64,000 nucleotides of DNA from an uncultured Nocardioides sp. (GTDB lineage: Bacteria; Actinomycetota; Actinomycetes; Propionibacteriales; Nocardioidaceae). Below are positions 1 to 64,000 of this stretch, piece after piece. The position numbers were made by a program, and so were the translations under genes. Location: contig NZ_CANKYS010000002.1 of the NCBI RefSeq assembly GCF_947488025.1, positions 310,001-374,000 of the forward strand. The letters are read 5' to 3'. Position 1 is the stretch's first letter, and each line of letters opens with the position of its first letter. The notes beneath the pieces are model-generated. The model saw only the letters and a program-made list of their open reading frames with translations, made no database searches and was not told the origin of the DNA.

Positions 1-1761
1 GGTGCCGTCGACCGGCATGTCGGCGCGATCGCGGAGCATCTCCTCGCGACCGTGCACCTCAGGTGCGTCGGCGACGTCACCGTTGCCCTCGGCCGGGTTG
101 TCGTCCAGCTCGAGGAGCGCGACCTCGGGGTGGTGCAGGTCGAAGGCGGGCGACTCCGAGCGGATGCGCGGCAGCATGTGGAAGTTGTGGCGCGGGGGCG
201 GGCAGCTGGTTGCCCACTCGAGCGAGCGGCCCCAGCCCCACGGGTCGTCCACCTCGACCTTCGGCCCCTTGGCCGAGAGGTAGACGTTGAGGAAGAACGG
301 CAGCGTCGACGCGGCCAGGAGGAACGAGCCCACCGTGGAGATCTGGTTGAGCGTGGTGAAGCCGTCCTCGGGCAGGTAGTCGGCGTAGCGACGCGGCATG
401 CCCTCGACACCCAGCCAGTGCTGGACGAGGAAGGTGGTGTGGAAGCCGACGAAGAGGATCCAGAAGTGCACCTTGCCGAGCCGCTCGTCCAGCATCCGGC
501 CGGTCATCTTGGGCCACCAGAAGTAGAACCCGGCGAACATCGCGAAGACCACGGTGCCGAAGACGACGTAGTGGAAGTGCGCGACCACGAAGTAGGAGTC
601 GGACACGTGGAAGTCGAGCGGCGGGCTGGCCAGGATGACGCCGGTGAGGCCGCCGAAGAGGAACGTGACGAGGAAGCCGATCGACCACAGCATCGGGGTG
701 TCGAAGGACAGGGATCCGCCCCACATCGTGCCGATCCAGTTGAAGAACTTCACTCCTGTGGGCACCGCGATCAGGAACGTCATGCCGGAGAAGAACGGCA
801 GGTCGACCGCGCCGGTGACGAACATGTGGTGCGCCCACACGGCCACGGACAGCATCGCGATGCCGAGGGTCGCCGCAACCAGGCCGACGTAGCCGAAGAT
901 CGGCTTGCGGCTGAAGACCGGGAGGATCTCGGACACGATGCCGAAGAACGGCAGCGCGATGATGTAGACCTCTGGGTGCCCGAAGAACCAGAACAGGTGC
1001 TGCCACAGGATCGGGCCGCCGTGCGACGGGTCGAACACGTGGGCCCCGAGGATCCGGTCGGCCTCCAGCGAGAGCAGCGCGCCCGCCAGGATCGGGAACA
1101 CCATGATCACGAGCATGCTGGTGATGAGCGTGTTCCACACGAAGATCGGCATCCGGAACATGGTCATGCCGGGCGCGCGCATGCAGATGATCGTGGTGAT
1201 GAAGTTGACGCCACCGAGGATGGAGCCGAGACCCGCCATCCAGAGACCCATGATCCACAGGTCACCGCCCACGCCCGGGCTGCGTACGGCGTCGGACAGC
1301 GGCGTGTAGGCGAACCACCCGAAGTCCGCCGCTCCGCCCGGGGTGAGGAAGCCGGACGCGGCGATCAGGCCACCGAACAGGAACAGCCAGTAGCTGAACA
1401 TGTTGAGGCGCGGGAACGCGACGTCAGGCGCACCGATCTGCAGCGGCATGATCACGTTGGCGAAGCCGAAGAACAGGGGCGTCGCGAACAACAGCAGCAT
1501 GATCGTGCCGTGCATCGTGAACAGCTGGTTGTAGAGCTGGTCGTTGACGATCTGCTGGCCGGGGTAGGCGAGCTCCGACCGGATCAGCATCGCCATGATG
1601 CCGGCGATGATGAACCACCCGAACGAGGTGATCAGGTACATCTTGCCGATCAGCTTGTGATCGGTGGTGGTCATGATGCGCACGGCCTGCTCGCCGAGGC
1701 GCTTCCTGGGCTCCGGAGGCGGCGTCGCGGCCTCCGGCCGGGATGTGGTGGGGGCGCTCAC
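1..1761 (-). CDS. ctaD: Cytochrome c oxidase subunit I (3' end cut by window edge)
   Basis: Catalytic heme-copper subunit of the aa3 oxidase: a membrane protein that reduces O2 with electrons from subunit II while pumping protons. 587 codons are visible and the reading frame is still open at base 1, so the C-terminus lies outside. Visible motifs are WFFGHPEVY (about residue 257, CuB His and cross-linked Tyr), WAHHMF (about 309, two CuB His) and HFHYVVFG (about 394, heme ligands), plus the actinobacterial CPPPRHNFH tail motif near 527. The start is GTG at 1761, which shares GTGA with the stop of ctaC, so the two are translationally coupled. After the start comes a Pro/Glu-rich 28-residue tail before the first TTDHK motif. 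Identity is certain from these motifs. Confidence 0.97.
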
Positions 1762-2669
1762 TCGCTGCTTCCTTCCGAATCGTCCTCGAGACCTGCCTGC
1801 TCGCGGACGTAGTCGCCACCGAGGATGGGCAGCTCGGCGGTGTTGCCGGCGTCTGCCAGCTCGCCGAGATAGGCGTCGTACTCCTCCTGGCTGACGACCT
1901 TGACGTTGAAGAGCATCCGCGAGTGGGAGACACCGCAGAGCTCGTAGCACTTGCCGGCGTAGGTGCCCTCGACGGTCGGGGTGACCTGGAGCCTGTTGAC
2001 CCGTCCGGGGATGACGTCCAGCTTCACGAGGAACGACGGCACGCCGAAGGAGTGGATCACGTCGGGCGAGTGGAGGTTGAACTGGATCGTCTGGTCGACC
2101 GGCAGCACCAGTGTCGGGATCTTGGCGCCGGTGCCGGAGGTGTAGACGTAGGAGTCGTAGGCGAAGTCGTCGCCCTGGGCCGTCGCGGACGTGTCCTGCT
2201 CGCCCACACCGTGGTTGAAGGTCCACGACCACTGCTGGCCGAGAACCTCGACGGTCATGTCGGGCTCGGGGTCGATGTTGAGGACCTCGTCCTGCACCCG
2301 GACGGTGTGGAAGAAGAACACGACGCACATGAGGACCGGCGCGATCGTGTAGAACACCTCGAGCGGCAGGTTGTAGCGCGTCTGCCGCGGCACCTCGTCA
2401 TCGCTGCGGCGACGGAACCTCACCACGGCGTAGAGGATGAGGCCCCAGACGATGAGGCCGGTCACCATCGCGGCGACCCAGGCCCACTTCCAGAGCTCGT
2501 AGGTGTAGGGACCTTGCGCGCTGGCGCGGTCGGGCATCGCGAGGTTGCGGATCTGGTTCTGGTCGGCCTCGGAGCACCCGGCCAGAACCAGCATCGCCAC
2601 GCCCAGCAGCGCGACCCTCAGGGTGCGCCGCACGGGCGCGCCCGAAAGCTTGGGGACTTGCAGACCCAC
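1758..2669 (-). CDS. ctaC: Cytochrome c oxidase subunit II (lipoprotein)
   Basis: Subunit II carries the binuclear CuA centre that takes electrons from cytochrome c and passes them to subunit I. At 303 aa it has a lipoprotein signal with lipobox LAGC (Cys32), two further membrane segments (about 58-85 and 100-122), then a periplasm-side cupredoxin domain. The CuA ligands are visible in [13 protein letters not shown]: Cys241, Cys245, His249 and Met252. The C-terminus is acidic. The start is GTG at 2669, with an AGAGAGG purine stretch 8 nt upstream. It is the first gene of a minus-strand pair with ctaD and diverges from the desulfurase gene across about 150 bp. A TACCCT hexamer at 2706-2711 on the minus strand could be its -10. 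Confidence 0.97.
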
Positions 2670-2809
2670 TGACGAGCCTCTCTCTCGGTCCTTCTCGACA
2701 AGACAGAGGGTATCCCCATCTGGCCGCGTCGTGCGGGGCAGGGTGGGGTGTCGGCCGATCTGCGCAGGTCAGGGTCCGTCCGCCCACCCCGAGGGCGCTG
2801 CGCGTGGCA

Positions 2810-2815
2810 TAAGTT
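2810..2815 (+). promoter_or_regulatory. Leaderless -10 element of the desulfurase gene
   Basis: TAAGTT lies exactly 6 nt before the GTG at 2822, the spacing expected when transcription begins at the start codon. No -35 hexamer is obvious. Inferred from pattern only. Confidence 0.5.
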
Positions 2816-2821
2816 GCCCCT

Positions 2822-3949
2822 GTGACTGCCCCTCCACCCGGGCCCGCCGACCTCGACAGCGCGTCCTCGGCGCCGCTGCACCCGGCGGCACGCGAGGTGC
2901 TCCTGGCCGCCCTGGACCGGGGGTACGCCGACCCTCGCAGGTTGCACCGCTCCGGCCGCGAGGCACGGCTGCTGCTCGACAACGCGCGCGAGGCCACGGC
3001 GGAGGCGCTCGGCGTACGCCCCGACGAGGTCACCTTCACCCCCAGCGGCACGCACGCCGTGCACCTCGGGCTGCTGGGCCTGGTCCGCGGGTCTCGCCGC
3101 GGCACCGTGGTCGTCCACTCGGCCGTGGAGCACTCCGCCGTGCGGCACGCCGTGGCGTGGGGCGCCTCGGCCTGCGAGGTCGGCGTCGAGGGCGACGGGC
3201 GCGTCTACGACGGCGACCTCGTCGAGAACGCGTGCTCCCCCGGCGTCGCTGCGGTCGCGCTCCAGACCGCGAACCACGAGGTCGGCACGCTCCAGGACGT
3301 CGGTCGCTTCGAGCTGCCCAACGACGTCCCGCTCTTCACCGACGCGTGCGCCTCGATGGGCCGGCTGCCGCTGCCGTCCGGCTGGGCGGCCGCCGCAGGG
3401 TCGGCGCACAAGTGGGGCGGCCCGGCGGGCGTCGGCGTCCTGCTGGTCCGCAAGCGCGCACGCTGGCGCAACCCCTTCCCGGGCGACGACCGCGTCGACG
3501 AGCGCTCGACCGGTTTCGAGAACATCCCGGCCGTCCTCGCCGCGGCCGCCTCGCTCCAGGCGGTCGTGGCCGAGCGCGACGAGGTCAATGCGCGCCAGCA
3601 CGGGCTCGTGGACGTCGTACGCCGCCGGGTGGCGGCGGAGGTGCCCGACGTCGAGGTCGTCGGCGACCCGGACCGGCGCCTCCCCCACCTCGTGACCTTC
3701 TCGTGCCTCTACGTCGACGGCGAGGCGCTCGTCACCGAGCTCGACCGGCGGGGCTTCGGCGTCGCGAGCGGGTCTGCGTGCACGGCCTCGACACTGACGC
3801 CCAGCCACGTGCTCGAGGCGATGGGCGTCCTCACGCACGGCAACGTGCGGCTCTCCCTGCAGCGCGACACCACGCGCGCCGACGTCGACGCCTTCTGCGA
3901 CGTGCTGCCCGAGGTGGTGGCCGAGATCCGGTCGCGGGTGGGCCTGTGA
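2822..3949 (+). CDS. Cysteine desulfurase / class V aminotransferase
   Basis: PLP-dependent enzyme of the NifS/IscS fold that takes sulfur from L-cysteine and hands it to acceptors. At 375 aa it is of normal size but has a short N-terminus (start GTG 2822, preceded by a leaderless -10). The PLP-binding lysine is in SAHKWGGP (Lys197), and the active-site cysteine sits in the loop ASGSACTAST (Cys320). The partner is the next gene, a TusA-like carrier whose GTG start overlaps this stop (GTGA), which suggests direct sulfur relay between the two products. This is probably not the general ISC/SUF desulfurase, since no scaffold genes adjoin it; a role in tRNA thiolation or cofactor sulfur transfer is possible but inferred. 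Confidence 0.88.
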   Translation: MTAPPPGPADLDSASSAPLHPAAREVLLAALDRGYADPRRLHRSGREARLLLDNAREATAEALGVRPDEVTFTPSGTHAVHLGLLGLVRGSRRGTVVVHSAVEHSAVRHAVAWGASACEVGVEGDGRVYDGDLVENACSPGVAAVALQTANHEVGTLQDVGRFELPNDVPLFTDACASMGRLPLPSGWAAAAGSAHKWGGPAGVGVLLVRKRARWRNPFPGDDRVDERSTGFENIPAVLAAAASLQAVVAERDEVNARQHGLVDVVRRRVAAEVPDVEVVGDPDRRLPHLVTFSCLYVDGEALVTELDRRGFGVASGSACTASTLTPSHVLEAMGVLTHGNVRLSLQRDTTRADVDAFCDVLPEVVAEIRSRVGL

Positions 3950-4203
3950 GCGACTCCCCCGGACCGTCCCGGGACGTCGCGCTGGAGCTGGACTGCCGGG
4001 ACATGCCGTGCCCGATGCCGGTCATCGAGCTCGCGCGCCACCTCGGCGACGTCAAGGTCGGCGAGCTGCTGGCGGTGGTCGCCCACGACCCGGCCGCCGC
4101 GGTCGACGTACCGGCCTGGTGCCGGATGAAGGCGCAGGACTACGTCGGCGCCGACGTCGCGGACGACGGCGCGCCGCGCTACGTCGTACGACGTCTCACC
4201 TGA
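3946..4203 (+). CDS. TusA-family sulfurtransferase
   Basis: Small (85 aa) sulfur-carrier protein. The CPxP motif of the family is present (DMPCPMP; Cys22 is the persulfide-accepting residue), followed by the alpha-beta core with AVVAHDPAAAVDVPAWC. The GTG start at 3946 lies inside the stop of the desulfurase gene, so the pair is translationally coupled and the likely job is to accept persulfide from that enzyme. An extra Cys at position 17 and one at 59 are unusual but not diagnostic. The downstream acceptor is unknown. Confidence 0.88.
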   Translation: MSDSPGPSRDVALELDCRDMPCPMPVIELARHLGDVKVGELLAVVAHDPAAAVDVPAWCRMKAQDYVGADVADDGAPRYVVRRLT

Positions 4204-4220
4204 GGGTGCCGCCCGGCTGA

Positions 4221-4313
4221 CCGGGTTTCGACACGCTCCGTCGCGACTTCGTTCCTCAGTCGCGGTCGCTGCTCAACCACCGACGATCGAGGCCGCTGAC
4301 GCGTCCTCGATCA
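4221..4313 (-). repeat. 93-bp 3'-end repeat, copy 1 (downstream of sugar kinase)
   Basis: Reading the minus strand, the repeat begins with the TGA stop of the sugar-kinase gene (4313-4311) and runs 93 bp to ...GTCGAAACCCGG. It matches the plus-strand copy at 5614-5706 at 87 of 93 positions. The core contains GTGGTTGAGCAGCGACC and GAGGAACGAAG. See the matching finding. Confidence 0.9.
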
Positions 4314-5297
4314 GGGCCTGATGGTCCGCAGGTGGGGCTCGAAGTCGGCGGCGGCCTGGTCGCCGTAGGTCGCCGCGCACCGCTCGAGGAAGGCGCTGCG
4401 GGAGATCTCGTACTCCTGGGTGCCGATCTTCTCCACCACGTGGACGGCGAGGAGGCAGCCGAGCTGGGCGGCGCGCTCGTGGCCGAGGCCCCAGGTGAGG
4501 GCCGCGAGGAACCCGGCGCGGAACGCGTCGCCGACGCCGGTCGGCTCGACCTTGGCGATCTCGGGAACGGCACCGACGACGATCGACTCCGCGCCCTCGC
4601 GGTCGATCCGGACGCCGGCCGCGCCGAGGGTGACCACCCAGGTGCCGACGCGCGAGAGGATCTCGTCGCGACTCCACCCGGTCTTCTGGGTGATCAGGCT
4701 CGCCTCGTACTCGTTGGAGAACAGGATGTCCGCACCGTCGATGAGGGGCCGGATGAGGTCGCCGTCGCCGAACGCCAGCTGCTGCGAGGGGTCGGCCAGG
4801 AAGCGGTAGCCCCGCTGGCGGCACTCCTCGGTGTGGCGCAGCATCCCGTCCGGGTCGTCCGGGCCGATGATCACGTAGTCCGGGGCACCGACGCGGTCCA
4901 CGATCGGCTTGAGCTCGATCTCGCGCGACTCGCTCATCGCGCCGGCGTAGAAGCTGGCGATCTGCGCCATCGAGGTGTCGTTGGTGCACACGAAGCGCGC
5001 GGTGTGCCGCGTCTCCGAGACGTGCACGGAGTCGCAGTCGACGTTGTGCCGCTCCAGCCACGAGCGGTACTCGGCGAAGTCCTCGCCGACCGCGCCGACG
5101 AGCACCGGGCGCAGGCCCAGGTTGCCCAGTCCGAAGCAGATGTTGGCGGCGCAGCCACCTCGGCGCACCTCGAGGTCCTCGACCAGGAAGGAGACCGAGA
5201 GCTTGTCGAGCTGGTCGACCACCAGGCTGTCAGCGAACTTGCCCGGGAAGGACATCAGGTGGTCGGTCGCGATGGATCCGGCAACGAGGAGGGACAC
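4311..5297 (-). CDS. PfkB-family carbohydrate (adenosine-like) kinase
   Basis: Ribokinase/PfkB fold kinase, 328 aa from the GTG at 5297. The chosen start gives the family's usual N-terminus LLVAGSIATDHLM; the frame remains open upstream to 5498, but that extension would overlap the divergent small gene. It has the GGCAANI substrate-lid motif near 48 and the catalytic signature PTGVGDAF (Asp257). It resembles the actinobacterial adenosine kinase group (M. tuberculosis Rv2202c/CbhK), which phosphorylates adenosine with ATP; the substrate is not provable here. A TAGTGT hexamer 8 nt before the start suggests a near-leaderless mRNA. The gene ends in a long repeat shared with its divergent neighbour. 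Confidence 0.88.
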   Translation of the reverse strand: MSLLVAGSIATDHLMSFPGKFADSLVVDQLDKLSVSFLVEDLEVRRGGCAANICFGLGNLGLRPVLVGAVGEDFAEYRSWLERHNVDCDSVHVSETRHTARFVCTNDTSMAQIASFYAGAMSESREIELKPIVDRVGAPDYVIIGPDDPDGMLRHTEECRQRGYRFLADPSQQLAFGDGDLIRPLIDGADILFSNEYEASLITQKTGWSRDEILSRVGTWVVTLGAAGVRIDREGAESIVVGAVPEIAKVEPTGVGDAFRAGFLAALTWGLGHERAAQLGCLLAVHVVEKIGTQEYEISRSAFLERCAATYGDQAAADFEPHLRTIRP

Positions 5298-5305
5298 GCC
5301 GCGAG

Positions 5306-5311
5306 ACACTA
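5306..5311 (-). promoter_or_regulatory. -10 element of the sugar kinase gene
   Basis: TAGTGT on the minus strand, 8 nt before the GTG at 5297; this supports the short N-terminus of the kinase. Confidence 0.45.
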
Positions 5312-5348
5312 CCTCGCAGTACGGCTCGGGATACGCATCAGTAGCCAA

Positions 5349-5354
5349 TAGCGT
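5349..5354 (+). promoter_or_regulatory. Leaderless -10 element of the 84-aa gene
   Basis: TAGCGT on the plus strand, 7 nt before ATG 5362. It is back-to-back with the kinase -10, leaving a divergent promoter region of about 64 bp between the two start codons. Confidence 0.45.
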
Positions 5355-5361
5355 CGTGCCC

Positions 5362-5616
5362 ATGACGACGTCCCGACGCCCCGCGCCCCTCTTCAGCGAC
5401 GAGCTGGGCACCCCTGCCGAGATGGCCGCCGACGGCCGCGAGACCAGCCGCAACCTCGGCCTCCGGAGCCGCCTCGAGCGCGCGGCCCGGGCCGCCACGT
5501 CGCCCGCCCCGAGCCTGCGCTTCGACGACTACCCGGCCGAGGTCGGCAAGCGCGAGATCCGCGTCTCCGACGCCGCCGCCCGGATCGCCAACGCGCTCCA
5601 CCTGCACCTGGACTGA
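5362..5616 (+). CDS. Small conserved-looking hypothetical protein
   Basis: 84-aa basic protein, no function recognised. It has no membrane segment and no Cys. It contains the stretch LRFDDYPAEVGKREIRVSDA and ends in an Ala/Leu/His helix (IANALHLHLD). The ATG at 5362 is preceded at 7 nt by a good -10 hexamer, which argues that it is real rather than a shadow of the opposite frame. It is transcribed divergently from the sugar kinase and ends in the same 93-bp repeat, so the two genes behave as one unit bounded by inverted repeats. Confidence 0.6.
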   Translation: MTTSRRPAPLFSDELGTPAEMAADGRETSRNLGLRSRLERAARAATSPAPSLRFDDYPAEVGKREIRVSDAAARIANALHLHLD

Positions 5617-5706
5617 TCGAGGACGCGCCAGCGGACTCGATCGTTGGTGGTTGAGCAGCGACCGCGGCTGAGGAACGAAGCCGCGACGGAGCATGTCGAA
5701 ACCCGG
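5614..5706 (+). repeat. 93-bp 3'-end repeat, copy 2 (downstream of 84-aa gene)
   Basis: It begins at the TGA stop of the 84-aa gene and is inverted relative to copy 1 (87/93 identical, six substitutions, no gaps). Together the copies bracket the divergent kinase/84-aa pair. Confidence 0.9.
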
Positions 5707-5739
5707 AAAGCCGAGGAGCAGCGTCAGCCGACACGTACG

Positions 5740-5774
5740 ACGAAGGGCCCCCGCCGCTGGCGGGGGCCCTTCGT
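5740..5774 (+). terminator. Bidirectional intrinsic-type terminator
   Basis: A perfect 16-bp stem (ACGAAGGGCCCCCGCC with its complement) around a 3-nt GCT loop, between the convergent 84-aa gene and the Fe-S carrier gene. No long T tract, as is common in actinobacteria. Confidence 0.8.
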
Positions 5775-5782
5775 GTGTCATG

Positions 5783-5839
5783 GATTTCGACGCGGCCGTC
5801 GCGACCTCGTTCCTCGGTCGCGGGCCTTGCTCAATCTGG
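5783..5839 (-). repeat. Diverged copy of the 3'-end repeat (downstream of erpA)
   Basis: On the minus strand this reads ...ATTGAGCAAGGCCCGCGACC...GAGGAACGAGGTCGCGAC...GTCGAAATC, a degenerate version of the 93-bp repeat core. It lies after the Fe-S carrier gene and in its sense direction. Confidence 0.7.
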
Positions 5840-5880
5840 CCGCTCTTCGAGGCTTCGCAAGCTCAGCCTCGAGCGTCACA

Positions 5881-6240
5881 TCAGTGGAACGAGTCGCCGC
5901 AGGCGCAGGAGCCGGTGGCGTTGGGGTTGTCGATCGTGAAGCCCTGCTTCTCGATGGTGTCGACGAAGTCGATCTCGGCACCGTTGAGGTAGGGGACGCT
6001 CATCCGGTCGACGACCACGGTCACGCCGTCGAAGTCGGTGGTCACGTCGCCGTCGAGGGTGCGCTCGTCGAAGAAGAGCTGGTAGCGGAGGCCCGAGCAG
6101 CCACCGGGCTGCACGGAGATCCGCAGGGCCAGGTCGTCACGACCCTCCTGCTCGAGGAGGCTCTTGATCTTGCCGGCAGCGACATCGGACAGGTTGATCT
6201 GGTCAGTGCGGCGCTCGGTGGTCTCGACCTGCTCGGTCAT
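5881..6240 (-). CDS. erpA: A-type iron-sulfur cluster carrier
   Basis: 119-aa HesB/IscA-family protein that binds and delivers Fe-S clusters to apo-enzymes. The three conserved cysteines are visible: GGCSG (Cys48) and the C-terminal CACG (Cys112, Cys114). The start is ATG 6240 (MTEQVETTERR), which gives the normal family length; the open frame further upstream lacks similarity to the family. Annotated erpA by actinobacterial convention; iscA-like naming would also fit. Fe-S enzymes encoded nearby (quinolinate synthase, IspG, molybdopterin oxidoreductase) are plausible clients, but this is inference. Confidence 0.92.
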   Translation of the reverse strand: MTEQVETTERRTDQINLSDVAAGKIKSLLEQEGRDDLALRISVQPGGCSGLRYQLFFDERTLDGDVTTDFDGVTVVVDRMSVPYLNGAEIDFVDTIEKQGFTIDNPNATGSCACGDSFH

Positions 6241-6331
6241 CTCATCACTCCAGAAGTCTCGGGTACTGCTTGGCTCAATGGTCGCACACCGAGGGTTATT
6301 CCCCGTGCTCGCGCCCGAAGCTGCCCCGGCC

Positions 6332-7414
6332 TCAGCGCGACCAGGTGCGCGCGACGCGGGCGGCGAGGTCGGCGAGTGCCTCGGCGGGGGCACCGAGGGC
6401 GCGCTCCTCCCCCACGAGGTCGACGAGGGAGTACGCCGACTCGATGCCGAGGGCGCGCATCTCGCGCGAACCGACCAGCACCTGGCCGGCGAGGGCGATG
6501 CAGGGGCGCAGGGCCTCCGAGGCGACGGCGGCCACCCCGTAGGGCACCTTGCCGGCCCGGCTGGAGAAGTCGAAGGCTCCCTCGCCGGTCACGACGAGGT
6601 CGGCCGCACGGGCGCGCTCGGCCAGGGACACCGCGGCGGCGACCAGGTCGATGCCGGGCTCCCGGGTCGCGCCGAGGGCCAGCAGCGCGTAGCCGATGCC
6701 GCCGGCCGCACCGGCCCCCTTCTCCAGCGACGTGCGCCGGTCCGTGGCGGTGGCGAAGGCCTCGAGCCACCCGTCCACCTCCGCGATGCGGTCCTCGGCC
6801 ACGCCCTTCTGCGGCCCGAAGGTCTTGGTGGCCCCGAAGAGCCCGGTGAGCGGGTTGTCCACGTCGCTGGCGGCGACGAGCGTGACGCCGGCCAGGCGCG
6901 AGCGCGCTGCGGACAGGTCCACCGTCGTCACCGACGCCAGGGGCGCGGCTCCCCCGTCGAGCACCCCGTCGGCCTCGGCGCCGAGCGCGGCCAGGACGCC
7001 CGCGCCACCGTCGTTCGTCCCGGTACCGCCGAGCCCGACCACGACGGTCCGCGCCCCGCCGGCCACGGCGGCGAGCACCAGCTCACCGACGCCGGCGCTG
7101 GAGGCGGTCTCGACCGGCCCCGACACCAGGTGCAGCCCCGCGGCCTGTGCGCTCTCGACGTACGCGGTGTCACCGACCCTCAGCACCACCGCGGGCACCG
7201 GGTCGCCCTGGGGTCCGCCGACGGTCACCGCGTCGAGCGACCCGCCGAGGGCGGCGTGCAGGACGTCGACGAAACCCGGCCCGCCGTCGGCCATCGGAGC
7301 CAGGTCGAGGTGGTCGTCGGGGGCGTGCCGACGCCAGCCCTCGGCGACCGCCTCGGCGGCCTGCACCGCGGTCAGGGTGCCGGCGAACTTGTCCGGGGCG
7401 ATCAGCACGCGCAT
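6332..7414 (-). CDS. Glycerate kinase
   Basis: GlxK-family enzyme phosphorylating D-glycerate with ATP. 360 aa starting MRVLIAPDKFAGTLTA, the hallmark N-terminus of the family; ATG 7423 (adding MAA) is a possible alternative. Other family stretches visible are DLAPMADGGPGFVDVL, VGLGGTGTNDGGAGVLAALG near the middle and VVTGEGAFDFSSRAGKVPYGVA near the C-terminus. It is monocistronic, divergent from the SRPBCC gene. No other glycolate or glycerate pathway gene adjoins it. Confidence 0.92.
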   Translation of the reverse strand: MRVLIAPDKFAGTLTAVQAAEAVAEGWRRHAPDDHLDLAPMADGGPGFVDVLHAALGGSLDAVTVGGPQGDPVPAVVLRVGDTAYVESAQAAGLHLVSGPVETASSAGVGELVLAAVAGGARTVVVGLGGTGTNDGGAGVLAALGAEADGVLDGGAAPLASVTTVDLSAARSRLAGVTLVAASDVDNPLTGLFGATKTFGPQKGVAEDRIAEVDGWLEAFATATDRRTSLEKGAGAAGGIGYALLALGATREPGIDLVAAAVSLAERARAADLVVTGEGAFDFSSRAGKVPYGVAAVASEALRPCIALAGQVLVGSREMRALGIESAYSLVDLVGEERALGAPAEALADLAARVARTWSR

Positions 7415-7469
7415 GGCCGCCATGATCCAGCAATGCCCGTCCACGGGGTGCGTCGGGCATGCTGGTCGC

Positions 7470-7886
7470 ATGAGCTTGGACCCCATCGTCGCCGAGATCA
7501 CGGTCCCGGCGACCCCGACCGAGGCCTTCGTCGGCTTCACAGCCCAGATGGGCGAGTGGTGGGACCCCCTGCTCACCCCTGATCCGCCCACCTTCACCGG
7601 AATCGCGATCGACCCCAACGGTCCCGTCGCGTCCGTGCACGGCGATGAGCAGCACGTCTGGGGCCGGGTGATGCAGTGGGACCCGATCGGCGAGTACACG
7701 CAGGAGTTCTGGCTCTGGCACCCCGAGGACGAGGCGACGGTGCTCGACGTCCGGTTCACCGAGGCTCCCGAGGGCTCGCAGGTACGCCTCGTGCACAGCG
7801 GCTGGACCGCCGGCACCGAGGAGCTGCGTGAGAAGTTCCTGCACTGGGGTGACCTCCTCCAGCGCTACGCCTCTCACGTGTCGTGA
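7470..7886 (+). CDS. SRPBCC / AHSA1-like domain protein
   Basis: 138-aa START/SRPBCC-fold protein (polyketide-cyclase/AHSA1 type). The pattern is typical: an N-terminal strand IVAEITVPATPTEAFVGF, WW motif EWWDPLL, a central VWGRVMQWDPIGEYTQEFWLWHP and C-terminal helix EELREKFLHWGDLLQRYA. Such proteins bind small hydrophobic ligands; the ligand is unknown. The start is ATG 7470, and CATGCT 6 nt upstream may act as a leaderless -10. The stop overlaps the GTG of the following GNAT gene, so the two form an operon. Confidence 0.75.
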   Translation: MSLDPIVAEITVPATPTEAFVGFTAQMGEWWDPLLTPDPPTFTGIAIDPNGPVASVHGDEQHVWGRVMQWDPIGEYTQEFWLWHPEDEATVLDVRFTEAPEGSQVRLVHSGWTAGTEELREKFLHWGDLLQRYASHVS

Positions 7887-8770
7887 CCGCGCCGGTCGTC
7901 CGGCCCATGCGCGAGGAGGACCTCGAGGCCTTCGCCGAGATCACCGCGACCTCCTACCACGAGGTCGACACGCGCACCCACCAGCGCGCCTGGCCCGACC
8001 CCGTACGACGTCCCGCCACACGCAACGGCCACTGGATCCGGCGTACCGGGCGGGCGCTGGTCACCGACCCCGGCGGCTGCTGGGTCGCCGAGGTGGACGG
8101 CGAGGTCGTCGGCGGTGCGGTGTCACGGGTGCGCGAGCTGATGTGGATCCTCGCCTCCTTCGCCGTGCGACCCGAGCACCAGGGTCGCGGCGTCGGCACC
8201 GAGCTGATGGCGGCGGCGATGCACCACGGGCGGGGGTGCCTGCGCGGCATGTTCGCCGCCAGCGCCGACCCCGGCGCCGTACGCCGCTACCGGCTCGCCG
8301 GCTTCGACCTGCACCCGCAGATGATGCTCACCGGGGTGGTCGACCGCAGCGCGATCCCGGTCGTGGACCGGGTCCGCGAGGGCTCAGCGGGCGACGTGGA
8401 CCTGATGGACTCCGTCGACCGGCGCACGCGGGGGGCGGCGCACCTCGGTGACCACGAGCTGCTGCTCGCGCAGTTCCGGCTCGTCGTCACCGACCACTCG
8501 ACCGGATCGGGCTACGCCTACGTCGACGACGACGGCGTTCCCGTGCTGGTCGCCGCCACCAACCGGCGTACGGCGTCGGGGCTGATGTGGGAGGCGCTGG
8601 CCTCCTCGGCGCCCGGCTCGCAGCTCCAGGTCCGCCACATCACCGCGGCCAACGCGTGGGCGCTCGACGTGGGGCTGGCCGCGCGGATGGCGATCTACAC
8701 CGACGGCTACCTGTGCCTGCGCCGGATGAAGCCGCCGGTGCCCTACCTGCACCACGGCTCGCTGCTCTAG
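7883..8770 (+). CDS. GNAT-family N-acetyltransferase
   Basis: 295-aa acyltransferase; GTG 7883 overlaps the previous stop. The acetyl-CoA binding motif is clear in the N-terminal half: FAVRPEHQGRGVGTELMAAAM (about residues 93-113). The C-terminal half (after about 150) is a second GNAT-like segment lacking a clear Q/RxxGxG motif, ending in LRRMKPPVPYLHHGSLL. Substrate unknown. Its coupling with a ligand-binding SRPBCC protein is the only contextual clue. Confidence 0.8.
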   Translation: MTAPVVRPMREEDLEAFAEITATSYHEVDTRTHQRAWPDPVRRPATRNGHWIRRTGRALVTDPGGCWVAEVDGEVVGGAVSRVRELMWILASFAVRPEHQGRGVGTELMAAAMHHGRGCLRGMFAASADPGAVRRYRLAGFDLHPQMMLTGVVDRSAIPVVDRVREGSAGDVDLMDSVDRRTRGAAHLGDHELLLAQFRLVVTDHSTGSGYAYVDDDGVPVLVAATNRRTASGLMWEALASSAPGSQLQVRHITAANAWALDVGLAARMAIYTDGYLCLRRMKPPVPYLHHGSLL

Positions 8771-8813
8771 CTCAAGCGGGTCAGCGCCGACACCCCGTCG
8801 ACCAGGTCGTCGA

Positions 8814-10040
8814 TCAGGTCGTCGAGCCCGGCTCGAGACGCGCGCCGGCCGCCACCGTGCCCGACACCGTCGAGTCGCGGCCGACGAGCACGAGGTCGTC
8901 GTCGTGACCGAGCCGGCGCGACGGCTCCTCGCCCACGCGGGCCTTGCCGAGCACCTCGCAGCGCTCGTCGAGCACGCTCGTGCGCACCACGGAGCCCGCG
9001 CGGATGACGCAGTCCTCCATCACGACGCTGTCGTGGACCTCGGCACCCTTCTCCACCACGACGCCGGGGCCCAGGACGCTGCCCACGACGAGGCCAGCGA
9101 CGTCGGCGCCCGGTGACAGCAGCGAGTCGCGGCACTCCGCTGAGGCGCGCACCCGCGCGGCGGGCCGGTCCGGCCAGTGGGAGATGACCGGGCGGCCGGG
9201 GTGGTCGAACACGTCGACGCGTCCGGCGAGCAGGTCGCGGTGGGACTGGAGGTAGAGCCCCGGCTGGCCGACGTCGCGCCAGTAGCCGGTCAGCGGGACC
9301 GCCGCCGTCCTCCCGGTCTCCACCAGTCGCGGGAGGAGGTGCTCGCCGAAGTCGCCGATGCCGCTGTCGCCGTCCTCGGCGTCGCCCGACAGCTCGCGCC
9401 GCAGGTCGCGCAACGTCTCGAGCAGGACGTCGGTGTCGTAGAGGAAGATCTCGGTCGCCACCGTGCCCGACGACGGCCGCGACGGCTTGTGCTCCACACC
9501 CGTGACGGTGCCGTCGCGCCCCGCGAGGACGACGACGTTGTCCGAGGCGTCCTTCTTGGTGACCTCGCTCGTCAGGACGGTCGCGACCCGTCCCGCTGCG
9601 ATGTGCTCCTCGATGACCGGCCCGAGGTCCATGTTGAAGACGTGATCGGCGCTGCAGACCGCGAGCGTGCGCGCGCCGAAGGCCTCGATGTCGGCGGAGT
9701 TCCGCAGCAGCAGGTCACCGTTGCCGTGGGCGAAGCCGCTCTCGGTGGCCGGACCGGTGCCGGTCTGCGGGACGATGCGCCGGAAGCCGCCGCGGTTGCG
9801 GTCCAGGCTCCACGGGCGACCTCCCGACAGGTAGTCGTCGATCGAGGTGACCTGGTACTCCAGCGAGACCCACACGTCGACCAGGTCGGCGTGCACCAGC
9901 CCCGAGAGCGCGAAGTCGATGAGCCGGTGGACCCCGCCGAAGGGCAGGTCGGGCTTGGCCCGCTCACGGGTCAGCACGTCCATCCGCGAGCCCTGCCCGC
10001 CAGCCTGGACCAGAGCAAGGACCTCACCACGTCGCGTCAT
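8814..10040 (-). CDS. Glucose-1-phosphate adenylyltransferase-like nucleotidyltransferase
   Basis: 408-aa ADP-glucose pyrophosphorylase-type enzyme (NTP + glucose-1-P to NDP-glucose). The N-terminal Rossmann-like domain has the nucleotide signature AGGQGSRMDVLTRERAKPDLPFGG... and RLIDF; GYWRDVG lies mid-protein; the C-terminus is a left-handed beta-helix of hexapeptide-like repeats (from about 300). It diverges from GlgC in the loop sequences, and glgA is not adjacent, so glycogen or trehalose-type sugar activation is likely but not certain. The start is ATG 10040, with CATGCT 6 nt upstream. It is divergent from the nadA leader. Confidence 0.82.
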   Translation of the reverse strand: MTRRGEVLALVQAGGQGSRMDVLTRERAKPDLPFGGVHRLIDFALSGLVHADLVDVWVSLEYQVTSIDDYLSGGRPWSLDRNRGGFRRIVPQTGTGPATESGFAHGNGDLLLRNSADIEAFGARTLAVCSADHVFNMDLGPVIEEHIAAGRVATVLTSEVTKKDASDNVVVLAGRDGTVTGVEHKPSRPSSGTVATEIFLYDTDVLLETLRDLRRELSGDAEDGDSGIGDFGEHLLPRLVETGRTAAVPLTGYWRDVGQPGLYLQSHRDLLAGRVDVFDHPGRPVISHWPDRPAARVRASAECRDSLLSPGADVAGLVVGSVLGPGVVVEKGAEVHDSVVMEDCVIRAGSVVRTSVLDERCEVLGKARVGEEPSRRLGHDDDLVLVGRDSTVSGTVAAGARLEPGSTT

Positions 10041-10083
10041 GGCCGAAGCATGGCACCCGGGCTCACGGGCCCGCGCCCCCTCC

Positions 10084-10089
10084 TAGGAT
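10084..10089 (+). promoter_or_regulatory. Leaderless -10 element ahead of the nadA leader ORF
   Basis: TAGGAT followed by 6 nt and then ATG 10096, the canonical leaderless geometry seen repeatedly in this window. Confidence 0.55.
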
Positions 10090-10095
10090 GAGGAC

Positions 10096-10167
10096 ATGAG
10101 ATGCACCCCACGACGTTCTTCTCCTCCGCTTCGCTCCCCCGAACAACGCCTCGGGGACCCCGCGTGA
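10096..10167 (+). CDS. Short leaderless upstream ORF coupled to nadA
   Basis: A 23-codon ORF, MRCTPRRSS... to GDPA, whose ATG sits exactly where the TAGGAT promoter should start the transcript. Its stop TGA (10165-10167) overlaps the GTG of nadA (10164) as GTGA. It is rich in Arg, Ser and Pro and has a Cys at residue 3. Small leaderless upstream ORFs that control translation of the next gene are known in mycobacteria; a similar coupling or attenuating role here is inferred from geometry alone. Confidence 0.5.
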   Translation: MRCTPRRSSPPLRSPEQRLGDPA

Positions 10168-11336
10168 ACGTCGTCGACCTGCCGCTCCTTCCCCTCGGCA
10201 AGGGCCGCGACCTCGACGCCGAGCGCGGCGTCGAGTGCCCCGGCGACCTGCCGGCGGCGTCCGACCCCGACCTGGTCGCCCGGGCCCGGGCGGCCAAGGA
10301 GGCACTGGGCGAGCGGGTCTTCGTGCTCGGCCACCACTACCAGCGCGACGAGGTCATCCAGTTCGCCGACGTCACCGGCGACTCGTTCAAGCTCGCCCGC
10401 GACGCAGCGGCTCGCCCCGACGCGGAGTTCATCGTCTTCTGCGGCGTCCACTTCATGGCCGAGTCGGCCGACATCCTCACCTCGCCGAGCCAGCAGGTGG
10501 TCCTGCCCGACCTCGCCGCGGGTTGCTCGATGGCCGACATGGCACGGCTGCGCCAGGTCGAGGACGCGTGGGACGCCATGGCCGACGCCGGCATCCAGGA
10601 CTCCGTCGTCCCGGTGACCTACATGAACTCCAGCGCCGACATCAAGGCGTTCTGCGGGCGCAACGGCGGCGTGGTCTGCACCTCGTCCAACGCCGACGTC
10701 GCGCTCGACTGGGCCTTCGCGCAGAAGAGCGACGCCAAGGTGCTCTTCCTCCCCGACCAGCACCTCGGCCGCAACACCGCGGTGCTCCAGATGGGCATCG
10801 GCCTCGACGAGTGCGTCGTCTGGGACCCGCTGCAGCCCGGTGGCGGCCTGAGCGCCGAGGAGGTCCAGAAGGCCCGCATGATCCTGTGGAAGGGCCACTG
10901 CTCGGTGCACGGCCGCTTCTCCGAGGACGTCGTCGACGAGCTCCGCGTCAAGCACCCCGGCATCAACATCCTGGTCCACCCCGAGTGCAGGCACGAGGTC
11001 GTGCTCAAGGCCGACCTCGTCGGCTCCACCGAGTTCATCATCAAGACCATCGAGGCCGCCGAGCCCGGCACGGTCTGGGCCATCGGCACGGAGCTCAACC
11101 TGGTCAAGCGCCTCGCCGACGCCCACCCCGACAAGACGATCGTCTTCCTCGACCGCAACGTCTGCTACTGCTCGACGATGAACCGCATCGACCTCCCCCA
11201 CCTCGTCTGGGCCCTGGAGAACCTCGTCGCCGACAACGTCGTCAACCGGATCAGCGTCGACCCGGAGACCGAGGCCGACGCACTGGTGGCGCTCCAGCGG
11301 ATGCTCGACCTGCCCGGCAAGTCGCACCGCGACTGA
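10164..11336 (+). CDS. nadA: Quinolinate synthase A
   Basis: [4Fe-4S] enzyme that condenses iminoaspartate with dihydroxyacetone phosphate to make quinolinate, the first committed NAD intermediate. 390 aa from GTG 10164. The three cluster cysteines are seen in FCGVHFM, HPECRHEV and CYCSTM, with GHHYQRDE near the N-terminus. An in-frame ATG at 10101 has a GAGG 6-7 nt upstream and would add 21 residues; I prefer 10164 because of the leaderless ORF that ends on it. No nadB or nadC follows, so the rest of the pathway is elsewhere. Confidence 0.93.
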   Translation: MNVVDLPLLPLGKGRDLDAERGVECPGDLPAASDPDLVARARAAKEALGERVFVLGHHYQRDEVIQFADVTGDSFKLARDAAARPDAEFIVFCGVHFMAESADILTSPSQQVVLPDLAAGCSMADMARLRQVEDAWDAMADAGIQDSVVPVTYMNSSADIKAFCGRNGGVVCTSSNADVALDWAFAQKSDAKVLFLPDQHLGRNTAVLQMGIGLDECVVWDPLQPGGGLSAEEVQKARMILWKGHCSVHGRFSEDVVDELRVKHPGINILVHPECRHEVVLKADLVGSTEFIIKTIEAAEPGTVWAIGTELNLVKRLADAHPDKTIVFLDRNVCYCSTMNRIDLPHLVWALENLVADNVVNRISVDPETEADALVALQRMLDLPGKSHRD

Positions 11337-11355
11337 GCGACCGGGCGCGACGACG

Positions 11356-12540
11356 ATGGCACGGCGGCGGATCAGCGACTCCGAGCGCCGCAGCCGCATC
11401 GCCGTACGCCACGCGCTGGCGCCGGCCCACCGGCTGGCCGGCGTCGACGCGGTGACCCGCGCGATGACGGTCCTGCACGCGACCGAGGCGGCCACCGTCC
11501 ACCTCGCGGTCGCCGCGCGCGCCGAGGGCATCACGCCCGAGGACGTCGACTCCGAGCTGTACGACGCCCGGTCGGTGGTCAAGCAGCTCGCGATGCGCCG
11601 GACCCTCTTCGTGTTCCCACGTGACCTGCTGCCCGCCGCGTGGGGCAGCGCCTCGGCGCGCGTCGCGGCGTCGGAGCGCAAGCGCATCGCCAAGGCGATC
11701 GTCGGGGCAGGCATCGCACCCGACGGGGACGCCTGGCTGGACGCCGCCCGCGAGGCCACGCTCGTACGCCTGGCAGCGGGGCCGGCGACCGCAGCAGAGC
11801 TCCGCACCGAGCTCCCGGAGCTTGCCGGGATGGTCGGCGGGACCACGGACAAGCCGTACGACCGCCCGGTGCCGGTGGCTCCGTGGGTGCTCACCCACCT
11901 CGGGCTCGAGGGGCAGGTGCTGCGCGGGCGCAACGCCGGGCACTGGCGGCTGAACAAGCCGACGTGGACGACCGCCGAGGACTGGCTGGGCGTCGTGGAG
12001 CCTCCGCTCGACGAAGCCGCCGGCTACGCCGCGCTGGTCCGTGGGTGGCTGACCACCTTCGGGCCCGGCACCGCGGCTGACATCCAGTGGTGGCTGGGCT
12101 CGACGAAGACCGCCGTCACCCGGGCCCTGGCGGACCTCGGCGCCGTCGAGGTCGACCTCGACGACGGATCGACGGGCTGGGTCCACCCCCACGACAGCGA
12201 TGTCGGTCCGGTGGAGCCGTGGGCGGCGCTGCTGCCCACGCTCGACCCCACCGTGATGGGCTGGAAGTCGCGCGGCTTCTACCTCGACCCGGCACACGTC
12301 CCCCACCTCTTCGACACCAACGGGAACGCCGGCACCACCGCGTGGTGGGACGGGCGCATCGTCGGTTGCTGGGTCCAGGACGAGGAGGGCGTCGTCAGGC
12401 TGTCGCTGCTCGAGGACGTCGAGCCCGACGGGCTCGCCGCGCTCGAGCACGAGGCGCACCGGCTCACTGCGTGGCTCGAGGGGACCGTGGTCGGCACCGT
12501 CTACTCCTCCCGGCAGATGAAGCACGCCCGGCTGCCCTGA
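11356..12540 (+). CDS. Winged-helix DNA-binding protein (HTH_42 / AlkZ-like)
   Basis: 394-aa member of the winged-helix family formerly DUF1006, which includes the DNA glycosylases AlkZ/AlkX that unhook crosslinks or excise bulky lesions. Family stretches visible: HLAVAARAEGITPEDVDSELY in the N-terminal winged-helix unit, APWVLTHLGLEGQVLRG, TTFGPGTAADIQWWLG (about 235-252) and DPTVMGWKSR (about 298). A glycosylase role is possible, but the catalytic residues cannot be assigned from sequence alone. The start is ATG 11356, 19 nt after nadA, so co-transcription is possible. Confidence 0.78.
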   Translation: MARRRISDSERRSRIAVRHALAPAHRLAGVDAVTRAMTVLHATEAATVHLAVAARAEGITPEDVDSELYDARSVVKQLAMRRTLFVFPRDLLPAAWGSASARVAASERKRIAKAIVGAGIAPDGDAWLDAAREATLVRLAAGPATAAELRTELPELAGMVGGTTDKPYDRPVPVAPWVLTHLGLEGQVLRGRNAGHWRLNKPTWTTAEDWLGVVEPPLDEAAGYAALVRGWLTTFGPGTAADIQWWLGSTKTAVTRALADLGAVEVDLDDGSTGWVHPHDSDVGPVEPWAALLPTLDPTVMGWKSRGFYLDPAHVPHLFDTNGNAGTTAWWDGRIVGCWVQDEEGVVRLSLLEDVEPDGLAALEHEAHRLTAWLEGTVVGTVYSSRQMKHARLP

Positions 12541-12580
12541 GGTCCAGCGCAGGCTCGGGACACACCGGGATCCGGCGGGC

Positions 12581-12620
12581 TCCCCTACCGGTGGCGGACT
12601 TCCCCTACCAGTGGCGGACT
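12581..12620 (+). repeat. Two tandem 20-bp repeats
   Basis: TCCCCTACCGGTGGCGGACT is followed at once by the same unit with one substitution. A partial third copy (CGGACTTCCCCCACGAGTA) lies near 12677. The second unit supplies the left arm of the adjoining hairpin. Confidence 0.85.
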
Positions 12621-12646
12621 CCCCGCCCGAGCGGGGAGTCCGCCAC
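12611..12646 (+). terminator. Strong hairpin between convergent genes
   Basis: A perfect 16-bp stem (GTGGCGGACTCCCCGC) with a 4-nt CCGA loop followed by TTT. It lies between the winged-helix gene (+) and the histidine kinase (-) and could stop transcription in both directions. Confidence 0.8.
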
Positions 12647-12771
12647 TTTGCGGCCGTTACAACGGCCTCGAGGTGTCGGACTTCCCCCACGAGTACGCGC
12701 AGGGCGCCGTCGCGGCCCCAGAGCCGGGCCGGGAGGGGATCCGCCGGAGTCCGGCGAGCGCCTGGACCCGC

Positions 12772-13941
12772 TCAGGCGTCGGCGCGGGGCAGCTCGAACC
12801 AGAACACGGACCCGCCGCCCTCGCGGCCGTCGACCCCCATCCGACCCCCGTGGGCCTCGACGATGCGGCGACAGGTCGCCAGCCCGATGCCGGAGCCCTC
12901 GACGGTCTTGTCGAGGCGGGCGAGCGGCGCGAAGACCCGTTCGCGCTTGCCCTCCGGGATCCCGCGGCCACGGTCGCGCACCTCGATCCGGTGGTGGCCG
13001 TCGATCGGCACCGAGTCCACCTCGATCTCGGGCTGCTCCCCGGGAACGGCGAACTTGGCTGCGTTGTCGATCAGGTTCATCAGCACCGACCGCAGCTGGG
13101 CGCCGTCGCCGCGCACGAGGGGCATCTCCCCGACGTCCACCCGCTCCCGGGCGAGCCGCCCGGCGAGGTCGTCGAGCGCCGATCGCAGCTCCACGGCGAG
13201 GTTCACGACGTCCTCACCGGGGGCCTCGCCCTGCTGCGCGAACTCGAGCAGGTTGTTGATCAGGTCGGTCATCCGGTCCACCCCGCGACGGGCGCGGGCC
13301 AGCGTGTCGAGCTGGTCGGGCTCCTCGACGTCGAGCTCGAGCGTCTCGAGCGACAGTGAGATCGACGTCAGGGGGTTCTTGAGGTCGTGGCTGACCTGCC
13401 CGGCGAAGTGGGCCAGGCGCTGGTTCGAGGTGCTGAGCCGGTCGTTGGCCTCGCTGAGCCGGCGCGAGGCGAGCTCGAGCTCGAGGACGTCGACCACGCG
13501 GTCGGCCAGCTGGGCCAGCCCTCGTGCGGCCTCCGGGGTCACCTCGTGGCTGCGGTCGTCGAAGACGCAGAGCGTGCCGATCGTGACACCGGCCGGCGTG
13601 GTGAGCGGGTGGGAGCCGTAGTACTTCACCTCGGCGATCTCGCCGGTCGTCCACGGGTTCTCGGCGAACCGCACGTCCTCACCGGCGTCCTCGAGCATGA
13701 TCGGCCGGCCGGCCTCCACCACCAGCCGGCACATCGAGTGGTCGATCGGTGACTCCGTGCCCTCGAAACCGGCCGTCGCGACCTGGTGCTGCGAGTGGGA
13801 GCTCAGCAGGTTGACCGCGGCGAAGGGCACGCCGGCCACCTGGGCGGCGAGCTGCACGAGGGAGTCGAGCTCCCGGCGCGGCCGACCGTCGAGGACGTCG
13901 TACGCCGCGAGCGAGCGGTCGCGGGTCTCGCCGGGGTTCAC
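12772..13941 (-). CDS. GAF-domain sensor histidine kinase in the psp operon
   Basis: 389-aa cytoplasmic two-component kinase with no membrane segment. A GAF sensor domain (about 20-155, including KYYGSHPLTTPAGVTIGTLCVFD) precedes the dimerisation/phosphoacceptor motif VSHDLKNPLTS (His185), then the HATPase_c domain with N-box NLIDNAAKF, DRGRGIP and GSGIGLATCRRIVEAHGG. The GTG start at 13941 overlaps the stop of pspAB (GTGA), so this is the fifth gene of the pspA operon. No response regulator adjoins it. GAF fusion implies sensing of a small molecule or redox signal; which one is unknown. Confidence 0.87.
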   Translation of the reverse strand: MNPGETRDRSLAAYDVLDGRPRRELDSLVQLAAQVAGVPFAAVNLLSSHSQHQVATAGFEGTESPIDHSMCRLVVEAGRPIMLEDAGEDVRFAENPWTTGEIAEVKYYGSHPLTTPAGVTIGTLCVFDDRSHEVTPEAARGLAQLADRVVDVLELELASRRLSEANDRLSTSNQRLAHFAGQVSHDLKNPLTSISLSLETLELDVEEPDQLDTLARARRGVDRMTDLINNLLEFAQQGEAPGEDVVNLAVELRSALDDLAGRLARERVDVGEMPLVRGDGAQLRSVLMNLIDNAAKFAVPGEQPEIEVDSVPIDGHHRIEVRDRGRGIPEGKRERVFAPLARLDKTVEGSGIGLATCRRIVEAHGGRMGVDGREGGGSVFWFELPRADA

Positions 13942-14510
13942 AGGCCGGGGGCCTTCCACACCGCCAGCCACCTCTGCAGGTCGGGCTCCATCGGCAGCTC
14001 CTCTCCCAGCAGGTCACGCACGGACAGCTCGAGCAGCGTGTCACGCGTCTGCTCCCCGGTGGGGGCGAACGGGTAGAACGTGCCCTGCTTGTAGAGGTAG
14101 GTCAGGCCGAACCGCTGGCCGGACGCGTTGGCGAACGGCACCAGCGAGCACAGCAGCCCGGACTCGAAGCCGTTGAGCTCGAGCGTGGTGTTGACGGCGT
14201 GGAGGTCGGTGCACAGGCCGGGCATGTCGCCCTTGTCGCCCTCGACGACGAGCCAGGTGAAGCCGAAGTCGTCCTGGGTGACCTCGACGTCGGGCGCCTC
14301 GGCGTCGTCCCGGATCAGCGCGAGCACATCGGCCTGGGTCTGCGCGAAGGCGGCGCCGGCGGCTGAGCGGTAGCACACGGACCCGGTGCCGGTGGGCTCG
14401 AAGCCCAGTGCGGTCTGCAGCGTGATCGCCGCGCTCGGCACGTGGAACAGCGCGTCGAGGTTGTTGCGCTTGGGCTGCGTCCGACCACGCATCGCCTCCC
14501 ACAGTCCCAT
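13938..14510 (-). CDS. pspAB: PspA-associated protein PspAB
   Basis: 190-aa protein of the family found beside PspA and HtpX in actinobacteria and archaea. It starts MGLWEAMRGRTQPKRNNLDALF and contains DFGFTWLVVEGDKGDMPGLCTDLHAVN and the C-terminal TLLELSVRDLLGEELPMEPDLQRWLAVW. No catalytic motif is known and none is seen. The context (between htpX, 12 nt away, and a histidine kinase sharing its stop) supports a role in the envelope-stress module. Confidence 0.85.
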   Translation of the reverse strand: MGLWEAMRGRTQPKRNNLDALFHVPSAAITLQTALGFEPTGTGSVCYRSAAGAAFAQTQADVLALIRDDAEAPDVEVTQDDFGFTWLVVEGDKGDMPGLCTDLHAVNTTLELNGFESGLLCSLVPFANASGQRFGLTYLYKQGTFYPFAPTGEQTRDTLLELSVRDLLGEELPMEPDLQRWLAVWKAPGL

Positions 14511-14522
14511 GTCGCCTCGCCC

Positions 14523-15437
14523 TCAGCCGGTCGGCCGGCTGAGCTCGGCCTGGATGCGCGCCAGCTGCTCGAGCCGCTGCTGCAGCGGCGGGTGCGTCGC
14601 CATCAGGCCGCCCAGCCCGCCGTGGAGCGCGGGGACGATGCACAGCGCGCTCGCGGCGCCTGCTGCGCTGCTCGCGCGCAGGTCGCGCTGCGGGGTCGCG
14701 GCGCCCTCACCGCTGATCTTCTGCAGGGCGCTGGCCAGCGCACCGGGCTTGAGCGTGAGGTAGGCACCGGCCCGGTCGGCGCTCATCTCGCGGTAGCGCG
14801 AGAGCAGGCGCAGCAGCACGAAGCTGACGGCGTAGACGACGATGCTGACGACGACCGCCACCAGGAGGGCGGGCAGCGCGCTGTTGTTGCGCGAGCGGCT
14901 CATCCCGCCGAACTGGGCGAAGCGCATCAGCAGCCCAGCGGCGATGCCGGCCGAGGACGCGACGGTCATCACGAGCACGTCGCGGTGGGCGACGTGGCTC
15001 AGCTCGTGGGCCAGCACGGCCTCGAGCTCCTCGGTGTCGAGGGTCTGCAGGATGCCGGTCGTCACGCACACGACGGCACGCTCGGGCGAGCGACCGGTGG
15101 CGAAGGCGTTGGGCATGTCGAGCTGGGACACGCCGACGCGCGGCTTGGGCATGTCGGCGAGCGCGCAGAGCCGGTCGATCATGCCGTGCAGCTCCGGTGC
15201 CTCCTCCGGCGTCACCTCGCGTGCACGCATCGCGCGCATGGCGACCTTGTCGGAGCTCCACCACTGCCAGAACGCCATGCCGATCGCGATGACCGCGACG
15301 AGCACGGCGCCGCCGGGGCTCCTGACGAACGCCATGACGGTCACCACGAGCCCGACGAACAGCGCGCCGAGCAGGAACATGGTGAGGGTCATCCGGGCGG
15401 TCAGCCCGGAGTCCTTGATGAAGCGTGAGGTGGCCAC
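14523..15437 (-). CDS. htpX: HtpX-family membrane zinc metalloprotease
   Basis: 304-aa M48 peptidase that degrades misfolded membrane proteins. Two N-terminal membrane segments (about 16-37 and 43-60), then the zinc motif VLAHELSHVAHRD (His144, Glu145, His148), two more membrane segments (about 157-200) and the downstream YREMSADRAGA containing the third ligand region. It follows pspAA by 13 nt. Within a PspA operon this enzyme provides the proteolytic arm of membrane quality control. Confidence 0.93.
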   Translation of the reverse strand: MATSRFIKDSGLTARMTLTMFLLGALFVGLVVTVMAFVRSPGGAVLVAVIAIGMAFWQWWSSDKVAMRAMRAREVTPEEAPELHGMIDRLCALADMPKPRVGVSQLDMPNAFATGRSPERAVVCVTTGILQTLDTEELEAVLAHELSHVAHRDVLVMTVASSAGIAAGLLMRFAQFGGMSRSRNNSALPALLVAVVVSIVVYAVSFVLLRLLSRYREMSADRAGAYLTLKPGALASALQKISGEGAATPQRDLRASSAAGAASALCIVPALHGGLGGLMATHPPLQQRLEQLARIQAELSRPTG

Positions 15438-15450
15438 CGCTCGTGGCGTC

Positions 15451-15729
15451 TCAGCCGGGGATGAGGCCGTCGTCGCCCAGGAGCTCGCGGACCTCGTCGA
15501 TCGTCGCGTCGGGCGGCGGCAGGATCATGTCGGACTCGTCGAGCGAGTCGAGGGAGTGGTGGGTGCCGCTCGCGCGCACGGCCGACAGCAGCCCGTGCAG
15601 CGCGGTGCGGAACATGTCCTCGTCGCCGGACTCGATGGCCTGCTCGATCTGGTTGTCCAGGCCGTTGAGGGCGTCGAGCGCGTGGTCGTCGAGGTCGTAC
15701 TGACCCTCGCCGAGGATGCGGACGATCAT
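15451..15729 (-). CDS. pspAA: PspA-associated protein PspAA
   Basis: 92-aa acidic protein starting MIVRILGEGQYDL, the standard PspAA N-terminus, and ending SDMILPPPDATIDEVRELLGDDGLIPG. No enzymatic motif. The ATG at 15729 overlaps the end of pspA (ATGA). In related systems it partners PspA; here the four-gene order pspA-pspAA-htpX-pspAB is intact. Confidence 0.88.
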   Translation of the reverse strand: MIVRILGEGQYDLDDHALDALNGLDNQIEQAIESGDEDMFRTALHGLLSAVRASGTHHSLDSLDESDMILPPPDATIDEVRELLGDDGLIPG

Positions 15730-16532
15730 GCCCGTCCGCCCTCGCTGCCCGAGCCCTCGCCCTCGGTGCGTACGGCGTCGGGCTCGGCCGCGAGGATGTC
15801 GCCGCCCTCGTCACCGGACTCGATGGCCTGGGGGGTGCTGGCGGCCTTGAGCCGGGCCAGCTCGGCCTCCACGTCGGACCCGGAGCTGAGGGCGTCGAGC
15901 TCGCGCGTGATGTCGTCGCCGGCGTTGAGCTGCGAGGCGTCGTCGAGGGCGCCGGAGGCGATCAGCTCGTCGATGGCCTGGCCGCGCGCCTGCATCTGGG
16001 CGGTCTTGTCCTCGGCACGCTGGATGGCGAGGCCGACGTCGCCCATCTCCTCGCCGATGCCCGACATCGCCTCGCCGATGCGCGTCTGCGCCTCGGCCGC
16101 GGTGTAGGTGGCCTTGATGGTCTCCTTGCGGGTGCGGAAGGCCTCGACCTTGGCCTGCAGCCGCTGCTGCGCCAGGACGAGCTTCTCCTCCTCGCCCTGG
16201 AGCGTGGCCTGCTGCTCTTTGAGGGCGGTGATCTGCGAGGCGAGACCGGACTTGCGGGTCAGCGCCTCGCGGGCCAGGTCCTCACGACCGGCGCCGATGG
16301 CCTTCTCGGCCTGGCCCTGCAGCTTGGCGGCCTGCTGCTCGAGCTGGTTGACCTGGAGCTCGACGCGCTTGCGGCTCGTGGCGACGTCGGCCACGCCGCG
16401 ACGGACCTTGGACAGGAGCTCGAGCTGGCGCTGGTAGCTGTAGTCGAGGGTCTCGCGGGGGTCCTCCGCCTTGTCCAGGGCCTTGTTGGCCTTGGAGCGG
16501 AAGATCAGGCTGATGCGCTTCATGAGACTCAT
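15726..16532 (-). CDS. pspA: Phage-shock protein A (PspA/IM30)
   Basis: 268-aa ESCRT-III-like membrane-remodelling protein. It starts at ATG 16532 (MSLMKRISLIFRSKANKALD), with GAGAGGG about 11 nt upstream; a second ATG at 16523 lacks a ribosome site. The remainder is nearly continuous amphipathic coiled coil with the usual DYSYQRQLELL and AIQRAEDKTAQMQARGQAIDEL stretches, ending in a low-complexity acidic/glycine tail of about 40 residues. It is first in the psp operon and diverges from the DUF3043 gene. TAGGGT at 16579-16584 is a likely -10. Confidence 0.93.
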   Translation of the reverse strand: MSLMKRISLIFRSKANKALDKAEDPRETLDYSYQRQLELLSKVRRGVADVATSRKRVELQVNQLEQQAAKLQGQAEKAIGAGREDLAREALTRKSGLASQITALKEQQATLQGEEEKLVLAQQRLQAKVEAFRTRKETIKATYTAAEAQTRIGEAMSGIGEEMGDVGLAIQRAEDKTAQMQARGQAIDELIASGALDDASQLNAGDDITRELDALSSGSDVEAELARLKAASTPQAIESGDEGGDILAAEPDAVRTEGEGSGSEGGRA

Positions 16533-16578
16533 CGGGGTGGAGACCCTCTCTTGGGCATGCGACTGGAGTGACGTTCTC

Positions 16579-16584
16579 ACCCTA
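16579..16584 (-). promoter_or_regulatory. -10 element of the psp operon
   Basis: TAGGGT on the minus strand, giving a leader of roughly 40 nt that contains the GAGAGGG ribosome site. Confidence 0.4.
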
Positions 16585-16725
16585 GGACCAATGGCAAGTG
16601 GGAGGTAGGGCAAGTCGGAGGTTGGGCGTCCCTCGACGCCGCGCCCGGCGGGTCGCGGCGATAGGCTGGCTCCACCACCAGATCCGCCCGTCCGTACCTC
16701 TCGTAGCCATGTGAAGGCAGCACGC

Positions 16726-17307
16726 GTGTTCCGTCGTACCAACTCCGAGCCGGAGACCCCCACCACCGACGACAAGGCGGGTGGCAAGGGTCGACCCACG
16801 CCCACGCGCAAGGAGGCCGAGGCAGCCGCCCGCGCCCGCGCCAAGGTGCCCCGCACGCGCAAGGAGCAGGCCGCGGCGCAGCGAGCCGCACGCGGCGACA
16901 GCTCCCGCAAGATGCGCGACGCGATGAAGACCGGCGACGAGCGCTACCTGCCCAGCCGTGACCGCGGTCCCGTACGCCGCTTCATCCGCGACTTCGTCGA
17001 CTCGCGCTTCTCGTTCATCGAGCTGATGATCCCGCTGCTGATCGTGTCGATGATCCTCGGCTACTCCGGCAACAGCAGCATGGTCCAGCTCGGCAACACC
17101 GTCCTGTTCACCACGTTGCTCGTGATCGTGTTCGACATCGTGATGCTGCGCTTCCGCCTGCGCCGCGAGCTCGCTCGCCGCTTCCCCGACGAGCCGACCA
17201 AGGGCACCACGCTCTACGCCGCCATGCGCTCCCTGCAGATGAAGTTCCTGCGCCTGCCCAAGGCGCAGGTCAAGATCGGCGAGAAGCTCCCCGAGACCTA
17301 TCGATGA
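16726..17307 (+). CDS. DUF3043 membrane protein
   Basis: 193-aa protein. A basic, disordered N-terminal 75 residues (PTRKEAEAAARARAKVPRTRKE...) is followed by GDERYLPSRDRGPVRRFIRDFVDSRF, the DUF3043 signature, and two membrane helices (about 102-122 and 132-150). The GTG at 16726 gives the family start (M)FRR and has GAAGG 9 nt upstream; GTG 16711 would add five residues. Function unknown; the gene is near-universal in actinobacteria. Confidence 0.85.
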   Translation: MFRRTNSEPETPTTDDKAGGKGRPTPTRKEAEAAARARAKVPRTRKEQAAAQRAARGDSSRKMRDAMKTGDERYLPSRDRGPVRRFIRDFVDSRFSFIELMIPLLIVSMILGYSGNSSMVQLGNTVLFTTLLVIVFDIVMLRFRLRRELARRFPDEPTKGTTLYAAMRSLQMKFLRLPKAQVKIGEKLPETYR

Positions 17308-17317
17308 GCGCACGCTG

Positions 17318-17887
17318 ATGTCGCACCAGCACCCGCCGGCAGGCGGTGGCCCGAGCGCCGACGTGTCCGTACGCGTCGCCTGGGCCGACGACGCCGCGGC
17401 CATCGCGGCCGTCCAGGTCCGCGCGTGGCCCGACCTCTACGCCGGCCTGCTGCCGGCAGAGGTCCTCCCGACCGATGTCGACGCCGTGGCCGCGCAGTGG
17501 CGCGAGGCGATGTCGCGGCCCGCCGACGCCCGCAACCGGGTCCTCGTCGCCCTCGAGCGCAACCGCGTGGTGGGCTTCGCCCTGACCTCGCCGGCGGCCG
17601 ACCCCGACTGCGACCCGGTGGCCGACGGCGAGCTCGCCGAGGTGACGCTCGACCCCGCCGAGCGGGCCAAGGGACACGGCTCCCGACTGCTCCAGGCGGC
17701 CGTCGACACGCTCGCTGCCGACCGCTTCACCCGGGCCGTCACCTGGGTCAACGCCGGCGACGACGCCCTGCGGACCTTCCTGACCGACGCCGGCTGGGCA
17801 GCCGACACCGCCCACCGCGAGCTCGACCTCGACGGCACCGGGGCGACCACCGTCAAGCAGGTGCGCCTCCACACCGCGATCGCCTGA
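17318..17887 (+). CDS. GNAT-family N-acetyltransferase
   Basis: 189-aa acetyltransferase. Motif A is LAEVTLDPAERAKGHGSRLLQAAVD (about 107-131), with KGHGSRL as the CoA pyrophosphate loop, followed by AVTWVNAGDDALRTFLTDAGW. ATG 17318 is 10 nt after the DUF3043 stop, so the two are probably co-transcribed. Substrate unknown. Confidence 0.82.
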   Translation: MSHQHPPAGGGPSADVSVRVAWADDAAAIAAVQVRAWPDLYAGLLPAEVLPTDVDAVAAQWREAMSRPADARNRVLVALERNRVVGFALTSPAADPDCDPVADGELAEVTLDPAERAKGHGSRLLQAAVDTLAADRFTRAVTWVNAGDDALRTFLTDAGWAADTAHRELDLDGTGATTVKQVRLHTAIA

Positions 17888-17945
17888 CGCCGACCCGGCC
17901 TGGGCGACCGATCCTGCAATCCACCCCTGAGGCGCTTGCTTTTCC

Positions 17946-17961
17946 TGTGACGCGCGTCACC
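17946..17961 (+). promoter_or_regulatory. CRP/GlxR-type operator
   Basis: TGTGACGCGCGTCACC fits TGTGA-N6-TCACA with one mismatch and has a perfect 14-bp palindrome at its core. It lies 44 nt before the ATG of the small membrane protein. Its use by a cAMP-responsive regulator is inferred. Confidence 0.5.
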
Positions 17962-18004
17962 ATGGAGTGACCGGCCACCTCGCCGGCAGACCACGGGGGT
18001 CCAG

Positions 18005-18232
18005 ATGCTAGGTCCGCTTCCCGCACTACACAGGTTCGTGCTCGTCATCGCCGCGCTCGTCGTCTGCGTCGGCATCGGTCTCTGGTTCGTCGCCGTTCCC
18101 GAGATCCCGCTCAACCTCCGCGTCGGGCTCGTCGCCGGGGCCACGGCCGGCGTCGCGGCGGGGTTCGTGCTGGTCCACGACTTCCACCAGCGGCAGGGCC
18201 GGACCGCTCGCGTACGCCGTCGTCTGCACTGA
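18005..18232 (+). CDS. Small two-helix membrane protein
   Basis: 75-aa hypothetical protein from ATG 18005. Two predicted membrane helices (about 9-30 and 37-57) are followed by a short basic tail (HDFHQRQGRTARVRRRLH). No family recognised. A CRP-like palindrome upstream gives it an apparent regulatory site of its own, which supports it being a real gene. Confidence 0.6.
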   Translation: MLGPLPALHRFVLVIAALVVCVGIGLWFVAVPEIPLNLRVGLVAGATAGVAAGFVLVHDFHQRQGRTARVRRRLH

Positions 18233-18265
18233 GGACGCGCCACCGGGAACGGCCGTGGCATGACC

Positions 18266-18271
18266 TAGCCT
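18266..18271 (+). promoter_or_regulatory. Leaderless -10 element of azlC
   Basis: TAGCCT followed by exactly 6 nt and GTG 18278. Confidence 0.55.
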
Positions 18272-18277
18272 CGGGGC

Positions 18278-19009
18278 GTGTCCGACGCCGTCCTCGACCC
18301 CGGTGAGCGGAGCGCCATCGTCCGCGACAGCCTCGCCGTGGGGCTGGCCACCGGGGCCTACGGGCTCGGGTTCGGTGCCGTGTCGGTCGCCTCGGGCCTG
18401 AGCATCGCCCAGACGTGCGTCCTGTCCCTGCTGATGTTCACCGGGGCCAGCCAGTTCGCGCTCGTCGGTGTCGTGGCCGCGGGTGGCGCGCCTCTGTCGG
18501 GTGCGGCCACGGCACTGCTCCTCGGCACCCGCAACACCCTCTACGGCCTCCGGATGGCCCCGCTGCTGCGGTGGCGCGGGTGGCGGCGGGCGGCGGCCGC
18601 CCACGTGCTGATCGACGAGTCGACCGCGATGGGTGTCAGCCGCGGCACGAGGGAGGGCGTCCGGTTGGGCTTCCTCACCACCGGCGTCTCGGTCTTCGTC
18701 CTGTGGAACCTCGCGACCGCGGCCGGGGCGCTCGCCGGGGACGCCGTCGGCGACCCCCGGACCTTCGGCCTCGACGCGGCCGTCGGCGCCGCGTTCCTGG
18801 CCCTGCTCTGGCCCCGGCTGCGCGACCGTCGCAACGTCCTCGTCGCGGTGCTCGCCGCGGCGGTGGCGCTGACGATGGTGCCGATCACCGCTGCGGGCGT
18901 GCCGGTGCTGGCCGCGGGCGGTGTGGCCCTGCTCGTGGGGGTCATCGGGAAGAGGCAGGACCCGACCGAGGTTCCCGGTCCCGACGACGTCGCGGGGGGC
19001 CACCGCTGA
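18278..19009 (+). CDS. azlC: AzlC-family branched-chain amino acid exporter, large subunit
   Basis: 243-aa inner-membrane permease with about seven helices. The family signature GAYGLGFGAVSVASGLSIAQTC and LSLLMFTGASQFALVGVVAAGGAP is near the N-terminus, with LLLGTRNTLYGLRM following. The GTG start 18278 sits 6 nt after a -10 hexamer. With AzlD it exports branched-chain amino acids or analogues in other bacteria; the substrate here is inferred from the family. Confidence 0.9.
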   Translation: MSDAVLDPGERSAIVRDSLAVGLATGAYGLGFGAVSVASGLSIAQTCVLSLLMFTGASQFALVGVVAAGGAPLSGAATALLLGTRNTLYGLRMAPLLRWRGWRRAAAAHVLIDESTAMGVSRGTREGVRLGFLTTGVSVFVLWNLATAAGALAGDAVGDPRTFGLDAAVGAAFLALLWPRLRDRRNVLVAVLAAAVALTMVPITAAGVPVLAAGGVALLVGVIGKRQDPTEVPGPDDVAGGHR

Positions 19010-19305
19010 TGTGGACCGCTGTCCTGCTGGCCGGTGTCGGCTGCTACCTGCTCAAGCTCGCCGGGCTGTCGCTGCCCGAGCGGGTGCTCGAGCACCCCAC
19101 GGTCGAGCGGGTGGCCGACCTCATCCCGGTGGCGCTGCTCGCCGCCCTGGTCGCCGTGCAGACGTTCTCGTCGGGCTCCGAGCTGACGCTCGACGCGCGG
19201 GCCCTCGGCCTCGGCTTCGCCGTGGTGGCGCTGCTGCTGCGGATGCCCTTCCTGGTCGTGGTCGTGGGGGCGTCGGTCGTGGCGGCTGTGACTCGCCTCG
19301 TCTGA
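19009..19305 (+). CDS. azlD: AzlD-family small permease subunit
   Basis: 98-aa protein with three hydrophobic segments (about 4-20, 37-54, 69-96) and the family stretch VADLIPVALLAALVAVQTF. ATG 19009 overlaps the azlC stop, so the two subunits are coupled. The following 19306-19461 contains no gene or clear signal. Confidence 0.88.
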   Translation: MWTAVLLAGVGCYLLKLAGLSLPERVLEHPTVERVADLIPVALLAALVAVQTFSSGSELTLDARALGLGFAVVALLLRMPFLVVVVGASVVAAVTRLV

Positions 19306-19461
19306 CGCCCCCACTCTCCCCGTGGATCGGCTGGGGTGGTCAGCCGACCGGGACGGCGCTCCAGGCGGCGGCCACAGCGTCGTGCTGGGCCGAGCCGGGG
19401 GCCCGAGCGGCCCCGCGTCCGACCAACGAACGGTCCTCGCGCCGGGTTACGCCGGCCGGGG

Positions 19462-20824
<1,363 letters not shown>

Positions 20825-20860
20825 GCGCAGCACGGAGCGCAGCGACGGACTGCGCTGATG

Positions 20861-20920
20861 GTGGTTGAGCAAGCGGCACGGCTGAGCTTGCGAAGCCGTG
20901 ACCCGCGTGTCGAAACCCGG
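20861..20920 (+). repeat. 3'-end repeat downstream of the methyltransferase
   Basis: Starts GTGGTTGAGCAAGCGG and ends GTCGAAACCCGG, like the ends of the 93-bp repeat, but the centre differs (GGCTGAGCTTGCGAAGCC). It lies in the sense direction of the upstream gene. Confidence 0.75.
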
Positions 20921-20955
20921 AGAGCCGAGAAGCAGCCCCAGCCCAAGCGGGCCTT

Positions 20956-20992
20956 GGTTTCGACACGCTCGCTTCGCTCGCTGCTCAACCAG
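20956..20992 (-). repeat. 3'-end repeat downstream of the M16 peptidase
   Basis: On the minus strand it reads TTGAGCAGCGAGCGAAGCG...GTGTCGAAACC, a short version of the same family facing the previous copy. Each member belongs to the gene it follows, so the two lie convergently. Two further CTCAACCAGCGG/GTCAACCAGC fragments follow at 21004-21034. Confidence 0.75.
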
Positions 20993-21023
20993 CGGCAGGC
21001 ACGCTCAACCAGCGGCGAACGGG

Positions 21024-22337
21024 TCAACCAGCAGCGGCCGGGCCGACCACCGCGAGCAGCTCGGGCTGGGTGAACAGCTCGTGCGCGAGGGCGGCGACGT
21101 CCTCGGTCGTGACGGCCTCGATGCGCGCGACGACCTCGTCGATGGTGAGCAGCTCGTCGTGGACGAGCTCGACCTTGCCGATGCGCGACATCCGCGAGCC
21201 GGAGTCCTCGAGCCCGAGCACCAGGCCGCCCTTGAGCTGGCCCTTGCCGCGCTCGACCTCCTCGTCGGTCAGCCCCTCGGCCGCGACCTTGGCGAGCTCG
21301 TTGCGCACGGTCTCCAGCACGGCGTCGTACTTGCCCGGCAGGCAGCCGACCGAGACCCCCACGACGCCGGCGTCGGCGTGGTGGGTGGCGAAGGAGTAGA
21401 CCGAGTAGGCCAGGCCGCGCAGCTCGCGCACCTCCTGGAACATCCGCGACGAGGTGCCACCGCCGAGGGCCGTGTTGAGCACGCCGAGGGTGTAGCGGCG
21501 CGGGTCGGTGCGGGTCAGTCCCTTGACACCCAGGACGAGGTTGACCTGCTCCTGCGGACGCACGGTGCGCGTCTCGCCGGGCTGCACCTTGCGGGCGCGC
21601 TCGGACTGCTCCGACGGGGTCGGGTCGGCCTCGCCCTCGAGGAAACCGCCGCGACCGAAGGCCTGGCGGACCTGTCGTACGACGGTCGCGTGGTCGACGT
21701 TGCCGGCGACGGACACGACCATGTTGTCGGGGCGGTAGTGGCGCCGGTAGAAGCGGTGGATCTGCGCCCGCGTCAGCGCGGTGATCGAGGCCTCGGTGCC
21801 GGCGATCGGACGACCGAGCGGGGTGTCGCCCCACGCCTGCTGCGCGAACAGGTTGTGCACCACGTCGTCGGGGTCGTCGTCGTGCATCGCGATCTCGTCG
21901 AGGATGACGTCGCGCTCGGCCTCCACGTCGGCCGCGGCGATCGTCGAGGCGGTCACCATGTCGCCGAGCACGTCGACCGCGGTGCCGAGGTCCTCGTCGA
22001 GGACCCGCGCGTGGTAGACGGTGTACTCCTTGGTGGTGAAGGCGTTGAACTCCCCTCCTACCGCGTCGAGCGCCACGGAGATGTCCATCGCCGTGCGCTC
22101 CGGGGTGCCCTTGAAGAGCAGGTGCTCGAGGAAGTGCGAGCAGCCGTGCAGCGCGGGCGTCTCGTCGCGTGAGCCGACCGCGACCCACACGCCGATGCTC
22201 GCCGACCGGGTGCCGGCCATCTGCTCGGTGACGACCCGCAGGCCGCTGGGCAGGACCGTACGTCGTACGCGTGAGGTGACGGCGCCGTCGGCGTCCTTCA
22301 CCGTGTGGAGGGTGCGGGTGGTGCCGTTCTTCTGCAC
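21024..22337 (-). CDS. M16-family zinc peptidase (pitrilysin/MPP-like)
   Basis: 437-aa protein with the inverted zinc motif HFLEH (His68, Glu71, His72) and the distal AERDVILDEIAMHDDDP glutamate region typical of the mitochondrial-processing-peptidase beta type. The C-terminal half is the second M16 domain with GGGTSSRMFQEVRELRGLAYSVYS. No signal peptide, so cytoplasmic. GTG 22337 has AAGGA upstream. It follows pnp (99 nt), the usual actinobacterial order; the natural substrate is not established. Confidence 0.92.
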   Translation of the reverse strand: MQKNGTTRTLHTVKDADGAVTSRVRRTVLPSGLRVVTEQMAGTRSASIGVWVAVGSRDETPALHGCSHFLEHLLFKGTPERTAMDISVALDAVGGEFNAFTTKEYTVYHARVLDEDLGTAVDVLGDMVTASTIAAADVEAERDVILDEIAMHDDDPDDVVHNLFAQQAWGDTPLGRPIAGTEASITALTRAQIHRFYRRHYRPDNMVVSVAGNVDHATVVRQVRQAFGRGGFLEGEADPTPSEQSERARKVQPGETRTVRPQEQVNLVLGVKGLTRTDPRRYTLGVLNTALGGGTSSRMFQEVRELRGLAYSVYSFATHHADAGVVGVSVGCLPGKYDAVLETVRNELAKVAAEGLTDEEVERGKGQLKGGLVLGLEDSGSRMSRIGKVELVHDELLTIDEVVARIEAVTTEDVAALAHELFTQPELLAVVGPAAAG

Positions 22338-22435
22338 GAAGGTCCTTCCGGGCGGAGCATGGGTGGAACGGGGTGAAGCGCCACGACCGGCCGGCCTGAC
22401 GGCCGACCGGTCGTGGATGGAGCAGGAGCGTCAGG

Positions 22436-24673
22436 TCACTCGGCGTCCGTGGCCTCGGGGGCGTCGGCGGACTCCTCGGAGCCGGCCTCGTCCTCCTCGA
22501 CGACGGGAACCAGCGACAGCTTGCCGCGGTCGTCGATCTCGGCGATCTTGACCTGGACCTTCTGGCCCACGGCCAGGACGTCCTCGACGGCCTCGACGCG
22601 CTTGCCGCCGGCGAGGGAGCGCAGCTTGCTGATGTGCAGCAGGCCGTCCTTGCCAGGCATCAGCGAGACGAAGGCACCGAAGTTGGTCGTCTTCACGACG
22701 GTGCCGAGGTAGCGCTCGCCGACCTCGGGCATCGTCGGGTTGGCGATCGCGTTGACCGCGGCCTTGGCAGCCTCGGCGGCCTCACCGTTGGTCGCACCGA
22801 TGTAGACCGTGCCGTCGTCCTCGATGGACAGCGTCGCGCCCGTGTCGTCCTGGATCTGGTTGATGACCTTGCCCTTGGGCCCGATGACCTCGCCGATCTT
22901 GTCGACGGGCACGCGCACGGTGATGATGCGCGGCGCGTGCACCGACATCTCCTCGGGCGCGTCGATGGCCTCGGCCATCACGTCGAGGATCGCCAGGCGC
23001 GCGTCGCGTGCCTGGGTCAGCGCGGCGGCCAGGACCTCGGCGGGGATGCCGTCGAGCTTGGTGTCGAGCTGGAGGGCCGTGACGAACTCGCGGGTGCCGG
23101 CGACCTTGAAGTCCATGTCGCCGAACGCGTCCTCGGCGCCGAGGATGTCGGTGAGCGCGACGTACTGGGTCTCGCCGTCGATCTCACCGGAGATGAGGCC
23201 CATCGCGATGCCGGCGACGGAGGCCTTGAGCGGCACACCGGCCTGCAGCAGCGACAGGGTCGAGGCGCAGACCGAGCCCATCGAGGTGGAGCCGTTGGAG
23301 CCCATGGCCTCGGAGAGCTGGCGGATCGCGTAGGGGAACTCCTCGCGGGTGGGCAGGACGGGCAGCAGCGCGCGGCGCGCCAGGGCGCCGTGGCCGACCT
23401 CGCGACGCTTGGGCGAGCCCACGCGGCCGGTCTCGCCGGTGGAGAACGGCGGGAAGACGTACTTGTGCATGTAGCGACGGTGCTTCTCCGGCGACAGCGT
23501 GTCGAGCTGCTGCTCCATCTTGAGCATGTCGAGGGTGGTGACACCCAGGATCTGGGTCTCGCCGCGCTCGAACAGCGCGGAGCCGTGGACGCGCGGGATC
23601 ACGTCGACCTCGGCATGCAGCGGACGGATGTCGGCGAGGCCGCGGCCGTCGATGCGGACCTTGTCGCGCAGGACGCGCTCGCGCACGACGTTCTTGGTGA
23701 CCGAGCGGAACGCGGCGCCGAGCTCCTTCTCGCGACCCTCGAACTGGTCGGCGAGCTTCTCGAGCAGGGCGACCTTGAGCTCGTCGGTGCGCGACTCGCG
23801 CTCCTGCTTGTCGCCGATCTGCATGGCGGCGGTCAGGTCGTCCTTCGCGGCGGCCTCGACGGCGGCGTAGACGTCGTCCTCGTAGTCGAGGAAGACCGGG
23901 AAGTCCTGGACCGGCTTGGCGGCCTCGGCGGCGAGCTGGGCCTGCGCCTCGACCAGCTGCTTGATGAAGGGCTTCGCGGCGTCGAGACCGCTGGCCACGA
24001 CCTCCTCGGTCGGCGCCTGGGCGCCACCCTGGATGAGGGCGATGGTCTCCTCGGGAGCCTCGGCCTCGACCATCATGATGGCGACGTCACCGGTGTCGGT
24101 GACGCGACCGGCGACGACCATGTCGAAGACGGCCGACTCGAGCTGCGAGTGGCTCGGGAAGGCCACCCACTGGCCGTCGATGAGCGCCACGCGGACGCCG
24201 CCGACGGGGCCGGAGAACGGCAGGCCCGAGAGCTGGGTGGACAGCGACGCGGCGTTGATGGCCAGCACGTCGTAGGGCTGGTCGGGGTCGAGCGCCATGA
24301 CGGTGATGACGACCTGGACCTCGTTGCGCAGGCCCTTCTTGAAGGTCGGGCGCAGCGGGCGGTCGATGAGGCGGCAGGTGAGGATCGCGTCCTCGCCCGG
24401 GCGACCCTCGGAGCGGAAGAAGGAGCCGGGGATCTGGCCCACGGCGTACATCCGCTCCTCGACGTCGATGGTCAGGGGGAAGAAGTCGAAGTGGTCCTTC
24501 GGCGTCTTGCCCGCGGTCGTCGCCGAGAGCAGCATGGTCTCGTCGTCGAGGTAGGCCGTGACGGAGCCGGCGGCCTGACGGGCCAGCAGGCCGGTCTCGA
24601 ACTTGACGGTGCGCTGGCCGAACTTGCCGTTGTCGAGGACGGTCTCGACAGCGGAGATGATGGGTTCACTCAT
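22436..24673 (-). CDS. pnp: Polyribonucleotide nucleotidyltransferase
   Basis: 745-aa phosphorolytic 3'-5' exoribonuclease. Two RNase PH-like domains (about 10-230 and 330-550, with an alpha-helical linker), then a KH domain ([21 protein letters not shown]) and an S1 domain ([21 protein letters not shown]), ending in an acidic tail. Active-site regions [25 protein letters not shown] and the second-domain [19 protein letters not shown] are intact. ATG 24673 gives the standard [16 protein letters not shown] start. A 16-bp palindrome sits 3-18 nt before the start and would occlude the ribosome site, which may mediate autoregulation. Confidence 0.97.
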
Positions 24674-24675
24674 GG

Positions 24676-24691
24676 AAGCAGGATCCTGCTT
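24676..24691 (-). promoter_or_regulatory. Palindrome over the pnp ribosome-binding site
   Basis: AAGCAGGATCCTGCTT, a perfect 16-bp palindrome; its AGGA would otherwise be the Shine-Dalgarno sequence of pnp. The rest of the 24674-25015 gap (342 bp) holds no gene. It contains a GC-rich stretch with short stems, an AT-richer patch (24855-24885) that could carry a pnp promoter, and the hairpin listed next. Confidence 0.5.
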
Positions 24692-24888
24692 TCTCTTCGC
24701 GGAGCGATCCGCGGCGTCCACCCCTCATGTGGTGGACCATCGAAGGTCCCGCGGGGCCGGTCTTCGATCGAGGCCCGCAGATCTGCCAGCCGGGGGCTGG
24801 GGATCTGAAGGCCACTACCGAGGACCGGGCGACGAGGCGGGTCGCTCCTGTTGGGTGTGTATGAAGTTATGTGCTCACGATAGCCATG

Positions 24889-24934
24889 TGCCAGGCCACA
24901 CCCGACTGAGCGGCGTCAGGGGCGTGGCCTGGCA
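24889..24934 (-). terminator. Hairpin downstream of rpsO
   Basis: An 11-bp perfect stem (TGCCAGGCCAC with its complement) with a 24-nt loop, about 80 nt after the rpsO stop. It could be a terminator or a processing site between rpsO and pnp. Confidence 0.5.
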
Positions 24935-25015
24935 AGGCGGAGGAGCGAAGGCGACCTGGGAGCGAAGCGGTCGTCGAGCGACGACAACGCAGCCAGGACG
25001 CGGCCATGGCGTCGC

Positions 25016-25291
25016 TCAGCGGCGGAGGCCGAGGCGCTCGACGATGGAGCGGTAGCGCTCGATCTCCGTCTTCTGGAGGTAGTTGAGCAGGCGACGGCGC
25101 TGGCCGACCAGGAGCAGCAGTCCACGACGGCTGTGGTGGTCGTGCTTGTGCGTCTTGAGGTGCTCGGTGAGGTGCGAGATGCGGTGGCTGAGCAGCGCGA
25201 TCTGGACCTCGGGGGAACCGGTGTCACCCTCGGTCAGGGCGTACTCGGCGATGATCTTCTTCTTGGTCTCCGCGTCGGTACCAATCGACAT
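25016..25291 (-). CDS. rpsO: 30S ribosomal protein S15
   Basis: 91-aa primary 16S rRNA-binding protein. Family stretches [49 protein letters not shown] and the C-terminal [13 protein letters not shown] are complete. ATG 25291 has AAGGAG 7 nt upstream. A TATGAT -10 at 25400-25405 would give a leader of about 100 nt, the region where S15 autoregulates in other bacteria. pnp is downstream on the same strand. Confidence 0.97.
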
Positions 25292-25399
25292 GGGGGCTCC
25301 TTCGGTTCTCGTTGCGCGGCGCGCCCGGGCCTGTTCACCGGGGCACTCTGGTTCCGCGGCCGTCGTGACGGCGTCGTCGCCCTGCTGGGCAACCGCAGA

Positions 25400-25405
25400 A
25401 TCATA
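25400..25405 (-). promoter_or_regulatory. -10 element of rpsO
   Basis: TATGAT on the minus strand, the best -10 match in this part of the window. A TTGGGC lies 19 nt further upstream. Confidence 0.5.
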
Positions 25406-25463
25406 TCGAGACGCTGGACCACGGGCCCAATCCGCGCCGCGCGACGAGAGACCTACGAGCGGC

Positions 25464-25730
25464 TCAGACGGCCGGCGGGGCCGGCGGGTCGGACTCGCTG
25501 GTGCGCTGCGTCGAGGCCTGGCGGCCCTGCGCGTCGGTCGTGGTGGCGGTGGTGGTGTGGCGCCGCTTGGTGTTCTGCTGGACCATCGTCAACACGAGCC
25601 AGAGCACGCCGGCGACGACGAGGATCCAGCCCAGCGTGATGACCTCGAGGGGACCCACCTGCTGCTCGTTGAAGGCGAGCGCCAGGACCAGTCCGATGAC
25701 GATGAGGCCGATCGGCCCTCCGTAACCCAT
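25464..25730 (-). CDS. DUF6458-like small membrane protein
   Basis: 88-aa protein with two membrane helices (about 5-20 and 32-52) and a hydrophilic Thr/Gln/Ser-rich tail ([15 protein letters not shown]...). [21 protein letters not shown] and [21 protein letters not shown] match the short actinobacterial family DUF6458. Function unknown. ATG 25730; divergent from the oxidoreductase gene. Confidence 0.75.
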
Positions 25731-25860
25731 GTCGTGCTCCGTTCTGTCGGGGATGCCGCCCGGCGACCGAGGCGGTCTGGACCGGGCGGGGCAGAGTCTG
25801 GCGCGTGACCGGTCCGATGTCATCCCCCCGCGGGGGGGGCGACGTGCGACGATCGCTCGC

Positions 25861-28011
25861 ATGGAGAAGCGCATCGGCGTCTGCAACCTCTGCGAGGCGA
25901 TCTGCGGCCTCGAGCTGACGATCGAGGGACGTGAGGTCGTCGGGGTGCGCGGCAACAAGGCCGATCCCCTCTCCCGCGGGCACGTCTGCCCCAAGGGGGT
26001 CGCGATCGCCGACGTGTACGCCGACCCCGACCGGCTGCGTCGACCCGTGCGCCGCGTCGGCGAGGGCGCAGACGCCCGGTGGGAGGAGATCGGCTGGGAC
26101 GAGGCGTTCGACCTCGTCGCCGACCACCTCGCGCGCGTGATCAACGAGCACGGTGACGACGCGCTCGGCGTCTACCTCGGCAACCCCAACGCCCACAGCC
26201 TGGGGTCGATGACGCACGGCACCGCGATGTTCAAGTCGTTCCGCACCAGGAACCGCTACTCCGCCACCTCGGTCGACCAGCTCCCCCACCAGCTCGTCGC
26301 CCACCTCGTCTTCGGCCACCAGCTCTTCCTGCCGATCCCCGACATCGACCGCACCTCGTGGTTCCTGGTGGTCGGTGGCAACCCGATGGCCTCCAACGGC
26401 TCCCTGATGACGGTCCCCGACTTCCCGCAGCGGGTGCGCGACCTGCGGGCGCGCGGCGGCAGGATGGTCGTCCTCGACCCGCGCCGCACCGAGACCGCGA
26501 AGGTCGCCGACGAGCACCACTTCGTCCGGCCGGGCACCGACGCGTGGGTGCTGCTCGCGATGCTGCACGTCCTCACCACCGAGGCCTCCCCCGACGCCGC
26601 CCCCGACACCGCCCCCGACACCGCGCCCACCGTGCCGTCGTACGTCGACGGGCTCGACACGGTCGTCGCGCTCGTCGCCGACTTCACCCCCGAGCGCGCC
26701 GAGGCGATGAGCGGGCTGCCGGCCGCGGAGGTCCGCCGGCTCGCGCGCGAGCTGGCGGCCGCCGAGTCCGGCGTCGTCTACAGCCGGATCGGGGTGTCCG
26801 CCGGCCCGTGGGGCACGGTGTGCCAGTGGGCGGTCACCTGCCTCAACGTCATCACCGGCAACCTCGACCGGCCCGGCGGGGCCATGTTCACCACGCCGGC
26901 CATCGACGCCGTCGGCACCGGTCTCATCGGGCGCGGGCACCACGACGCATGGCGCTCGCGGGTCCGCGGGCTCCCGGAGACCGCGGGCGAGCTGCCGGTG
27001 GCGGCGCTGCGCGAGGAGATCGAGACGCCCGGCGAGGGCCAGGTGCGCGCCCTGCTCACGGTGGCGGGCAACCCGGTCCTGTCGACACCCGACGGCGCGA
27101 GGCTCGACGCCGCGCTGCCCGGCCTCGACTTCATGGCGGCGGTGGACATCTACGTCAACGAGACCACCCGGCACGCCGACGTGATCCTGCCGCCGACCAC
27201 CGCGCTCGAGCGCGACCACTACGACCTGGTCTTCCACCTCCTGGCCGTGCGCAACACGGCCCGGTTCACCCCCGCGGTGTTCGAGAAGGAGGCCGACCAG
27301 CGCCACGACTGGCAGATCTTCCGCGAGATCACCCTCCGCACGGCCGCTCGTCTGGAGCGCAAGGCCCCGCTCAAGAAGCGGCTCGTCCAGCGCGCCCGGC
27401 TGACCGCCAGCCCGACCTTCCTGATCGGGCAGCTGCTGCGCCGGGGGTCGAGCGGGGTGACGCTCACCAAGCTGCGGGCCCGACCCGCCGGCATCGACCT
27501 CGGCCCGCTGCGGGGCGGCCAGCTGCCGGGCCGTCTCCCGGCGCGCAGCAAGCGCGTGGACCTGGCGCCCGCGCTCGTGGTGGCGGACGTCGCGAGGCTC
27601 GCCGCCGTACCCGTTCCCACCGGTGACGAGCTGGTCCTGATCGGGCGTCGCCACCAGCGCGACTGCAACTCATGGATGCACAACTCCGAGCGGCTGACGC
27701 GCGGCCGGCCGCGCCACCAGCTGTTGATGAACCCCGACGACCTGGCGCGGCGCGCCATCGCCGACGGCTCCCGGGTGCGCGTGACGTCGCGCGTCGGGTC
27801 GGTCGAGGTCGAGGTGGCCGCGTCCGAGGACCTGATGCCGGGCGTGGTGTCCCTCCCCCACGGCTACGGGCACGCGGCGGAGGGCGTCCTGATGTCACGC
27901 AGCCGCGAGGTCCCGGGCGTCTCGGTCAACGACCTCACCGACCCCGAGCTGCTCGACGTGTCGGGCAACGCCGCGCTCAACGGCGTACCGGTCGCGGTCA
28001 CCGCCTGCTGA
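25861..28011 (+). CDS. Molybdopterin-dependent oxidoreductase (formate dehydrogenase/nitrate reductase type)
   Basis: 716-aa catalytic subunit. The N-terminal [4Fe-4S] site is seen as Cys8, Cys11, Cys15 and Cys43 (CNLCEAIC... HVCPKG), followed by the molybdopterin domain (WDEAFDLVADHLARV, YLGNPNAHS, VVGGNPMASN, VVLDPRRTET) and the C-terminal dinucleotide-binding domain with RDCNSWMHNSERLTRGR and PHGYGHAAEGV. No partner subunit, chaperone or molybdenum transporter adjoins it, so the electron partner and substrate are unknown. ATG 25861. A (PDTA)n-like acidic insert lies near 240-255. It ends in a nested inverted repeat. Confidence 0.9.
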   Translation: MEKRIGVCNLCEAICGLELTIEGREVVGVRGNKADPLSRGHVCPKGVAIADVYADPDRLRRPVRRVGEGADARWEEIGWDEAFDLVADHLARVINEHGDDALGVYLGNPNAHSLGSMTHGTAMFKSFRTRNRYSATSVDQLPHQLVAHLVFGHQLFLPIPDIDRTSWFLVVGGNPMASNGSLMTVPDFPQRVRDLRARGGRMVVLDPRRTETAKVADEHHFVRPGTDAWVLLAMLHVLTTEASPDAAPDTAPDTAPTVPSYVDGLDTVVALVADFTPERAEAMSGLPAAEVRRLARELAAAESGVVYSRIGVSAGPWGTVCQWAVTCLNVITGNLDRPGGAMFTTPAIDAVGTGLIGRGHHDAWRSRVRGLPETAGELPVAALREEIETPGEGQVRALLTVAGNPVLSTPDGARLDAALPGLDFMAAVDIYVNETTRHADVILPPTTALERDHYDLVFHLLAVRNTARFTPAVFEKEADQRHDWQIFREITLRTAARLERKAPLKKRLVQRARLTASPTFLIGQLLRRGSSGVTLTKLRARPAGIDLGPLRGGQLPGRLPARSKRVDLAPALVVADVARLAAVPVPTGDELVLIGRRHQRDCNSWMHNSERLTRGRPRHQLLMNPDDLARRAIADGSRVRVTSRVGSVEVEVAASEDLMPGVVSLPHGYGHAAEGVLMSRSREVPGVSVNDLTDPELLDVSGNAALNGVPVAVTAC

Positions 28012-28022
28012 GCACCGCCCCT

Positions 28023-28097
28023 CCCGGTAACTGCCCGAAATGACCACTCCCGCCCCATCGGCGGGGGCGCGAGTGGTCGTTCGGACCCGTTACCGGG
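28023..28097 (+). terminator. Nested inverted repeat after the oxidoreductase gene
   Basis: The outer arms CCCGGTAAC/GTTACCGGG enclose a second pair (GACCACTC/GAGTGGTC) and an inner GC stem. It lies between convergent genes, so termination in both directions is likely; the concentric arrangement is unusual. Confidence 0.7.
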
Positions 28098-28129
28098 ACC
28101 GCTGGGATGCGGAGGTGCTGCGCCGTACG

Positions 28130-28564
28130 TCAGGCGCTGACGTCGCCGAGCACGGCGAGGACGTCGTCGGGGGTCTGTGCGGCGTCGAGCGCAGCGATGC
28201 TGGCGTCGTCGGTGAAGGCACCGGCCAGCGCCTGCAGCACGGTCAGGTGGTCGTCTCCCGCGCCGGCGATCCCGACGACGTAGCGGGCCGGGCTGCCCTT
28301 CCAGTCGATCGGCTCGTCGTAGCGCACGAACGAGATCGCGGTGTGGCGGATCAGCGTCTTCGCCTCGTTGGTGCCGTGCGGGATGGCGAGGCCGTTGCCC
28401 ATGAACGTGGACACCGAGGTCTCCCGCTCGTGCATGGCGTCGACGTAGGCCTCGTCGACCGCGCCGCTCGCGACCAGCAGCCGTCCGGCCTCGGTGATCG
28501 CTGCGTCACGGTCCGTGGCCTGGCCACCGAGCACGATGGCCTCCCTGCTCAGTACGTCACTCAT
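28130..28564 (-). CDS. mtlF: PTS mannitol-type EIIA
   Basis: 144-aa PTS EIIA of the mannitol/fructose class, which takes phosphate from HPr and passes it to EIIB. The active histidine is in GNGLAIPHGTNEAK (His63). It is downstream of the IICB gene by 158 bp; that gap holds a 14-bp stem that could lower expression of this gene relative to the permease. HPr and Enzyme I are encoded in the same locus. Confidence 0.9.
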   Translation of the reverse strand: MSDVLSREAIVLGGQATDRDAAITEAGRLLVASGAVDEAYVDAMHERETSVSTFMGNGLAIPHGTNEAKTLIRHTAISFVRYDEPIDWKGSPARYVVGIAGAGDDHLTVLQALAGAFTDDASIAALDAAQTPDDVLAVLGDVSA

Positions 28565-28664
28565 CTGGCGTCCCTCTTCCTCGCAGTGTCGGTTGGGTGG
28601 AGCTCAGTCGGTGGGGTGGAACTCATGAGACCACACGCGCGCGGCGGCGGGTCGTGGTCGGAGG

Positions 28665-28701
28665 TCGAGCCCGGCCCCCGCGGGGAGGGCCGGGCTCGAC
28701 C
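28665..28701 (-). terminator. Hairpin between mtlA and mtlF
   Basis: A 14-bp perfect stem (GTCGAGCCCGGCCC and complement) with a 9-nt loop just after the mtlA stop. A partial terminator or processing site within the operon. Confidence 0.65.
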
Positions 28702-28722
28702 GTCGGACCCTGACGCGGAGCG

Positions 28723-30240
28723 TCAGGTCGGGTTGTTGTCGCGGACCATCGCCACGATCTCGTCGTAGCGGGGACTGGCCATGAAGTTGTCGACCGAGAC
28801 GTGCTCGGCGGACGGTGTCTTCTGGCGTGCCCGGTCGGTGAGGTCCTGGTGGCTGACCACGAGGTCGTAGCTGTCGTCGAGGTTGGCGATGGCCTTGTTG
28901 ACGACCGTGACCTCCGGGTGTCCGGCGTCCTGGATCTTCTTGCGGAGCACGGAGGCTCCCATCGCCGAGGACCCCATCCCCGCGTCGCAGGCGAAGACGA
29001 TGTTGCGGATCTCGCGGGTGGCGGTGGCGGTGGCGGTGGCAGCGGCGGCCGCGCCACCGGTCAGGGTGCTGGCGACCGACGACTTCTTGCCCTTGTTGGC
29101 CTCCATCTGGGCGGTCGCGGCGCTCAGGTCACCCTCGTCCTCGCTCTTGTCCATCTTCAGCAGCAACGCAGCCACGACGAGGGTGACGGCAGCGGCACCG
29201 AAGACGCCGAGCGTGACCCCGAGGTAGTCACCCCTCGCCGTCTGGGCGTAGACGGCGAAGATCGAGCCCGGGGCCGCCGGTGCGCGGAGACCCACGTCGA
29301 AGGCCACGTTGATCGCGACACCGGTCATGCCGCCGGCGACCATGGCGAGGATCAGGCGCGGCTTCATCAGCACGTAGGGGAAGTAGATCTCGTGGATGCC
29401 GCCGAAGAACTGGATGATCGCGGCACCCGGGGCGGTCGCCCTCGGCACACCGCGGCCGAAGAACGTGTAGGCGAGCAGCAGGCCGAGGCCCGGGCCGGGG
29501 TTCGCCTCGAGCAGGAACAGCACGGACTTGCCGGACTCGGCGGCCTCGGCGAGACCCAGTGGCGTGAGCACGCCGTGGTTGATCGCGTTGTTGAGGAAGA
29601 AGACCTTCGCCGGCTCGATGACGAGCGAGGTCAGCGGCAGCAGGTTGTTGTCGACGAGCCACTCGACCGCGTTGCCGAGGACCTCCATGACCTCGTTGAC
29701 GATGGGCGCGACGACCCAGAACCCGACGATCGCCATCAGGAAGGCCACGATGCCGGCCGAGAACATGTTGACGAGCATCTCGAAGCCGACCTTGATCTTG
29801 CCGTCCCAGAGCGCGTCGACCCGCTTGATCGCGTAGGCCGACAGGGGGCCGAGGATCATCGCGCCGATGAACATGTGCACCTGACCGAGCGGGGCGGCGT
29901 CCGCGGGCAGGTCGGCGTTGAAGTTCGCCACCAGCAGGTCCGACCCGGCGATGGCACCCATCACCGCGAAGCCACCGACCACGGCACCGCGGTCGCCGTG
30001 GACCATGCGGCCGCCTGTTGCGGCGATGAGGATCGGCAGGGCGTAGTGGATGATCGGGCCGACCATCGTGGCCAGGTCGGCGTTGGGCAGCCAGCCGACG
30101 TCGATGACCAGGGCGGTGAGGAGTCCCCACGCGATCAGTGCCGGGATGTTCGGCATGATCATGTTGGAGAGGAACGTGCCGAACTTCTGAATGCGGACCC
30201 GCGCACCGGAACCGGTCGGGGCCGTGAATGTCGTGGCCAT
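28723..30240 (-). CDS. mtlA: PTS mannitol-type EIICB permease
   Basis: 505-aa membrane transporter importing and phosphorylating a hexitol. The EIIC part (about 15-365, around eight helices) contains FGGIHEIYFPYVLMKPRLIL; after an Ala/Thr-rich linker the EIIB domain begins NIVFACDAGMGSSAMGAS with the phosphocysteine Cys418. The EIIA domain is a separate gene (mtlF). ATG 30240 has GGAGG 8 nt upstream. The linker is encoded by a GGTGGC-type microsatellite. A CRP-like site lies 28 nt upstream of the start. Mannitol specificity is by family; a related hexitol is possible. Confidence 0.92.
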   Translation of the reverse strand: MATTFTAPTGSGARVRIQKFGTFLSNMIMPNIPALIAWGLLTALVIDVGWLPNADLATMVGPIIHYALPILIAATGGRMVHGDRGAVVGGFAVMGAIAGSDLLVANFNADLPADAAPLGQVHMFIGAMILGPLSAYAIKRVDALWDGKIKVGFEMLVNMFSAGIVAFLMAIVGFWVVAPIVNEVMEVLGNAVEWLVDNNLLPLTSLVIEPAKVFFLNNAINHGVLTPLGLAEAAESGKSVLFLLEANPGPGLGLLLAYTFFGRGVPRATAPGAAIIQFFGGIHEIYFPYVLMKPRLILAMVAGGMTGVAINVAFDVGLRAPAAPGSIFAVYAQTARGDYLGVTLGVFGAAAVTLVVAALLLKMDKSEDEGDLSAATAQMEANKGKKSSVASTLTGGAAAAATATATATREIRNIVFACDAGMGSSAMGASVLRKKIQDAGHPEVTVVNKAIANLDDSYDLVVSHQDLTDRARQKTPSAEHVSVDNFMASPRYDEIVAMVRDNNPT

Positions 30241-30267
30241 GCTGGTGTCCTCCAGTCGAACTCAGGG

Positions 30268-30283
30268 GGTGACCCCCATCACA
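30268..30283 (-). promoter_or_regulatory. CRP/GlxR-type operator ahead of mtlA
   Basis: GGTGACCCCCATCACA fits TGTGA-N6-TCACA with one mismatch. Only 28 nt before the start codon, a position more suited to repression than activation. Confidence 0.45.
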
Positions 30284-30327
30284 TGATGCCGTGATTAAAC
30301 CGCACGTTCGGGCATGTTGCCAAGCAT

Positions 30328-30348
30328 TCGGGCACGATTGGTGCCCGA
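30328..30348 (-). promoter_or_regulatory. Inverted repeat (operator or terminator) between dehydrogenase and mtlA
   Basis: TCGGGCAC-N5-GTGCCCGA, a perfect 8-bp dyad, with a further TTCGGGCATG half-site at 30307-30316. It may be a local regulator's operator for mtlA or a terminator of the dehydrogenase gene. Confidence 0.45.
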
Positions 30349-30379
30349 CCGTGTGGTTTTTACCCAGCGGGCCCGCGAC

Positions 30380-32116
30380 TCAGCCGCTCAGCTGACTGTC
30401 GAACAGCGCCTTCTCCACCTCGCCGTTCCACGTGCCGCCGGGTCCGAGCTTCGCGGCGACGTCCGGCAGCTCCTCCCTCAGCTCGTCGAGCCCCATCAGG
30501 GGGAGGTCGTGGATCTGGGGAAAGATCAGGACCTTGCCGGAGTAGCTTCCGTCGATCAGCGCCTGGAGGCCGTCCTTGGCCGCCCGCATGCCTCCGACGG
30601 CGCCGACGATGGAGCCCGGCGAGAGGTCGCCCCGGTTGGCCAGGTCCACCACCTGCTGCTGGTCGTGGATCGTCAGTCCCGACGTCCCGGTGTACTGGGC
30701 GTTGTCCAGGTAGACCGCGCTCAGGTTCAGCGGTGCCAGCGTGCCGTTGGGGACACCGGCGAAGAAGACCAGCATGCCGTCGGCGTTCATCACGGTGTCG
30801 GCCTCGGCCATCACGTCTGCGATGGGGACGCTGACCACCACGTCGTCGGCCCCCTGGTCGTCGGTGATCCGCATGACGAAGTCGTGGAGGGACTCTTCCG
30901 CGGTCTGGGAGTTGAAGGTGAGCAGCTCGCAGTCGTTGCTCTCCGCCAGGTGGGCCAGACGGTCCTCGAGGCTCTTCAGGCGTTCGTCGCTCACCTCGGT
31001 GGCGACGATCGTGCGGGGACCGTCGGGCTGCTGGATGGCCCGCTGGAGGTGCATCAGTCCCATGGGGCCGCCGGCGCCCACGAAGACGGTGGTGCCCTGC
31101 GGACGCAGGTCACAGCGGTTGCGCGCCTCTCCGTAGGAGGAGGCGATGTCCGGACCCCGGCCACCGAGGTAGGCGGTGTAGTCGTAGTGCAGACGGCCCA
31201 CGTCGGTGTCCACCAGGCCGTCCAGGGCGGTCTCGCCGACCATGTTGAGGGTGCCCCGCCGGGCGATGCGCTGTGCCACGGCTCCCACCGTCGCCGCCGA
31301 ACGGGGATCGAGCATGACGATGTCGTCGAAGCCGGCGCCGACGGTCAGCTCGTCCGCCAGCGCCTGGAAGTCATCGACACCGATGCCGTTGCGTACGACC
31401 GTGGTGGCGGAGGTGCGCTCCACGAGCTCGGCCACCGAGGCCGGCACGTCGGTCATCACGATGGTGGCCGGAGCATCCAGGCCCGAGGAGAAGAGGTAGT
31501 CGCGCTCGTCGCCGGGACGGCCGATGATCCACATGGTCCCGCCGACCTTCGGCTCGAGGCGGCGACGCTGGGTATAGGCGGCCATCACGCAACCCCAGGG
31601 CTCCAGCGTGGAGGCCTCGGCGTACCCCATCGTGTCGGGGAGGGGCAGCAGGCATGCACCGTCGTCGGTGTCGAGCATCTCCGAACCCATGAGGTGGTAC
31701 TGGATCAGACCGCCGGGGATGGTGTAGCCGTAGGCCGTGCTCTTCCCGTCCTGGTAGATGTCGGGCTGCACGGCCAGCCGCTGGCCGGCGTGGTAGCGGT
31801 CGGCGAGGTTGTCGCCGACCTCGATGACAGTGAGGCTCACCTCGTGCCCCAGCCGGGTGGGCTCCTTCGACAGGTCGCGGTCGTAGAGCTTGGGGTGGCT
31901 GCCGCCCTGGCGCATGATCTTCACGTCGGAGAAGCAGAGGCCCACGCTGTCGATGCGGACGAGCATGTGGTCGGCATCGGGCTCGGGGACGGGAAGCAGC
32001 TCGGGCTGGCCGTCCTTGCCCATGCTCTCCTCGCCCGCGCCGTAGAGGTTCCAGGCCCAGGAGCGCTCCGGCAGGTCGAGATCGGCCGCGCGGTAGCGGT
32101 CGTACGGTGATGTCAT
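30380..32116 (-). CDS. Large zinc-type alcohol dehydrogenase-like protein in the PTS locus
   Basis: 578 aa, far longer than the usual 340-400 aa of medium-chain dehydrogenases. The N-terminal GroES-like domain has VGLCFSDVKIMRQGG and LGHEVSLTVIEVGDNL (about 70-125). Two Rossmann-like stretches follow: GTMWIIGRPGDERDYLF (about 207) and GTTVFVGAGGPMGLMHLQRA (about 350). The second region includes GADDVVVSVP and MLVFFAGVP. Placement between Enzyme I and mtlA suggests it oxidises the hexitol phosphate delivered by the permease, in place of MtlD, which is absent here. That function is inferred. ATG 32116 has GGAGGAAG upstream. Confidence 0.75.
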   Translation of the reverse strand: MTSPYDRYRAADLDLPERSWAWNLYGAGEESMGKDGQPELLPVPEPDADHMLVRIDSVGLCFSDVKIMRQGGSHPKLYDRDLSKEPTRLGHEVSLTVIEVGDNLADRYHAGQRLAVQPDIYQDGKSTAYGYTIPGGLIQYHLMGSEMLDTDDGACLLPLPDTMGYAEASTLEPWGCVMAAYTQRRRLEPKVGGTMWIIGRPGDERDYLFSSGLDAPATIVMTDVPASVAELVERTSATTVVRNGIGVDDFQALADELTVGAGFDDIVMLDPRSAATVGAVAQRIARRGTLNMVGETALDGLVDTDVGRLHYDYTAYLGGRGPDIASSYGEARNRCDLRPQGTTVFVGAGGPMGLMHLQRAIQQPDGPRTIVATEVSDERLKSLEDRLAHLAESNDCELLTFNSQTAEESLHDFVMRITDDQGADDVVVSVPIADVMAEADTVMNADGMLVFFAGVPNGTLAPLNLSAVYLDNAQYTGTSGLTIHDQQQVVDLANRGDLSPGSIVGAVGGMRAAKDGLQALIDGSYSGKVLIFPQIHDLPLMGLDELREELPDVAAKLGPGGTWNGEVEKALFDSQLSG

Positions 32117-32171
32117 GCTTCCTCCGTGGTGAGGTGGACGTCGAGGTGGACGGTGGATCTGGGCCCGGGTC

Positions 32172-33863
32172 TCAGTGCCCGAGCAGCTCGCGGACCGCGG
32201 CGCGGGCGGCCATCGGGTCGGGTGCGCCGAGGGCGGCCTCGGCCGCGGCCTCGCAGGTCTCGAAGCTGACCTTGCCGAGCTGGGCGCCGACAGGGCGTAC
32301 GGCGCGGGCGGCCATCGAGAGCGAGGAGATCCCCATCCCGATGAGCGCCGTGGCGAGCAGCGGGTCGGCGGCCGCCTCGCCGCAGACACCGACGGGCTTG
32401 CCGGCCTCGGTGCCGGCGTGGGCGGTGATCGCGATCAGCTGGAGCACGGCCGGCTGCCAGGGGTCGGTGAGGTGCGCGAGGTCGGTGGCCATGCGGTCGG
32501 CGGCCATGGCGTACTGGGTGAGGTCGTTGGTGCCGATGGACAGGAAGTCCACCACCTCGAGCATCCGGTGCGCGAGCAGCGCCGCGCTCGGGATCTCGAC
32601 CATCACCCCGGCCTTCAACCCGCGCTCGCGGACCTTGGCGGCGAAGTCCGCCGCCTCGGCGACGGTGGCGACCATCGGCGCCATCACCCAGGTCTCGGTG
32701 CCGGTGCGCTCGGCCGCGGCGGCGATGCCGTCGAGCTGGCGGTCCATCAGGGCCGGGTTGCCGAAGCTGAGCCGCAGGCCGCGCACACCCAGGGCGGGGT
32801 TCTCCTCGCCCTCCTGCGTCGCGAAGGCGATCGGCTTGTCCGATCCCGCGTCGAGGGTGCGGACGACGACGTAGCGGCCGTCGGAGTAGGGAGAGAGGAC
32901 CTCGGCGTAGATGTCGGCCTGCTCCTCGACGCTCGGCTCGTCCTTGCGGTTGAGGAAGCACAGCTCGGTGCGGAACAGGCCCACGCCCTGCACGGGCTCG
33001 CCACCCGCGGAGGCGGCGGAAGCACCGTCGGCGACGTTGGCGAGCAGCTTCACCGGCATCCCGTCGGAGGTCGCGGCGGGCCCGCTCCAGCTGGCGAGCT
33101 CCTCGCGCACGCGGCGGCTCTCCTCGACGCGCGAGCGTGCAGCATCCGGATCGGTGCCCTGCTCGATGGTGCCGGCCTCGCCGTCGACGACGACGAACGT
33201 GCCGGCCGGCAGCTCCATGACACCGGCCGCGCCGACGACGCACGGGATGCCGAGCTGGCGGGCGATGATGGCGGTGTGGCTGGTGGCGCCGCCGCGCTCG
33301 GTGACCAGGGCGGTGACCAGCTCGGGGTCGAGACCGGAGGTGTCACTGGGCGCGAGGTCCTCGGCGACCAGGATCGACGGCTCGCTCGGGGTGGGGACGC
33401 CGGGGGCCGGCTCGCCCACGAGGTGGGCGACCACGCGCCGCTCGATGTCGCGCAGGTCGGTGACCCGCTCGGCCATCAGGCCGCCCATGTTGGTGAAGAT
33501 GGTGACGAACTGCTCGACGGCACCCTGAACCGCGGCGACGGGCCCCTGCCCGGCCTGCAGGTTCTTCGCGACGCCGGAGCGCAGGCCCTTGTCCTTCGCC
33601 AGGCCGGCGCTCGCGGTGAGCACCTCGGCCGCAGCACCCTGTGCGGACGCTGCCTTGCTGGAGAAGGTCTCCGCGACGACGGCCACCGCGTCGTCGTACG
33701 CCGCCAGCGCGGCGTCGGCGTCGGGGAAGTCGCCGTCGCCGAAGCGCGCGATCGCGTCCGGCGACACCTCGCCGTGCACGTGGAGGACCGGGCCGGCGGC
33801 GACGCCCGGCACCACCGGGGTCCCGCTGAGGGTGTTCGCGGGCGACTGCGCGGATGTGGTCAT
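32172..33863 (-). CDS. ptsI: PTS Enzyme I (phosphoenolpyruvate-protein phosphotransferase)
   Basis: 563-aa general PTS enzyme that autophosphorylates from PEP and phosphorylates HPr. The phosphohistidine is in GGATSHTAIIARQLG (His196). The PEP-binding barrel carries GVGLFRTELCFL, MVEIPSAALLA, FLSIGTNDLTQYAMAADR and the catalytic Cys in PVGVCGEAAADP. ATG 33863 lies exactly 6 nt after TACGGT, so the mRNA is probably leaderless; the frame is open far upstream but without similarity. It diverges from the DeoR gene across 103 bp that contain repeated CAACACAT boxes. Confidence 0.95.
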   Translation of the reverse strand: MTTSAQSPANTLSGTPVVPGVAAGPVLHVHGEVSPDAIARFGDGDFPDADAALAAYDDAVAVVAETFSSKAASAQGAAAEVLTASAGLAKDKGLRSGVAKNLQAGQGPVAAVQGAVEQFVTIFTNMGGLMAERVTDLRDIERRVVAHLVGEPAPGVPTPSEPSILVAEDLAPSDTSGLDPELVTALVTERGGATSHTAIIARQLGIPCVVGAAGVMELPAGTFVVVDGEAGTIEQGTDPDAARSRVEESRRVREELASWSGPAATSDGMPVKLLANVADGASAASAGGEPVQGVGLFRTELCFLNRKDEPSVEEQADIYAEVLSPYSDGRYVVVRTLDAGSDKPIAFATQEGEENPALGVRGLRLSFGNPALMDRQLDGIAAAAERTGTETWVMAPMVATVAEAADFAAKVRERGLKAGVMVEIPSAALLAHRMLEVVDFLSIGTNDLTQYAMAADRMATDLAHLTDPWQPAVLQLIAITAHAGTEAGKPVGVCGEAAADPLLATALIGMGISSLSMAARAVRPVGAQLGKVSFETCEAAAEAALGAPDPMAARAAVRELLGH

Positions 33864-33869
33864 GGACAC

Positions 33870-33899
33870 ACCGTAAGACATCGCGTGGTTGACAAGCAA
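33870..33899 (-). promoter_or_regulatory. ptsI promoter (leaderless)
   Basis: Minus strand: TTGCTT (33899-33894), an 18-bp spacer, TACGGT (33875-33870), then 6 nt to ATG 33863. The -35 overlaps a CAACACAT box. Confidence 0.55.
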
Positions 33900-33917
33900 C
33901 ACATTCGGGACTAAAAC
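33889..33917 (+). promoter_or_regulatory. deoR-fruK-fruA promoter
   Basis: TTGACA (33889-33894), a 17-bp spacer, then TAAAAC (33912-33917), the most sigma70-like promoter in the window. It overlaps the divergent ptsI promoter. Confidence 0.65.
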
Positions 33918-33924
33918 AACACAT
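33897..33924 (+). promoter_or_regulatory. Paired CAACACAT operator boxes
   Basis: Direct repeats CAACACAT at 33897-33904 and 33917-33924, 20 bp apart (about two helical turns), covering the spacer and -10 of the deoR promoter and the -35 of ptsI. Likely sites for the adjacent DeoR-family regulator, by position. Confidence 0.55.
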
Positions 33925-33966
33925 ACACAGATCACCCGGCGACGCCCGTGGAGGAGGACCGATCCG

Positions 33967-34734
33967 ATGTACGCGGAAGAGCGCCAGCAGGCGATGGCCC
34001 ACCTGATCAGTCGGCGCGGCCGGCTGTCGGTGGTCCAGCTGTCCGAGCAGTTCGAGGTCACCACCGAGACCGTGCGCCGCGACCTGTCCACGCTGGACCG
34101 GATGGGGCTGGTCCGCCGCGTCCACGGTGGCGCGGTGCCCGCCGGTTCGCTCACCGTCATCGAATCAGGCATCGGGGAGCGCGACCAGTCCAACACGCAG
34201 GCCAAGGAGGCCATCGCCAATGCCGCCGTCGCCCTGCTGCCACCGCCGGACTCGGTCGTCGTGATCGACGCGGGCACCACCACCGCGCGCTTCGCCGCCG
34301 CGCTCCCCCGCGACCACCGGCTCGTCGTCATCACGCACGCCGTGCCCGTCGCCACCCGCCTGGCCGGCCTGCCGCAGATCGAGCTCCACCTGCTGCCTGG
34401 CAAGGTCCGACCCACCACCCACGCCGCGGTCGGCGCGGAGACGGTCGCCGCCCTGGCGGACCTGCGGGCCGACGTCGCCTTCGTCGCCACCAACGGCCTC
34501 ACCGTCGGGCACGGACTCACCACCCCCGACAGCGACGAGGCGGCCAGCAAGCGCGCGATGATCGCCTGCGCCCGCAAGACGGTGGTGCTCGCCGACTCCA
34601 CCAAGATCGGCGTGGAGACGGCCGTGCGCTTCGCGACACTCGACAGCCTCGACGTGCTGGTCACCGACAGCGACGTGGAGCCGGCCGACCGACGCGCCCT
34701 CGAGGGCGCCGGGATCGAGGTGGTGGTCGCATGA
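33967..34734 (+). CDS. DeoR-family transcriptional regulator of the PTS locus
   Basis: 255-aa repressor. The N-terminal helix-turn-helix is RLSVVQLSEQFEVTTETVRRDLSTLDRMGLVRRVHGGAV (about 18-56). The C-terminal DeoRC sugar-phosphate sensor domain contains VVIDAGTTTARFAAAL and VLADSTKIGVETAVRF. ATG 33967 has GGAGGAGG upstream. It is first in an operon with fruK and fruA (both ATGA overlaps) and divergent from ptsI. The likely ligand is fructose-1-phosphate or a related sugar phosphate (inferred from context). Confidence 0.92.
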   Translation: MYAEERQQAMAHLISRRGRLSVVQLSEQFEVTTETVRRDLSTLDRMGLVRRVHGGAVPAGSLTVIESGIGERDQSNTQAKEAIANAAVALLPPPDSVVVIDAGTTTARFAAALPRDHRLVVITHAVPVATRLAGLPQIELHLLPGKVRPTTHAAVGAETVAALADLRADVAFVATNGLTVGHGLTTPDSDEAASKRAMIACARKTVVLADSTKIGVETAVRFATLDSLDVLVTDSDVEPADRRALEGAGIEVVVA

Positions 34735-35696
34735 TCCTGACCCTGACCCCCAACCCCAGCATCGACCGCACGGTCGCCCTCGACGGCGAGCTGTCCCGCG
34801 GCCAGGTGCACCGGGTGGCGTCGGTGACCTCGCAGGCGGGCGGCAAGGGCGTCAACATCTCCCGCGCGGCCGTCAGCGCCGACATCCCCAGCATCGCCGT
34901 CGTACCCGCCGCCAAGGACGACGCCTTCGTCATCGAGCTGCTCGGCGCGGGCATCGACTGCCGGCCGGTGCGCCCGGCCGGCGACGTCCGCGTCAACCTC
35001 ACCATCACCGAGCCCGACGGCACCACCACCAAGCTCAACTCCCCCGGTGCCGAGGTGCTCCCCCTCCACCTCGAGCTGATGGCCCAGGCCGTGCTGGTCC
35101 GTGCCTCCAGCGCCGACTGGACGGTCCTCGCCGGCTCCCTGCCCGCAGGGGCCCCGGCCGGCTTCTACGCCGAGCTCGTACGACGACTGCGCGAGGTGGG
35201 CGGTCGCGTGGCCGTCGACACCAGCGACGCCCCGCTCCAGGCGCTCGTCGACGCCCTGCCGCACTCGGCTCCCGACCTGATGAAGCCCAACGGCGAGGAG
35301 CTCGCCTCCTTCACCGGCGGCGACGCCGACGAGCTGGAGTCCGACCCCCGGGCGACGGCGGCGGCCGCCCGCCAGCTCATCGAGCGCGGCGTGGGCGCCG
35401 TGCTGGCCACCCTCGGCGGCAACGGTGCCGTGCTCGTGACGCCCGAGGGCGCCTGGCACGCGACCCCGCCCCCCACCACAGTCGTGAGCACCGTCGGTGC
35501 GGGCGACTCCAGCCTCTTCGGCTACCTGCTCGGCGACATCCGGGGCCTCCCTGCCCCGGAGCGCCTGGCACTGGCCGTCGCCTACGGCAGCGCCGCCGCA
35601 GGTCTCCCCGGCACCACCATCCCCCAGCCGTCCCAGCTCCGCACGGAGCTGGTCGGCGTCACCGCCCTGACCCCCTCACTGGGAGGCACAGCATGA
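34731..35696 (+). CDS. fruK: 1-phosphofructokinase
   Basis: 321-aa PfkB-family kinase converting fructose-1-phosphate to fructose-1,6-bisphosphate. It starts MILTLTPNPSIDRTV, the FruK hallmark, has AGGKGVNISRA (substrate) and the catalytic STVGAGDSSLFGY (Asp259). ATG 34731 overlaps the regulator's stop, and its own stop overlaps fruA, giving the classical regulator-fruK-fruA operon. Confidence 0.94.
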   Translation: MILTLTPNPSIDRTVALDGELSRGQVHRVASVTSQAGGKGVNISRAAVSADIPSIAVVPAAKDDAFVIELLGAGIDCRPVRPAGDVRVNLTITEPDGTTTKLNSPGAEVLPLHLELMAQAVLVRASSADWTVLAGSLPAGAPAGFYAELVRRLREVGGRVAVDTSDAPLQALVDALPHSAPDLMKPNGEELASFTGGDADELESDPRATAAAARQLIERGVGAVLATLGGNGAVLVTPEGAWHATPPPTTVVSTVGAGDSSLFGYLLGDIRGLPAPERLALAVAYGSAAAGLPGTTIPQPSQLRTELVGVTALTPSLGGTA

Positions 35697-37834
35697 CCGC
35701 ACTGATCACCACCGACCTCGTCCGCCTCGGCGCGGACTGGGGCCCGGACAAGCACGACGTCATCCGCGCCCTTGCCGGCGTCGTCGACGACGCCGGCCGG
35801 GCCACCGACAAGGACCAGCTCGTGGAGGACGCGTTCGCGCGCGAGTCCACCTCGGCGACCGGGCTGCCCGGTGGCATCGCGATCCCCCACTGCCGGACCG
35901 AGGGGGTCGAGGTCCCGACGCTCGCCTTCGCCCGGCTCGACCCGCCCGTCGACTTCGGCGCCAAGGACGGCCCCGCCGACCTGGCGTTCCTGATCGCCGC
36001 ACCCGCCGGGGGCGACGCCGACCACCTCACCATCCTCACCAAGCTGGCCCGTGCACTGGTCAAGCCCGCCTTCACCGACGCACTGCGATCGGCGGAGTCG
36101 ATCGAGGAGGTCGTCGATGTCGTCGCCCACGAGCTGGGCGAGCCGGCACCGGCGGCGAAGGCAGCCGCCCCGGCGTCGGGCGCGCCCTCCGGCGCGGCCG
36201 TTCCGGGCGGCGGGGAGACCACCGCGCCCGGCGAGGCCCCGAGCACCGCTGCTCCTGCCGCGACGGCCACCGCAGCTCCGGCCGCAGCGACGTCCCTCGT
36301 CGCGGTCACCGCCTGCCCGACCGGCATCGCCCACACCTACATGGCAGCCGAGGCGCTCGAGGCCGCGGCCGAGCGAGCCGGGGTCGACCTCCAGGTCGAG
36401 ACCCAGGGCTCCGTGGGTGCGAAGCCGCTGCCGCACGACACGATCGCGCGCGCGGGCGCGGTGATCTTCGCCGTCGACGTCGGCGTCCGCGACCGCGGCC
36501 GGTTCGCCGGCAAGCCGATGGTGAGCTCGAGCGTGAAGCGCCCGATCGACGACGCCGACGCGATGATCGCGGAGGCCCTGCGCTACGCCGCCGATCCCGC
36601 GAGCGCGCCTCGCGTGGAGGGCGAGGCCTCGGGCGGCGACGGGGGCGGCGACGGGGCCGCGGAGTCATGGGGTGGTCGCGTCCGGCGGGTCCTGATGACC
36701 GGCGTGTCCTACATGATCCCCTTCGTGGCCGCGGGCGGTCTGCTCATCGCGCTCAGCTTTCTGCTCGGCGGCTACGAGATCGTCGGCCCCTACGGCGACA
36801 TCGCGGTGAACTACGGGATCTTCAACCTCCCTGACCCCGAGGAGCTCGGACTCGAGCACGCGCTGTTCAACTCCGGGCTGATGGCCTACCTGGGCGCGCT
36901 CTTCTTCATCATCGGCAAGACGGCCTTCGCGCTGTTCCTCCCCGCGTTGGCGGGCTACATCGCCTACGCCATCGCCGACCGCCCCGGCATCGCGCCGGGC
37001 TTCGTCCTGGGCGGGCTGTCCGCCAACCTCTTCAACGTGCAGACCTCCGACGGTGTCGCCTACCCGGCCACCGGGTTCATCGGCGCGATGATCGGTGGCA
37101 CCCTGGCCGGCATCGCGGCGCACTGGATCGCGAGCTGGAAGGTGCCGACCTGGGCCCGCGGCCTGATGCCCGTCCTGGTGATCCCGCTGTTCGCATCGGT
37201 GCTGGCCGGCCTGGCGATGCTCATCGTGCTCGGCAGGCCGATCTCCTGGCTCATGGAGCAGCTCACCGAGGGGCTCAACTCGATGTCGGGAAGCAGCGCG
37301 ATCCTGCTCGGGGTGGTCCTGGGCCTGATGATGGCCTTCGACATGGGCGGTCCGCTCAACAAGGTCGCCTACACCTTCGCCGCCGTCGGTGTCGGCGGTG
37401 CGTCGCTGGCCAGCGACGCACCCGAGCTCCAGATCATGGCCGCGGTCATGCTGGCCGGCATGGTCCCGCCGATCGCCCTCGCCCTGGCCACCGTCGTACG
37501 CCCCGGACTGTTCAACGTCCCCGAGCGCGAGAACGGCAAGGCCGGCTGGCTCCTGGGTCTGTCGTTCATCACCGAGGGCGCCATCCCCTTCGCCGCGGCC
37601 GACCCGCTGCGCGTCATCCCGGGCATCATGGCGGGCAGCGCCGTCACGGGCGGGCTGTCGATGGCGATGGAGGTCGGGGTGCGCGCACCGCACGGAGGGA
37701 TCTTCGTGCTGTTCGCCGTCGAGAACGTCCTGGGCTACCTGATCGCCCTGGTCGCCGGTGTCATCGTCGGTGCCATCGCCGTCATCGCCCTCAAGTCGAT
37801 GGGCTCCAGCGACGCCGACGTCGCGACCGTCTGA
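35693..37834 (+). CDS. fruA: PTS fructose-type EIIABC
   Basis: 713-aa fused transporter. Order: EIIA (about 1-150; His66 in GGIAIPHCRTEG), an Ala/Pro-rich linker (155-198), EIIB (about 200-305; phosphocysteine Cys208 in AVTACPTGIAHTYMAAEAL), a Gly/Asp linker, then EIIC (about 325-705, with around nine helices and LMMAFDMGGPLNKVAYTF). It imports fructose as fructose-1-phosphate, the substrate of FruK. HPr is encoded 48 bp downstream. Confidence 0.95.
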   Translation: MTALITTDLVRLGADWGPDKHDVIRALAGVVDDAGRATDKDQLVEDAFARESTSATGLPGGIAIPHCRTEGVEVPTLAFARLDPPVDFGAKDGPADLAFLIAAPAGGDADHLTILTKLARALVKPAFTDALRSAESIEEVVDVVAHELGEPAPAAKAAAPASGAPSGAAVPGGGETTAPGEAPSTAAPAATATAAPAAATSLVAVTACPTGIAHTYMAAEALEAAAERAGVDLQVETQGSVGAKPLPHDTIARAGAVIFAVDVGVRDRGRFAGKPMVSSSVKRPIDDADAMIAEALRYAADPASAPRVEGEASGGDGGGDGAAESWGGRVRRVLMTGVSYMIPFVAAGGLLIALSFLLGGYEIVGPYGDIAVNYGIFNLPDPEELGLEHALFNSGLMAYLGALFFIIGKTAFALFLPALAGYIAYAIADRPGIAPGFVLGGLSANLFNVQTSDGVAYPATGFIGAMIGGTLAGIAAHWIASWKVPTWARGLMPVLVIPLFASVLAGLAMLIVLGRPISWLMEQLTEGLNSMSGSSAILLGVVLGLMMAFDMGGPLNKVAYTFAAVGVGGASLASDAPELQIMAAVMLAGMVPPIALALATVVRPGLFNVPERENGKAGWLLGLSFITEGAIPFAAADPLRVIPGIMAGSAVTGGLSMAMEVGVRAPHGGIFVLFAVENVLGYLIALVAGVIVGAIAVIALKSMGSSDADVATV

Positions 37835-37882
37835 CCCCTCCACCCGTCCGCAGCAGCCCGACCAACCCACCCAAGGAGAACC

Positions 37883-38125
37883 ATGCCCAGCAAGTCAGTC
37901 GTCGTCGGTTCCGCCGTCGGCCTCCACGCCCGTCCCGCCGCGCTCATCGCCGAGAAGGCCGCCGAGCTCGGCTCGGAGGTGACGATCAACGGCGTGGACG
38001 CCAGCTCCTCGCTGATGATCATGACCCTCGGCGCCGGCAACGGCGACACGGTCGAGGTCGCCGGCGACGACCAGGCCGCCGTCGACACCATCGCCGCCCT
38101 GGTCGAGCAGGACCTCGACGCGTGA
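37883..38125 (+). CDS. ptsH: PTS phosphocarrier protein HPr
   Basis: 80-aa HPr; the phosphohistidine is His15 in AVGLHARPAALI, followed by NGVDASSSLMIMTLGAGNGDTVEV. AAGGAGAA precedes ATG 37883. With ptsI 4 kb away this locus can supply the whole phosphorelay. No HPr kinase is nearby. Confidence 0.95.
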   Translation: MPSKSVVVGSAVGLHARPAALIAEKAAELGSEVTINGVDASSSLMIMTLGAGNGDTVEVAGDDQAAVDTIAALVEQDLDA

Positions 38126-38147
38126 GCTGAGGCCCGTCAGAGCACCG

Positions 38148-38208
38148 CGTGGGCGGTGCGTGGGACATGTTCCGGCCCGCCGGGATGCTGTCTCACGCAC
38201 CGCCCACG
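38148..38208 (+). terminator. Long-arm hairpin after ptsH
   Basis: A 15-bp perfect stem (CGTGGGCGGTGCGTG and complement) around a 31-nt loop, between convergent ptsH and the membrane-protein gene. Confidence 0.7.
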
Positions 38209-38227
38209 TGCGCGTGCGGGTCGTACG

Positions 38228-39208
38228 TCAGGCGCGCTCGCGCGTCGCCAGGTAGACCGCGCGCATCCCGACGGCCCGCTCGAGCTGGCTCTCCACGACG
38301 GAGAAGAACTGGCGCCGGTAGGTGTCGTCGGTGACGGCCGAGACGGTGAAGTAGAAGCCGCTGAACGAGGCCAGGAACAGCGACACCTTCACCAGCGAGA
38401 GCGACACGTGGGACAGGAAGGGCGCCTCCCCGACCGACTTGGCCCCGGTCCACGCGAGCTGGGTCTCGGTCTCCATCACCAGCGACCCGAACAGCATGAA
38501 GAACACGAAGACGGTCACCGCGAGCAGCAGCACCTGGACGGACTGGATGACCAGCAGCACGAGGATCAGGTTCCACCGCTCGAAGCCCGAGACCTGGGCG
38601 TGCTCCTGCGGGTCGATCCGCGGGTCCGCCGCGACCTCGCGACTGGCTTGCTCCAGCGGCGTGCCGGCGCACGCGCGCACGATGAAGTCGTCGTCGACCT
38701 CGTCGTCCACGCGGTCGACCTCCTCGGGCAGCCGCACGAGCAGGAACAGCACCGCCAGGCCGAACATCAGCAGCACGGTGACCCACAGCAGCCCGAAGGG
38801 CAGGTTGGTGGTCATCTGCCAGGCCTCGGCGTTGACGAAGAGGAACGTCACGAAGACGAGCAGCAGCGGGAGCGCGCGCGAGGCCATCGGCACCAGGAAG
38901 CGCACGCTACCGAGGGTGCGGGACAGCGCGAAGCCCAGGATGGGCCCGGCGTGCAGCGCGGTCGCGGCGTACCAGAGCAGGGCGAGACCGGCGACCGACA
39001 TCCACACCGCCGGCCCGGCGGCGTACGACGTCCCGGTGGCCCACGCCACGGCGGCGACGCCCGCGGCGAGCAGCGCGAGGACCAGGGCGAGCGACACCAG
39101 GCGGCGGGGTCGCAGCCCGGCCCGAGCCGCGGCACGCTCCTCGGCGACGAAGTAGGGCAGGCCGTGGGCCAGGAACCACGCCTCGACGGCGGTCCGGTCC
39201 TTCGTCAC
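38228..39208 (-). CDS. Hypothetical multi-pass membrane protein
   Basis: 326 aa, no family recognised. The hydrophilic N-terminal 35 residues (with GLPYFVAEERAAARAGLRPR) are followed by about five or six membrane helices: near 37-58, 65-82, 109-125, 136-158, 215-245 and one around 270-290. Between helices 4 and 5 is an acidic loop (RLPEEVDRVDDEVDDDF). ATG 39208 overlaps the ribF stop (ATGA), so it is co-translated with the translation-gene cluster. Function cannot be assigned. Confidence 0.75.
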   Translation of the reverse strand: MTKDRTAVEAWFLAHGLPYFVAEERAAARAGLRPRRLVSLALVLALLAAGVAAVAWATGTSYAAGPAVWMSVAGLALLWYAATALHAGPILGFALSRTLGSVRFLVPMASRALPLLLVFVTFLFVNAEAWQMTTNLPFGLLWVTVLLMFGLAVLFLLVRLPEEVDRVDDEVDDDFIVRACAGTPLEQASREVAADPRIDPQEHAQVSGFERWNLILVLLVIQSVQVLLLAVTVFVFFMLFGSLVMETETQLAWTGAKSVGEAPFLSHVSLSLVKVSLFLASFSGFYFTVSAVTDDTYRRQFFSVVESQLERAVGMRAVYLATRERA

Positions 39209-40140
39209 GTGAGCAGGTCCCGCGCCCGGCGTACGTCGTCGTGCATGGTCTCGACGAGCGCCTCCATGCCCTCGAACTTCACCATGCCGCGCAGCCGGTC
39301 GACGAACGCCACCTCCACCTCGACGCCGTAGAGCTCGAGGTCGTCGCGGTCGAGGACGTAGGACTCCACGCGACGGTCGCGCTCGCCGTCGAAGGTCGGG
39401 TTGGTGCCGACGGAGATCGCGGCGGGATAGGTCTCCCCCGTGTCGAGGCGGGTCAGCCGGCCGGCGTAGACGCCGTCGGCCGGGGCGGCGTCGACCGGCG
39501 GGATTGGGACATTGGCCGTCGGGTAGCCCATCTCGCGGCCGCGCTTGTCCCCCTCGACCACGGTGCCGCGGACGGTGAACGGGCGGCCCAGCGCCTCGGC
39601 GGCGCCGGCGACGTCACCGGTGGCCAGGCACTGGCGTACGTAGGTCGAGCTCCACACCTGGGGCCCGCCGTCGAGCGCCACGCCGACGGTCTCGAAGTCG
39701 CGCGAGGCCCCTGCCTCGACCAGCGTGGCGACCTCGCCGGCCGCCTTGTTGCCGAAGCGGAAGTTGGAGCCGACCACGACCGCGCCGGCGTGCAGCGCGT
39801 CGACGAGGATCCGGTCGATGAACTCCTGCGGCGACCACGACGCGACCTCGCGGTCGAAGCCGACCACCAGGATCGCGTCGACGCCAGCGTCCTCGAGCAG
39901 CCGGGCCCGGGTGTGGATCGAGGTCAGCGTGGGCGGGGCGTGCTCGGGACGCAGCACCGCCATCGGGTGGGGGTCAAAGGTCACCGCCACCACCGTGTCG
40001 ATGCCCAGCCGCGCGGCGCTGGTGCGCGCCTCGCGCAGCACGTGGGCGTGACCGAGGTGCACGCCGTCGAAGTTGCCGATGCTCACCACGGTGCGGCCGA
40101 GGTCGGCCGGCACGTCGTCGACGTCTCGCCAGATCTGCAC
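39205..40140 (-). CDS. ribF: Bifunctional riboflavin kinase / FAD synthetase
   Basis: 311-aa enzyme making FMN and FAD. The N-terminal FAD-synthetase domain has SIGNFDGVHLGHAHVL; the C-terminal flavokinase has GREMGYPTANVPIPP and DLELYGVEVEVAFVDRLRGMVKFE. GTG 40140 is 6 nt after TAGGCT, implying a leaderless mRNA separate from truB, although truB lies only 21 nt upstream. Confidence 0.95.
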   Translation of the reverse strand: MQIWRDVDDVPADLGRTVVSIGNFDGVHLGHAHVLREARTSAARLGIDTVVAVTFDPHPMAVLRPEHAPPTLTSIHTRARLLEDAGVDAILVVGFDREVASWSPQEFIDRILVDALHAGAVVVGSNFRFGNKAAGEVATLVEAGASRDFETVGVALDGGPQVWSSTYVRQCLATGDVAGAAEALGRPFTVRGTVVEGDKRGREMGYPTANVPIPPVDAAPADGVYAGRLTRLDTGETYPAAISVGTNPTFDGERDRRVESYVLDRDDLELYGVEVEVAFVDRLRGMVKFEGMEALVETMHDDVRRARDLLT

Positions 40141-40146
40141 CCGCGA

Positions 40147-40152
40147 AGCCTA
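40147..40152 (-). promoter_or_regulatory. Leaderless -10 element of ribF
   Basis: TAGGCT on the minus strand, exactly 6 nt before GTG 40140. Confidence 0.5.
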
Positions 40153-40161
40153 CTGGCGGGC

Positions 40162-41019
40162 TCAGACGAAGACGGCGACCGGGCGGGCCTGCTCGCCGCG
40201 CTGCTCGTAGAGCGCGAGGAACTCGCCGTCCGGCGCGAAGACCGCGTGGGGCCCCTCGCCGGGGAGGACGACGTCGAGACCGCGGCCGACGCGCACGTGG
40301 CCGGCCTGCTCGTCGTCGAGGTCGACCGAGGCGAAGCTCGCCCGGGCGGCGTCGGCGATCGGCAGCATCGAGAAGTCGTCGGCCAGCTGGTCGAGGGTGC
40401 GGGCGACCGAGAGGTCGAAGGGGCCGACTGCGGTGCGCCGCAGCGCGGTCAGGTGCCCGCCCACCCCGAGCGCCGCCCCGAGGTCACGGGCGATCGCGCG
40501 GATATAGGTGCCCGACGAGCACCGCACCGAGATGCGGACCTCGGGGAGCGCCACCTCGTGCACCACCAGCTCGTGGATGGTGACCGGGCGCGGCTTGAGC
40601 TCGACCTGCTCGCCGTCGCGCACCCGCGCGTAGGCCCGCTTGCCGTCGACCTTGATGGCGGAGACGGCAGTCGGCACCTGCTCGATGTGTCCGACGAACC
40701 GCGCCAGCTCGTCGCGTACGACGTCCTCCCGCACGCCGTCGACCGCGTGGGTCGCCGTGACCTCACCCTCCGCGTCGTCGGTCGTCGTCGAGACGCCGAG
40801 GCGGATCGTCGCGTCGTACGCCTTCTCCGTCAGCATGAGGTGGCCGAGCAGCCGGGTGGCGCGGTCGACACCGAGCACCAGGACGCCCGTGGCCATCGGG
40901 TCGAGCGTGCCGGCGTGGCCGACCTTGCGGGTGCCGGCGAGCCGGCGGACCCGGGCCACGACGTCGTGCGAGGTCATGCCGGGGGCCTTGTCGACGACGA
41001 CGAGACCGGGGTCGACCAT
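40162..41019 (-). CDS. truB: tRNA pseudouridine-55 synthase
   Basis: 285-aa enzyme isomerising U55 in the T-loop of tRNAs. The catalytic Asp40 is in GHAGTLDPMATGVL; KAYDATIRLG and SAIKVDGKRAYARVRDG are present, with a C-terminal PUA-like segment. ATG 41019 shares a base with the rbfA stop, in an infB-rbfA-truB order. Confidence 0.95.
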   Translation of the reverse strand: MVDPGLVVVDKAPGMTSHDVVARVRRLAGTRKVGHAGTLDPMATGVLVLGVDRATRLLGHLMLTEKAYDATIRLGVSTTTDDAEGEVTATHAVDGVREDVVRDELARFVGHIEQVPTAVSAIKVDGKRAYARVRDGEQVELKPRPVTIHELVVHEVALPEVRISVRCSSGTYIRAIARDLGAALGVGGHLTALRRTAVGPFDLSVARTLDQLADDFSMLPIADAARASFASVDLDDEQAGHVRVGRGLDVVLPGEGPHAVFAPDGEFLALYEQRGEQARPVAVFV

Positions 41020-41516
41020 CAGGCGCGGTCATCCTCGTCGAAACCGAGGTCGGAGCCGTCGTCGAGCGCGACCTGCTCGTCGTCGTCGAGGTCGTCCTCG
41101 ACCACGCGCGGCTTCTTGTAGGGGTCGGGCTCTCCGGCGTAGGCCTCGACGCGGCGGGCCGCGACCTCCTCGTCCAGCTGGCGGGCGCGCTCGAGCACCT
41201 CGTCGAGCGCGCGGGCGTTCTCGGGGAGGGCGTCGGGGATGAAGGTCAGCGACGGCACGATCCGCATGCCGAGCTGCTTGGCGACCTCGGAGCGGATCAC
41301 GCCCTTGGCCGACTCGAGGGCGGCGGCGGTGCTGGCCAGCTCCTCCTCGGTGCCGAGCACTGTGTAGAAGATCGAGGCCTGCTGGGAGTCGCCGGTCACG
41401 CGGACGTCGGTGACGGTGACGAAGCCGAGGCGGGGGTCCTTGATCCGGCGCTCGAGCATCTCGGCGACGATCACCCGGATCCGGTCGGCGATCTTGCGCA
41501 CGCGTGGGTTGGTCAT
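41019..41516 (-). CDS. rbfA: 30S ribosome-binding factor A
   Basis: 165-aa KH-like factor for late 30S maturation and cold adaptation. The core (about 1-115) is canonical: [20 protein letters not shown] and [14 protein letters not shown]. The last 40 residues are a strongly acidic extension ([11 protein letters not shown]...FDEDDRA). Separated from infB by a 134-bp repeat-rich gap. Confidence 0.93.
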
Positions 41517-41650
41517 GAACCTAGTCTCTCCTACTCGTGACCGGGCGCTTCATGCCCGTCACAGACGGTGACCGGGCGCTCCGTTCCCGGTGAAGGGGAA
41601 CGAAGCGCCCGGTCGGTGACGCGGACGGGCACGAAGTGCCCGCTCGGTGA
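41517..41650 (-). repeat. Mosaic of direct and inverted repeats between infB and rbfA
   Basis: GTGACCGGGCGCT occurs at 41537-41549 and 41568-41580, and its inverse AGCGCCCGGTC at 41604-41614. Two further hairpins are GTTCCC/GGGAAC and GGGCAC-GAA-GTGCCC (41627-41641). They probably form alternative RNA folds; no gene is present. Confidence 0.75.
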
Positions 41651-44473
41651 TCAGGTGCGCGCGATCTCGCGCATCTCGAACGCCTCGACGATGTCGCCGA
41701 TCTTGATGTCCTGGAAGTTCCGGAGCACCAGACCGCACTCGAAGCCCTCGCGGACCTCGGACGCGTCGTCCTTCTCGCGGCGCAGCGACGACAGGTCGAG
41801 GTTGTCGGCCACCACCGCTCCGTCGCGCAGGACCCGCACCTTGGCGTTGCGGCGGATGAGGCCGGAGGTGACCATGCAGCCCGCGATGTTGCCGGCCTTG
41901 GACGAGCGGAAGATCTCGCGGATCTCCGCCTGACCGAGGGTCGACTCCTCGTAGATGGGCTTGAGCATGCCCTTGAGGGCCGCCTCGATCTCCTCGATCG
42001 CCTGGTAGATGACCGAGTAGTAGCGGATCTCGACACCTTCCTTGTCGGCCATCTGGCTCGCCTTGCCCTGCGGGCGGACGTTGAAGCCGATGATGATGGC
42101 GTCGGAGGCGGCCGCGAGGTCGACGTTGGTCTCGGTGATCGCACCGACACCGCGGTCGATCACGCGGAGGGAGACCTCGTCGCCCACGTCGATCTGCGAC
42201 AGCGCGTCCTCGAGCGCCTCGACCGAACCGGACACGTCGCCCTTGAGGATGAGGTTGAGCTCCTGGCTCTCGCCCTTCTCCATGGAGGCCATGAAGTCCT
42301 CGAGGCTGCGGCGCACGCGACGCTTGGCCTGCATGGCCGCCCGCTCGCGCGCCTCGCGCTTCTCGGCGATCTGGCGGGCCATGCGGTCGTCGTCGACGAC
42401 GATGAAGTTCTGGCCCGCACCCGGCACCGCCGAGAGGCCCAGCACCATCGCCGGCCGCGACGGGTCGGCCTCGGTGATCTCCTGGCCGTGCTCGTCGAGC
42501 ATGGCACGCACGCGACCGTGGGCCGGACCGGCCACGATCGAGTCGCCGACGCGGAGGGTTCCGCGCTGGACGAGCACCGTGGCGACCGGACCGCGACCGC
42601 GGTCGAGGTGTGCCTCGACCACGAGGCCCTGGGCGTCCTGGTCGGGGTTGGCGCGCAGGTCGAGCGACGCGTCGGCGGTCAGGACGACGGCCTCGAGCAG
42701 CTTGTCCAGGTTGAGCCCGGCCTTGGCCGAGACGTCGACGAACATCGCGTCGCCGCCGTACTCCTCGGGGATCAGGCCGTACTCGGTGAGCTGGCCGCGG
42801 ACCTTCGTCGAGTCGGCCTCCGGCTTGTCGATCTTGTTGACCGCCACCACGATCGGCACGTTGGCCGCCTTGGCGTGGTTGAGCGCCTCGACCGTCTGCG
42901 GCATGACGCCGTCGTCGGCCGCGACGACCAGGATCGCGATGTCGGTGGCCTGGGCACCACGAGCACGCATGGCGGTGAACGCCTCGTGACCCGGGGTGTC
43001 GATGAGGGTGATGCGACGGTCGTCGCCGTCGACCTCGGTGTGGACCTGGTAGGCACCGATGTGCTGGGTGATGCCACCGGCCTCCTTGTCGACGACGTTG
43101 GCGTCACGCAGCGCGTCGAGGAGCTTGGTCTTTCCGTGGTCGACGTGACCCATGACCGTGACGACCGGCGGACGGACGACCAGGTCGGCCTCGTCGCCCT
43201 CGTCGGCGCCGAACTCGAGGTCGAACGTCTCGAGCAGCTCGCGGTCCTCGTCCTCCGGGGAGACGATCTGGACGACGTAGTTGAGCTCCTCGGCGAGCAG
43301 CTCGAACGTCTCGTCACCGACCGACTGGGTCGAGGTGACCATCTCGCCGAGCGAGAACAGCATCTGGACCAGGGCGGCCGCGTCGACGTTGATCTTCTCG
43401 GCGAAGTCGGTCAGCGACGCGCCGCGCGGCAGCCGCACGGTCTCGCCGTTGCCCTTGCGGACGCGCACGCCACCCAGGGTCGGGGCGTCCATGGCCTCGA
43501 ACTCCTGGCGACGTGCCCGCTTCGACTTGCGACCACGACGCGACGGACCACCGGGGCGACCGAAGGCACCCTGGGTCTGGCCACGCTGGCCGGGACGACC
43601 GCCACCGGGACGACCGCCACCGGACGGGCCGAAGCCGCCGGGACGACCGGGGGCGCCACCGGGGCCACCGCCACCGGGACGACCCGGGGCACCGCCACGA
43701 GCGGGGGCACCCGGACGACCGGGGCCGCCACCGGGGCCACCACGGGCCGGACGTCCGCCCGGACCGTTGCCGAACGCGGCCGGGGACTTGGGCATCATCG
43801 CCGGGTTCGGACGCGGCATGCCGGGACGTCCCTCGCTGCCGCCGCCAGCGCCCGGGGGACGCGGCGGGCGGTTGTCGTCGCCACCGGTGCGCGGGGCAGG
43901 GCGCTGGCCCATGCCCTGGCTCGGGGCGAACGGGTTGTTGCCCGGGCGCGGTGCGCCGGGGCGACCGACCGGGCGGGGCGCCGGGCTCGGGGCCTTCGCG
44001 GCCGGGGCAGCGGGTGCCTCGGGCTCGGCCGGCGGAGCCTTGGGCTCGGCGGCAGGCGCCTTCGGACCGGGCTTGGGGCCGGGCCTGGCAGCGGGTGCTG
44101 CCGGCTCCGCGGGAGCCGCGGTCTCGGCGGCGGGTGCCTCGGCCGGTGCCTCGGCGGCAGCCGGGGCCGCAGGGGCCTCAGGCGCTTCCGGGGCCTCGGT
44201 CGCGGCGGGTGCCGGTGCGGGCTTGGGGCCGGGCTTGGGCGCGGCCTTCTTGGCGGCCGGCTTGTCGGCCGGCGCCGCGGTCTCGGCGGGCGCGGAGGCC
44301 GCTGCGGCCTTCAGCTCGTCGCCGTACTGCTTCTTGAAGCGCATCTCGACGGGCGGCTCGACAGTCGACGATGCCGACTTGACGAACTCCCCCATCTCCT
44401 TGAGCTTCTCGAGAACGAACTTGCTCTCGACTCCGAACTCCTTGGCGAGTTCGTGGACTCGGGTCTTTGCCAC
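41651..44473 (-). CDS. infB: Translation initiation factor IF-2
   Basis: 940-aa GTPase that places fMet-tRNA on the 30S subunit. Short N-terminal IF2N domain ([25 protein letters not shown]), then a low-complexity Ala/Pro-rich (about 50-190) and Gly/Arg/Pro-rich (about 190-320) linker, a second IF2N, and the G domain from about 440 ([27 protein letters not shown]), ending with the domain II-IV region. GTG 44473, with AAGGAG upstream. The 100 bp to ylxR contain no clear promoter. Confidence 0.96.
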
Positions 44474-44573
44474 GGTTGTTTACTACTCCTTCTGGTCCGT
44501 GACCCCAGAAGGTGGAGGGGAAACGGAGCAGCTAGTGGGTGTGCACACTCATTACGAGTTACTCATCGAGTGC

Positions 44574-44921
44574 TCATGAGCTGTGTGCTCCAGTTTCTGG
44601 TCGGTGCTGCGGTGAATCGGACTGGTGGATCTCGGCGAGGTGGTCGGCCACCGGCGCCGTGCTGAGCCCCTCACCCGAGCGGAGGGCCCGGGGAAACGCT
44701 CGGCGTCGCACCGCGAGCTGCCAACACTCGGACGTGGGGTGCACGTGCGCCCCACGGCCTGGTGCCCGGCGGTCCGGATCGGGCACCAGGGCAGGTCTGC
44801 CCTCGACGTCCGAGCCTGCGACCACGCGGAGCAGCTCGCTCGCAGCGGCCTTCGCCCGACAACCCACACAGGTCCGGACGGGTCCGGGCGCAGAGGTGTC
44901 AGACGTGGTGGCCACTGGCAT
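44574..44921 (-). CDS. ylxR: YlxR-family (DUF448) RNA-binding protein
   Basis: 115-aa protein of the nusA-infB operon family. The signature RTCVGCRAKAAASELLRVVA is followed by APGRGAHVHPTSECWQLAVRRRAFPRALR. ATG 44921 is annotated, but a TAGAGT hexamer ends only 2 nt before it, so GTG 44915 may be the true start of a near-leaderless mRNA. The C-terminal 30 residues are His/Ser-rich and variable. Confidence 0.9.
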   Translation of the reverse strand: MPVATTSDTSAPGPVRTCVGCRAKAAASELLRVVAGSDVEGRPALVPDPDRRAPGRGAHVHPTSECWQLAVRRRAFPRALRSGEGLSTAPVADHLAEIHQSDSPQHRPETGAHSS

Positions 44922-44971
44922 CCACTCTAGCCGGTGCGGCCAGTGGTTTACGAACTGGGCGCACGTGGCCT

Positions 44972-45024
44972 GGTTTCGACGCGCTCGTGCGACTTCGTGC
45001 CTCAGTCGCGTCGCTTGCTCAACC
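44972..45024 (-). repeat. 3'-end repeat downstream of nusA
   Basis: Minus strand: GGTTGAGCAAGCGACGCGAC...GCACGAAGTCGCACGAGCGC...GTCGAAACC. A member of the same family as at 4221 and 5614, again in the sense direction of the gene it follows. Confidence 0.7.
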
Positions 45025-45053
45025 TGGTCGACCCCACACGCCGAGCTCGTTCC

Positions 45054-46049
45054 TCACTCGTCGTTGGTCGCTTCATCGGGGGCGGGAGCCTCGTCGGAGC
45101 GGATGTCGATGCGCCAGCCGGTGAGGCGGGCGGCGAGGCGGGCGTTCTGCCCCTCCTTGCCGATGGCGAGGGAGAGCTGGAAGTCGGGTACGACGACGCG
45201 GCACGAGCGCGCGGCCAGGTCGACGATCTCCACGGCAGTCACGCGGGCCGGCGAGAGGGCGTGCGCCACCAGCTCCGCCGGGTCCTCGGCCCAATCGACG
45301 ATGTCGATCTTCTCGCCGTGCAGCTCGCTCATCACGTTGCGCACGCGCTGGCCCATCGGACCGATGCAGGCGCCCTTGGCGTTGACCCCGGGGACGGTGG
45401 AGTGCACGGCGATCTTGGTGCGGTGACCGGCCTCGCGGGCGATGGCGGCGACCTCGACGGTGCCGTCGGCGATCTCGGGGACCTCGAGGGCGAAGAGCCG
45501 CTTGACCAGCGTCGGGTGGGACCGGGACAGGGTGATCTGGGGGCCGCGCATCCCCTTGCGGACCGACGTCACCAGGCACTTGATGCGCTCGCCGTGGACG
45601 TACTTCTCCCCCGGCACGCGCTCGCTGATCGGCAGGATGGCCTCGAGCTTGCCCAGGTCGACCATGACGTCGTCGGGGTTGCGCCCCTGCTGGATGGTGC
45701 CCGAGATGATGTCGCCCTCCTTGCCGGAGAACTCGCCGAACGTCTTCTCGTCCTCGGCGTCGCGCAGCCGCTGGAGCATGACCTGCTTGGCGGTCGTCGC
45801 CGCGATGCGGCCGAACCCCTGGGGGGTGTCGTCGTACTCCGGCCCGGCCGTGCCGTCCTCGTCGAGCTCGCGCGCCCAGACGGTGACGTGACCGGTCTTG
45901 CGGTCCAGCTCGACCCGCGCGGGGTGCGAGGACTCGGTCGCGCGCTGGTAGGCGGTGAGCAGGGCCTGCTCGATGGCCTCGGCCAGCACCTCGAAGGAGA
46001 TCTCCTTCTCCCGCTCCAGCATGCGCAGGATGCTCAGGTCGATGTCCAT
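45054..46049 (-). CDS. nusA: Transcription termination/antitermination factor NusA
   Basis: 331-aa RNA polymerase-associated factor. N-terminal domain ([28 protein letters not shown]), S1 domain ([29 protein letters not shown]), KH1 ([22 protein letters not shown]) and KH2 ([23 protein letters not shown]); as usual in actinobacteria there are no C-terminal acidic repeats. ATG 46049 overlaps the rimP stop (ATGA). Confidence 0.96.
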
Positions 46050-46564
46050 CAGTCGTCCTTCTCGTCGTGCTCGTCGTGCTTGTCGGTCTTGCCGGTCTTG
46101 CGGTTGAACTCGATCTGCACGAGCGCCTTGGCCACGTCGGCGTAGGCGACCTCGCGCTTCGTGCCGGAGACCTCGAGGGTCACCGAGTCCTCCGTGGAGG
46201 ACAGGATGCGGCCGGTCAGGCTGGACCCGTCGGCGAGCGTGGCCTTGACGAGGCGGTCCTCGTTGCGCCGCCAGTGGCGCGGCAGGGTGAGGGGACGGTC
46301 GACGCCGCGCGAGGTCACCTCGAGCGTGTAGGGCATCTCGCCCATCACGTCGGACTCGTCGAGGACCCGGGAGACCTCGCGCGTCGCTTCGGCGACGTCG
46401 TCGAGGGTCACTCCGCCGTCCTTGTCGACGGCGACGCGCAGCACCCGGCGCTTGCCGGCGGGCGTCACCTCGACGGCCTCGACGTCGAGCGCCATCGCTC
46501 GCAAGGGGTCGACCAGCTCCGCCTCGATGCGGTCCCGGGTGGCGTCCTGGTGGGGGGTGCTCAT
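46049..46564 (-). CDS. rimP: Ribosome maturation factor RimP
   Basis: 171-aa 30S assembly factor. Typical blocks are [43 protein letters not shown] and [15 protein letters not shown]; the C-terminus is Lys/Asp/Glu/His-rich. ATG 46564 has AGGAGG upstream. TATCGT at 46601-46606 (minus strand) is a likely -10. It is the first gene of the rimP-nusA operon. Confidence 0.94.
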
Positions 46565-46668
46565 CGGGTTGCGACCTCCTTGTGTAGTTGTCCGAGGACC
46601 ACGATAGCCGCCATCGGGTGGGCCGCGACAAACACCGGCGGCCGGTCCGGACCGGCCAGCCGGGCGGA

Positions 46669-46674
46669 TAGGGT
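46669..46674 (+). promoter_or_regulatory. Leaderless -10 element of the ferritin-like lipoprotein pair
   Basis: TAGGGT, exactly 6 nt before GTG 46681. Confidence 0.55.
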
Positions 46675-46680
46675 CAGGGG

Positions 46681-47196
46681 GTGCCCGGACGCCCACTGAC
46701 CCGTCGTACGACGGTGGGCGCGGCACTCGCCTCCCCGCTGGCGCTGGCCGCCTGCGACATCGACCCGCCCTCCCGCGCGGGCGGGACCGCGGCACCGACG
46801 CCGCCCCCGCCGGAGGACTCGGAGCTGGTGGCCGCGGTCGTCGCCGCGCTGGTCCGCGCCCGGTCGGTCGTGGAGGCGGCGACCCTCTCGGTGCCCGACC
46901 TGACGCCGCTGCTCGAACCGGTCGCGACCGCCCATGCCGCCCACCTCGAGGTGCTGGCCGGCGCGGTCGCCGACACCGACGTCCCCGCGCCGGCACCGCC
47001 GACGATCGCGGGCGACCGGGCCCGCGCGCTGGGCGTCGTACGCCGCTCGGAGCAGCGCCTGCTGCGCGAGGTGCGCCGCGGTTGCGTCGGCGCGGCCAGC
47101 GGCGACCTCGCCCGGGTGCTGGCCAGCATGGCCGCGTCCACCGCCCAGCACGGGGCTGCGCTCGCCGACCCGACTACCGGCGTGGAGGGTCCGTGA
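46681..47196 (+). CDS. Putative lipoprotein, partner of DUF4439 protein
   Basis: 171 aa. The signal peptide [26 protein letters not shown] contains a twin Arg followed by a lipobox-like LAAC, so export through Tat and lipid anchoring is likely. After a Pro/Thr-rich spacer (PTPPPPEDS) the rest is all-alpha ([33 protein letters not shown]), resembling half of a ferritin-like bundle. Its stop overlaps the GTG of the DUF4439 gene. Function unknown. Confidence 0.7.
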
Positions 47197-47627
47197 CGGT
47201 CCTCGACGCCCTCCAGACGACGCTGGCCGACGAGCACGCCGCGCTCTACGCCTACGGGGTGCTCGGCGCGCGGACGTCGCAGGCGACCTCACCCGAGCTC
47301 TTCGAGACGATGACGGCCGGCTACCGCCGCCACCGGGCGCGCCGCGACCAGCTGCGGCTCATGGTGGGCGACGCCGGAGGGGACCCCGTCGCTGCCGACG
47401 CGGCCTACGACCTCGACGGTGCGCTGCTCCGTCCTCCACAGCTCGCCCGCGCCGCAGCGGAGCTCGAGGCAGGGAGCGTCGAGGTCCTCGTCGCGCTGGT
47501 GGCGCAGTCGAGCGGCTCCGTGCGCGAGTGGGCGCTCACCGAGGCGACGTGGTCCGCGGTCTGGCAGCTCCGTCTGGGCAGCACCGCCGAGACGTGGCCG
47601 GGAGCACCCGAGCTCGACCAGCCGTGA
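47193..47627 (+). CDS. DUF4439 ferritin-like protein
   Basis: 144-aa four-helix protein, from GTG 47193. TLADEHAALYAYGVLGART at the N-terminus and FETMTAGYRRHRARRDQLRLMV carry Glu/His residues in the spacing of ferritin-like metal sites; WALTEATWSAVWQLRLGS is in the last helix. Translationally coupled to the lipoprotein gene. A metal-binding or oxidase role is inferred from the fold. Confidence 0.78.
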   Translation: MTVLDALQTTLADEHAALYAYGVLGARTSQATSPELFETMTAGYRRHRARRDQLRLMVGDAGGDPVAADAAYDLDGALLRPPQLARAAAELEAGSVEVLVALVAQSSGSVREWALTEATWSAVWQLRLGSTAETWPGAPELDQP

Positions 47628-47648
47628 GACAGGGAAAGCGGCCCGCGG

Positions 47649-47693
47649 CCTCAGCCTTTGGGAAAGTCCCGAGATCTCTCCCAAAGGCCGAGG
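47649..47693 (+). terminator. Hairpin after the DUF4439 gene
   Basis: CCTCAGCCTTTGGGA pairs with TCCCAAAGGCCGAGG (15 bp, one mismatch, 15-nt loop). The rest of 47694-47852 is AT-richer, with several short palindromes and a short Cys-containing ORF (see findings). Confidence 0.65.
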
Positions 47694-47852
47694 ACGCGGA
47701 CCGCTCCATGGGGTTGGTCAGCATCACCCTGTGTCGCCCAACCTGTGGGGGTGGTGGAGCGACATGCACAATCATGCATTCGATCCGGGCGATCCGAAAG
47801 CATGTACCGCTTGCATGTTCCTGCAACGCACGAAGTTGCAGAAATGTCACGC

Positions 47853-48542
47853 TCAGGAGGCGTCGAGACGCCGTACGACGGCGGGGATCTCGCTCAGCGA
47901 GGTGACCGTCGCGTCGGGCTCCCCCTCGGTGTGGCCGACCTGGTTGACGGGGATCGTGCTGTGCGGGACGTGGATCGCCCGGAGGCCGGCGTTGTGGGCA
48001 CCCCACACGTCGTCGAACAGCCGGTCCCCCACGTAGACGCACGCCGCCGGGTCGCTCACCCCGACGGCCTCCATCGCGGCGCCGAAGGCGAGCGGGGACG
48101 GCTTCGTCCACGGGACCTCGCTCGTGTAGACGTCGCCGTCGACGAGGTCGTACACCCCGTCCCGCTCGAAGAAGCCGACGTGCCACTCGCGGGGCCAGAC
48201 GGTGTTGGACAGCACGCCGACCTTGAGCCCGGTCGCGCGCAGCTCCTCCCACATCGGCCGCACCTCGGGATCGGTGAGCGTGTGCGGCTCCCAGAACTCG
48301 TAGTAGGCGCTCAACAGGTCGGGTTCGTGGTCGAGCCCCGCCTCGGCGAAGAGGTCGGAGATGGTGGCGCTCTGCTGGTGGTCGCGGCTGCGCCCCCACA
48401 CGACGTCACCCGCGCGGTGCAGGCGCTCGGCGTGCGCGTGGTGGTCGTCGTCGGGCGAGGGCGTACGACGGACCGCCTCCGCGAGGGCCAGCGACTCGGC
48501 GTGGAAGTCCACGTCGTGCCACCGGGTCAGCGTGCCGCCCCA
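47853..48542 (-). pseudogene. HAD hydrolase, main fragment, cut off from its start by the mobile element
   Basis: About 230 codons of a haloacid-dehalogenase-type phosphatase. It begins inside motif I at GGTLTRWHDVDF and keeps motif II (LKVGVLSNTVWP), motif III Lys (WTKPSPLAFGAAM) and motif IV (CVYVGDRLFDDVWGAHNAG). The nucleophile Asp and the first 13 codons are at 53488-53527, 4.95 kb away. An open frame continues from the element's left end (possible ATG 48611), which would make a chimera reading RNWGGT instead of FDWGGT; that protein lacks the nucleophilic Asp and should be inactive. Confidence 0.9.
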
Positions 48543-48557
48543 ATTTCTATCCCTAGT

Positions 48558-48607
48558 CTGTCGGTGTCGAAAGTTAGTCTCCGGGCGTGCCACCCCACAG
48601 CCATGCC
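48558..48607 (+). repeat. Left 50-bp inverted repeat of the element
   Basis: Starts CTGTCGGTGTCGAAAGTTAG; 45 of 50 positions match the inverse of 53427-53476 and the first 20 are identical. It contains an in-frame GTG-CCA-CCC-CAC-AGC-CAT-GC, mirroring the recombinase start, but hits a stop three codons later. Confidence 0.95.
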
Positions 48608-48652
48608 ACAAGCGAGTGAGCCCTCCCCTTCCCGCCCGGCAGTTTGGCGGGT

Positions 48653-49090
48653 TCAGTCCGCCGACGGCACCGCGCTGAGCCCGACACGGCCTCCGCCCTG
48701 TGCCTGCTCCGTCCGGCGGACCGAGGTCTTGAGGTCGTCGAGTTCCAACGAGGTCTCCGCGAGGAGAAGGCGAAGAACTCGAATCTCTTCATCTCGTTGC
48801 GCGATTTCAGATTGCAGAGATTTCGCTTTTTCCTTTTGCTCGCGCAATTCTTTTTCGACGGAAATGAGTCGCGCCGACTTTCCCGTTTTCTTAGCGACGC
48901 CCGACTTGAACTGTGCCAGCAGGTCCTTGTGCTCGTAGAGATAGTCGCGGCGGAGGTTGGCGGCCTCCGCCAGGTCGGTGACCGTGGGCGGCTGACTGTC
49001 GGCAGTCACGCCCGACAGGATGCGTTCGATGGCATCCGCGATGGCTGCTCGTTCTGCGTCGTGGTCTCGTCGCACCCACTGTCGCGTCAT
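48653..49090 (-). CDS. TnpC-like coiled-coil accessory protein (DUF6262-like)
   Basis: 145 aa, ATG 49090 overlapping the stop of the large recombinase (ATGA). The N-terminal half has a helix-turn-helix-like pattern (PTVTDLAEAANLRRDYLYEHKDLLAQF, about 35-61), then KSARLISVEKELREQKEKAKSLQSEIAQRDEEIRVLRLLLAETSLELDDL, a continuous coiled coil (70-120). Such small proteins are the third gene of Tn554-type elements and influence excision or integration orientation. Base composition is lower in GC than its neighbours (48780-48900 is AT-rich), a sign of transfer. Confidence 0.82.
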   Translation of the reverse strand: MTRQWVRRDHDAERAAIADAIERILSGVTADSQPPTVTDLAEAANLRRDYLYEHKDLLAQFKSGVAKKTGKSARLISVEKELREQKEKAKSLQSEIAQRDEEIRVLRLLLAETSLELDDLKTSVRRTEQAQGGGRVGLSAVPSAD

Positions 49091-51888
49091 GCTGAGTCTC
49101 CGTCCACGGGCTGGGTGAGGTGGTCGCCGATGAGGGTCTGCAACTGGTCCCGGCGCGCGGACAGTCGCTCCCGCAGGGGCTGTGGCGATGCCGGGTCGTT
49201 GAGGTCGGTCTCGACCTCGGCAAGGTCTGACTGGAGTGCTTCGATGTCGCGGTCGGTCCGGGCGATGTTGCGACAGGTGGCAACACAGCCAGGTAGGTCG
49301 GGAACGACACGGTCGTCCTCGGCACGGGGTTGGCACGCTGCGGTGAGCAGGTCGAAGACGCAGGTCATGCCGTCACCGTGGTGCACGTTGAGGTCTTCCG
49401 ACTGGAGCAGGTTGCGAGCCTGCCGAGCGGCAGTGATGACCCGGCCCGCGAACGCACGCTTTGCGCCGCGCACCCGGCTGAGGTACTCGTCGGCGGCGGG
49501 GCCGGACACGGCCTCGCCGTTGGTCAGGCGCTGGTCGTCTTCGACTGCTTGGTCCACTGCCGCGAGTAGCCGCTCGACCGCGAGGTCATCGGTCCAGCCT
49601 GCGTCTGCGTAGCCCGCGTAGCCCATTGTGATGCCGGTGAACAGGTGCCCGTACTGGACTGCCGCTGCGGCAAGCCCCCGCGGACGCCGGACGATGAACC
49701 AGGCGAGCGTGCGACGAAACCGTGCGGCGTGGATGTGATGGTCGTCGGGCGGGATGGGTGGCTCGCCGCTACTGCCGTAGGTCTCGTTGATTGTGGCGAT
49801 GAACTCACGGATGTCTTCGTTCATCGCGCCGCCTGCTCGGGAGTGGTGCTCGGCAGAGCGGTCCTGGCTGTTGTTGTAGGCGGGTGGGAAGAGGTAGTCG
49901 GTTGGGGACAGCGCTTCGAGCAGCGCGACGGTGTCAGCCACCGCCGGAGTGACTACCCATGGGACGCGGCGAAGTTCACCTTCGGCGATCTTGCCCCCAT
50001 CGTCGGTCACGCCCTTCCACGCGAGTCCCCAGACCTTGATGATGCCGAGCCGGTCATCGCGTTCGATGCATCCGCGTTTGAGGTTGAGCACCTCTCCCGG
50101 CCGCATGCCGGACAGGTAGGCGATGACGACGAACGCGGCGGCGTGCACCATCTTGTTCCACGTCCACAGTTGCTGGCGGCTCAGCGGTTCGGAGGTCCAC
50201 GTCGTGCCGTCCAGGTCGAGGGTGATGTCCCCGATTCCTTTGTGGGCCACGGGGAGTTGGCTGTCGAGGTACGGCTGGCGAAGGGCGGTGTTCCGGTACA
50301 GGGTCTCGGCCCGCAGCCCAGCCGCCAGCGAGACCTCTGCCCAGTTCGGGGTGCCGTCCGGCTTGCCGGGCAGCGTTCCGGCTTCACACTTCAGCCGCTC
50401 GATGTGCTCGGCGATCAGCCGAGCGGCCTCCTTCCTGGTCATCCGGGTTTGCCACTTGGGACCGGTCACCGGCCGCTTGATGACCTGATGCGCAGAAGGG
50501 TTGGCAGCGGCGACCGCCAGCAGGACCTGGAGTTGTGGCCCGACCTGCTCGACGAAAAGCAGGCACCACCGCAGCAGCGCCGTCATGGTGGCCTCGTTGA
50601 TGCGCGGGGTCAGGTTGCCGCTTCGGTCACGCTTGGGTGCGTTGAGCAGGTCGTCCACGGACCTGCCGTCCCACGGCAAGGGGTTGCTCAGCCGCGCAGC
50701 CGGGGGCAGTCGGTGGGCGTGAGCGGCGAGCCGCTGCACGCACAGCAGCATCGGTCGCTTGACGCGCGCCTGCGCGGCCGGAACCACCGTCGTGACGTGA
50801 TGCAGCCAGTCGTCAAGCAGGTCGTCGTTGACCTCGCTGAGTCGGGAGATGCCCTGGTCCGTGAGCCAGTGCGACAGTGCGGACAGTCCGATGACCTCGC
50901 TGTGGATGGTCTTCGGTGCGAGCCGCTTGACTGACGCACGAGCCAACCCCGGCAGGTCCTCCTCGGCGAGAAGGTCGACCAGCACCCGGTTGAACCGGCT
51001 CCGTTTGCCGAGTCGCGGCTTACTACTGCGCACGATCGCGATGGTGGGGTCGTCAGCGTCGATGGCGTCGGCGCGGAAGTGCTTCGCGGGCCACTTCATC
51101 GCTGTCCCCGCGTTGGCTCCGGTCAGCGCGACGAGCAGCGTCAGGAAGGCGGTGCACTCGTCGCGGTTGAGGTGGAGGCGTTCGGCGATGGCGCGAGGCG
51201 ATTCTCCGCACGCCGTCGCGAGGTGCTGAGAGGGCATGCCATTGCGTCGCGCGTCGTCGAGGGCTGCCGCCAGTGCGGGGTCGTCTTCCGCTGCCAGTTC
51301 CCGGTCGCGGTACCGCTGCACGAGTGCCCGTGCCTCGGTAATACGCCGGTGGGCTGCCCTGATGTCCGATCGGGCGACTCGCTCGATGCGGCGCACGAGC
51401 GAGTCGTCGTAACTCTCAGTCACCCTGTGGGGCTCGGCGGGCAACGAGCGACCGATGAGCGCCTGTTTCGTGTCCTCGCTGAACGCACCATGTCTTGCGA
51501 GTAGCCGCAGGCTACTGAGGTAGTTGCGAGCGGCCTTGGCGTCGTGCGACAGACGGAACGCGCTGATGTCGGCGGGGGTGATGTCGCTCGCCTGGTTGGG
51601 TCGTCGTCCGTTGTCGACGAGGGACGCAATCAACGCAGCCACGGCGCTGCGGAGCGTGCCCGCCGACGGCACGGTGCGGCGGGTCCCGCCGGGCCCTGTG
51701 GCGCGCTCGAAGGCGTCAGCGAACGCCACCTGCACGGCTTCCGAGCAGTCGAGCGAACCGAAGTTGAAGACCTTCCGGTCCTGACCATCTTCGCTGAGGA
51801 ACAGCACCGTGGTAGGGCTAGTGCGGCGCGTCTCTGGCCGCCAGCCGGGCTCGGGCAGTTCGGCGTAGCGGCCTGGCGTCGTGCTCAC
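49087..51888 (-). CDS. Large tyrosine recombinase (TnpB-like)
   Basis: 933-aa integrase-type recombinase. Catalytic-type residues are visible late: Arg in YLSGMRPGEVLNLKRG (about 595), the HxxR-like HHIHAARFRRTLAWF (about 720) and the Tyr in GITMGYAGYADAGW (about 757). The last 95 residues carry a cysteine-rich segment (GMTCVFDLLTAACQP ... PGCVATCRNIART), probably a zinc-binding element, followed by a coiled coil. The N-terminal 550 residues hold the DNA-binding arms. GTG 51888 shares GTGA with the upstream recombinase stop. Much longer than ordinary integrases, as in the TnpB group. Confidence 0.88.
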   Translation of the reverse strand: MSTTPGRYAELPEPGWRPETRRTSPTTVLFLSEDGQDRKVFNFGSLDCSEAVQVAFADAFERATGPGGTRRTVPSAGTLRSAVAALIASLVDNGRRPNQASDITPADISAFRLSHDAKAARNYLSSLRLLARHGAFSEDTKQALIGRSLPAEPHRVTESYDDSLVRRIERVARSDIRAAHRRITEARALVQRYRDRELAAEDDPALAAALDDARRNGMPSQHLATACGESPRAIAERLHLNRDECTAFLTLLVALTGANAGTAMKWPAKHFRADAIDADDPTIAIVRSSKPRLGKRSRFNRVLVDLLAEEDLPGLARASVKRLAPKTIHSEVIGLSALSHWLTDQGISRLSEVNDDLLDDWLHHVTTVVPAAQARVKRPMLLCVQRLAAHAHRLPPAARLSNPLPWDGRSVDDLLNAPKRDRSGNLTPRINEATMTALLRWCLLFVEQVGPQLQVLLAVAAANPSAHQVIKRPVTGPKWQTRMTRKEAARLIAEHIERLKCEAGTLPGKPDGTPNWAEVSLAAGLRAETLYRNTALRQPYLDSQLPVAHKGIGDITLDLDGTTWTSEPLSRQQLWTWNKMVHAAAFVVIAYLSGMRPGEVLNLKRGCIERDDRLGIIKVWGLAWKGVTDDGGKIAEGELRRVPWVVTPAVADTVALLEALSPTDYLFPPAYNNSQDRSAEHHSRAGGAMNEDIREFIATINETYGSSGEPPIPPDDHHIHAARFRRTLAWFIVRRPRGLAAAAVQYGHLFTGITMGYAGYADAGWTDDLAVERLLAAVDQAVEDDQRLTNGEAVSGPAADEYLSRVRGAKRAFAGRVITAARQARNLLQSEDLNVHHGDGMTCVFDLLTAACQPRAEDDRVVPDLPGCVATCRNIARTDRDIEALQSDLAEVETDLNDPASPQPLRERLSARRDQLQTLIGDHLTQPVDGDSA

Positions 51889-53447
51889 GCGTTCATCCCC
51901 TCTCGACCTGGTCGGACAAGGTCGAGTGCAGCGTGGACCCGTGGGTCGTGCTCAGCCACAGCAGACAGTCGCTCAGTGAGGACCTCGCGTTCGTCGGGGT
52001 CGATGAGCGCGAGCATGGCGTCGATGTGGACCTCTTGGAACGGCGCGAGGTAGTAGCGCCGGGTCGTGTTGGGGTCGCTGTGGCGAAGCAGCGTCGCGAT
52101 CAGAAACCATGTGTCCCCGAACTGCGCTCGGTAGTCACGCCGTTCGTCATCCGTGAGGTGTTGCAGGCGAAGGTGGTAGGTGGACTCGAAAAAGCAGAAC
52201 CACTTGAACGCGAAACTGTGGCGCAGCATGTGCGGGGTGCACCACAGCCCGTCGGCTGCCACACCGGCCTTGGCAAGGGTGCGCGCCATCCTCGCGCTGG
52301 CCTCGTTGAAGATGCTGTTCCATCGCTTCAAGGTCAGCGGCTCGCCGTCAGCCCCGAGCCAAACCCACAGCGGCTCCCAGCCGTCGGGGCCTTGGATGAA
52401 CATGCGCTGCCGGTCTTCGATGGTGCACAGGTCGAGGCTGACCCACGTGCGGTCGCCCGTCTTGACCTGACGGCTGGCTGGCCGGAAGTCCAGTACGTCG
52501 ATGCGCCCGGCTACGCGGTCGTAGGCACCAGAGCGCTGTCCGCGCGCCACCGACTCACGCCGGGACCCGTCCTCGATGTAGGTGTGGATGCGACGCAGGT
52601 CCTGTCGCTCGATGAGGACCTTCCGGTAGGTGCGCTCGCCCTTGGCGACCTTCTGTCCGAGGGTCAAGCGGTTGTACCGTCGTCCAGCCTCCGGGTGCGG
52701 AAGTTCGAGGGTCAGCAGGCTGGCCCACTCACGTCGGCGGCACCCTGATCCATACATGCCGTCAGCGAAGGCATGGTTCCGGTCCTCGAACTGAAGTCCC
52801 AATCCGCCGCGTGGGAGGTTGTCGAGGCTGAACCCGCGAAGGCCCATGTTGCGCCACTGAGCGTAGGCGGCAGGGGTTAGCCAGCGGACGTTCGAGACGT
52901 TCTGACCGCCAGGGCTCAGACCGTCGCGAAGCAAGTCGTCCACGGCGTCGCCGCGCCTATCCTCCAGTCGGGCGATGTCCTCGATGCCGAGTGCTCGACG
53001 ATGGTCGGGATCAATACCGATGTGGCGGTAGAAGTGGGTCAACGCTGCCTTGTCTGCGGACCATGACCCCTCGCGCACACGTCGACTATTTCGATTATCA
53101 GTTATGCGCCATTCCTTGAAAGCGGCGAGCGTCTCGAAATCGGCGGAATCCCACCGCTCGTCGATTCGCGTCAGGAAGTTGAGCCACAAGCGCAGGCTCT
53201 GCAGGTACCGGTCCTGACTTGTGGCAGCGAGTTTCCGAAATGCATCCCCGCGCAGGTACCGGAGAATCATCACGTCCACTCCGCCATTGGGGTCGACCAA
53301 AACCGGTGTGCCGTCCACGGCCTTGTTTCGGCGCGCCAGTTCCACGAGCGAGTCCGCACCGAGGACCGCAGGCAGGTCTAGCGAGGGACGACGGAAGTCG
53401 TGGCGTTCGAGGGCCCACCCTCGTGCGGCATGGCTGTGAGATGGCAC
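51885..53447 (-). CDS. Tyrosine recombinase (TnpA-like)
   Basis: 520-aa phage-integrase-family protein. SAM-like N-terminal core-binding domain (about 80-190), then Arg in SGCRRREWASLL, HxLRH in CTPHMLRHSFAFKW, His in LLRHSDPNTTRRYYL and the nucleophilic Tyr (465 or 466) in the same segment. GTG 53447 lies inside the right inverted repeat, so the element's end and its first codons coincide. First of three overlapping genes; the only promoter visible upstream is that of the disrupted HAD gene. Confidence 0.9.
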   Translation of the reverse strand: MPSHSHAARGWALERHDFRRPSLDLPAVLGADSLVELARRNKAVDGTPVLVDPNGGVDVMILRYLRGDAFRKLAATSQDRYLQSLRLWLNFLTRIDERWDSADFETLAAFKEWRITDNRNSRRVREGSWSADKAALTHFYRHIGIDPDHRRALGIEDIARLEDRRGDAVDDLLRDGLSPGGQNVSNVRWLTPAAYAQWRNMGLRGFSLDNLPRGGLGLQFEDRNHAFADGMYGSGCRRREWASLLTLELPHPEAGRRYNRLTLGQKVAKGERTYRKVLIERQDLRRIHTYIEDGSRRESVARGQRSGAYDRVAGRIDVLDFRPASRQVKTGDRTWVSLDLCTIEDRQRMFIQGPDGWEPLWVWLGADGEPLTLKRWNSIFNEASARMARTLAKAGVAADGLWCTPHMLRHSFAFKWFCFFESTYHLRLQHLTDDERRDYRAQFGDTWFLIATLLRHSDPNTTRRYYLAPFQEVHIDAMLALIDPDEREVLTERLSAVAEHDPRVHAALDLVRPGREGMNA

Positions 53448-53476
53448 GTCCGAAGGCTAACTTTCGACACCGACAG
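53427..53476 (-). repeat. Right 50-bp inverted repeat of the element
   Basis: Reads CTGTCGGTGTCGAAAGTTAG... on the minus strand, 12 nt inside the right junction core. It includes the GTG start and first seven codons of the 520-aa recombinase. Confidence 0.95.
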
Positions 53477-53487
53477 ATGTGACTGAA

Positions 53488-53527
53488 CCCAGTCGAAGAT
53501 GACCGCCTCGATGCGCGTGTGAGCCAT
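53488..53527 (-). pseudogene. HAD hydrolase, N-terminal 13 codons (other half of the split gene)
   Basis: ATG 53527 encodes MAHTRIEAVIFDW, the start and motif I nucleophile (Asp12) of a HAD phosphatase, then runs into the element. The frame continues about 36 codons into the element (VQSHLSVSKVSL...) and stops. It keeps its own leaderless promoter. Confidence 0.88.
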
Positions 53528-53534
53528 GGGCGCG

Positions 53535-53540
53535 AACCTA
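53535..53540 (-). promoter_or_regulatory. Promoter of the disrupted HAD gene, now facing the element
   Basis: TAGGTT on the minus strand, 7 nt before ATG 53527. It now reads into the recombinase operon. Confidence 0.5.
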
Positions 53541-53602
53541 TCGGGGGCAAGCAGCGGGATCGTGGAGGATCTGAGCCACCAGGTGACCCGGATCCTCCAC
53601 GA

Positions 53603-54480
53603 TCACGCGTTGATCGTGTCGGCGTCGGACCACAGGGATCCGTCGACCGGCCACGGCAGGACCTCGAGACGGTCGTCGGCGAGCAGGTCGTCGACGAGGG
53701 CTCGGCTGCCGCCCACCAGGGTCGAGTCGAGATCCATGACGCTCGAGGTCGCCCAGGCGTGGTCGGCTGGCCACCACGCGCTTGGCGACTGCCACTGGTG
53801 CGGAGCCCACATCTCGAACTGCTCGTCAGGCGTGGGTGGGCGCCCACCATCGACGACCGTGCTGACGCCGGTCGGCGTGCCGAGGGCGTACGCAAGGGCC
53901 GGGGCCTCTGCACACAGCGTCGGCACGTCGGCCAGCGGCCGGTCGAAGAGGTGGCACTCGCACGGAGTCATCGGGGCGGTCGGCATGCCGGACCACGCCG
54001 CCGGCCAGGTTCCGTAGCCCACCCAGAAACCTACGAACGTCCGCCCGGGCATCGCGGTGTACCGGCCGAGCACGTCGGCCAGCGCCTCGAGGTCGGGGCG
54101 CTCGAGGTTGCCGCGCGCCGGCGCCTCGCCCGGCCACAGCTCGGGGTCGGCACTTGCACCGCGGGGGTCCAGGTCGCGACCGCCGGCGATCCGGTGCCAC
54201 TGCGCCTCTGGGTGCAGCGTCGTGCCGCACTCGGCCGCCACCTCCGACCAGCGCACGCGTGTCCCGTGTCGTCGCGGAGCCACGCCGGGTGCAGGACCCG
54301 CGCGTACGCCTCGAAGCCGCGCGGGATGATGAACCCGACGGCGGCCGGGGTGCCGTCGGGCCAGTCCGTCTCCCACCAGTCGGCCTCGCCGACGTCGGCG
54401 TCCGGACGGATCGCGACGAGGTGCTCGCGCCACGCTTCAAGGTCTCGTGACGGGACGTCGTCCCTCCTCGACCAGCGCAC
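53603..54480 (-). pseudogene. Hypothetical gene with a frameshift
   Basis: Two overlapping frames make one protein of about 292 aa. The N-terminal part from GTG 54480 (MRWSRRDDVPSRDLEAWREH... to VLHPAWLRDDTG) breaks near 54263-54265, and the coding sense continues one frame over (TRVRWSEVAAECGTTLHPEAQWH... to LWSDADTINA, stop at 53603). One extra G in the GGG run would restore TGTRVRW. Motifs FVGFWVGYGTWPAAWSGMP and ECHLFDRPLADV; no family recognised. A genuine lesion or a sequencing error are equally possible. GTG 54480 lies 6 nt after TAGGTC. Confidence 0.75.
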
Positions 54481-54486
54481 GCGGTG

Positions 54487-54492
54487 GACCTA
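54487..54492 (-). promoter_or_regulatory. Leaderless -10 element of the frameshifted gene
   Basis: TAGGTC on the minus strand, 6 nt before GTG 54480, overlapping the stop codon of proS. Confidence 0.4.
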
Positions 54493-56268
54493 GCTGCGGA
54501 CGATCTCGGTGATCCGCGCGACCGCGGAGCCGACGGCGACGTCCTCGCGGTCGCCGGTGCGGCGGTCGCGGACCTCGACGTTGCCGTCGGCCAGGCCGCG
54601 GCCGACGGTGACGATCGTCGGCACGCCGATCAGCTCGGCGTCCTTGAACTTCACGCCGGGGCTGACCTTGCCGGTGCGGTCGTCGAGGAGCACCTCGACG
54701 CCCGCCGCTTTGAGGTCCTGGGCGAGCACCTCGGCGGCGGCGAAGATCGTCTCGTCCTTGCCGGCGGCGACGATGTGGACGTCGGCGGGGGCGACGTTGC
54801 GCGGCCAGCACAGGCCAATGTCGTCGAGCGTGCCCTCGGCGATGGCGGCCACGGCGCGCGAGGGGCCGATGCCGTAGGAGCCCATCGTGACGGTGACGAG
54901 CTTGCCGTTCTCGTCCAGCACCTTGAGCCCGAGCGCGTCGGCGTACTTGCGGCCGAGCTGGAAGATGTGGCCCATCTCGACTCCGCGGGCGGACTCGACG
55001 GTGCCCTCGCTGCAGTTGGGGCAGGCGTCGCCGTCGCGCACGTCGGCGGCCTCGATGGTGCCGTCGGGGGTGAAGTCACGGCCGACCACGAGGTCGAGCA
55101 CGTGGGAGCCCGGGACGTTGGCGCCGGTGACCCAGCGGGTGCCCTCGGCGACCCGGGGGTCGACGAGGTAGCGGATCCCGGACTTGGACTCCTCCCCCAG
55201 CACCTCGGGGCCGATGTAGCCCTTAACCAGGGCGGGGTGCTTGGCCATCTCGGCCTCGTCCATCGCCTCGACCTCGATCGGCTCGAGCTGGCCCTCGAGT
55301 CGCTTCTGGTCGACCTCGCGGTCGCCGGGCACGCCGATCGCGAGCGGCTCGCGGGTGCCGTCGGGGTGCTTGAGGACGACCATCACGTTCTTGAGGGTGT
55401 CGCCCGCGGTCCAGGGACGGTCCTCGCGGGGGTGGGCCGCGTCGAGGTGGGCGACGAGGGTGTCGATGGTCGGCGTGTCGGGAGTGTCCTCGGCGTGCGC
55501 GGCGGGCGCGTCGTCGTACGGGAGCGCGGGCGGGGCCGGGACGGTGACGGCCTCGACGTTGGCGGCGTAGTCGCAGTGCGTGCAGCGGACGTAGGTGTCC
55601 TCGCCGACCTCGGCCTTGGCGAGGAACTCCTCGCTGGCCGAGCCGCCCATCGCGCCCGAGGTCGCCTTGACGATGACGTACTCGAAGCCGAGCCGGTCGA
55701 AGATCCGGATGTAGGCGTCGCGGTGCTTCTGGTAGGACTCCTCGAGCCCGGCGTCGTCGATGTCGAAGGAGTAGGAGTCCTTCATGATGAACTCGCGACC
55801 GCGCAGCAGGCCGGCGCGGGGCCGTGCCTCGTCGCGGTACTTGGTCTGGATCTGGTAGATCGAGAGCGGCAGGTCCTTGTAGGACGAGTAGAGGTCCTTC
55901 ACGACCAGGGTGAACATCTCCTCGTGGGTGGGCCCGAGGAGGTAGTCGCCGCCCTTGCGGTCCTGGAGCCGGAAGATGTTGGGGCCGTAGTCGGCCCAGC
56001 GACCGGTGGCCTCGTAGGGCTCCTTGGGCAGCAGGGCGGGGAACGACAGCTCCTGCGCGCCCATGTCGTCCATCTCCTCGCGGATGATGTCCTCGATCTT
56101 GCGGAGCACCCGCAGGCCCAGCGGGAGCCAGGTGTAGATGCCGGGCGCCGCCCGGCGGATGTAGCCGGCGCGGACGAGCAGCCTGTGGCTCGGCACCTCG
56201 GCGTCGTTGGGGTCGTCGCGCAGGGTGCGCACGAACAGGGTCGACATGCGGAGGAGGCGGCCGGTCAT
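54490..56268 (-). CDS. proS: Prolyl-tRNA synthetase
   Basis: 592-aa class II aminoacyl-tRNA synthetase of the bacterial (long) type. Motif 1 region [25 protein letters not shown]; motif 2 [11 protein letters not shown] and [24 protein letters not shown]; an editing (INS) domain between about 225 and 390 with GGSASEEF; motif 3 [15 protein letters not shown]; then the anticodon-binding domain. Two Cys pairs are present (RCTHCDY and ACPNCSE). ATG 56268 lies 7 nt after TATCGT, so leaderless. Confidence 0.96.
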
Positions 56269-56275
56269 GGGCGCA

Positions 56276-56281
56276 ACGATA
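56276..56281 (-). promoter_or_regulatory. Leaderless -10 element of proS
   Basis: TATCGT on the minus strand, 7 nt before ATG 56268. Confidence 0.5.
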
Positions 56282-56388
56282 GGGGTGGGCCGTATGGCGT
56301 CGCGAACCAGATTCGTACGCCGGCCGCGCAACCACGGTCCGTCCCGCGACGTCTCCGTACCAGGACCACACACCCCAGGGGGAGATCC

Positions 56389-57363
56389 ATGCGTCGTACG
56401 ACGGCCACAGCACTCATCTCGGCACTGACGGTGGGCGCCGCGCTCGCCGTACCGGCCCAGGCCGCGGCACCCACCGTCGAGCTGCAGCCGCAGCGGCTGG
56501 CGCGCGGCGCCGACATCGCCGTGCCCCACATCGAGGACGGCGTCTTCGTCGACGGCGAGCGTCGCATCGAGCTGCCCGGCACGGAGGCGCGCATCATCGG
56601 AGCGTCGTCGGGCGGCTGGATGGTGGGGACGCACCGGACCAACGCCGTGGGCGAACGCCGTGGCGGCCGCGTCGTGCACGTGATGCCCGACGGCACCGTG
56701 CGCACCGTGCTTCGCGGCGTCGACCCGGCAGTCGTCCAGGTCACCGAGGACGGCAGCTCGCTCCTCGGGGTCCCCGACACCGGGAGGTCGCGTGCGACGG
56801 TCAAGGTGTGGGCGGTCGTCGACGGAACCGAGGTCGCGTCCCGCACGTTCGGAGGCTGGCCCGAGGTCGTGGCGTCGAGCGGCGCGAAGGTGCTCGTGCG
56901 GACCACGACGCGGACATTCTGGTGGAACTTCGGCCGCGACGAGGTACGCCGCCCGCTGACCCGCAGGCTCACCGGGACCGCGAGCATCGAGCACGACCTG
57001 CTCGTGACCTACACGAAGGACCCGTACCTCGGCGGCTGCATGCAGCTCGTGCGGCTGAGCCGCCCGAACGTGAAGGTCTGGAGGTCCTGCCGGGACCGGG
57101 TCGCCGCCATCTCCCCCGACGGCACGGAGATGCTCACCTTCCACATCCTCACCGACGGGCTCGGCCCCGGTGAGATCCGCCTGCGCGAGGTCGACGGCAC
57201 CCGGCTGGCGACGTACTCGACGAACTGGTTCGGCAGCTGGGGCTGGGAGTCGCCGGGCACGCTGCTGCTCAACGTCAACGGCAAGCGGAAGTCCGCGACA
57301 GTACGTTGCACGCTCGACGCCTGCGAGAACGCGACCGACCCGGTGAAGGTCCGCACGCCCTGA
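56389..57363 (+). CDS. Secreted beta-propeller-like hypothetical protein
   Basis: 324 aa. Signal peptide [27 protein letters not shown] (cleavage near 26), then repeating strand-turn units of the kind [36 protein letters not shown] and [12 protein letters not shown], suggesting a TolB/WD-like beta-propeller. It has four cysteines that could form disulfides ([20 protein letters not shown]). ATG 56389 has AGGGGGA upstream. Role unknown. Convergent with the CHAT gene. Confidence 0.75.
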
Positions 57364-57373
57364 CCGCTCGCCG

Positions 57374-57436
57374 GATATCTGAGGACACGATGAACGGATT
57401 CGTGGTCGAACCACGTTCACCATGTCCTCAGGTATC
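57374..57436 (+). terminator. Long bidirectional hairpin
   Basis: GATATCTGAGGACACGATGA pairs with its near-complement ending ...GGTATC (about 23 bp with three mismatches), and the loop holds a second stem CGTGGT/ACCACG. Located between convergent genes. Confidence 0.75.
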
Positions 57437-57445
57437 GCGTGGTGC

Positions 57446-60028
57446 TCAGGTCCCCAGGACGGTGAACGACGCGGCGGTGGCGGCGAGCACGGGGTCGCCG
57501 CCGGCCGCTTCGCGGGCGGCGAGCATCGCGTCTCCGAGCCCACCGCCCTGCCGGAGCCGGGCGTGGAGCGCGACCATCACCTCCACGGTGGCGGCGTCGT
57601 CGACCTCGGCGAGGCTCGAGACGACGCCGGCGGTGCCCATGGACAGCAGCGCGGCCGCCAGGCCGAGCAGCTCCTGGTCGCCCACGGGCTGCATGACACC
57701 CGACTCGCAGGCCGAGAGCACCACCCGGTGCGGCGGCCGCTCGAGCCCCTGGAGGTCGTGGACGAGCAGGGGCCCGTCGGCCATCGTGAGCGAGGAGAAG
57801 AGCGGGCTGTCCTCGCGGAAGTGACCGTGTGCGGCGACATGCGCCAGCGCCGCCCCGTCGAGCGCGACGAGCGCAGCGGCGACGGTGGCCTCATCGCCGT
57901 CGAGCACCTGGGCCTGCGGGTCGTCGGCCGCCACGGCCGGCACCTCGGCGCCGCCGCTCCCGAGACCCGGGCCGACGAGCATCACCCGACGGTCGTCGGC
58001 AGGCTTCGAGGTACGAGCCCGCAGCCACAGCCGCGCCGACGGGGTGCCCGTCACGGGTCGGCGCGCCAGCGCCGGCAGCAGCCCCCACGGGACGCCTTGG
58101 AGTGCGGCCGGGGCGCAGACCACGACCCGCTGGTCCCCGACCCCGTCGAGCGCGCTCCCGAGCAGGGCACGCTCGAGCCGGGCGCCGGCGACGTCGAGCT
58201 GCGCCCGCCGCCCACGCGCGGCCTGGCGGAGCGTGAACAGTGCGAAGTCCACCGCGGCGGCAGCGGCTGCGGCGTCACCGACCACACGACGGCGTACGCG
58301 GCCGCGACCCGCCACGAGTGCGTGCAGGACGCCGTCCACCTCGGTCAGCTCGACCAGGACGGTGTCGTCCTCTGCCAGCGCACCCAGCAGGGCGGGGACG
58401 TCGAACGAGTCCGCGGTCCGCTCACCACCTCGAGCGTGGAAGAGCCGCTGGCGGACAGCCTGCTCCAAGCGCGTCGCGCGCGCCTCGAGGCGTTCGACCG
58501 GGGCGCCTGCGACCCGCGCCTCGGCCAGCCGTTGGTGCTGCGCACGCAGCGCCGCGAGGTCAGCGGCCGTCTCCGGGTCATGGCCGGACGCGGTCGCCGG
58601 CAGCGCCAGTGAAGTAGCGCGCCAGCGTTCGGACCACCGAAGCAGCTGGCGGGCGTCACCCGACCGCAGGGCCGTGCGGGTGCCGAGCTCGGCGAGGTCC
58701 GCGCCGTGGCGGGAGGACAACGCCCGCAGTTCGTGGCTGCCGAAGGTCGCAGCATGCTCGTCGAGCGCGAGGAGGCCGCGCTCGCACGCTCGCAGAACAC
58801 CACCGACCTGCCCGGCGACCTCGCGCCGCCGAGCCTCGGCCAGCCAGCCCAATGCCCGGGTGGTGCCGAGAGATGCGTGGCGGAAGACCGCAGCCTCCTC
58901 GAGCCAGCCGTCCAGCAGGCGCAGGGCCCGAGGACCACGTACGCGGCGGGCGACCCGGGCGCCGAGGAGCAGGGCCTGGGGGAGCTCAGGAGCGGCGCGC
59001 ATCCGGGCCGCGTCGATGAGGGACTCGAGTCGGCGGAGCAGTCGGTCGGGTCGATCCGTTGAGTCAGCACGCGCCCAGATCGCGATCAGCTCGGCCCTCA
59101 CCCAGTGCTGCTCCTGACCATGTCGCCGGTAGAGCCGGCACGCGTCCTCCGCAGCCGATCGGGCACGCGAGTGGTCGCCGGCTGCATGGGCCGCCCCGGC
59201 CAGTACGAGCAGCACGTCGGCCCGCTCGACCTCGGCCAGCGGGCGCGCTGAGAGGGCACGCTCCACGATGCCGAGGGCATCGGCGGCGAGGCCTGCGGCG
59301 AGGTAGGCGCCGCACTGGTCGTAGACGAGGTCGACGCTGGTGATGCCGAGGTCATCGAACCTGCTGCTCGCCTCGGCGTAGCGCTCCAACGCCCGCGGCA
59401 GGTCACCCTCGAGCGACGCGACCCAGCCCAGGTTCTGGACGGCGTTGGCAGCATCCCAGCCCATCCCGAGCGCGGTGTAGACGTCGAGCGACTCCGTGAA
59501 CCTGCGGCGCGCGGCGTCGAGGTCGCCCAGCCATCCCCGGGTGATTCCTTCGAGGTTGAGGGCACGCGCTCGCCAGACCTCGTCTCCCGACCCGTCCAGC
59601 AGCCGGAGGGCGTGAGCCAGGTCGGCTGCACCCTCCTCGACCTTCTCGAGGTTGAAGCTGAGCACACGGGCTCGCCTCACCAGAGCTCGTGCGAGCGGCA
59701 CGCCGCCGAGCGTGGCGACCGCACGGTCGAGCTGCGACAGACCGTCCCGCGTGCGCCCCGCCTGGACGAGCGTCACACCGAGCGTCGCCCTGACGTCGGC
59801 CTCTCGTTCTCTGTCCGTCCGGCGAGCCAGTGTGACGGCCCTCCGCAGTTGGAGCAGCGCGTCCTCGGTCTCACCCAGGTCTCGCTGCACGATGCCGACC
59901 ACCTGGTGGCCGATCGATGCCAGTGCAGGGTCCGGGTCGGACACAAGCTCCCTCAACGCGGTGCGCCTGGCACCCGCCGGATCGGCGAAGAGCGTGCGGA
60001 GCAGCTCCTCCGCGTCGACCCGGTCCAC
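57446..60028 (-). CDS. TPR-CHAT caspase-like protein
   Basis: 860-aa cytoplasmic protein. The N-terminal 500 residues are helical TPR repeats ([67 protein letters not shown] and others), then a helical linker, and a C-terminal CHAT domain (about 590-860). The caspase-type dyad is present: His in [20 protein letters not shown] (about 731) and Cys773 in [14 protein letters not shown] 60028 has AAGGA 7 nt upstream. CHAT proteins are cysteine proteases or their relatives in conflict and cell-death systems; here it is divergent from a subtilase and near a sigma factor. Confidence 0.88.
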
Positions 60029-60096
60029 ACCGTCATCCTTGCCGATCCGACCATCAAGTTGTGGCGAAACCCTCGTCAGGGCCGCCTGTACAGCAC

Positions 60097-60102
60097 TAGC
60101 GT
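60097..60102 (+). promoter_or_regulatory. Leaderless -10 element of the subtilase gene
   Basis: TAGCGT followed by exactly 6 nt and ATG 60109; the 80-bp divergent region with the CHAT gene would host both promoters. Confidence 0.55.
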
Positions 60103-60108
60103 CGTGCC

Positions 60109-61383
60109 ATGGGCGACTGGAAGATCGGTGACGACCGACGGCGACGCAGCACCGACCAGCTCCGCGAGCTTCGCGAGGCCAACGACGGACAGGTGGCCTG
60201 GGACACGGAGGCACCCGCGGACTTCACCTACCTCTTCCATCCCGACCACGTGCTCGTGGGAGCCGAGGACGTGGACGAGTTCGAGGCGGCTGTCGCGCGG
60301 CTCGACAAAGACATCCTGGGTGAGCCCCCCCGACGCGACGACGTGCTCCTGCTGGGTGGCGACCTCGTGCGCTACGTGCTGGCGGAGCGCTCCGGTGGCG
60401 AGTCGGTGCCCGACGTGCTCGAGCTGCTGGAACGAGGCGGCCTGCGCCAAGGCCTCGCGTCACCCGACCACTGGGTCCACGTGTCCCCCGGAGGCGGCAC
60501 CGCATGCCCGGCTGTGGAGCCCGAGGAGACCGGGCTGACCGAGCCGTGGCCGCCGGTCGCCCCGCAGGACGAGGGCCACGACGTGCGCGTCGTGGTCGTC
60601 GACACCGGCTGGAACCCTCCGTCCGGCAACGACCCCCGCACGCCCTGGCTCAAGGGAGTCGACGGCGACGACGAGCTCAACGGTCCGGACCTGCGCCCCT
60701 ACGCCGGGCACGGGACCTTCATCGCCGGGGTCGTGCGCTGCATGGCGCCCCTGACGACGGTGTTCGTAGAGGGCTTCGCCATCGGCGGTGTGGGCGGTGG
60801 CGGCATCCTGGAGTCCGAGATGGTGCGCCAGCTCGAGGAAGCCATGGCCCGCAAGCCGCAGGTGATCAACCTGTCCGCAGGCTGCCGCACCCGCCTCGAC
60901 CTGCCGTCGATCGCCTTCTCGCGGTTCTACCGGCGTCACCTCAAGGGCGAGGACTGCGTGCTCGTCGCGGCAGCCGGTAACGACTCGTGGGCAGCACCGT
61001 TCTGGCCTGCCGCCTTCCCCTGGGCCGTCGGCGTGGGCTCGCTCGACCGGGACGGTCGCGTCTCGTCCTTCTCCAACTACGGCGTCTCTGCGGACGTCTA
61101 CGCGCTCGGCCGCAACATCGTGAACGCGTTCCCCGACGGCACCTTCGAATGCCACGAGACGCCCAACAAGGGGGACGTGCGGGTGTTCGGCACCGGTCTG
61201 GCGCGGTGGAGCGGCACGTCCTTCGCGGCACCGATCGTGGCCGGCCTGATCGCCCGCGAGATCAGCGAGACCGGCTCGTCAGCGGCCGATGCCCGCGACG
61301 CGGTGCTCGCCCGCGCGGTCTACGACTCCGACCCGCTGGTGGGCCCCCACATGGAGCTGCGCCAGCCCTACCCCCACCCCTGA
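60109..61383 (+). CDS. S8 (subtilisin-like) serine peptidase, no signal peptide
   Basis: 424 aa. Complete catalytic triad: Asp165 in RVVVVDTGWN, His201 in YAGHGTFIAGVV and Ser371 in WSGTSFAAPIVAGLIA, with the oxyanion Asn in VAAAGNDSW. The first 150 residues are an unusual acidic N-terminal domain (FTYLFHPDHVLVGAEDVDEFEAAVARLDKDI... SPDHWVHVSPGGG) that is not a signal peptide, so the enzyme should stay in the cytoplasm. Divergent from the TPR-CHAT gene; convergent with the small protein/sigma pair. Confidence 0.9.
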   Translation: MGDWKIGDDRRRRSTDQLRELREANDGQVAWDTEAPADFTYLFHPDHVLVGAEDVDEFEAAVARLDKDILGEPPRRDDVLLLGGDLVRYVLAERSGGESVPDVLELLERGGLRQGLASPDHWVHVSPGGGTACPAVEPEETGLTEPWPPVAPQDEGHDVRVVVVDTGWNPPSGNDPRTPWLKGVDGDDELNGPDLRPYAGHGTFIAGVVRCMAPLTTVFVEGFAIGGVGGGGILESEMVRQLEEAMARKPQVINLSAGCRTRLDLPSIAFSRFYRRHLKGEDCVLVAAAGNDSWAAPFWPAAFPWAVGVGSLDRDGRVSSFSNYGVSADVYALGRNIVNAFPDGTFECHETPNKGDVRVFGTGLARWSGTSFAAPIVAGLIAREISETGSSAADARDAVLARAVYDSDPLVGPHMELRQPYPHP

Positions 61384-61398
61384 GGAAGGGCCGGCGCC

Positions 61399-61857
61399 TC
61401 AGAGCTCGATCCAGCGGCTGGTCGCCGAGCGGTCGCCGTCGCGCACCGTGAAGCGGACCGAACCGGTCGGCTCCGCGACGAGGGCGAAGAACCCCACCTC
61501 GTCGAGGCCGGTGGTCCAGCTCTGCCCGTCGGTCGTCTCGACCACCACCTCGACGGTCCCCATGTCACCGTCGAAGTCCAGCAGCTGTCCGCGCACCTGG
61601 CCCTCGTCGAGCTCGGCGTCGAGCGACCAGCCCTCGGCGGCGGTGAAGTAGAGGATCCGCGACGTGGCGAGCCCCCTCACCTGGGCAGCGGGCTCGTCAC
61701 GCGAGTCACGGACCAGGGTGAGCATCTCCCACTCCTCGTCGAGGTCGGCGGCAGCGACGGCGGCGATCATCGTCGCGACGAGGCCGGGCGGCGGCGGGTC
61801 GTAGGTCATCCACATGTCACGCAGTTCCTCGAGGAGAGCGGCGTCCCCATCAGTCAT
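61399..61857 (-). CDS. Small protein coupled to the sigma factor
   Basis: 152-aa acidic protein of unknown family. N-terminal helices ALLEELRDMWMTYDPPPPGLVATMIAAVAAADLDEEWEMLTLV, then a beta-rich half (GWSLDAELDEGQVRGQLLDFDGDMGTVEVVVETTDGQSW... RWIEL). ATG 61857 overlaps the sigma-factor stop (ATGA). The position suggests a sigma regulator, but there is no zinc anti-sigma HxxxCxxC motif and no membrane helix. Its C-terminal half could be a carboxypeptidase-regulatory-like beta domain. Function inferred only. Confidence 0.75.
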   Translation of the reverse strand: MTDGDAALLEELRDMWMTYDPPPPGLVATMIAAVAAADLDEEWEMLTLVRDSRDEPAAQVRGLATSRILYFTAAEGWSLDAELDEGQVRGQLLDFDGDMGTVEVVVETTDGQSWTTGLDEVGFFALVAEPTGSVRFTVRDGDRSATSRWIEL

Positions 61858-62447
61858 CGCTCGCCTCCTTTCATCAGGGCGGTCCGGACCTTGGCCAGGC
61901 ACCGGGCCCGGGTGGGGCCGATGCTCCCGACGGGCATGTCGAGGTCCTGGCTGATCGACTGGTAGTCGGGGCGGTCCATGAAGGCCACGACTCTCAGCAG
62001 CTTGCGGCAACGTTCGTCGACGGACGCCACGGCCCCCCAGAGCCGTGCCGCCTCGTCGTCGCGCACGGCGGACGCCTCGGCCGACTCCGCATCCGGGAGG
62101 GCGGCGTGCAGCGTCTCGTCCTGCACCGGGGTCGCACGTCGTGCGGCCCGGGCTTGCGCGGCGGCGCCGCGCCTGGCTGAGGTGATCAGCCAGGACGCGA
62201 CCGCCTGTGGGTCCTCGATGGTCCGGTGGAGCCGTACGAAACCGAGCCAGGTCGCCTGGACCACGTCCTCGGCGCTCTGACGGTCGTGGCCGTAGGCCCT
62301 CACCACGTGCCACAGGATCGGCGTCATCGTGGTCACCAGCTCGTCCATCGCTCCGGCGTCCCCCGAACGCCAGGCGATGAACGCCCCACTGGCCATGTCC
62401 CACGGTGACTGCTCGGACTGCCCCTCAGTCCTTCGGTCCTCTGACAT
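61854..62447 (-). CDS. ECF-type RNA polymerase sigma factor
   Basis: 197-aa sigma70-family factor. Region 2: AFIAWRSGDAGAMDELVTTMTPILWHVVRAYGHDRQSAEDVVQATWLGFVRLH; region 4: DERCRKLLRVVAFMDRPDYQSISQDLDMPVGSIGPTRARCLAKVRTAL, a clear helix-turn-helix. ATG 62447 is used; ATG 62465 in the same frame would add MGTMVV. Coupled to the 152-aa protein. The nearby TPR-CHAT and subtilase genes are the obvious candidate targets. Confidence 0.88.
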   Translation of the reverse strand: MSEDRRTEGQSEQSPWDMASGAFIAWRSGDAGAMDELVTTMTPILWHVVRAYGHDRQSAEDVVQATWLGFVRLHRTIEDPQAVASWLITSARRGAAAQARAARRATPVQDETLHAALPDAESAEASAVRDDEAARLWGAVASVDERCRKLLRVVAFMDRPDYQSISQDLDMPVGSIGPTRARCLAKVRTALMKGGER

Positions 62448-62534
62448 GACGACCATTGTCCCCATGTCAGCTCAGGTGCGCGTACACCCCTGCGTGATAC
62501 ACCTCGGACAAATGTTTTTCGGCCGGCTCCAGCA

Positions 62535-63386
62535 CTAGAACATCAGCGTCGCGAAGGTCGCCGTCTGCACGAACCCGACCCGTGCGTACGCCGCCCGCGC
62601 GGGGGTGTTCCACTCGTTGACGTAGAGCGAGACGACCGGCGCCATGCCGGAGCCGATGACGTGGGAGACCACGGCCGCCATGCCGCTGCTCGACAGCCCC
62701 TCGCCCCTGCGGTCGGGACGGACCCACACGCCCTGCACCTGGGCGGCGTACGGCGTCACGCAGGCGACCTCGGCCTTGAAGACCACGCCCTGGTCGTCGA
62801 AGCTCGCCATCGACCAGCCCCGGCCGATCAGCTGCTGGATCCGCGCGCGGTAGAGGTCTCCCCCGCCCGCGTCGTTCTCCGGGGAGACGCCGACCTCCTC
62901 GGTGTACATCGCCACGCACGCGGGGTAGAGCACGTCGAGGTCGAGCGGCGTGGTGACCCGCACGTGGGGGTCCGCAGCGATCGTCGGGACCCGGCCCATC
63001 TCGAGGTGCGGCTGGTCGAGCCGGAGCTCGCGGGGCCTGGACCAGCGCGGCTCGATCAGCTCCCACAGCGCGGCCACCACGTCAGCGGGTCCGACGATGG
63101 TGCCGACGGTGTTGCGGCGGCGCAGCGCCACGTCGGCGAACGCACCCACGTCGTCGGGAGTGCACTGCACCGGGACCAGGTTGGCCCCCAGGTGGCAGCC
63201 CGCGACGAGCCGGTCCCCGTCGAAGCGGCCCCACACCTGACCTCCGAGCCAGCGCTCGTCGAGATTGGTGAGGCGGGCGCGGTAGTCGGCGAAGACGTTG
63301 ACGACCGGGTCCTGCTCCGCGAGCGCGATGAAGGCGTCCCGGTCGCCCGGGCCCAGCACGCGCACCTGCTCGCGGGTCCTCAACAC
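62535..63386 (-). CDS. GNAT acetyltransferase with N-terminal DUF4081
   Basis: 283 aa. The N-terminal DUF4081 domain (about 10-130: VFADYRARLTNLDERWLGGQVWGRFDGDRLVAGCHLGANLVP) is followed by the GNAT domain with VQGVWVRPDRRGEGLSSSGMAAVV (about 215-238) and SLYVNEWNTPARAAYARVGF. It adjoins ispG, the same neighbourhood as M. tuberculosis Rv2867c beside gcpE. Substrate unknown. The gap 62466-62534 to the sigma gene shows only an AT-rich patch. Confidence 0.88.
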   Translation of the reverse strand: MLRTREQVRVLGPGDRDAFIALAEQDPVVNVFADYRARLTNLDERWLGGQVWGRFDGDRLVAGCHLGANLVPVQCTPDDVGAFADVALRRRNTVGTIVGPADVVAALWELIEPRWSRPRELRLDQPHLEMGRVPTIAADPHVRVTTPLDLDVLYPACVAMYTEEVGVSPENDAGGGDLYRARIQQLIGRGWSMASFDDQGVVFKAEVACVTPYAAQVQGVWVRPDRRGEGLSSSGMAAVVSHVIGSGMAPVVSLYVNEWNTPARAAYARVGFVQTATFATLMF

Positions 63387-63444
63387 CTTCTGAGCCTAGG
63401 GGTGTGCGAGGTCGCGGGACCAGCGGGACCACCCGCTGAGGCCG

Positions 63445-64000
63445 TCAGGAGACGCTGACGCTGGCCTCGGCGCCCTCGATCGGTTCCATGCCCTCGGCGA
63501 TGCGCATGGCCTCCTCGATGAGGGTCTCGACGATCTGCGACTCCGGGACGGTCTTGATGACCTCGCCCTTGACGAAGATCTGGCCCTTGCCGTTGCCGGA
63601 GGCGACACCGAGGTCGGCCTCGCGGGCCTCACCCGGACCGTTGACGACGCAGCCCATGACGGCGACGCGCAGCGGCACCTCCATGCCCTCGAGGCCGGCG
63701 GTGACCTCCTCGGCGAGCTTGTAGACGTCGACCTGCGCGCGACCGCAGGACGGGCAGGAGACGATCTCAAGGCGGCGCGGCTTGAGGTTGAGCGACTCCA
63801 GGATCTGGAGGCCGACCTTGACCTCCTCGACCGGCGGCGCGGACAGCGAGACGCGGATGGTGTCGCCGATGCCCTTGCTGAGCAGGTGGCCGAAGGCGAC
63901 CGCGGACTTGATGGTGCCCAGGAAGGCGGGGCCGGCCTCGGTGACGCCGAGGTGCAGCGGCCAGTCGCCCGCCTCGGCGAGCAGCTCGTAGGCGCGCACC
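63445..64000 (-). CDS. ispG: 4-hydroxy-3-methylbut-2-enyl diphosphate synthase (5' end cut by window edge)
   Basis: C-terminal 185 codons of the [4Fe-4S] enzyme of the MEP isoprenoid pathway. The barrel end [20 protein letters not shown] and the cluster-binding domain with [10 protein letters not shown] and [15 protein letters not shown] are visible; the N-terminus lies beyond base 64000. Its C-terminus is a short Ser/Val tail. Transcribed towards the GNAT gene with a 58-bp gap. Confidence 0.96.

Follow-up and report, generated by a model that had tools for sequence, protein, structure and literature searches.

A zinc dehydrogenase with two coenzyme domains probably takes the place of MtlD in a mannitol PTS operon of Nocardioides

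The closest described counterparts of the enzyme reported here are dehydrogenases encoded beside PTS genes. MtlD (mannitol-1-phosphate 5-dehydrogenase, PF08125) lies beside the mannitol PTS and yields fructose-6-phosphate. SorE of Klebsiella and Serratia, a zinc MDR of ~410 aa with a single coenzyme domain, is encoded together with a mannose-type PTS and an SDR; it is a reductase that interconverts L-sorbose-1-phosphate and D-glucitol-6-phosphate, acting on the carbon that adjoins the phosphorylated one. YggP of Escherichia coli, 425 aa long with one coenzyme domain and labelled ‘putative’ in its annotation, belongs to the SorE clade, and its gene adjoins cmtAB, a mannitol-type EIICB and EIIA. 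In other Nocardioidaceae, Tdh-like MDRs of ~350–375 aa, from another MDR branch and again with one coenzyme domain, occupy the slot between ptsI and the mannitol EIIC in several loci, often on the opposite strand. Here we describe a 578-aa dehydrogenase that shares with MtlD its position beside the mannitol PTS and the same presumed substrate but comes from an unrelated family, the zinc MDRs, and carries two coenzyme domains.

The gene (30380..32116, minus strand) lies within a 64,000-nucleotide stretch of an uncultured Nocardioides sp. (the window), with its ATG start at 32116 and its stop at 30380–30382, and was found in one copy in the 4.49-Mb genome. It is embedded in the order ptsI, dehydrogenase, EIICB and EIIA, so that its placement between Enzyme I and the mannitol permease, described in an earlier note on this DNA, is confirmed. 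On the same strand, the mannitol-type EIICB (28723..30240) scores 622 bits against NCBIfam NF011663 (cut-off 589) and 451.9 bits against TIGR00851 (mtlA), below the 468.4 cut-off; the EIIA (28130..28564) matches the mannitol/fructose family profile, and ptsI (32172..33863, 563 aa from its likely ATG) was named from its sequence, including a 34% match to the Enzyme I of locus L024 from the desulfobacterotal Desulfosediminicola flagellatus IMCC35005, which itself exceeds the TIGR01417 cut-off. Divergent from ptsI on the plus strand are a DeoR-type regulator (33889..34734, likely ATG 33967; named from sequence), the 1-phosphofructokinase gene fruK (34734..35696; its 282 bits against TIGR03168 exceed the cut-off, its 278 bits against TIGR03828 fall short of the 292 required), the adjoining fructose PTS EIIABC (35693..37834; TIGR01427 over cut-off) and an HPr (37883..38125; named from sequence). 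A 598-aa plus-strand frame over the dehydrogenase gene is an antisense shadow, and a chance or artefactual reading of the gene itself is out, given 56–79% conservation in three other bacterial groups.

The catalytic domain is that of a zinc MDR, split by the coenzyme domains. Its ADH_N part (residues 1–190, 31547..32116, minus strand) contains all expected zinc ligands, and its C-terminal part spans residues 482–535 (30512..30673, minus strand), the listed MDR chains aligning up to residues 533–539. Pfam ADH_N matches residues 48–141 with 37.6 bits (cut-off 23.5), and the best stretch for ADH_zinc_N is 369–493 with 36.1 bits (cut-off 31.8). The residues C61, H91, E92 and E172, which we take to be the zinc ligands from sorbitol dehydrogenase, are invariant in all 29 rows of an alignment of the window protein with 28 of the 54 loci of at least 56% identity; residues 93–140, where we presume the structural-zinc loop to lie, hold no cysteine for it. 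The full AlphaFold model (mean pLDDT 90.1, pTM 0.89) superimposes on 6ie0 with Z 27.3 over 329 residues (rmsd 2.7) in a structure search. Both Pfam domains, the zinc ligands and the fold thus place the protein among the MDRs. It scores 17.6 bits against the GatD (galactitol-1-phosphate 5-dehydrogenase) model NF007642 (cut-off 550) and 63.1 bits against the scyllo-inosose 3-dehydrogenase IolM model NF041097 (cut-off 450), and Mannitol_dh_C (PF08125) is not among its Pfam matches. A fusion of two dehydrogenases is out, there being a single catalytic domain only.

What sets the enzyme apart is a stretch between ADH_N and ADH_zinc_N that ordinary MDRs do not have and that is absent from aligned SorE and YggP sequences. 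The second coenzyme domain (residues 337–481, 30674..31108, minus strand) bears the motif GAGGPMG (347–353) in 28 of the 29 rows and GAAGPMG in the other. Residue 374, following its strand 2, is E in 25 rows and D in four; an acidic residue after the second strand usually signals NAD, not NADP. The inserted first domain (residues 191–336, 31109..31546, minus strand), recognized by profile comparison and by a separate model, has lost the glycine motif: GxGxxG is absent in all 29 rows, and variants of IGRPGDER stand in its place. Residues R308, H310, Y311 and R332–R334 of this domain are invariant. A profile–profile comparison of residues 184–336 with 336–500 aligned 136 columns at 21% identity with a probability of 95–96% (E 3e-8 and 2e-9 by direction, from a single same-protein comparison of shallow profiles), and residues 186–336 modelled alone (pLDDT 84.5) match MDR coenzyme domains, best 5yln (Z 10.5, 125 residues, rmsd 3.2). 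The case for duplication rests on these profiles and structures because a direct local alignment of one domain sequence with the other is not significant (56.5 against 39.4 ± 7.0 for shuffles, with a maximum of 70.5 in 500). On this combined reading, the first domain is a tandem duplicate whose dinucleotide motif has been lost, and it probably took on a structural role or a part in the substrate pocket; two working NAD sites are unlikely because this first nucleotide-like stretch is degenerate. Of the two Rossmann-like segments claimed in the earlier note, both are therefore real in profiles and models, with a full glycine motif in the second only, and the checks it proposed, by structure prediction and zinc ligands, bore out tandem MDR coenzyme domains and ligands invariant in 29 of 29 rows.

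The protein ends in an extension (residues 536–578 plus stop, 30380..30511, minus strand) that runs past the aligned end of the listed solved MDR chains and is common to SorE and YggP, its next relatives (26–30% identity, 409–425 aa), with which the alignment reaches residue 572. At 578 aa and with an extra domain, the dehydrogenase nonetheless falls outside these families, whose members have ~410–440 aa and a single coenzyme domain. In a maximum-likelihood MDR tree of 34 rows (11 from the 29-row alignment plus others; the program flags long branches), the 14 double-domain rows group together (98/97) in a clade that lies beside, as sister to and not inside, the SorE/YggP clade (100/99), and the two together are set off (100/100) from further MDRs such as GatD, Tdh and LgoD. 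SorE thus resembles the dehydrogenase in being a PTS-linked zinc MDR with the same ligands, the same C-terminal extension and a sister position. PDB structure searches returned ordinary MDR chains, none described with two coenzyme domains among the matches listed, and a BFVD search gave no useful match. No description of this enzyme appeared among the matches listed in the literature, where subscription journals were mostly outside the search, and to our knowledge no catalytic activity has been reported for any member of the family.

A scan of genome contigs for relatives returned 65 loci. The close ones, by best-segment identity, come from Nocardioides and other Nocardioidaceae-like records (85–92%), Desulfobacterota (68–79%), Chloroflexota (58–68%) and, at 56%, an Acidimicrobiales MAG, so that the enzyme seems to serve some bacteria of soils and sediments. 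Within the family to which D. flagellatus belongs, 79 genomes gave five matches, three already known and one comprising the C-terminal half only. In the MDR tree, two Nocardioidaceae rows join a Desulfobacterota row (L022; 100/98) and then that of D. flagellatus (L024; 100/99), a grouping which suggests gene transfer.

Among 244 Nocardioidaceae genomes, 29, all of one genus, encode the dehydrogenase and 83 a mannitol EIIC; all 29 dehydrogenase genes lie 179–547 bases from an EIIC match, and the chance of finding EIIC in 29 of 29 carrier genomes is 6e-16 with kinship ignored. EIIC is present in 25 of 25 Nocardioides-type loci, the window’s own (L001) included, and in 23 of 30 non-Nocardioides loci, the other seven having less than 2.7 kb upstream of the gene. 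At the same time, PF08125 has no match in the window’s 45-contig genome, estimated at 100% complete (the same search, as a control, found matches in 7 of 14 genomes), so that the lack of a mannitol-1-phosphate dehydrogenase, postulated in the earlier note from the window, holds genome-wide and not just locally. Of 16 carrier genomes searched, 14 likewise have no PF08125 match, and in the remaining two the match belongs to another cluster, where a paralogue adjoins it; no MtlD match was found in 66 loci examined. An enzyme of a distinct type in the place of MtlD, a zinc MDR and not a PF08125 protein, is borne out by these data, as is its co-occurrence with EIICB lacking mtlD. Neither an mtlD elsewhere nor homologues unlinked to PTS genes came to light for the close relatives; the best plasmid relative, from Deinococcus at 38%, adjoins an SDR and an FGGY kinase, and none of the neighbours annotated there is a PTS gene. 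We do not rely on the dehydrogenase gene and PF08125 excluding one another: the tendency looks weak, since PF08125 occurs in 2 of 29 dehydrogenase carriers against 51 of 215 other Nocardioidaceae (P 0.05), but among EIIC-bearing genomes there is no difference (2 of 29 carriers against 5 of 54 non-carriers, P 1.0). We consider it very probable that the dehydrogenase replaces MtlD in the mannitol PTS operon.

In D. flagellatus the operon runs from a LacI-type regulator through EIICB, a fused EIIA–HPr–EI, the dehydrogenase, a kinase and a class II fructose-bisphosphate aldolase to glyceraldehyde-3-phosphate dehydrogenase (GAPDH) and enolase (the names of the regulator, GAPDH and enolase come from their sequences); the aldolase is of the fructose-bisphosphate type with 575 bits (cut-off 511). 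Such a kinase, of the PfkB family, follows the dehydrogenase on the same strand within 620 bases in 27 of 30 non-Nocardioides loci, and in the other three the sequence ends 0, 46 and 320 bases past the dehydrogenase, hence in 27 of 27 with room for it. With the TIGR03828 (1-phosphofructokinase) cut-off at 292, E. coli FruK (337) and Deinococcus FruK (319) pass as controls, and E. coli Pfk-2 (261) and LacC (275 and 271) fail. Six kinases beside the dehydrogenase were scored: those of L024 (336), L042 (307), L033 (304) and L044 (302) pass, and those of L052 and L050 (277 each) fall below the cut-off, near the LacC controls, as does the window’s own fruK (278). The nearest solved relative of the D. 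flagellatus kinase is the fructose-1-phosphate kinase 2jg5 (184 bits), ahead of LacC (164) and Pfk-2 (119). In a tree of 39 rows (23 of the 27 cluster kinases plus reference kinases), the L050 kinase joins the FruK of Nocardioides (100/99), and the remaining 22 make up a Desulfobacterota/Chloroflexota clade (92/94) whose position relative to FruK, LacC and Pfk-2 the tree does not settle. At Pfk-2 columns 40 and 27, which we take as specificity sites, 23 of 23 and 22 of 23 cluster kinases carry the FruK/LacC-type and not the Pfk-2-type residue; FruK and LacC share most such residues, so that single positions speak against Pfk-2 only and were rejected as a guide to kinase specificity. No fructose PTS IIC was found in 9 of 11 non-Nocardioides carrier genomes, including the D. 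flagellatus chromosome (titled complete), absences that are soft where the carriers are MAGs of unstated completeness, as several of the 11 are. In Nocardioides, fruK lies within 21 of 25 loci (the L001 sequence stops before it would appear) and says little on the product because it sits with the fructose PTS.

The kinase and the phylogeny together bear on the reaction. The EIICB and EIIA, judged by family, would import mannitol as D-mannitol-1-phosphate, and the dehydrogenase, judged by motif, would work with NAD(H) bound by its second coenzyme domain. D-Mannitol-1-phosphate, numbered from its other end, is identical to D-glucitol-6-phosphate at carbons 3–6 and differs at the far carbon 2 only, so a SorE-type reaction on it would produce D-fructose-1-phosphate, the substrate of the adjacent kinase. 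By analogy with SorE, run in the reverse direction, the enzyme may thus oxidize the hydroxyl adjoining the phosphate-bearing carbon, and the 1-phosphofructokinase would convert the fructose-1-phosphate to fructose-1,6-bisphosphate for aldolase cleavage. We lean modestly towards fructose-1-phosphate over the fructose-6-phosphate suggested in the earlier note, as it fits better with the action of SorE next to the phosphate and with a partner kinase that is mostly 1-phosphofructokinase-like.

Were mannitol-1-phosphate instead oxidized to fructose-6-phosphate, as by MtlD, the adjacent PfkB would be a dedicated 6-phosphofructokinase. The MDR GatD does act on the far carbon, two of the six scored kinases lie under the 1-phosphofructokinase cut-off, and the mannitol-type EIIC and the aldolase linkage are compatible with either product; against this, four of the six pass where the Pfk-2 control fails, the residues at Pfk-2 columns 40 and 27 are of the other type, PfkA is already present in 16 of 16 carriers searched, and the sister group is SorE, not GatD. 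A further argument comes from Ornatilinea-type clusters (L067 and L068), in which a double-domain paralogue coexists with an MtlD-family protein (in L067 it reaches 249 bits of the 356 required), together with a fructose-type PTS and a DhnA-type aldolase, in parallel with the sor operon and its SorE and SDR. A chain from ketose-1-phosphate through hexitol phosphate to fructose-6-phosphate would need both dehydrogenases there, and two MtlD-like activities would be redundant. We regard fructose-6-phosphate as an unlikely product, if a serious competitor.

The same clusters, joining paralogue, fructose-type PTS and MtlD-like enzyme, would accord with a reductase like SorE that turns a ketose phosphate into a polyol phosphate, for polyol synthesis or sorbose use. 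For the window’s enzyme this direction is very improbable: the orthologue operon combines uptake with glycolytic genes, GAPDH and enolase lying by the gene in D. flagellatus, and MtlD was not found in orthologue loci.

Nor need the substrate be mannitol-1-phosphate; the phosphate of another PTS polyol, for instance D-arabitol or D-glucitol, might be oxidized. Glucitol-6-phosphate is the polyol partner of SorE, a mannitol-type EIIC may carry other polyols, and the window’s EIIC scores under the mtlA cut-off. A pentitol, on the other hand, needs no phosphofructokinase, and the D. flagellatus aldolase is of the fructose-bisphosphate type. Phenotypes point both ways. According to its description (PMC5999194), Nocardioides astragali HH06 uses mannitol, sorbitol and fructose, but not sorbose, tagatose or xylitol; the carrier locus (L005), with PF08125 absent, belongs to strain CGMCC 4.7327. 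D. flagellatus IMCC35005 forms acid from mannitol and sorbitol and does not use mannitol as an electron donor, according to its description (PMC8497536). For mannitol as the substrate, the N. astragali profile is favourable and the electron-donor record of D. flagellatus unfavourable. The response of both species to sorbitol would suit a different polyol, and the failure of N. astragali to use sorbose does not; overall, we judge a substrate other than mannitol-1-phosphate improbable.

Returning to fructose-1-phosphate, the pairing of dehydrogenase and kinase was followed across mannitol-EIIC loci at large. In Nocardioidaceae, the 57 EIIC loci of 54 non-carrier genomes and six second EIIC loci of carriers (63 in all) place beside EIIC a Tdh-like ordinary MDR in 54 cases, a YggP-like enzyme in nine and MtlD in none. 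In several of the MDR loci (L098, L155 and L163, for example) the ptsI/deoR/fruK surroundings are conserved and the MDR sits between ptsI and EIIC; as it is encoded on the other strand from these two genes, an in-place exchange of dehydrogenases would have included an inversion. A kinase is nearby in 19 of the 54 MDR loci, each being the fruK of a fructose operon or its like, and in none of the nine YggP loci, counts that go against the pairing.

Across Actinomycetota, 396 genomes were searched, of which 38 had EIIC, and 35 loci were read, leaving out the window’s own, a fragment (G347) and a match at E 1.5e-4 (G388). By dehydrogenase, 13 are of MtlD type, 11 Tdh-like MDR and seven YggP/SorE, with none recognized in four. 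A FruK-like kinase, at a threshold of at least 90 bits, accompanies MtlD in 0 of 13, the Tdh-like MDR in 6 of 11, YggP/SorE in 7 of 7, where it is a PfkB kinase adjoining the YggP relative, and the unrecognized loci in 0 of 4 (counted as absent are an MtlD-type locus, L119, at 62 bits and an edge-cut MDR-type locus, L121, at 69 bits). The kinase is thus found with 13 of 18 MDR/YggP-type against 0 of 13 MtlD loci (Fisher P 4e-5, kinship ignored, the four unrecognized loci in neither arm), and two families with both dehydrogenase types (f18 and f33) follow the same rule. Of the 13 kinase-bearing MDR/YggP genomes, five lack a fructose IIC and eight, which tell against the reading, have one; seven of the 13 kinases were scored against TIGR03828, with those of L134, L136, L139, L144, L128 and L122 passing the cut-off of 292 and that of L124 failing.

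These patterns raise the idea, for which we see an even chance, of a second PTS mannitol route, common but so far overlooked, in which double-domain, YggP and Tdh-like MDRs lead to fructose-1-phosphate and on to fructose-1,6-bisphosphate, by-passing both MtlD and 6-phosphofructokinase, and in which the first coenzyme copy of the double-domain enzyme would have been retired to the active site or dimer interface. Two published cases touch on it. A report on Pontimonas salivibrio (PMC6106888) describes a PTS operon with growth on mannitol and not on fructose, which is a hint only. In Haloarcula hispanica (PMC11519228), mannitol carbon passes through fructose-1-phosphate and 1-phosphofructokinase, but with ABC uptake, a dehydrogenase for unphosphorylated mannitol and a ketohexokinase.

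If true, such a route would offer PTS mannitol an alternative to its textbook entry point into glycolysis, and would give a testable function to many ‘orphan’ mannitol PTS operons that lack mtlD, cmtAB–yggP of E. coli perhaps among them. It would account for 1-phosphofructokinases in genomes without a fructose PTS and caution against FruK as a marker of fructose use. The dehydrogenase itself would exemplify a coenzyme domain duplicated within one enzyme fold, one of the two copies having given up the cofactor.

Six Nocardioides carriers of the double-domain dehydrogenase gene (loci L104 and L200–L204) possess a second mannitol-type EIICB with an adjoining YggP-like gene, a pairing that resembles E. 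coli cmtAB–yggP, where cmtBA is followed by yggP and then yggF, encoding fructose-1,6-bisphosphatase (L075:5218-9331). The L104 YggP-like protein shares 56% identity with E. coli YggP, and those of L200–L204 are 73–92% identical to that of L104. At four other mannitol-type EIIC loci (L135, L140, L141 and L150), no MtlD, MDR, YggP or double-domain-family dehydrogenase was recognised.

On the plus strand of the window, a 598-aa open frame (30314-32110) lies antisense to the dehydrogenase gene; we read it as a high-GC shadow, because the conserved protein is the minus-strand one. Elsewhere in the window, a 760-aa frame (25729-28011) looks, from its sequence, like a molybdopterin oxidoreductase.

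In L114, a 453-aa open frame joins the start of an EIICB to the second half of the double-domain dehydrogenase, which is a deletion or an assembly collapse. The Desulfobacterota cluster encodes EIIA and HPr fused to Enzyme I (877 aa; L024:7329-9962).

Ornatilinea-type genomes carry a 576-aa double-domain paralogue (L067:6609-10053 and L068:6177-9615) adjoined by an MtlD-family protein, a fructose-type PTS and a DhnA-type aldolase, clusters that possibly represent a ketose-1-phosphate pathway. A 38% relative of the dehydrogenase resides on a Deinococcus plasmid (L072:7992-9686). Its annotated neighbours, among them an SDR and an FGGY kinase, include no PTS gene; a non-PTS branch thus seems to exist within the family.
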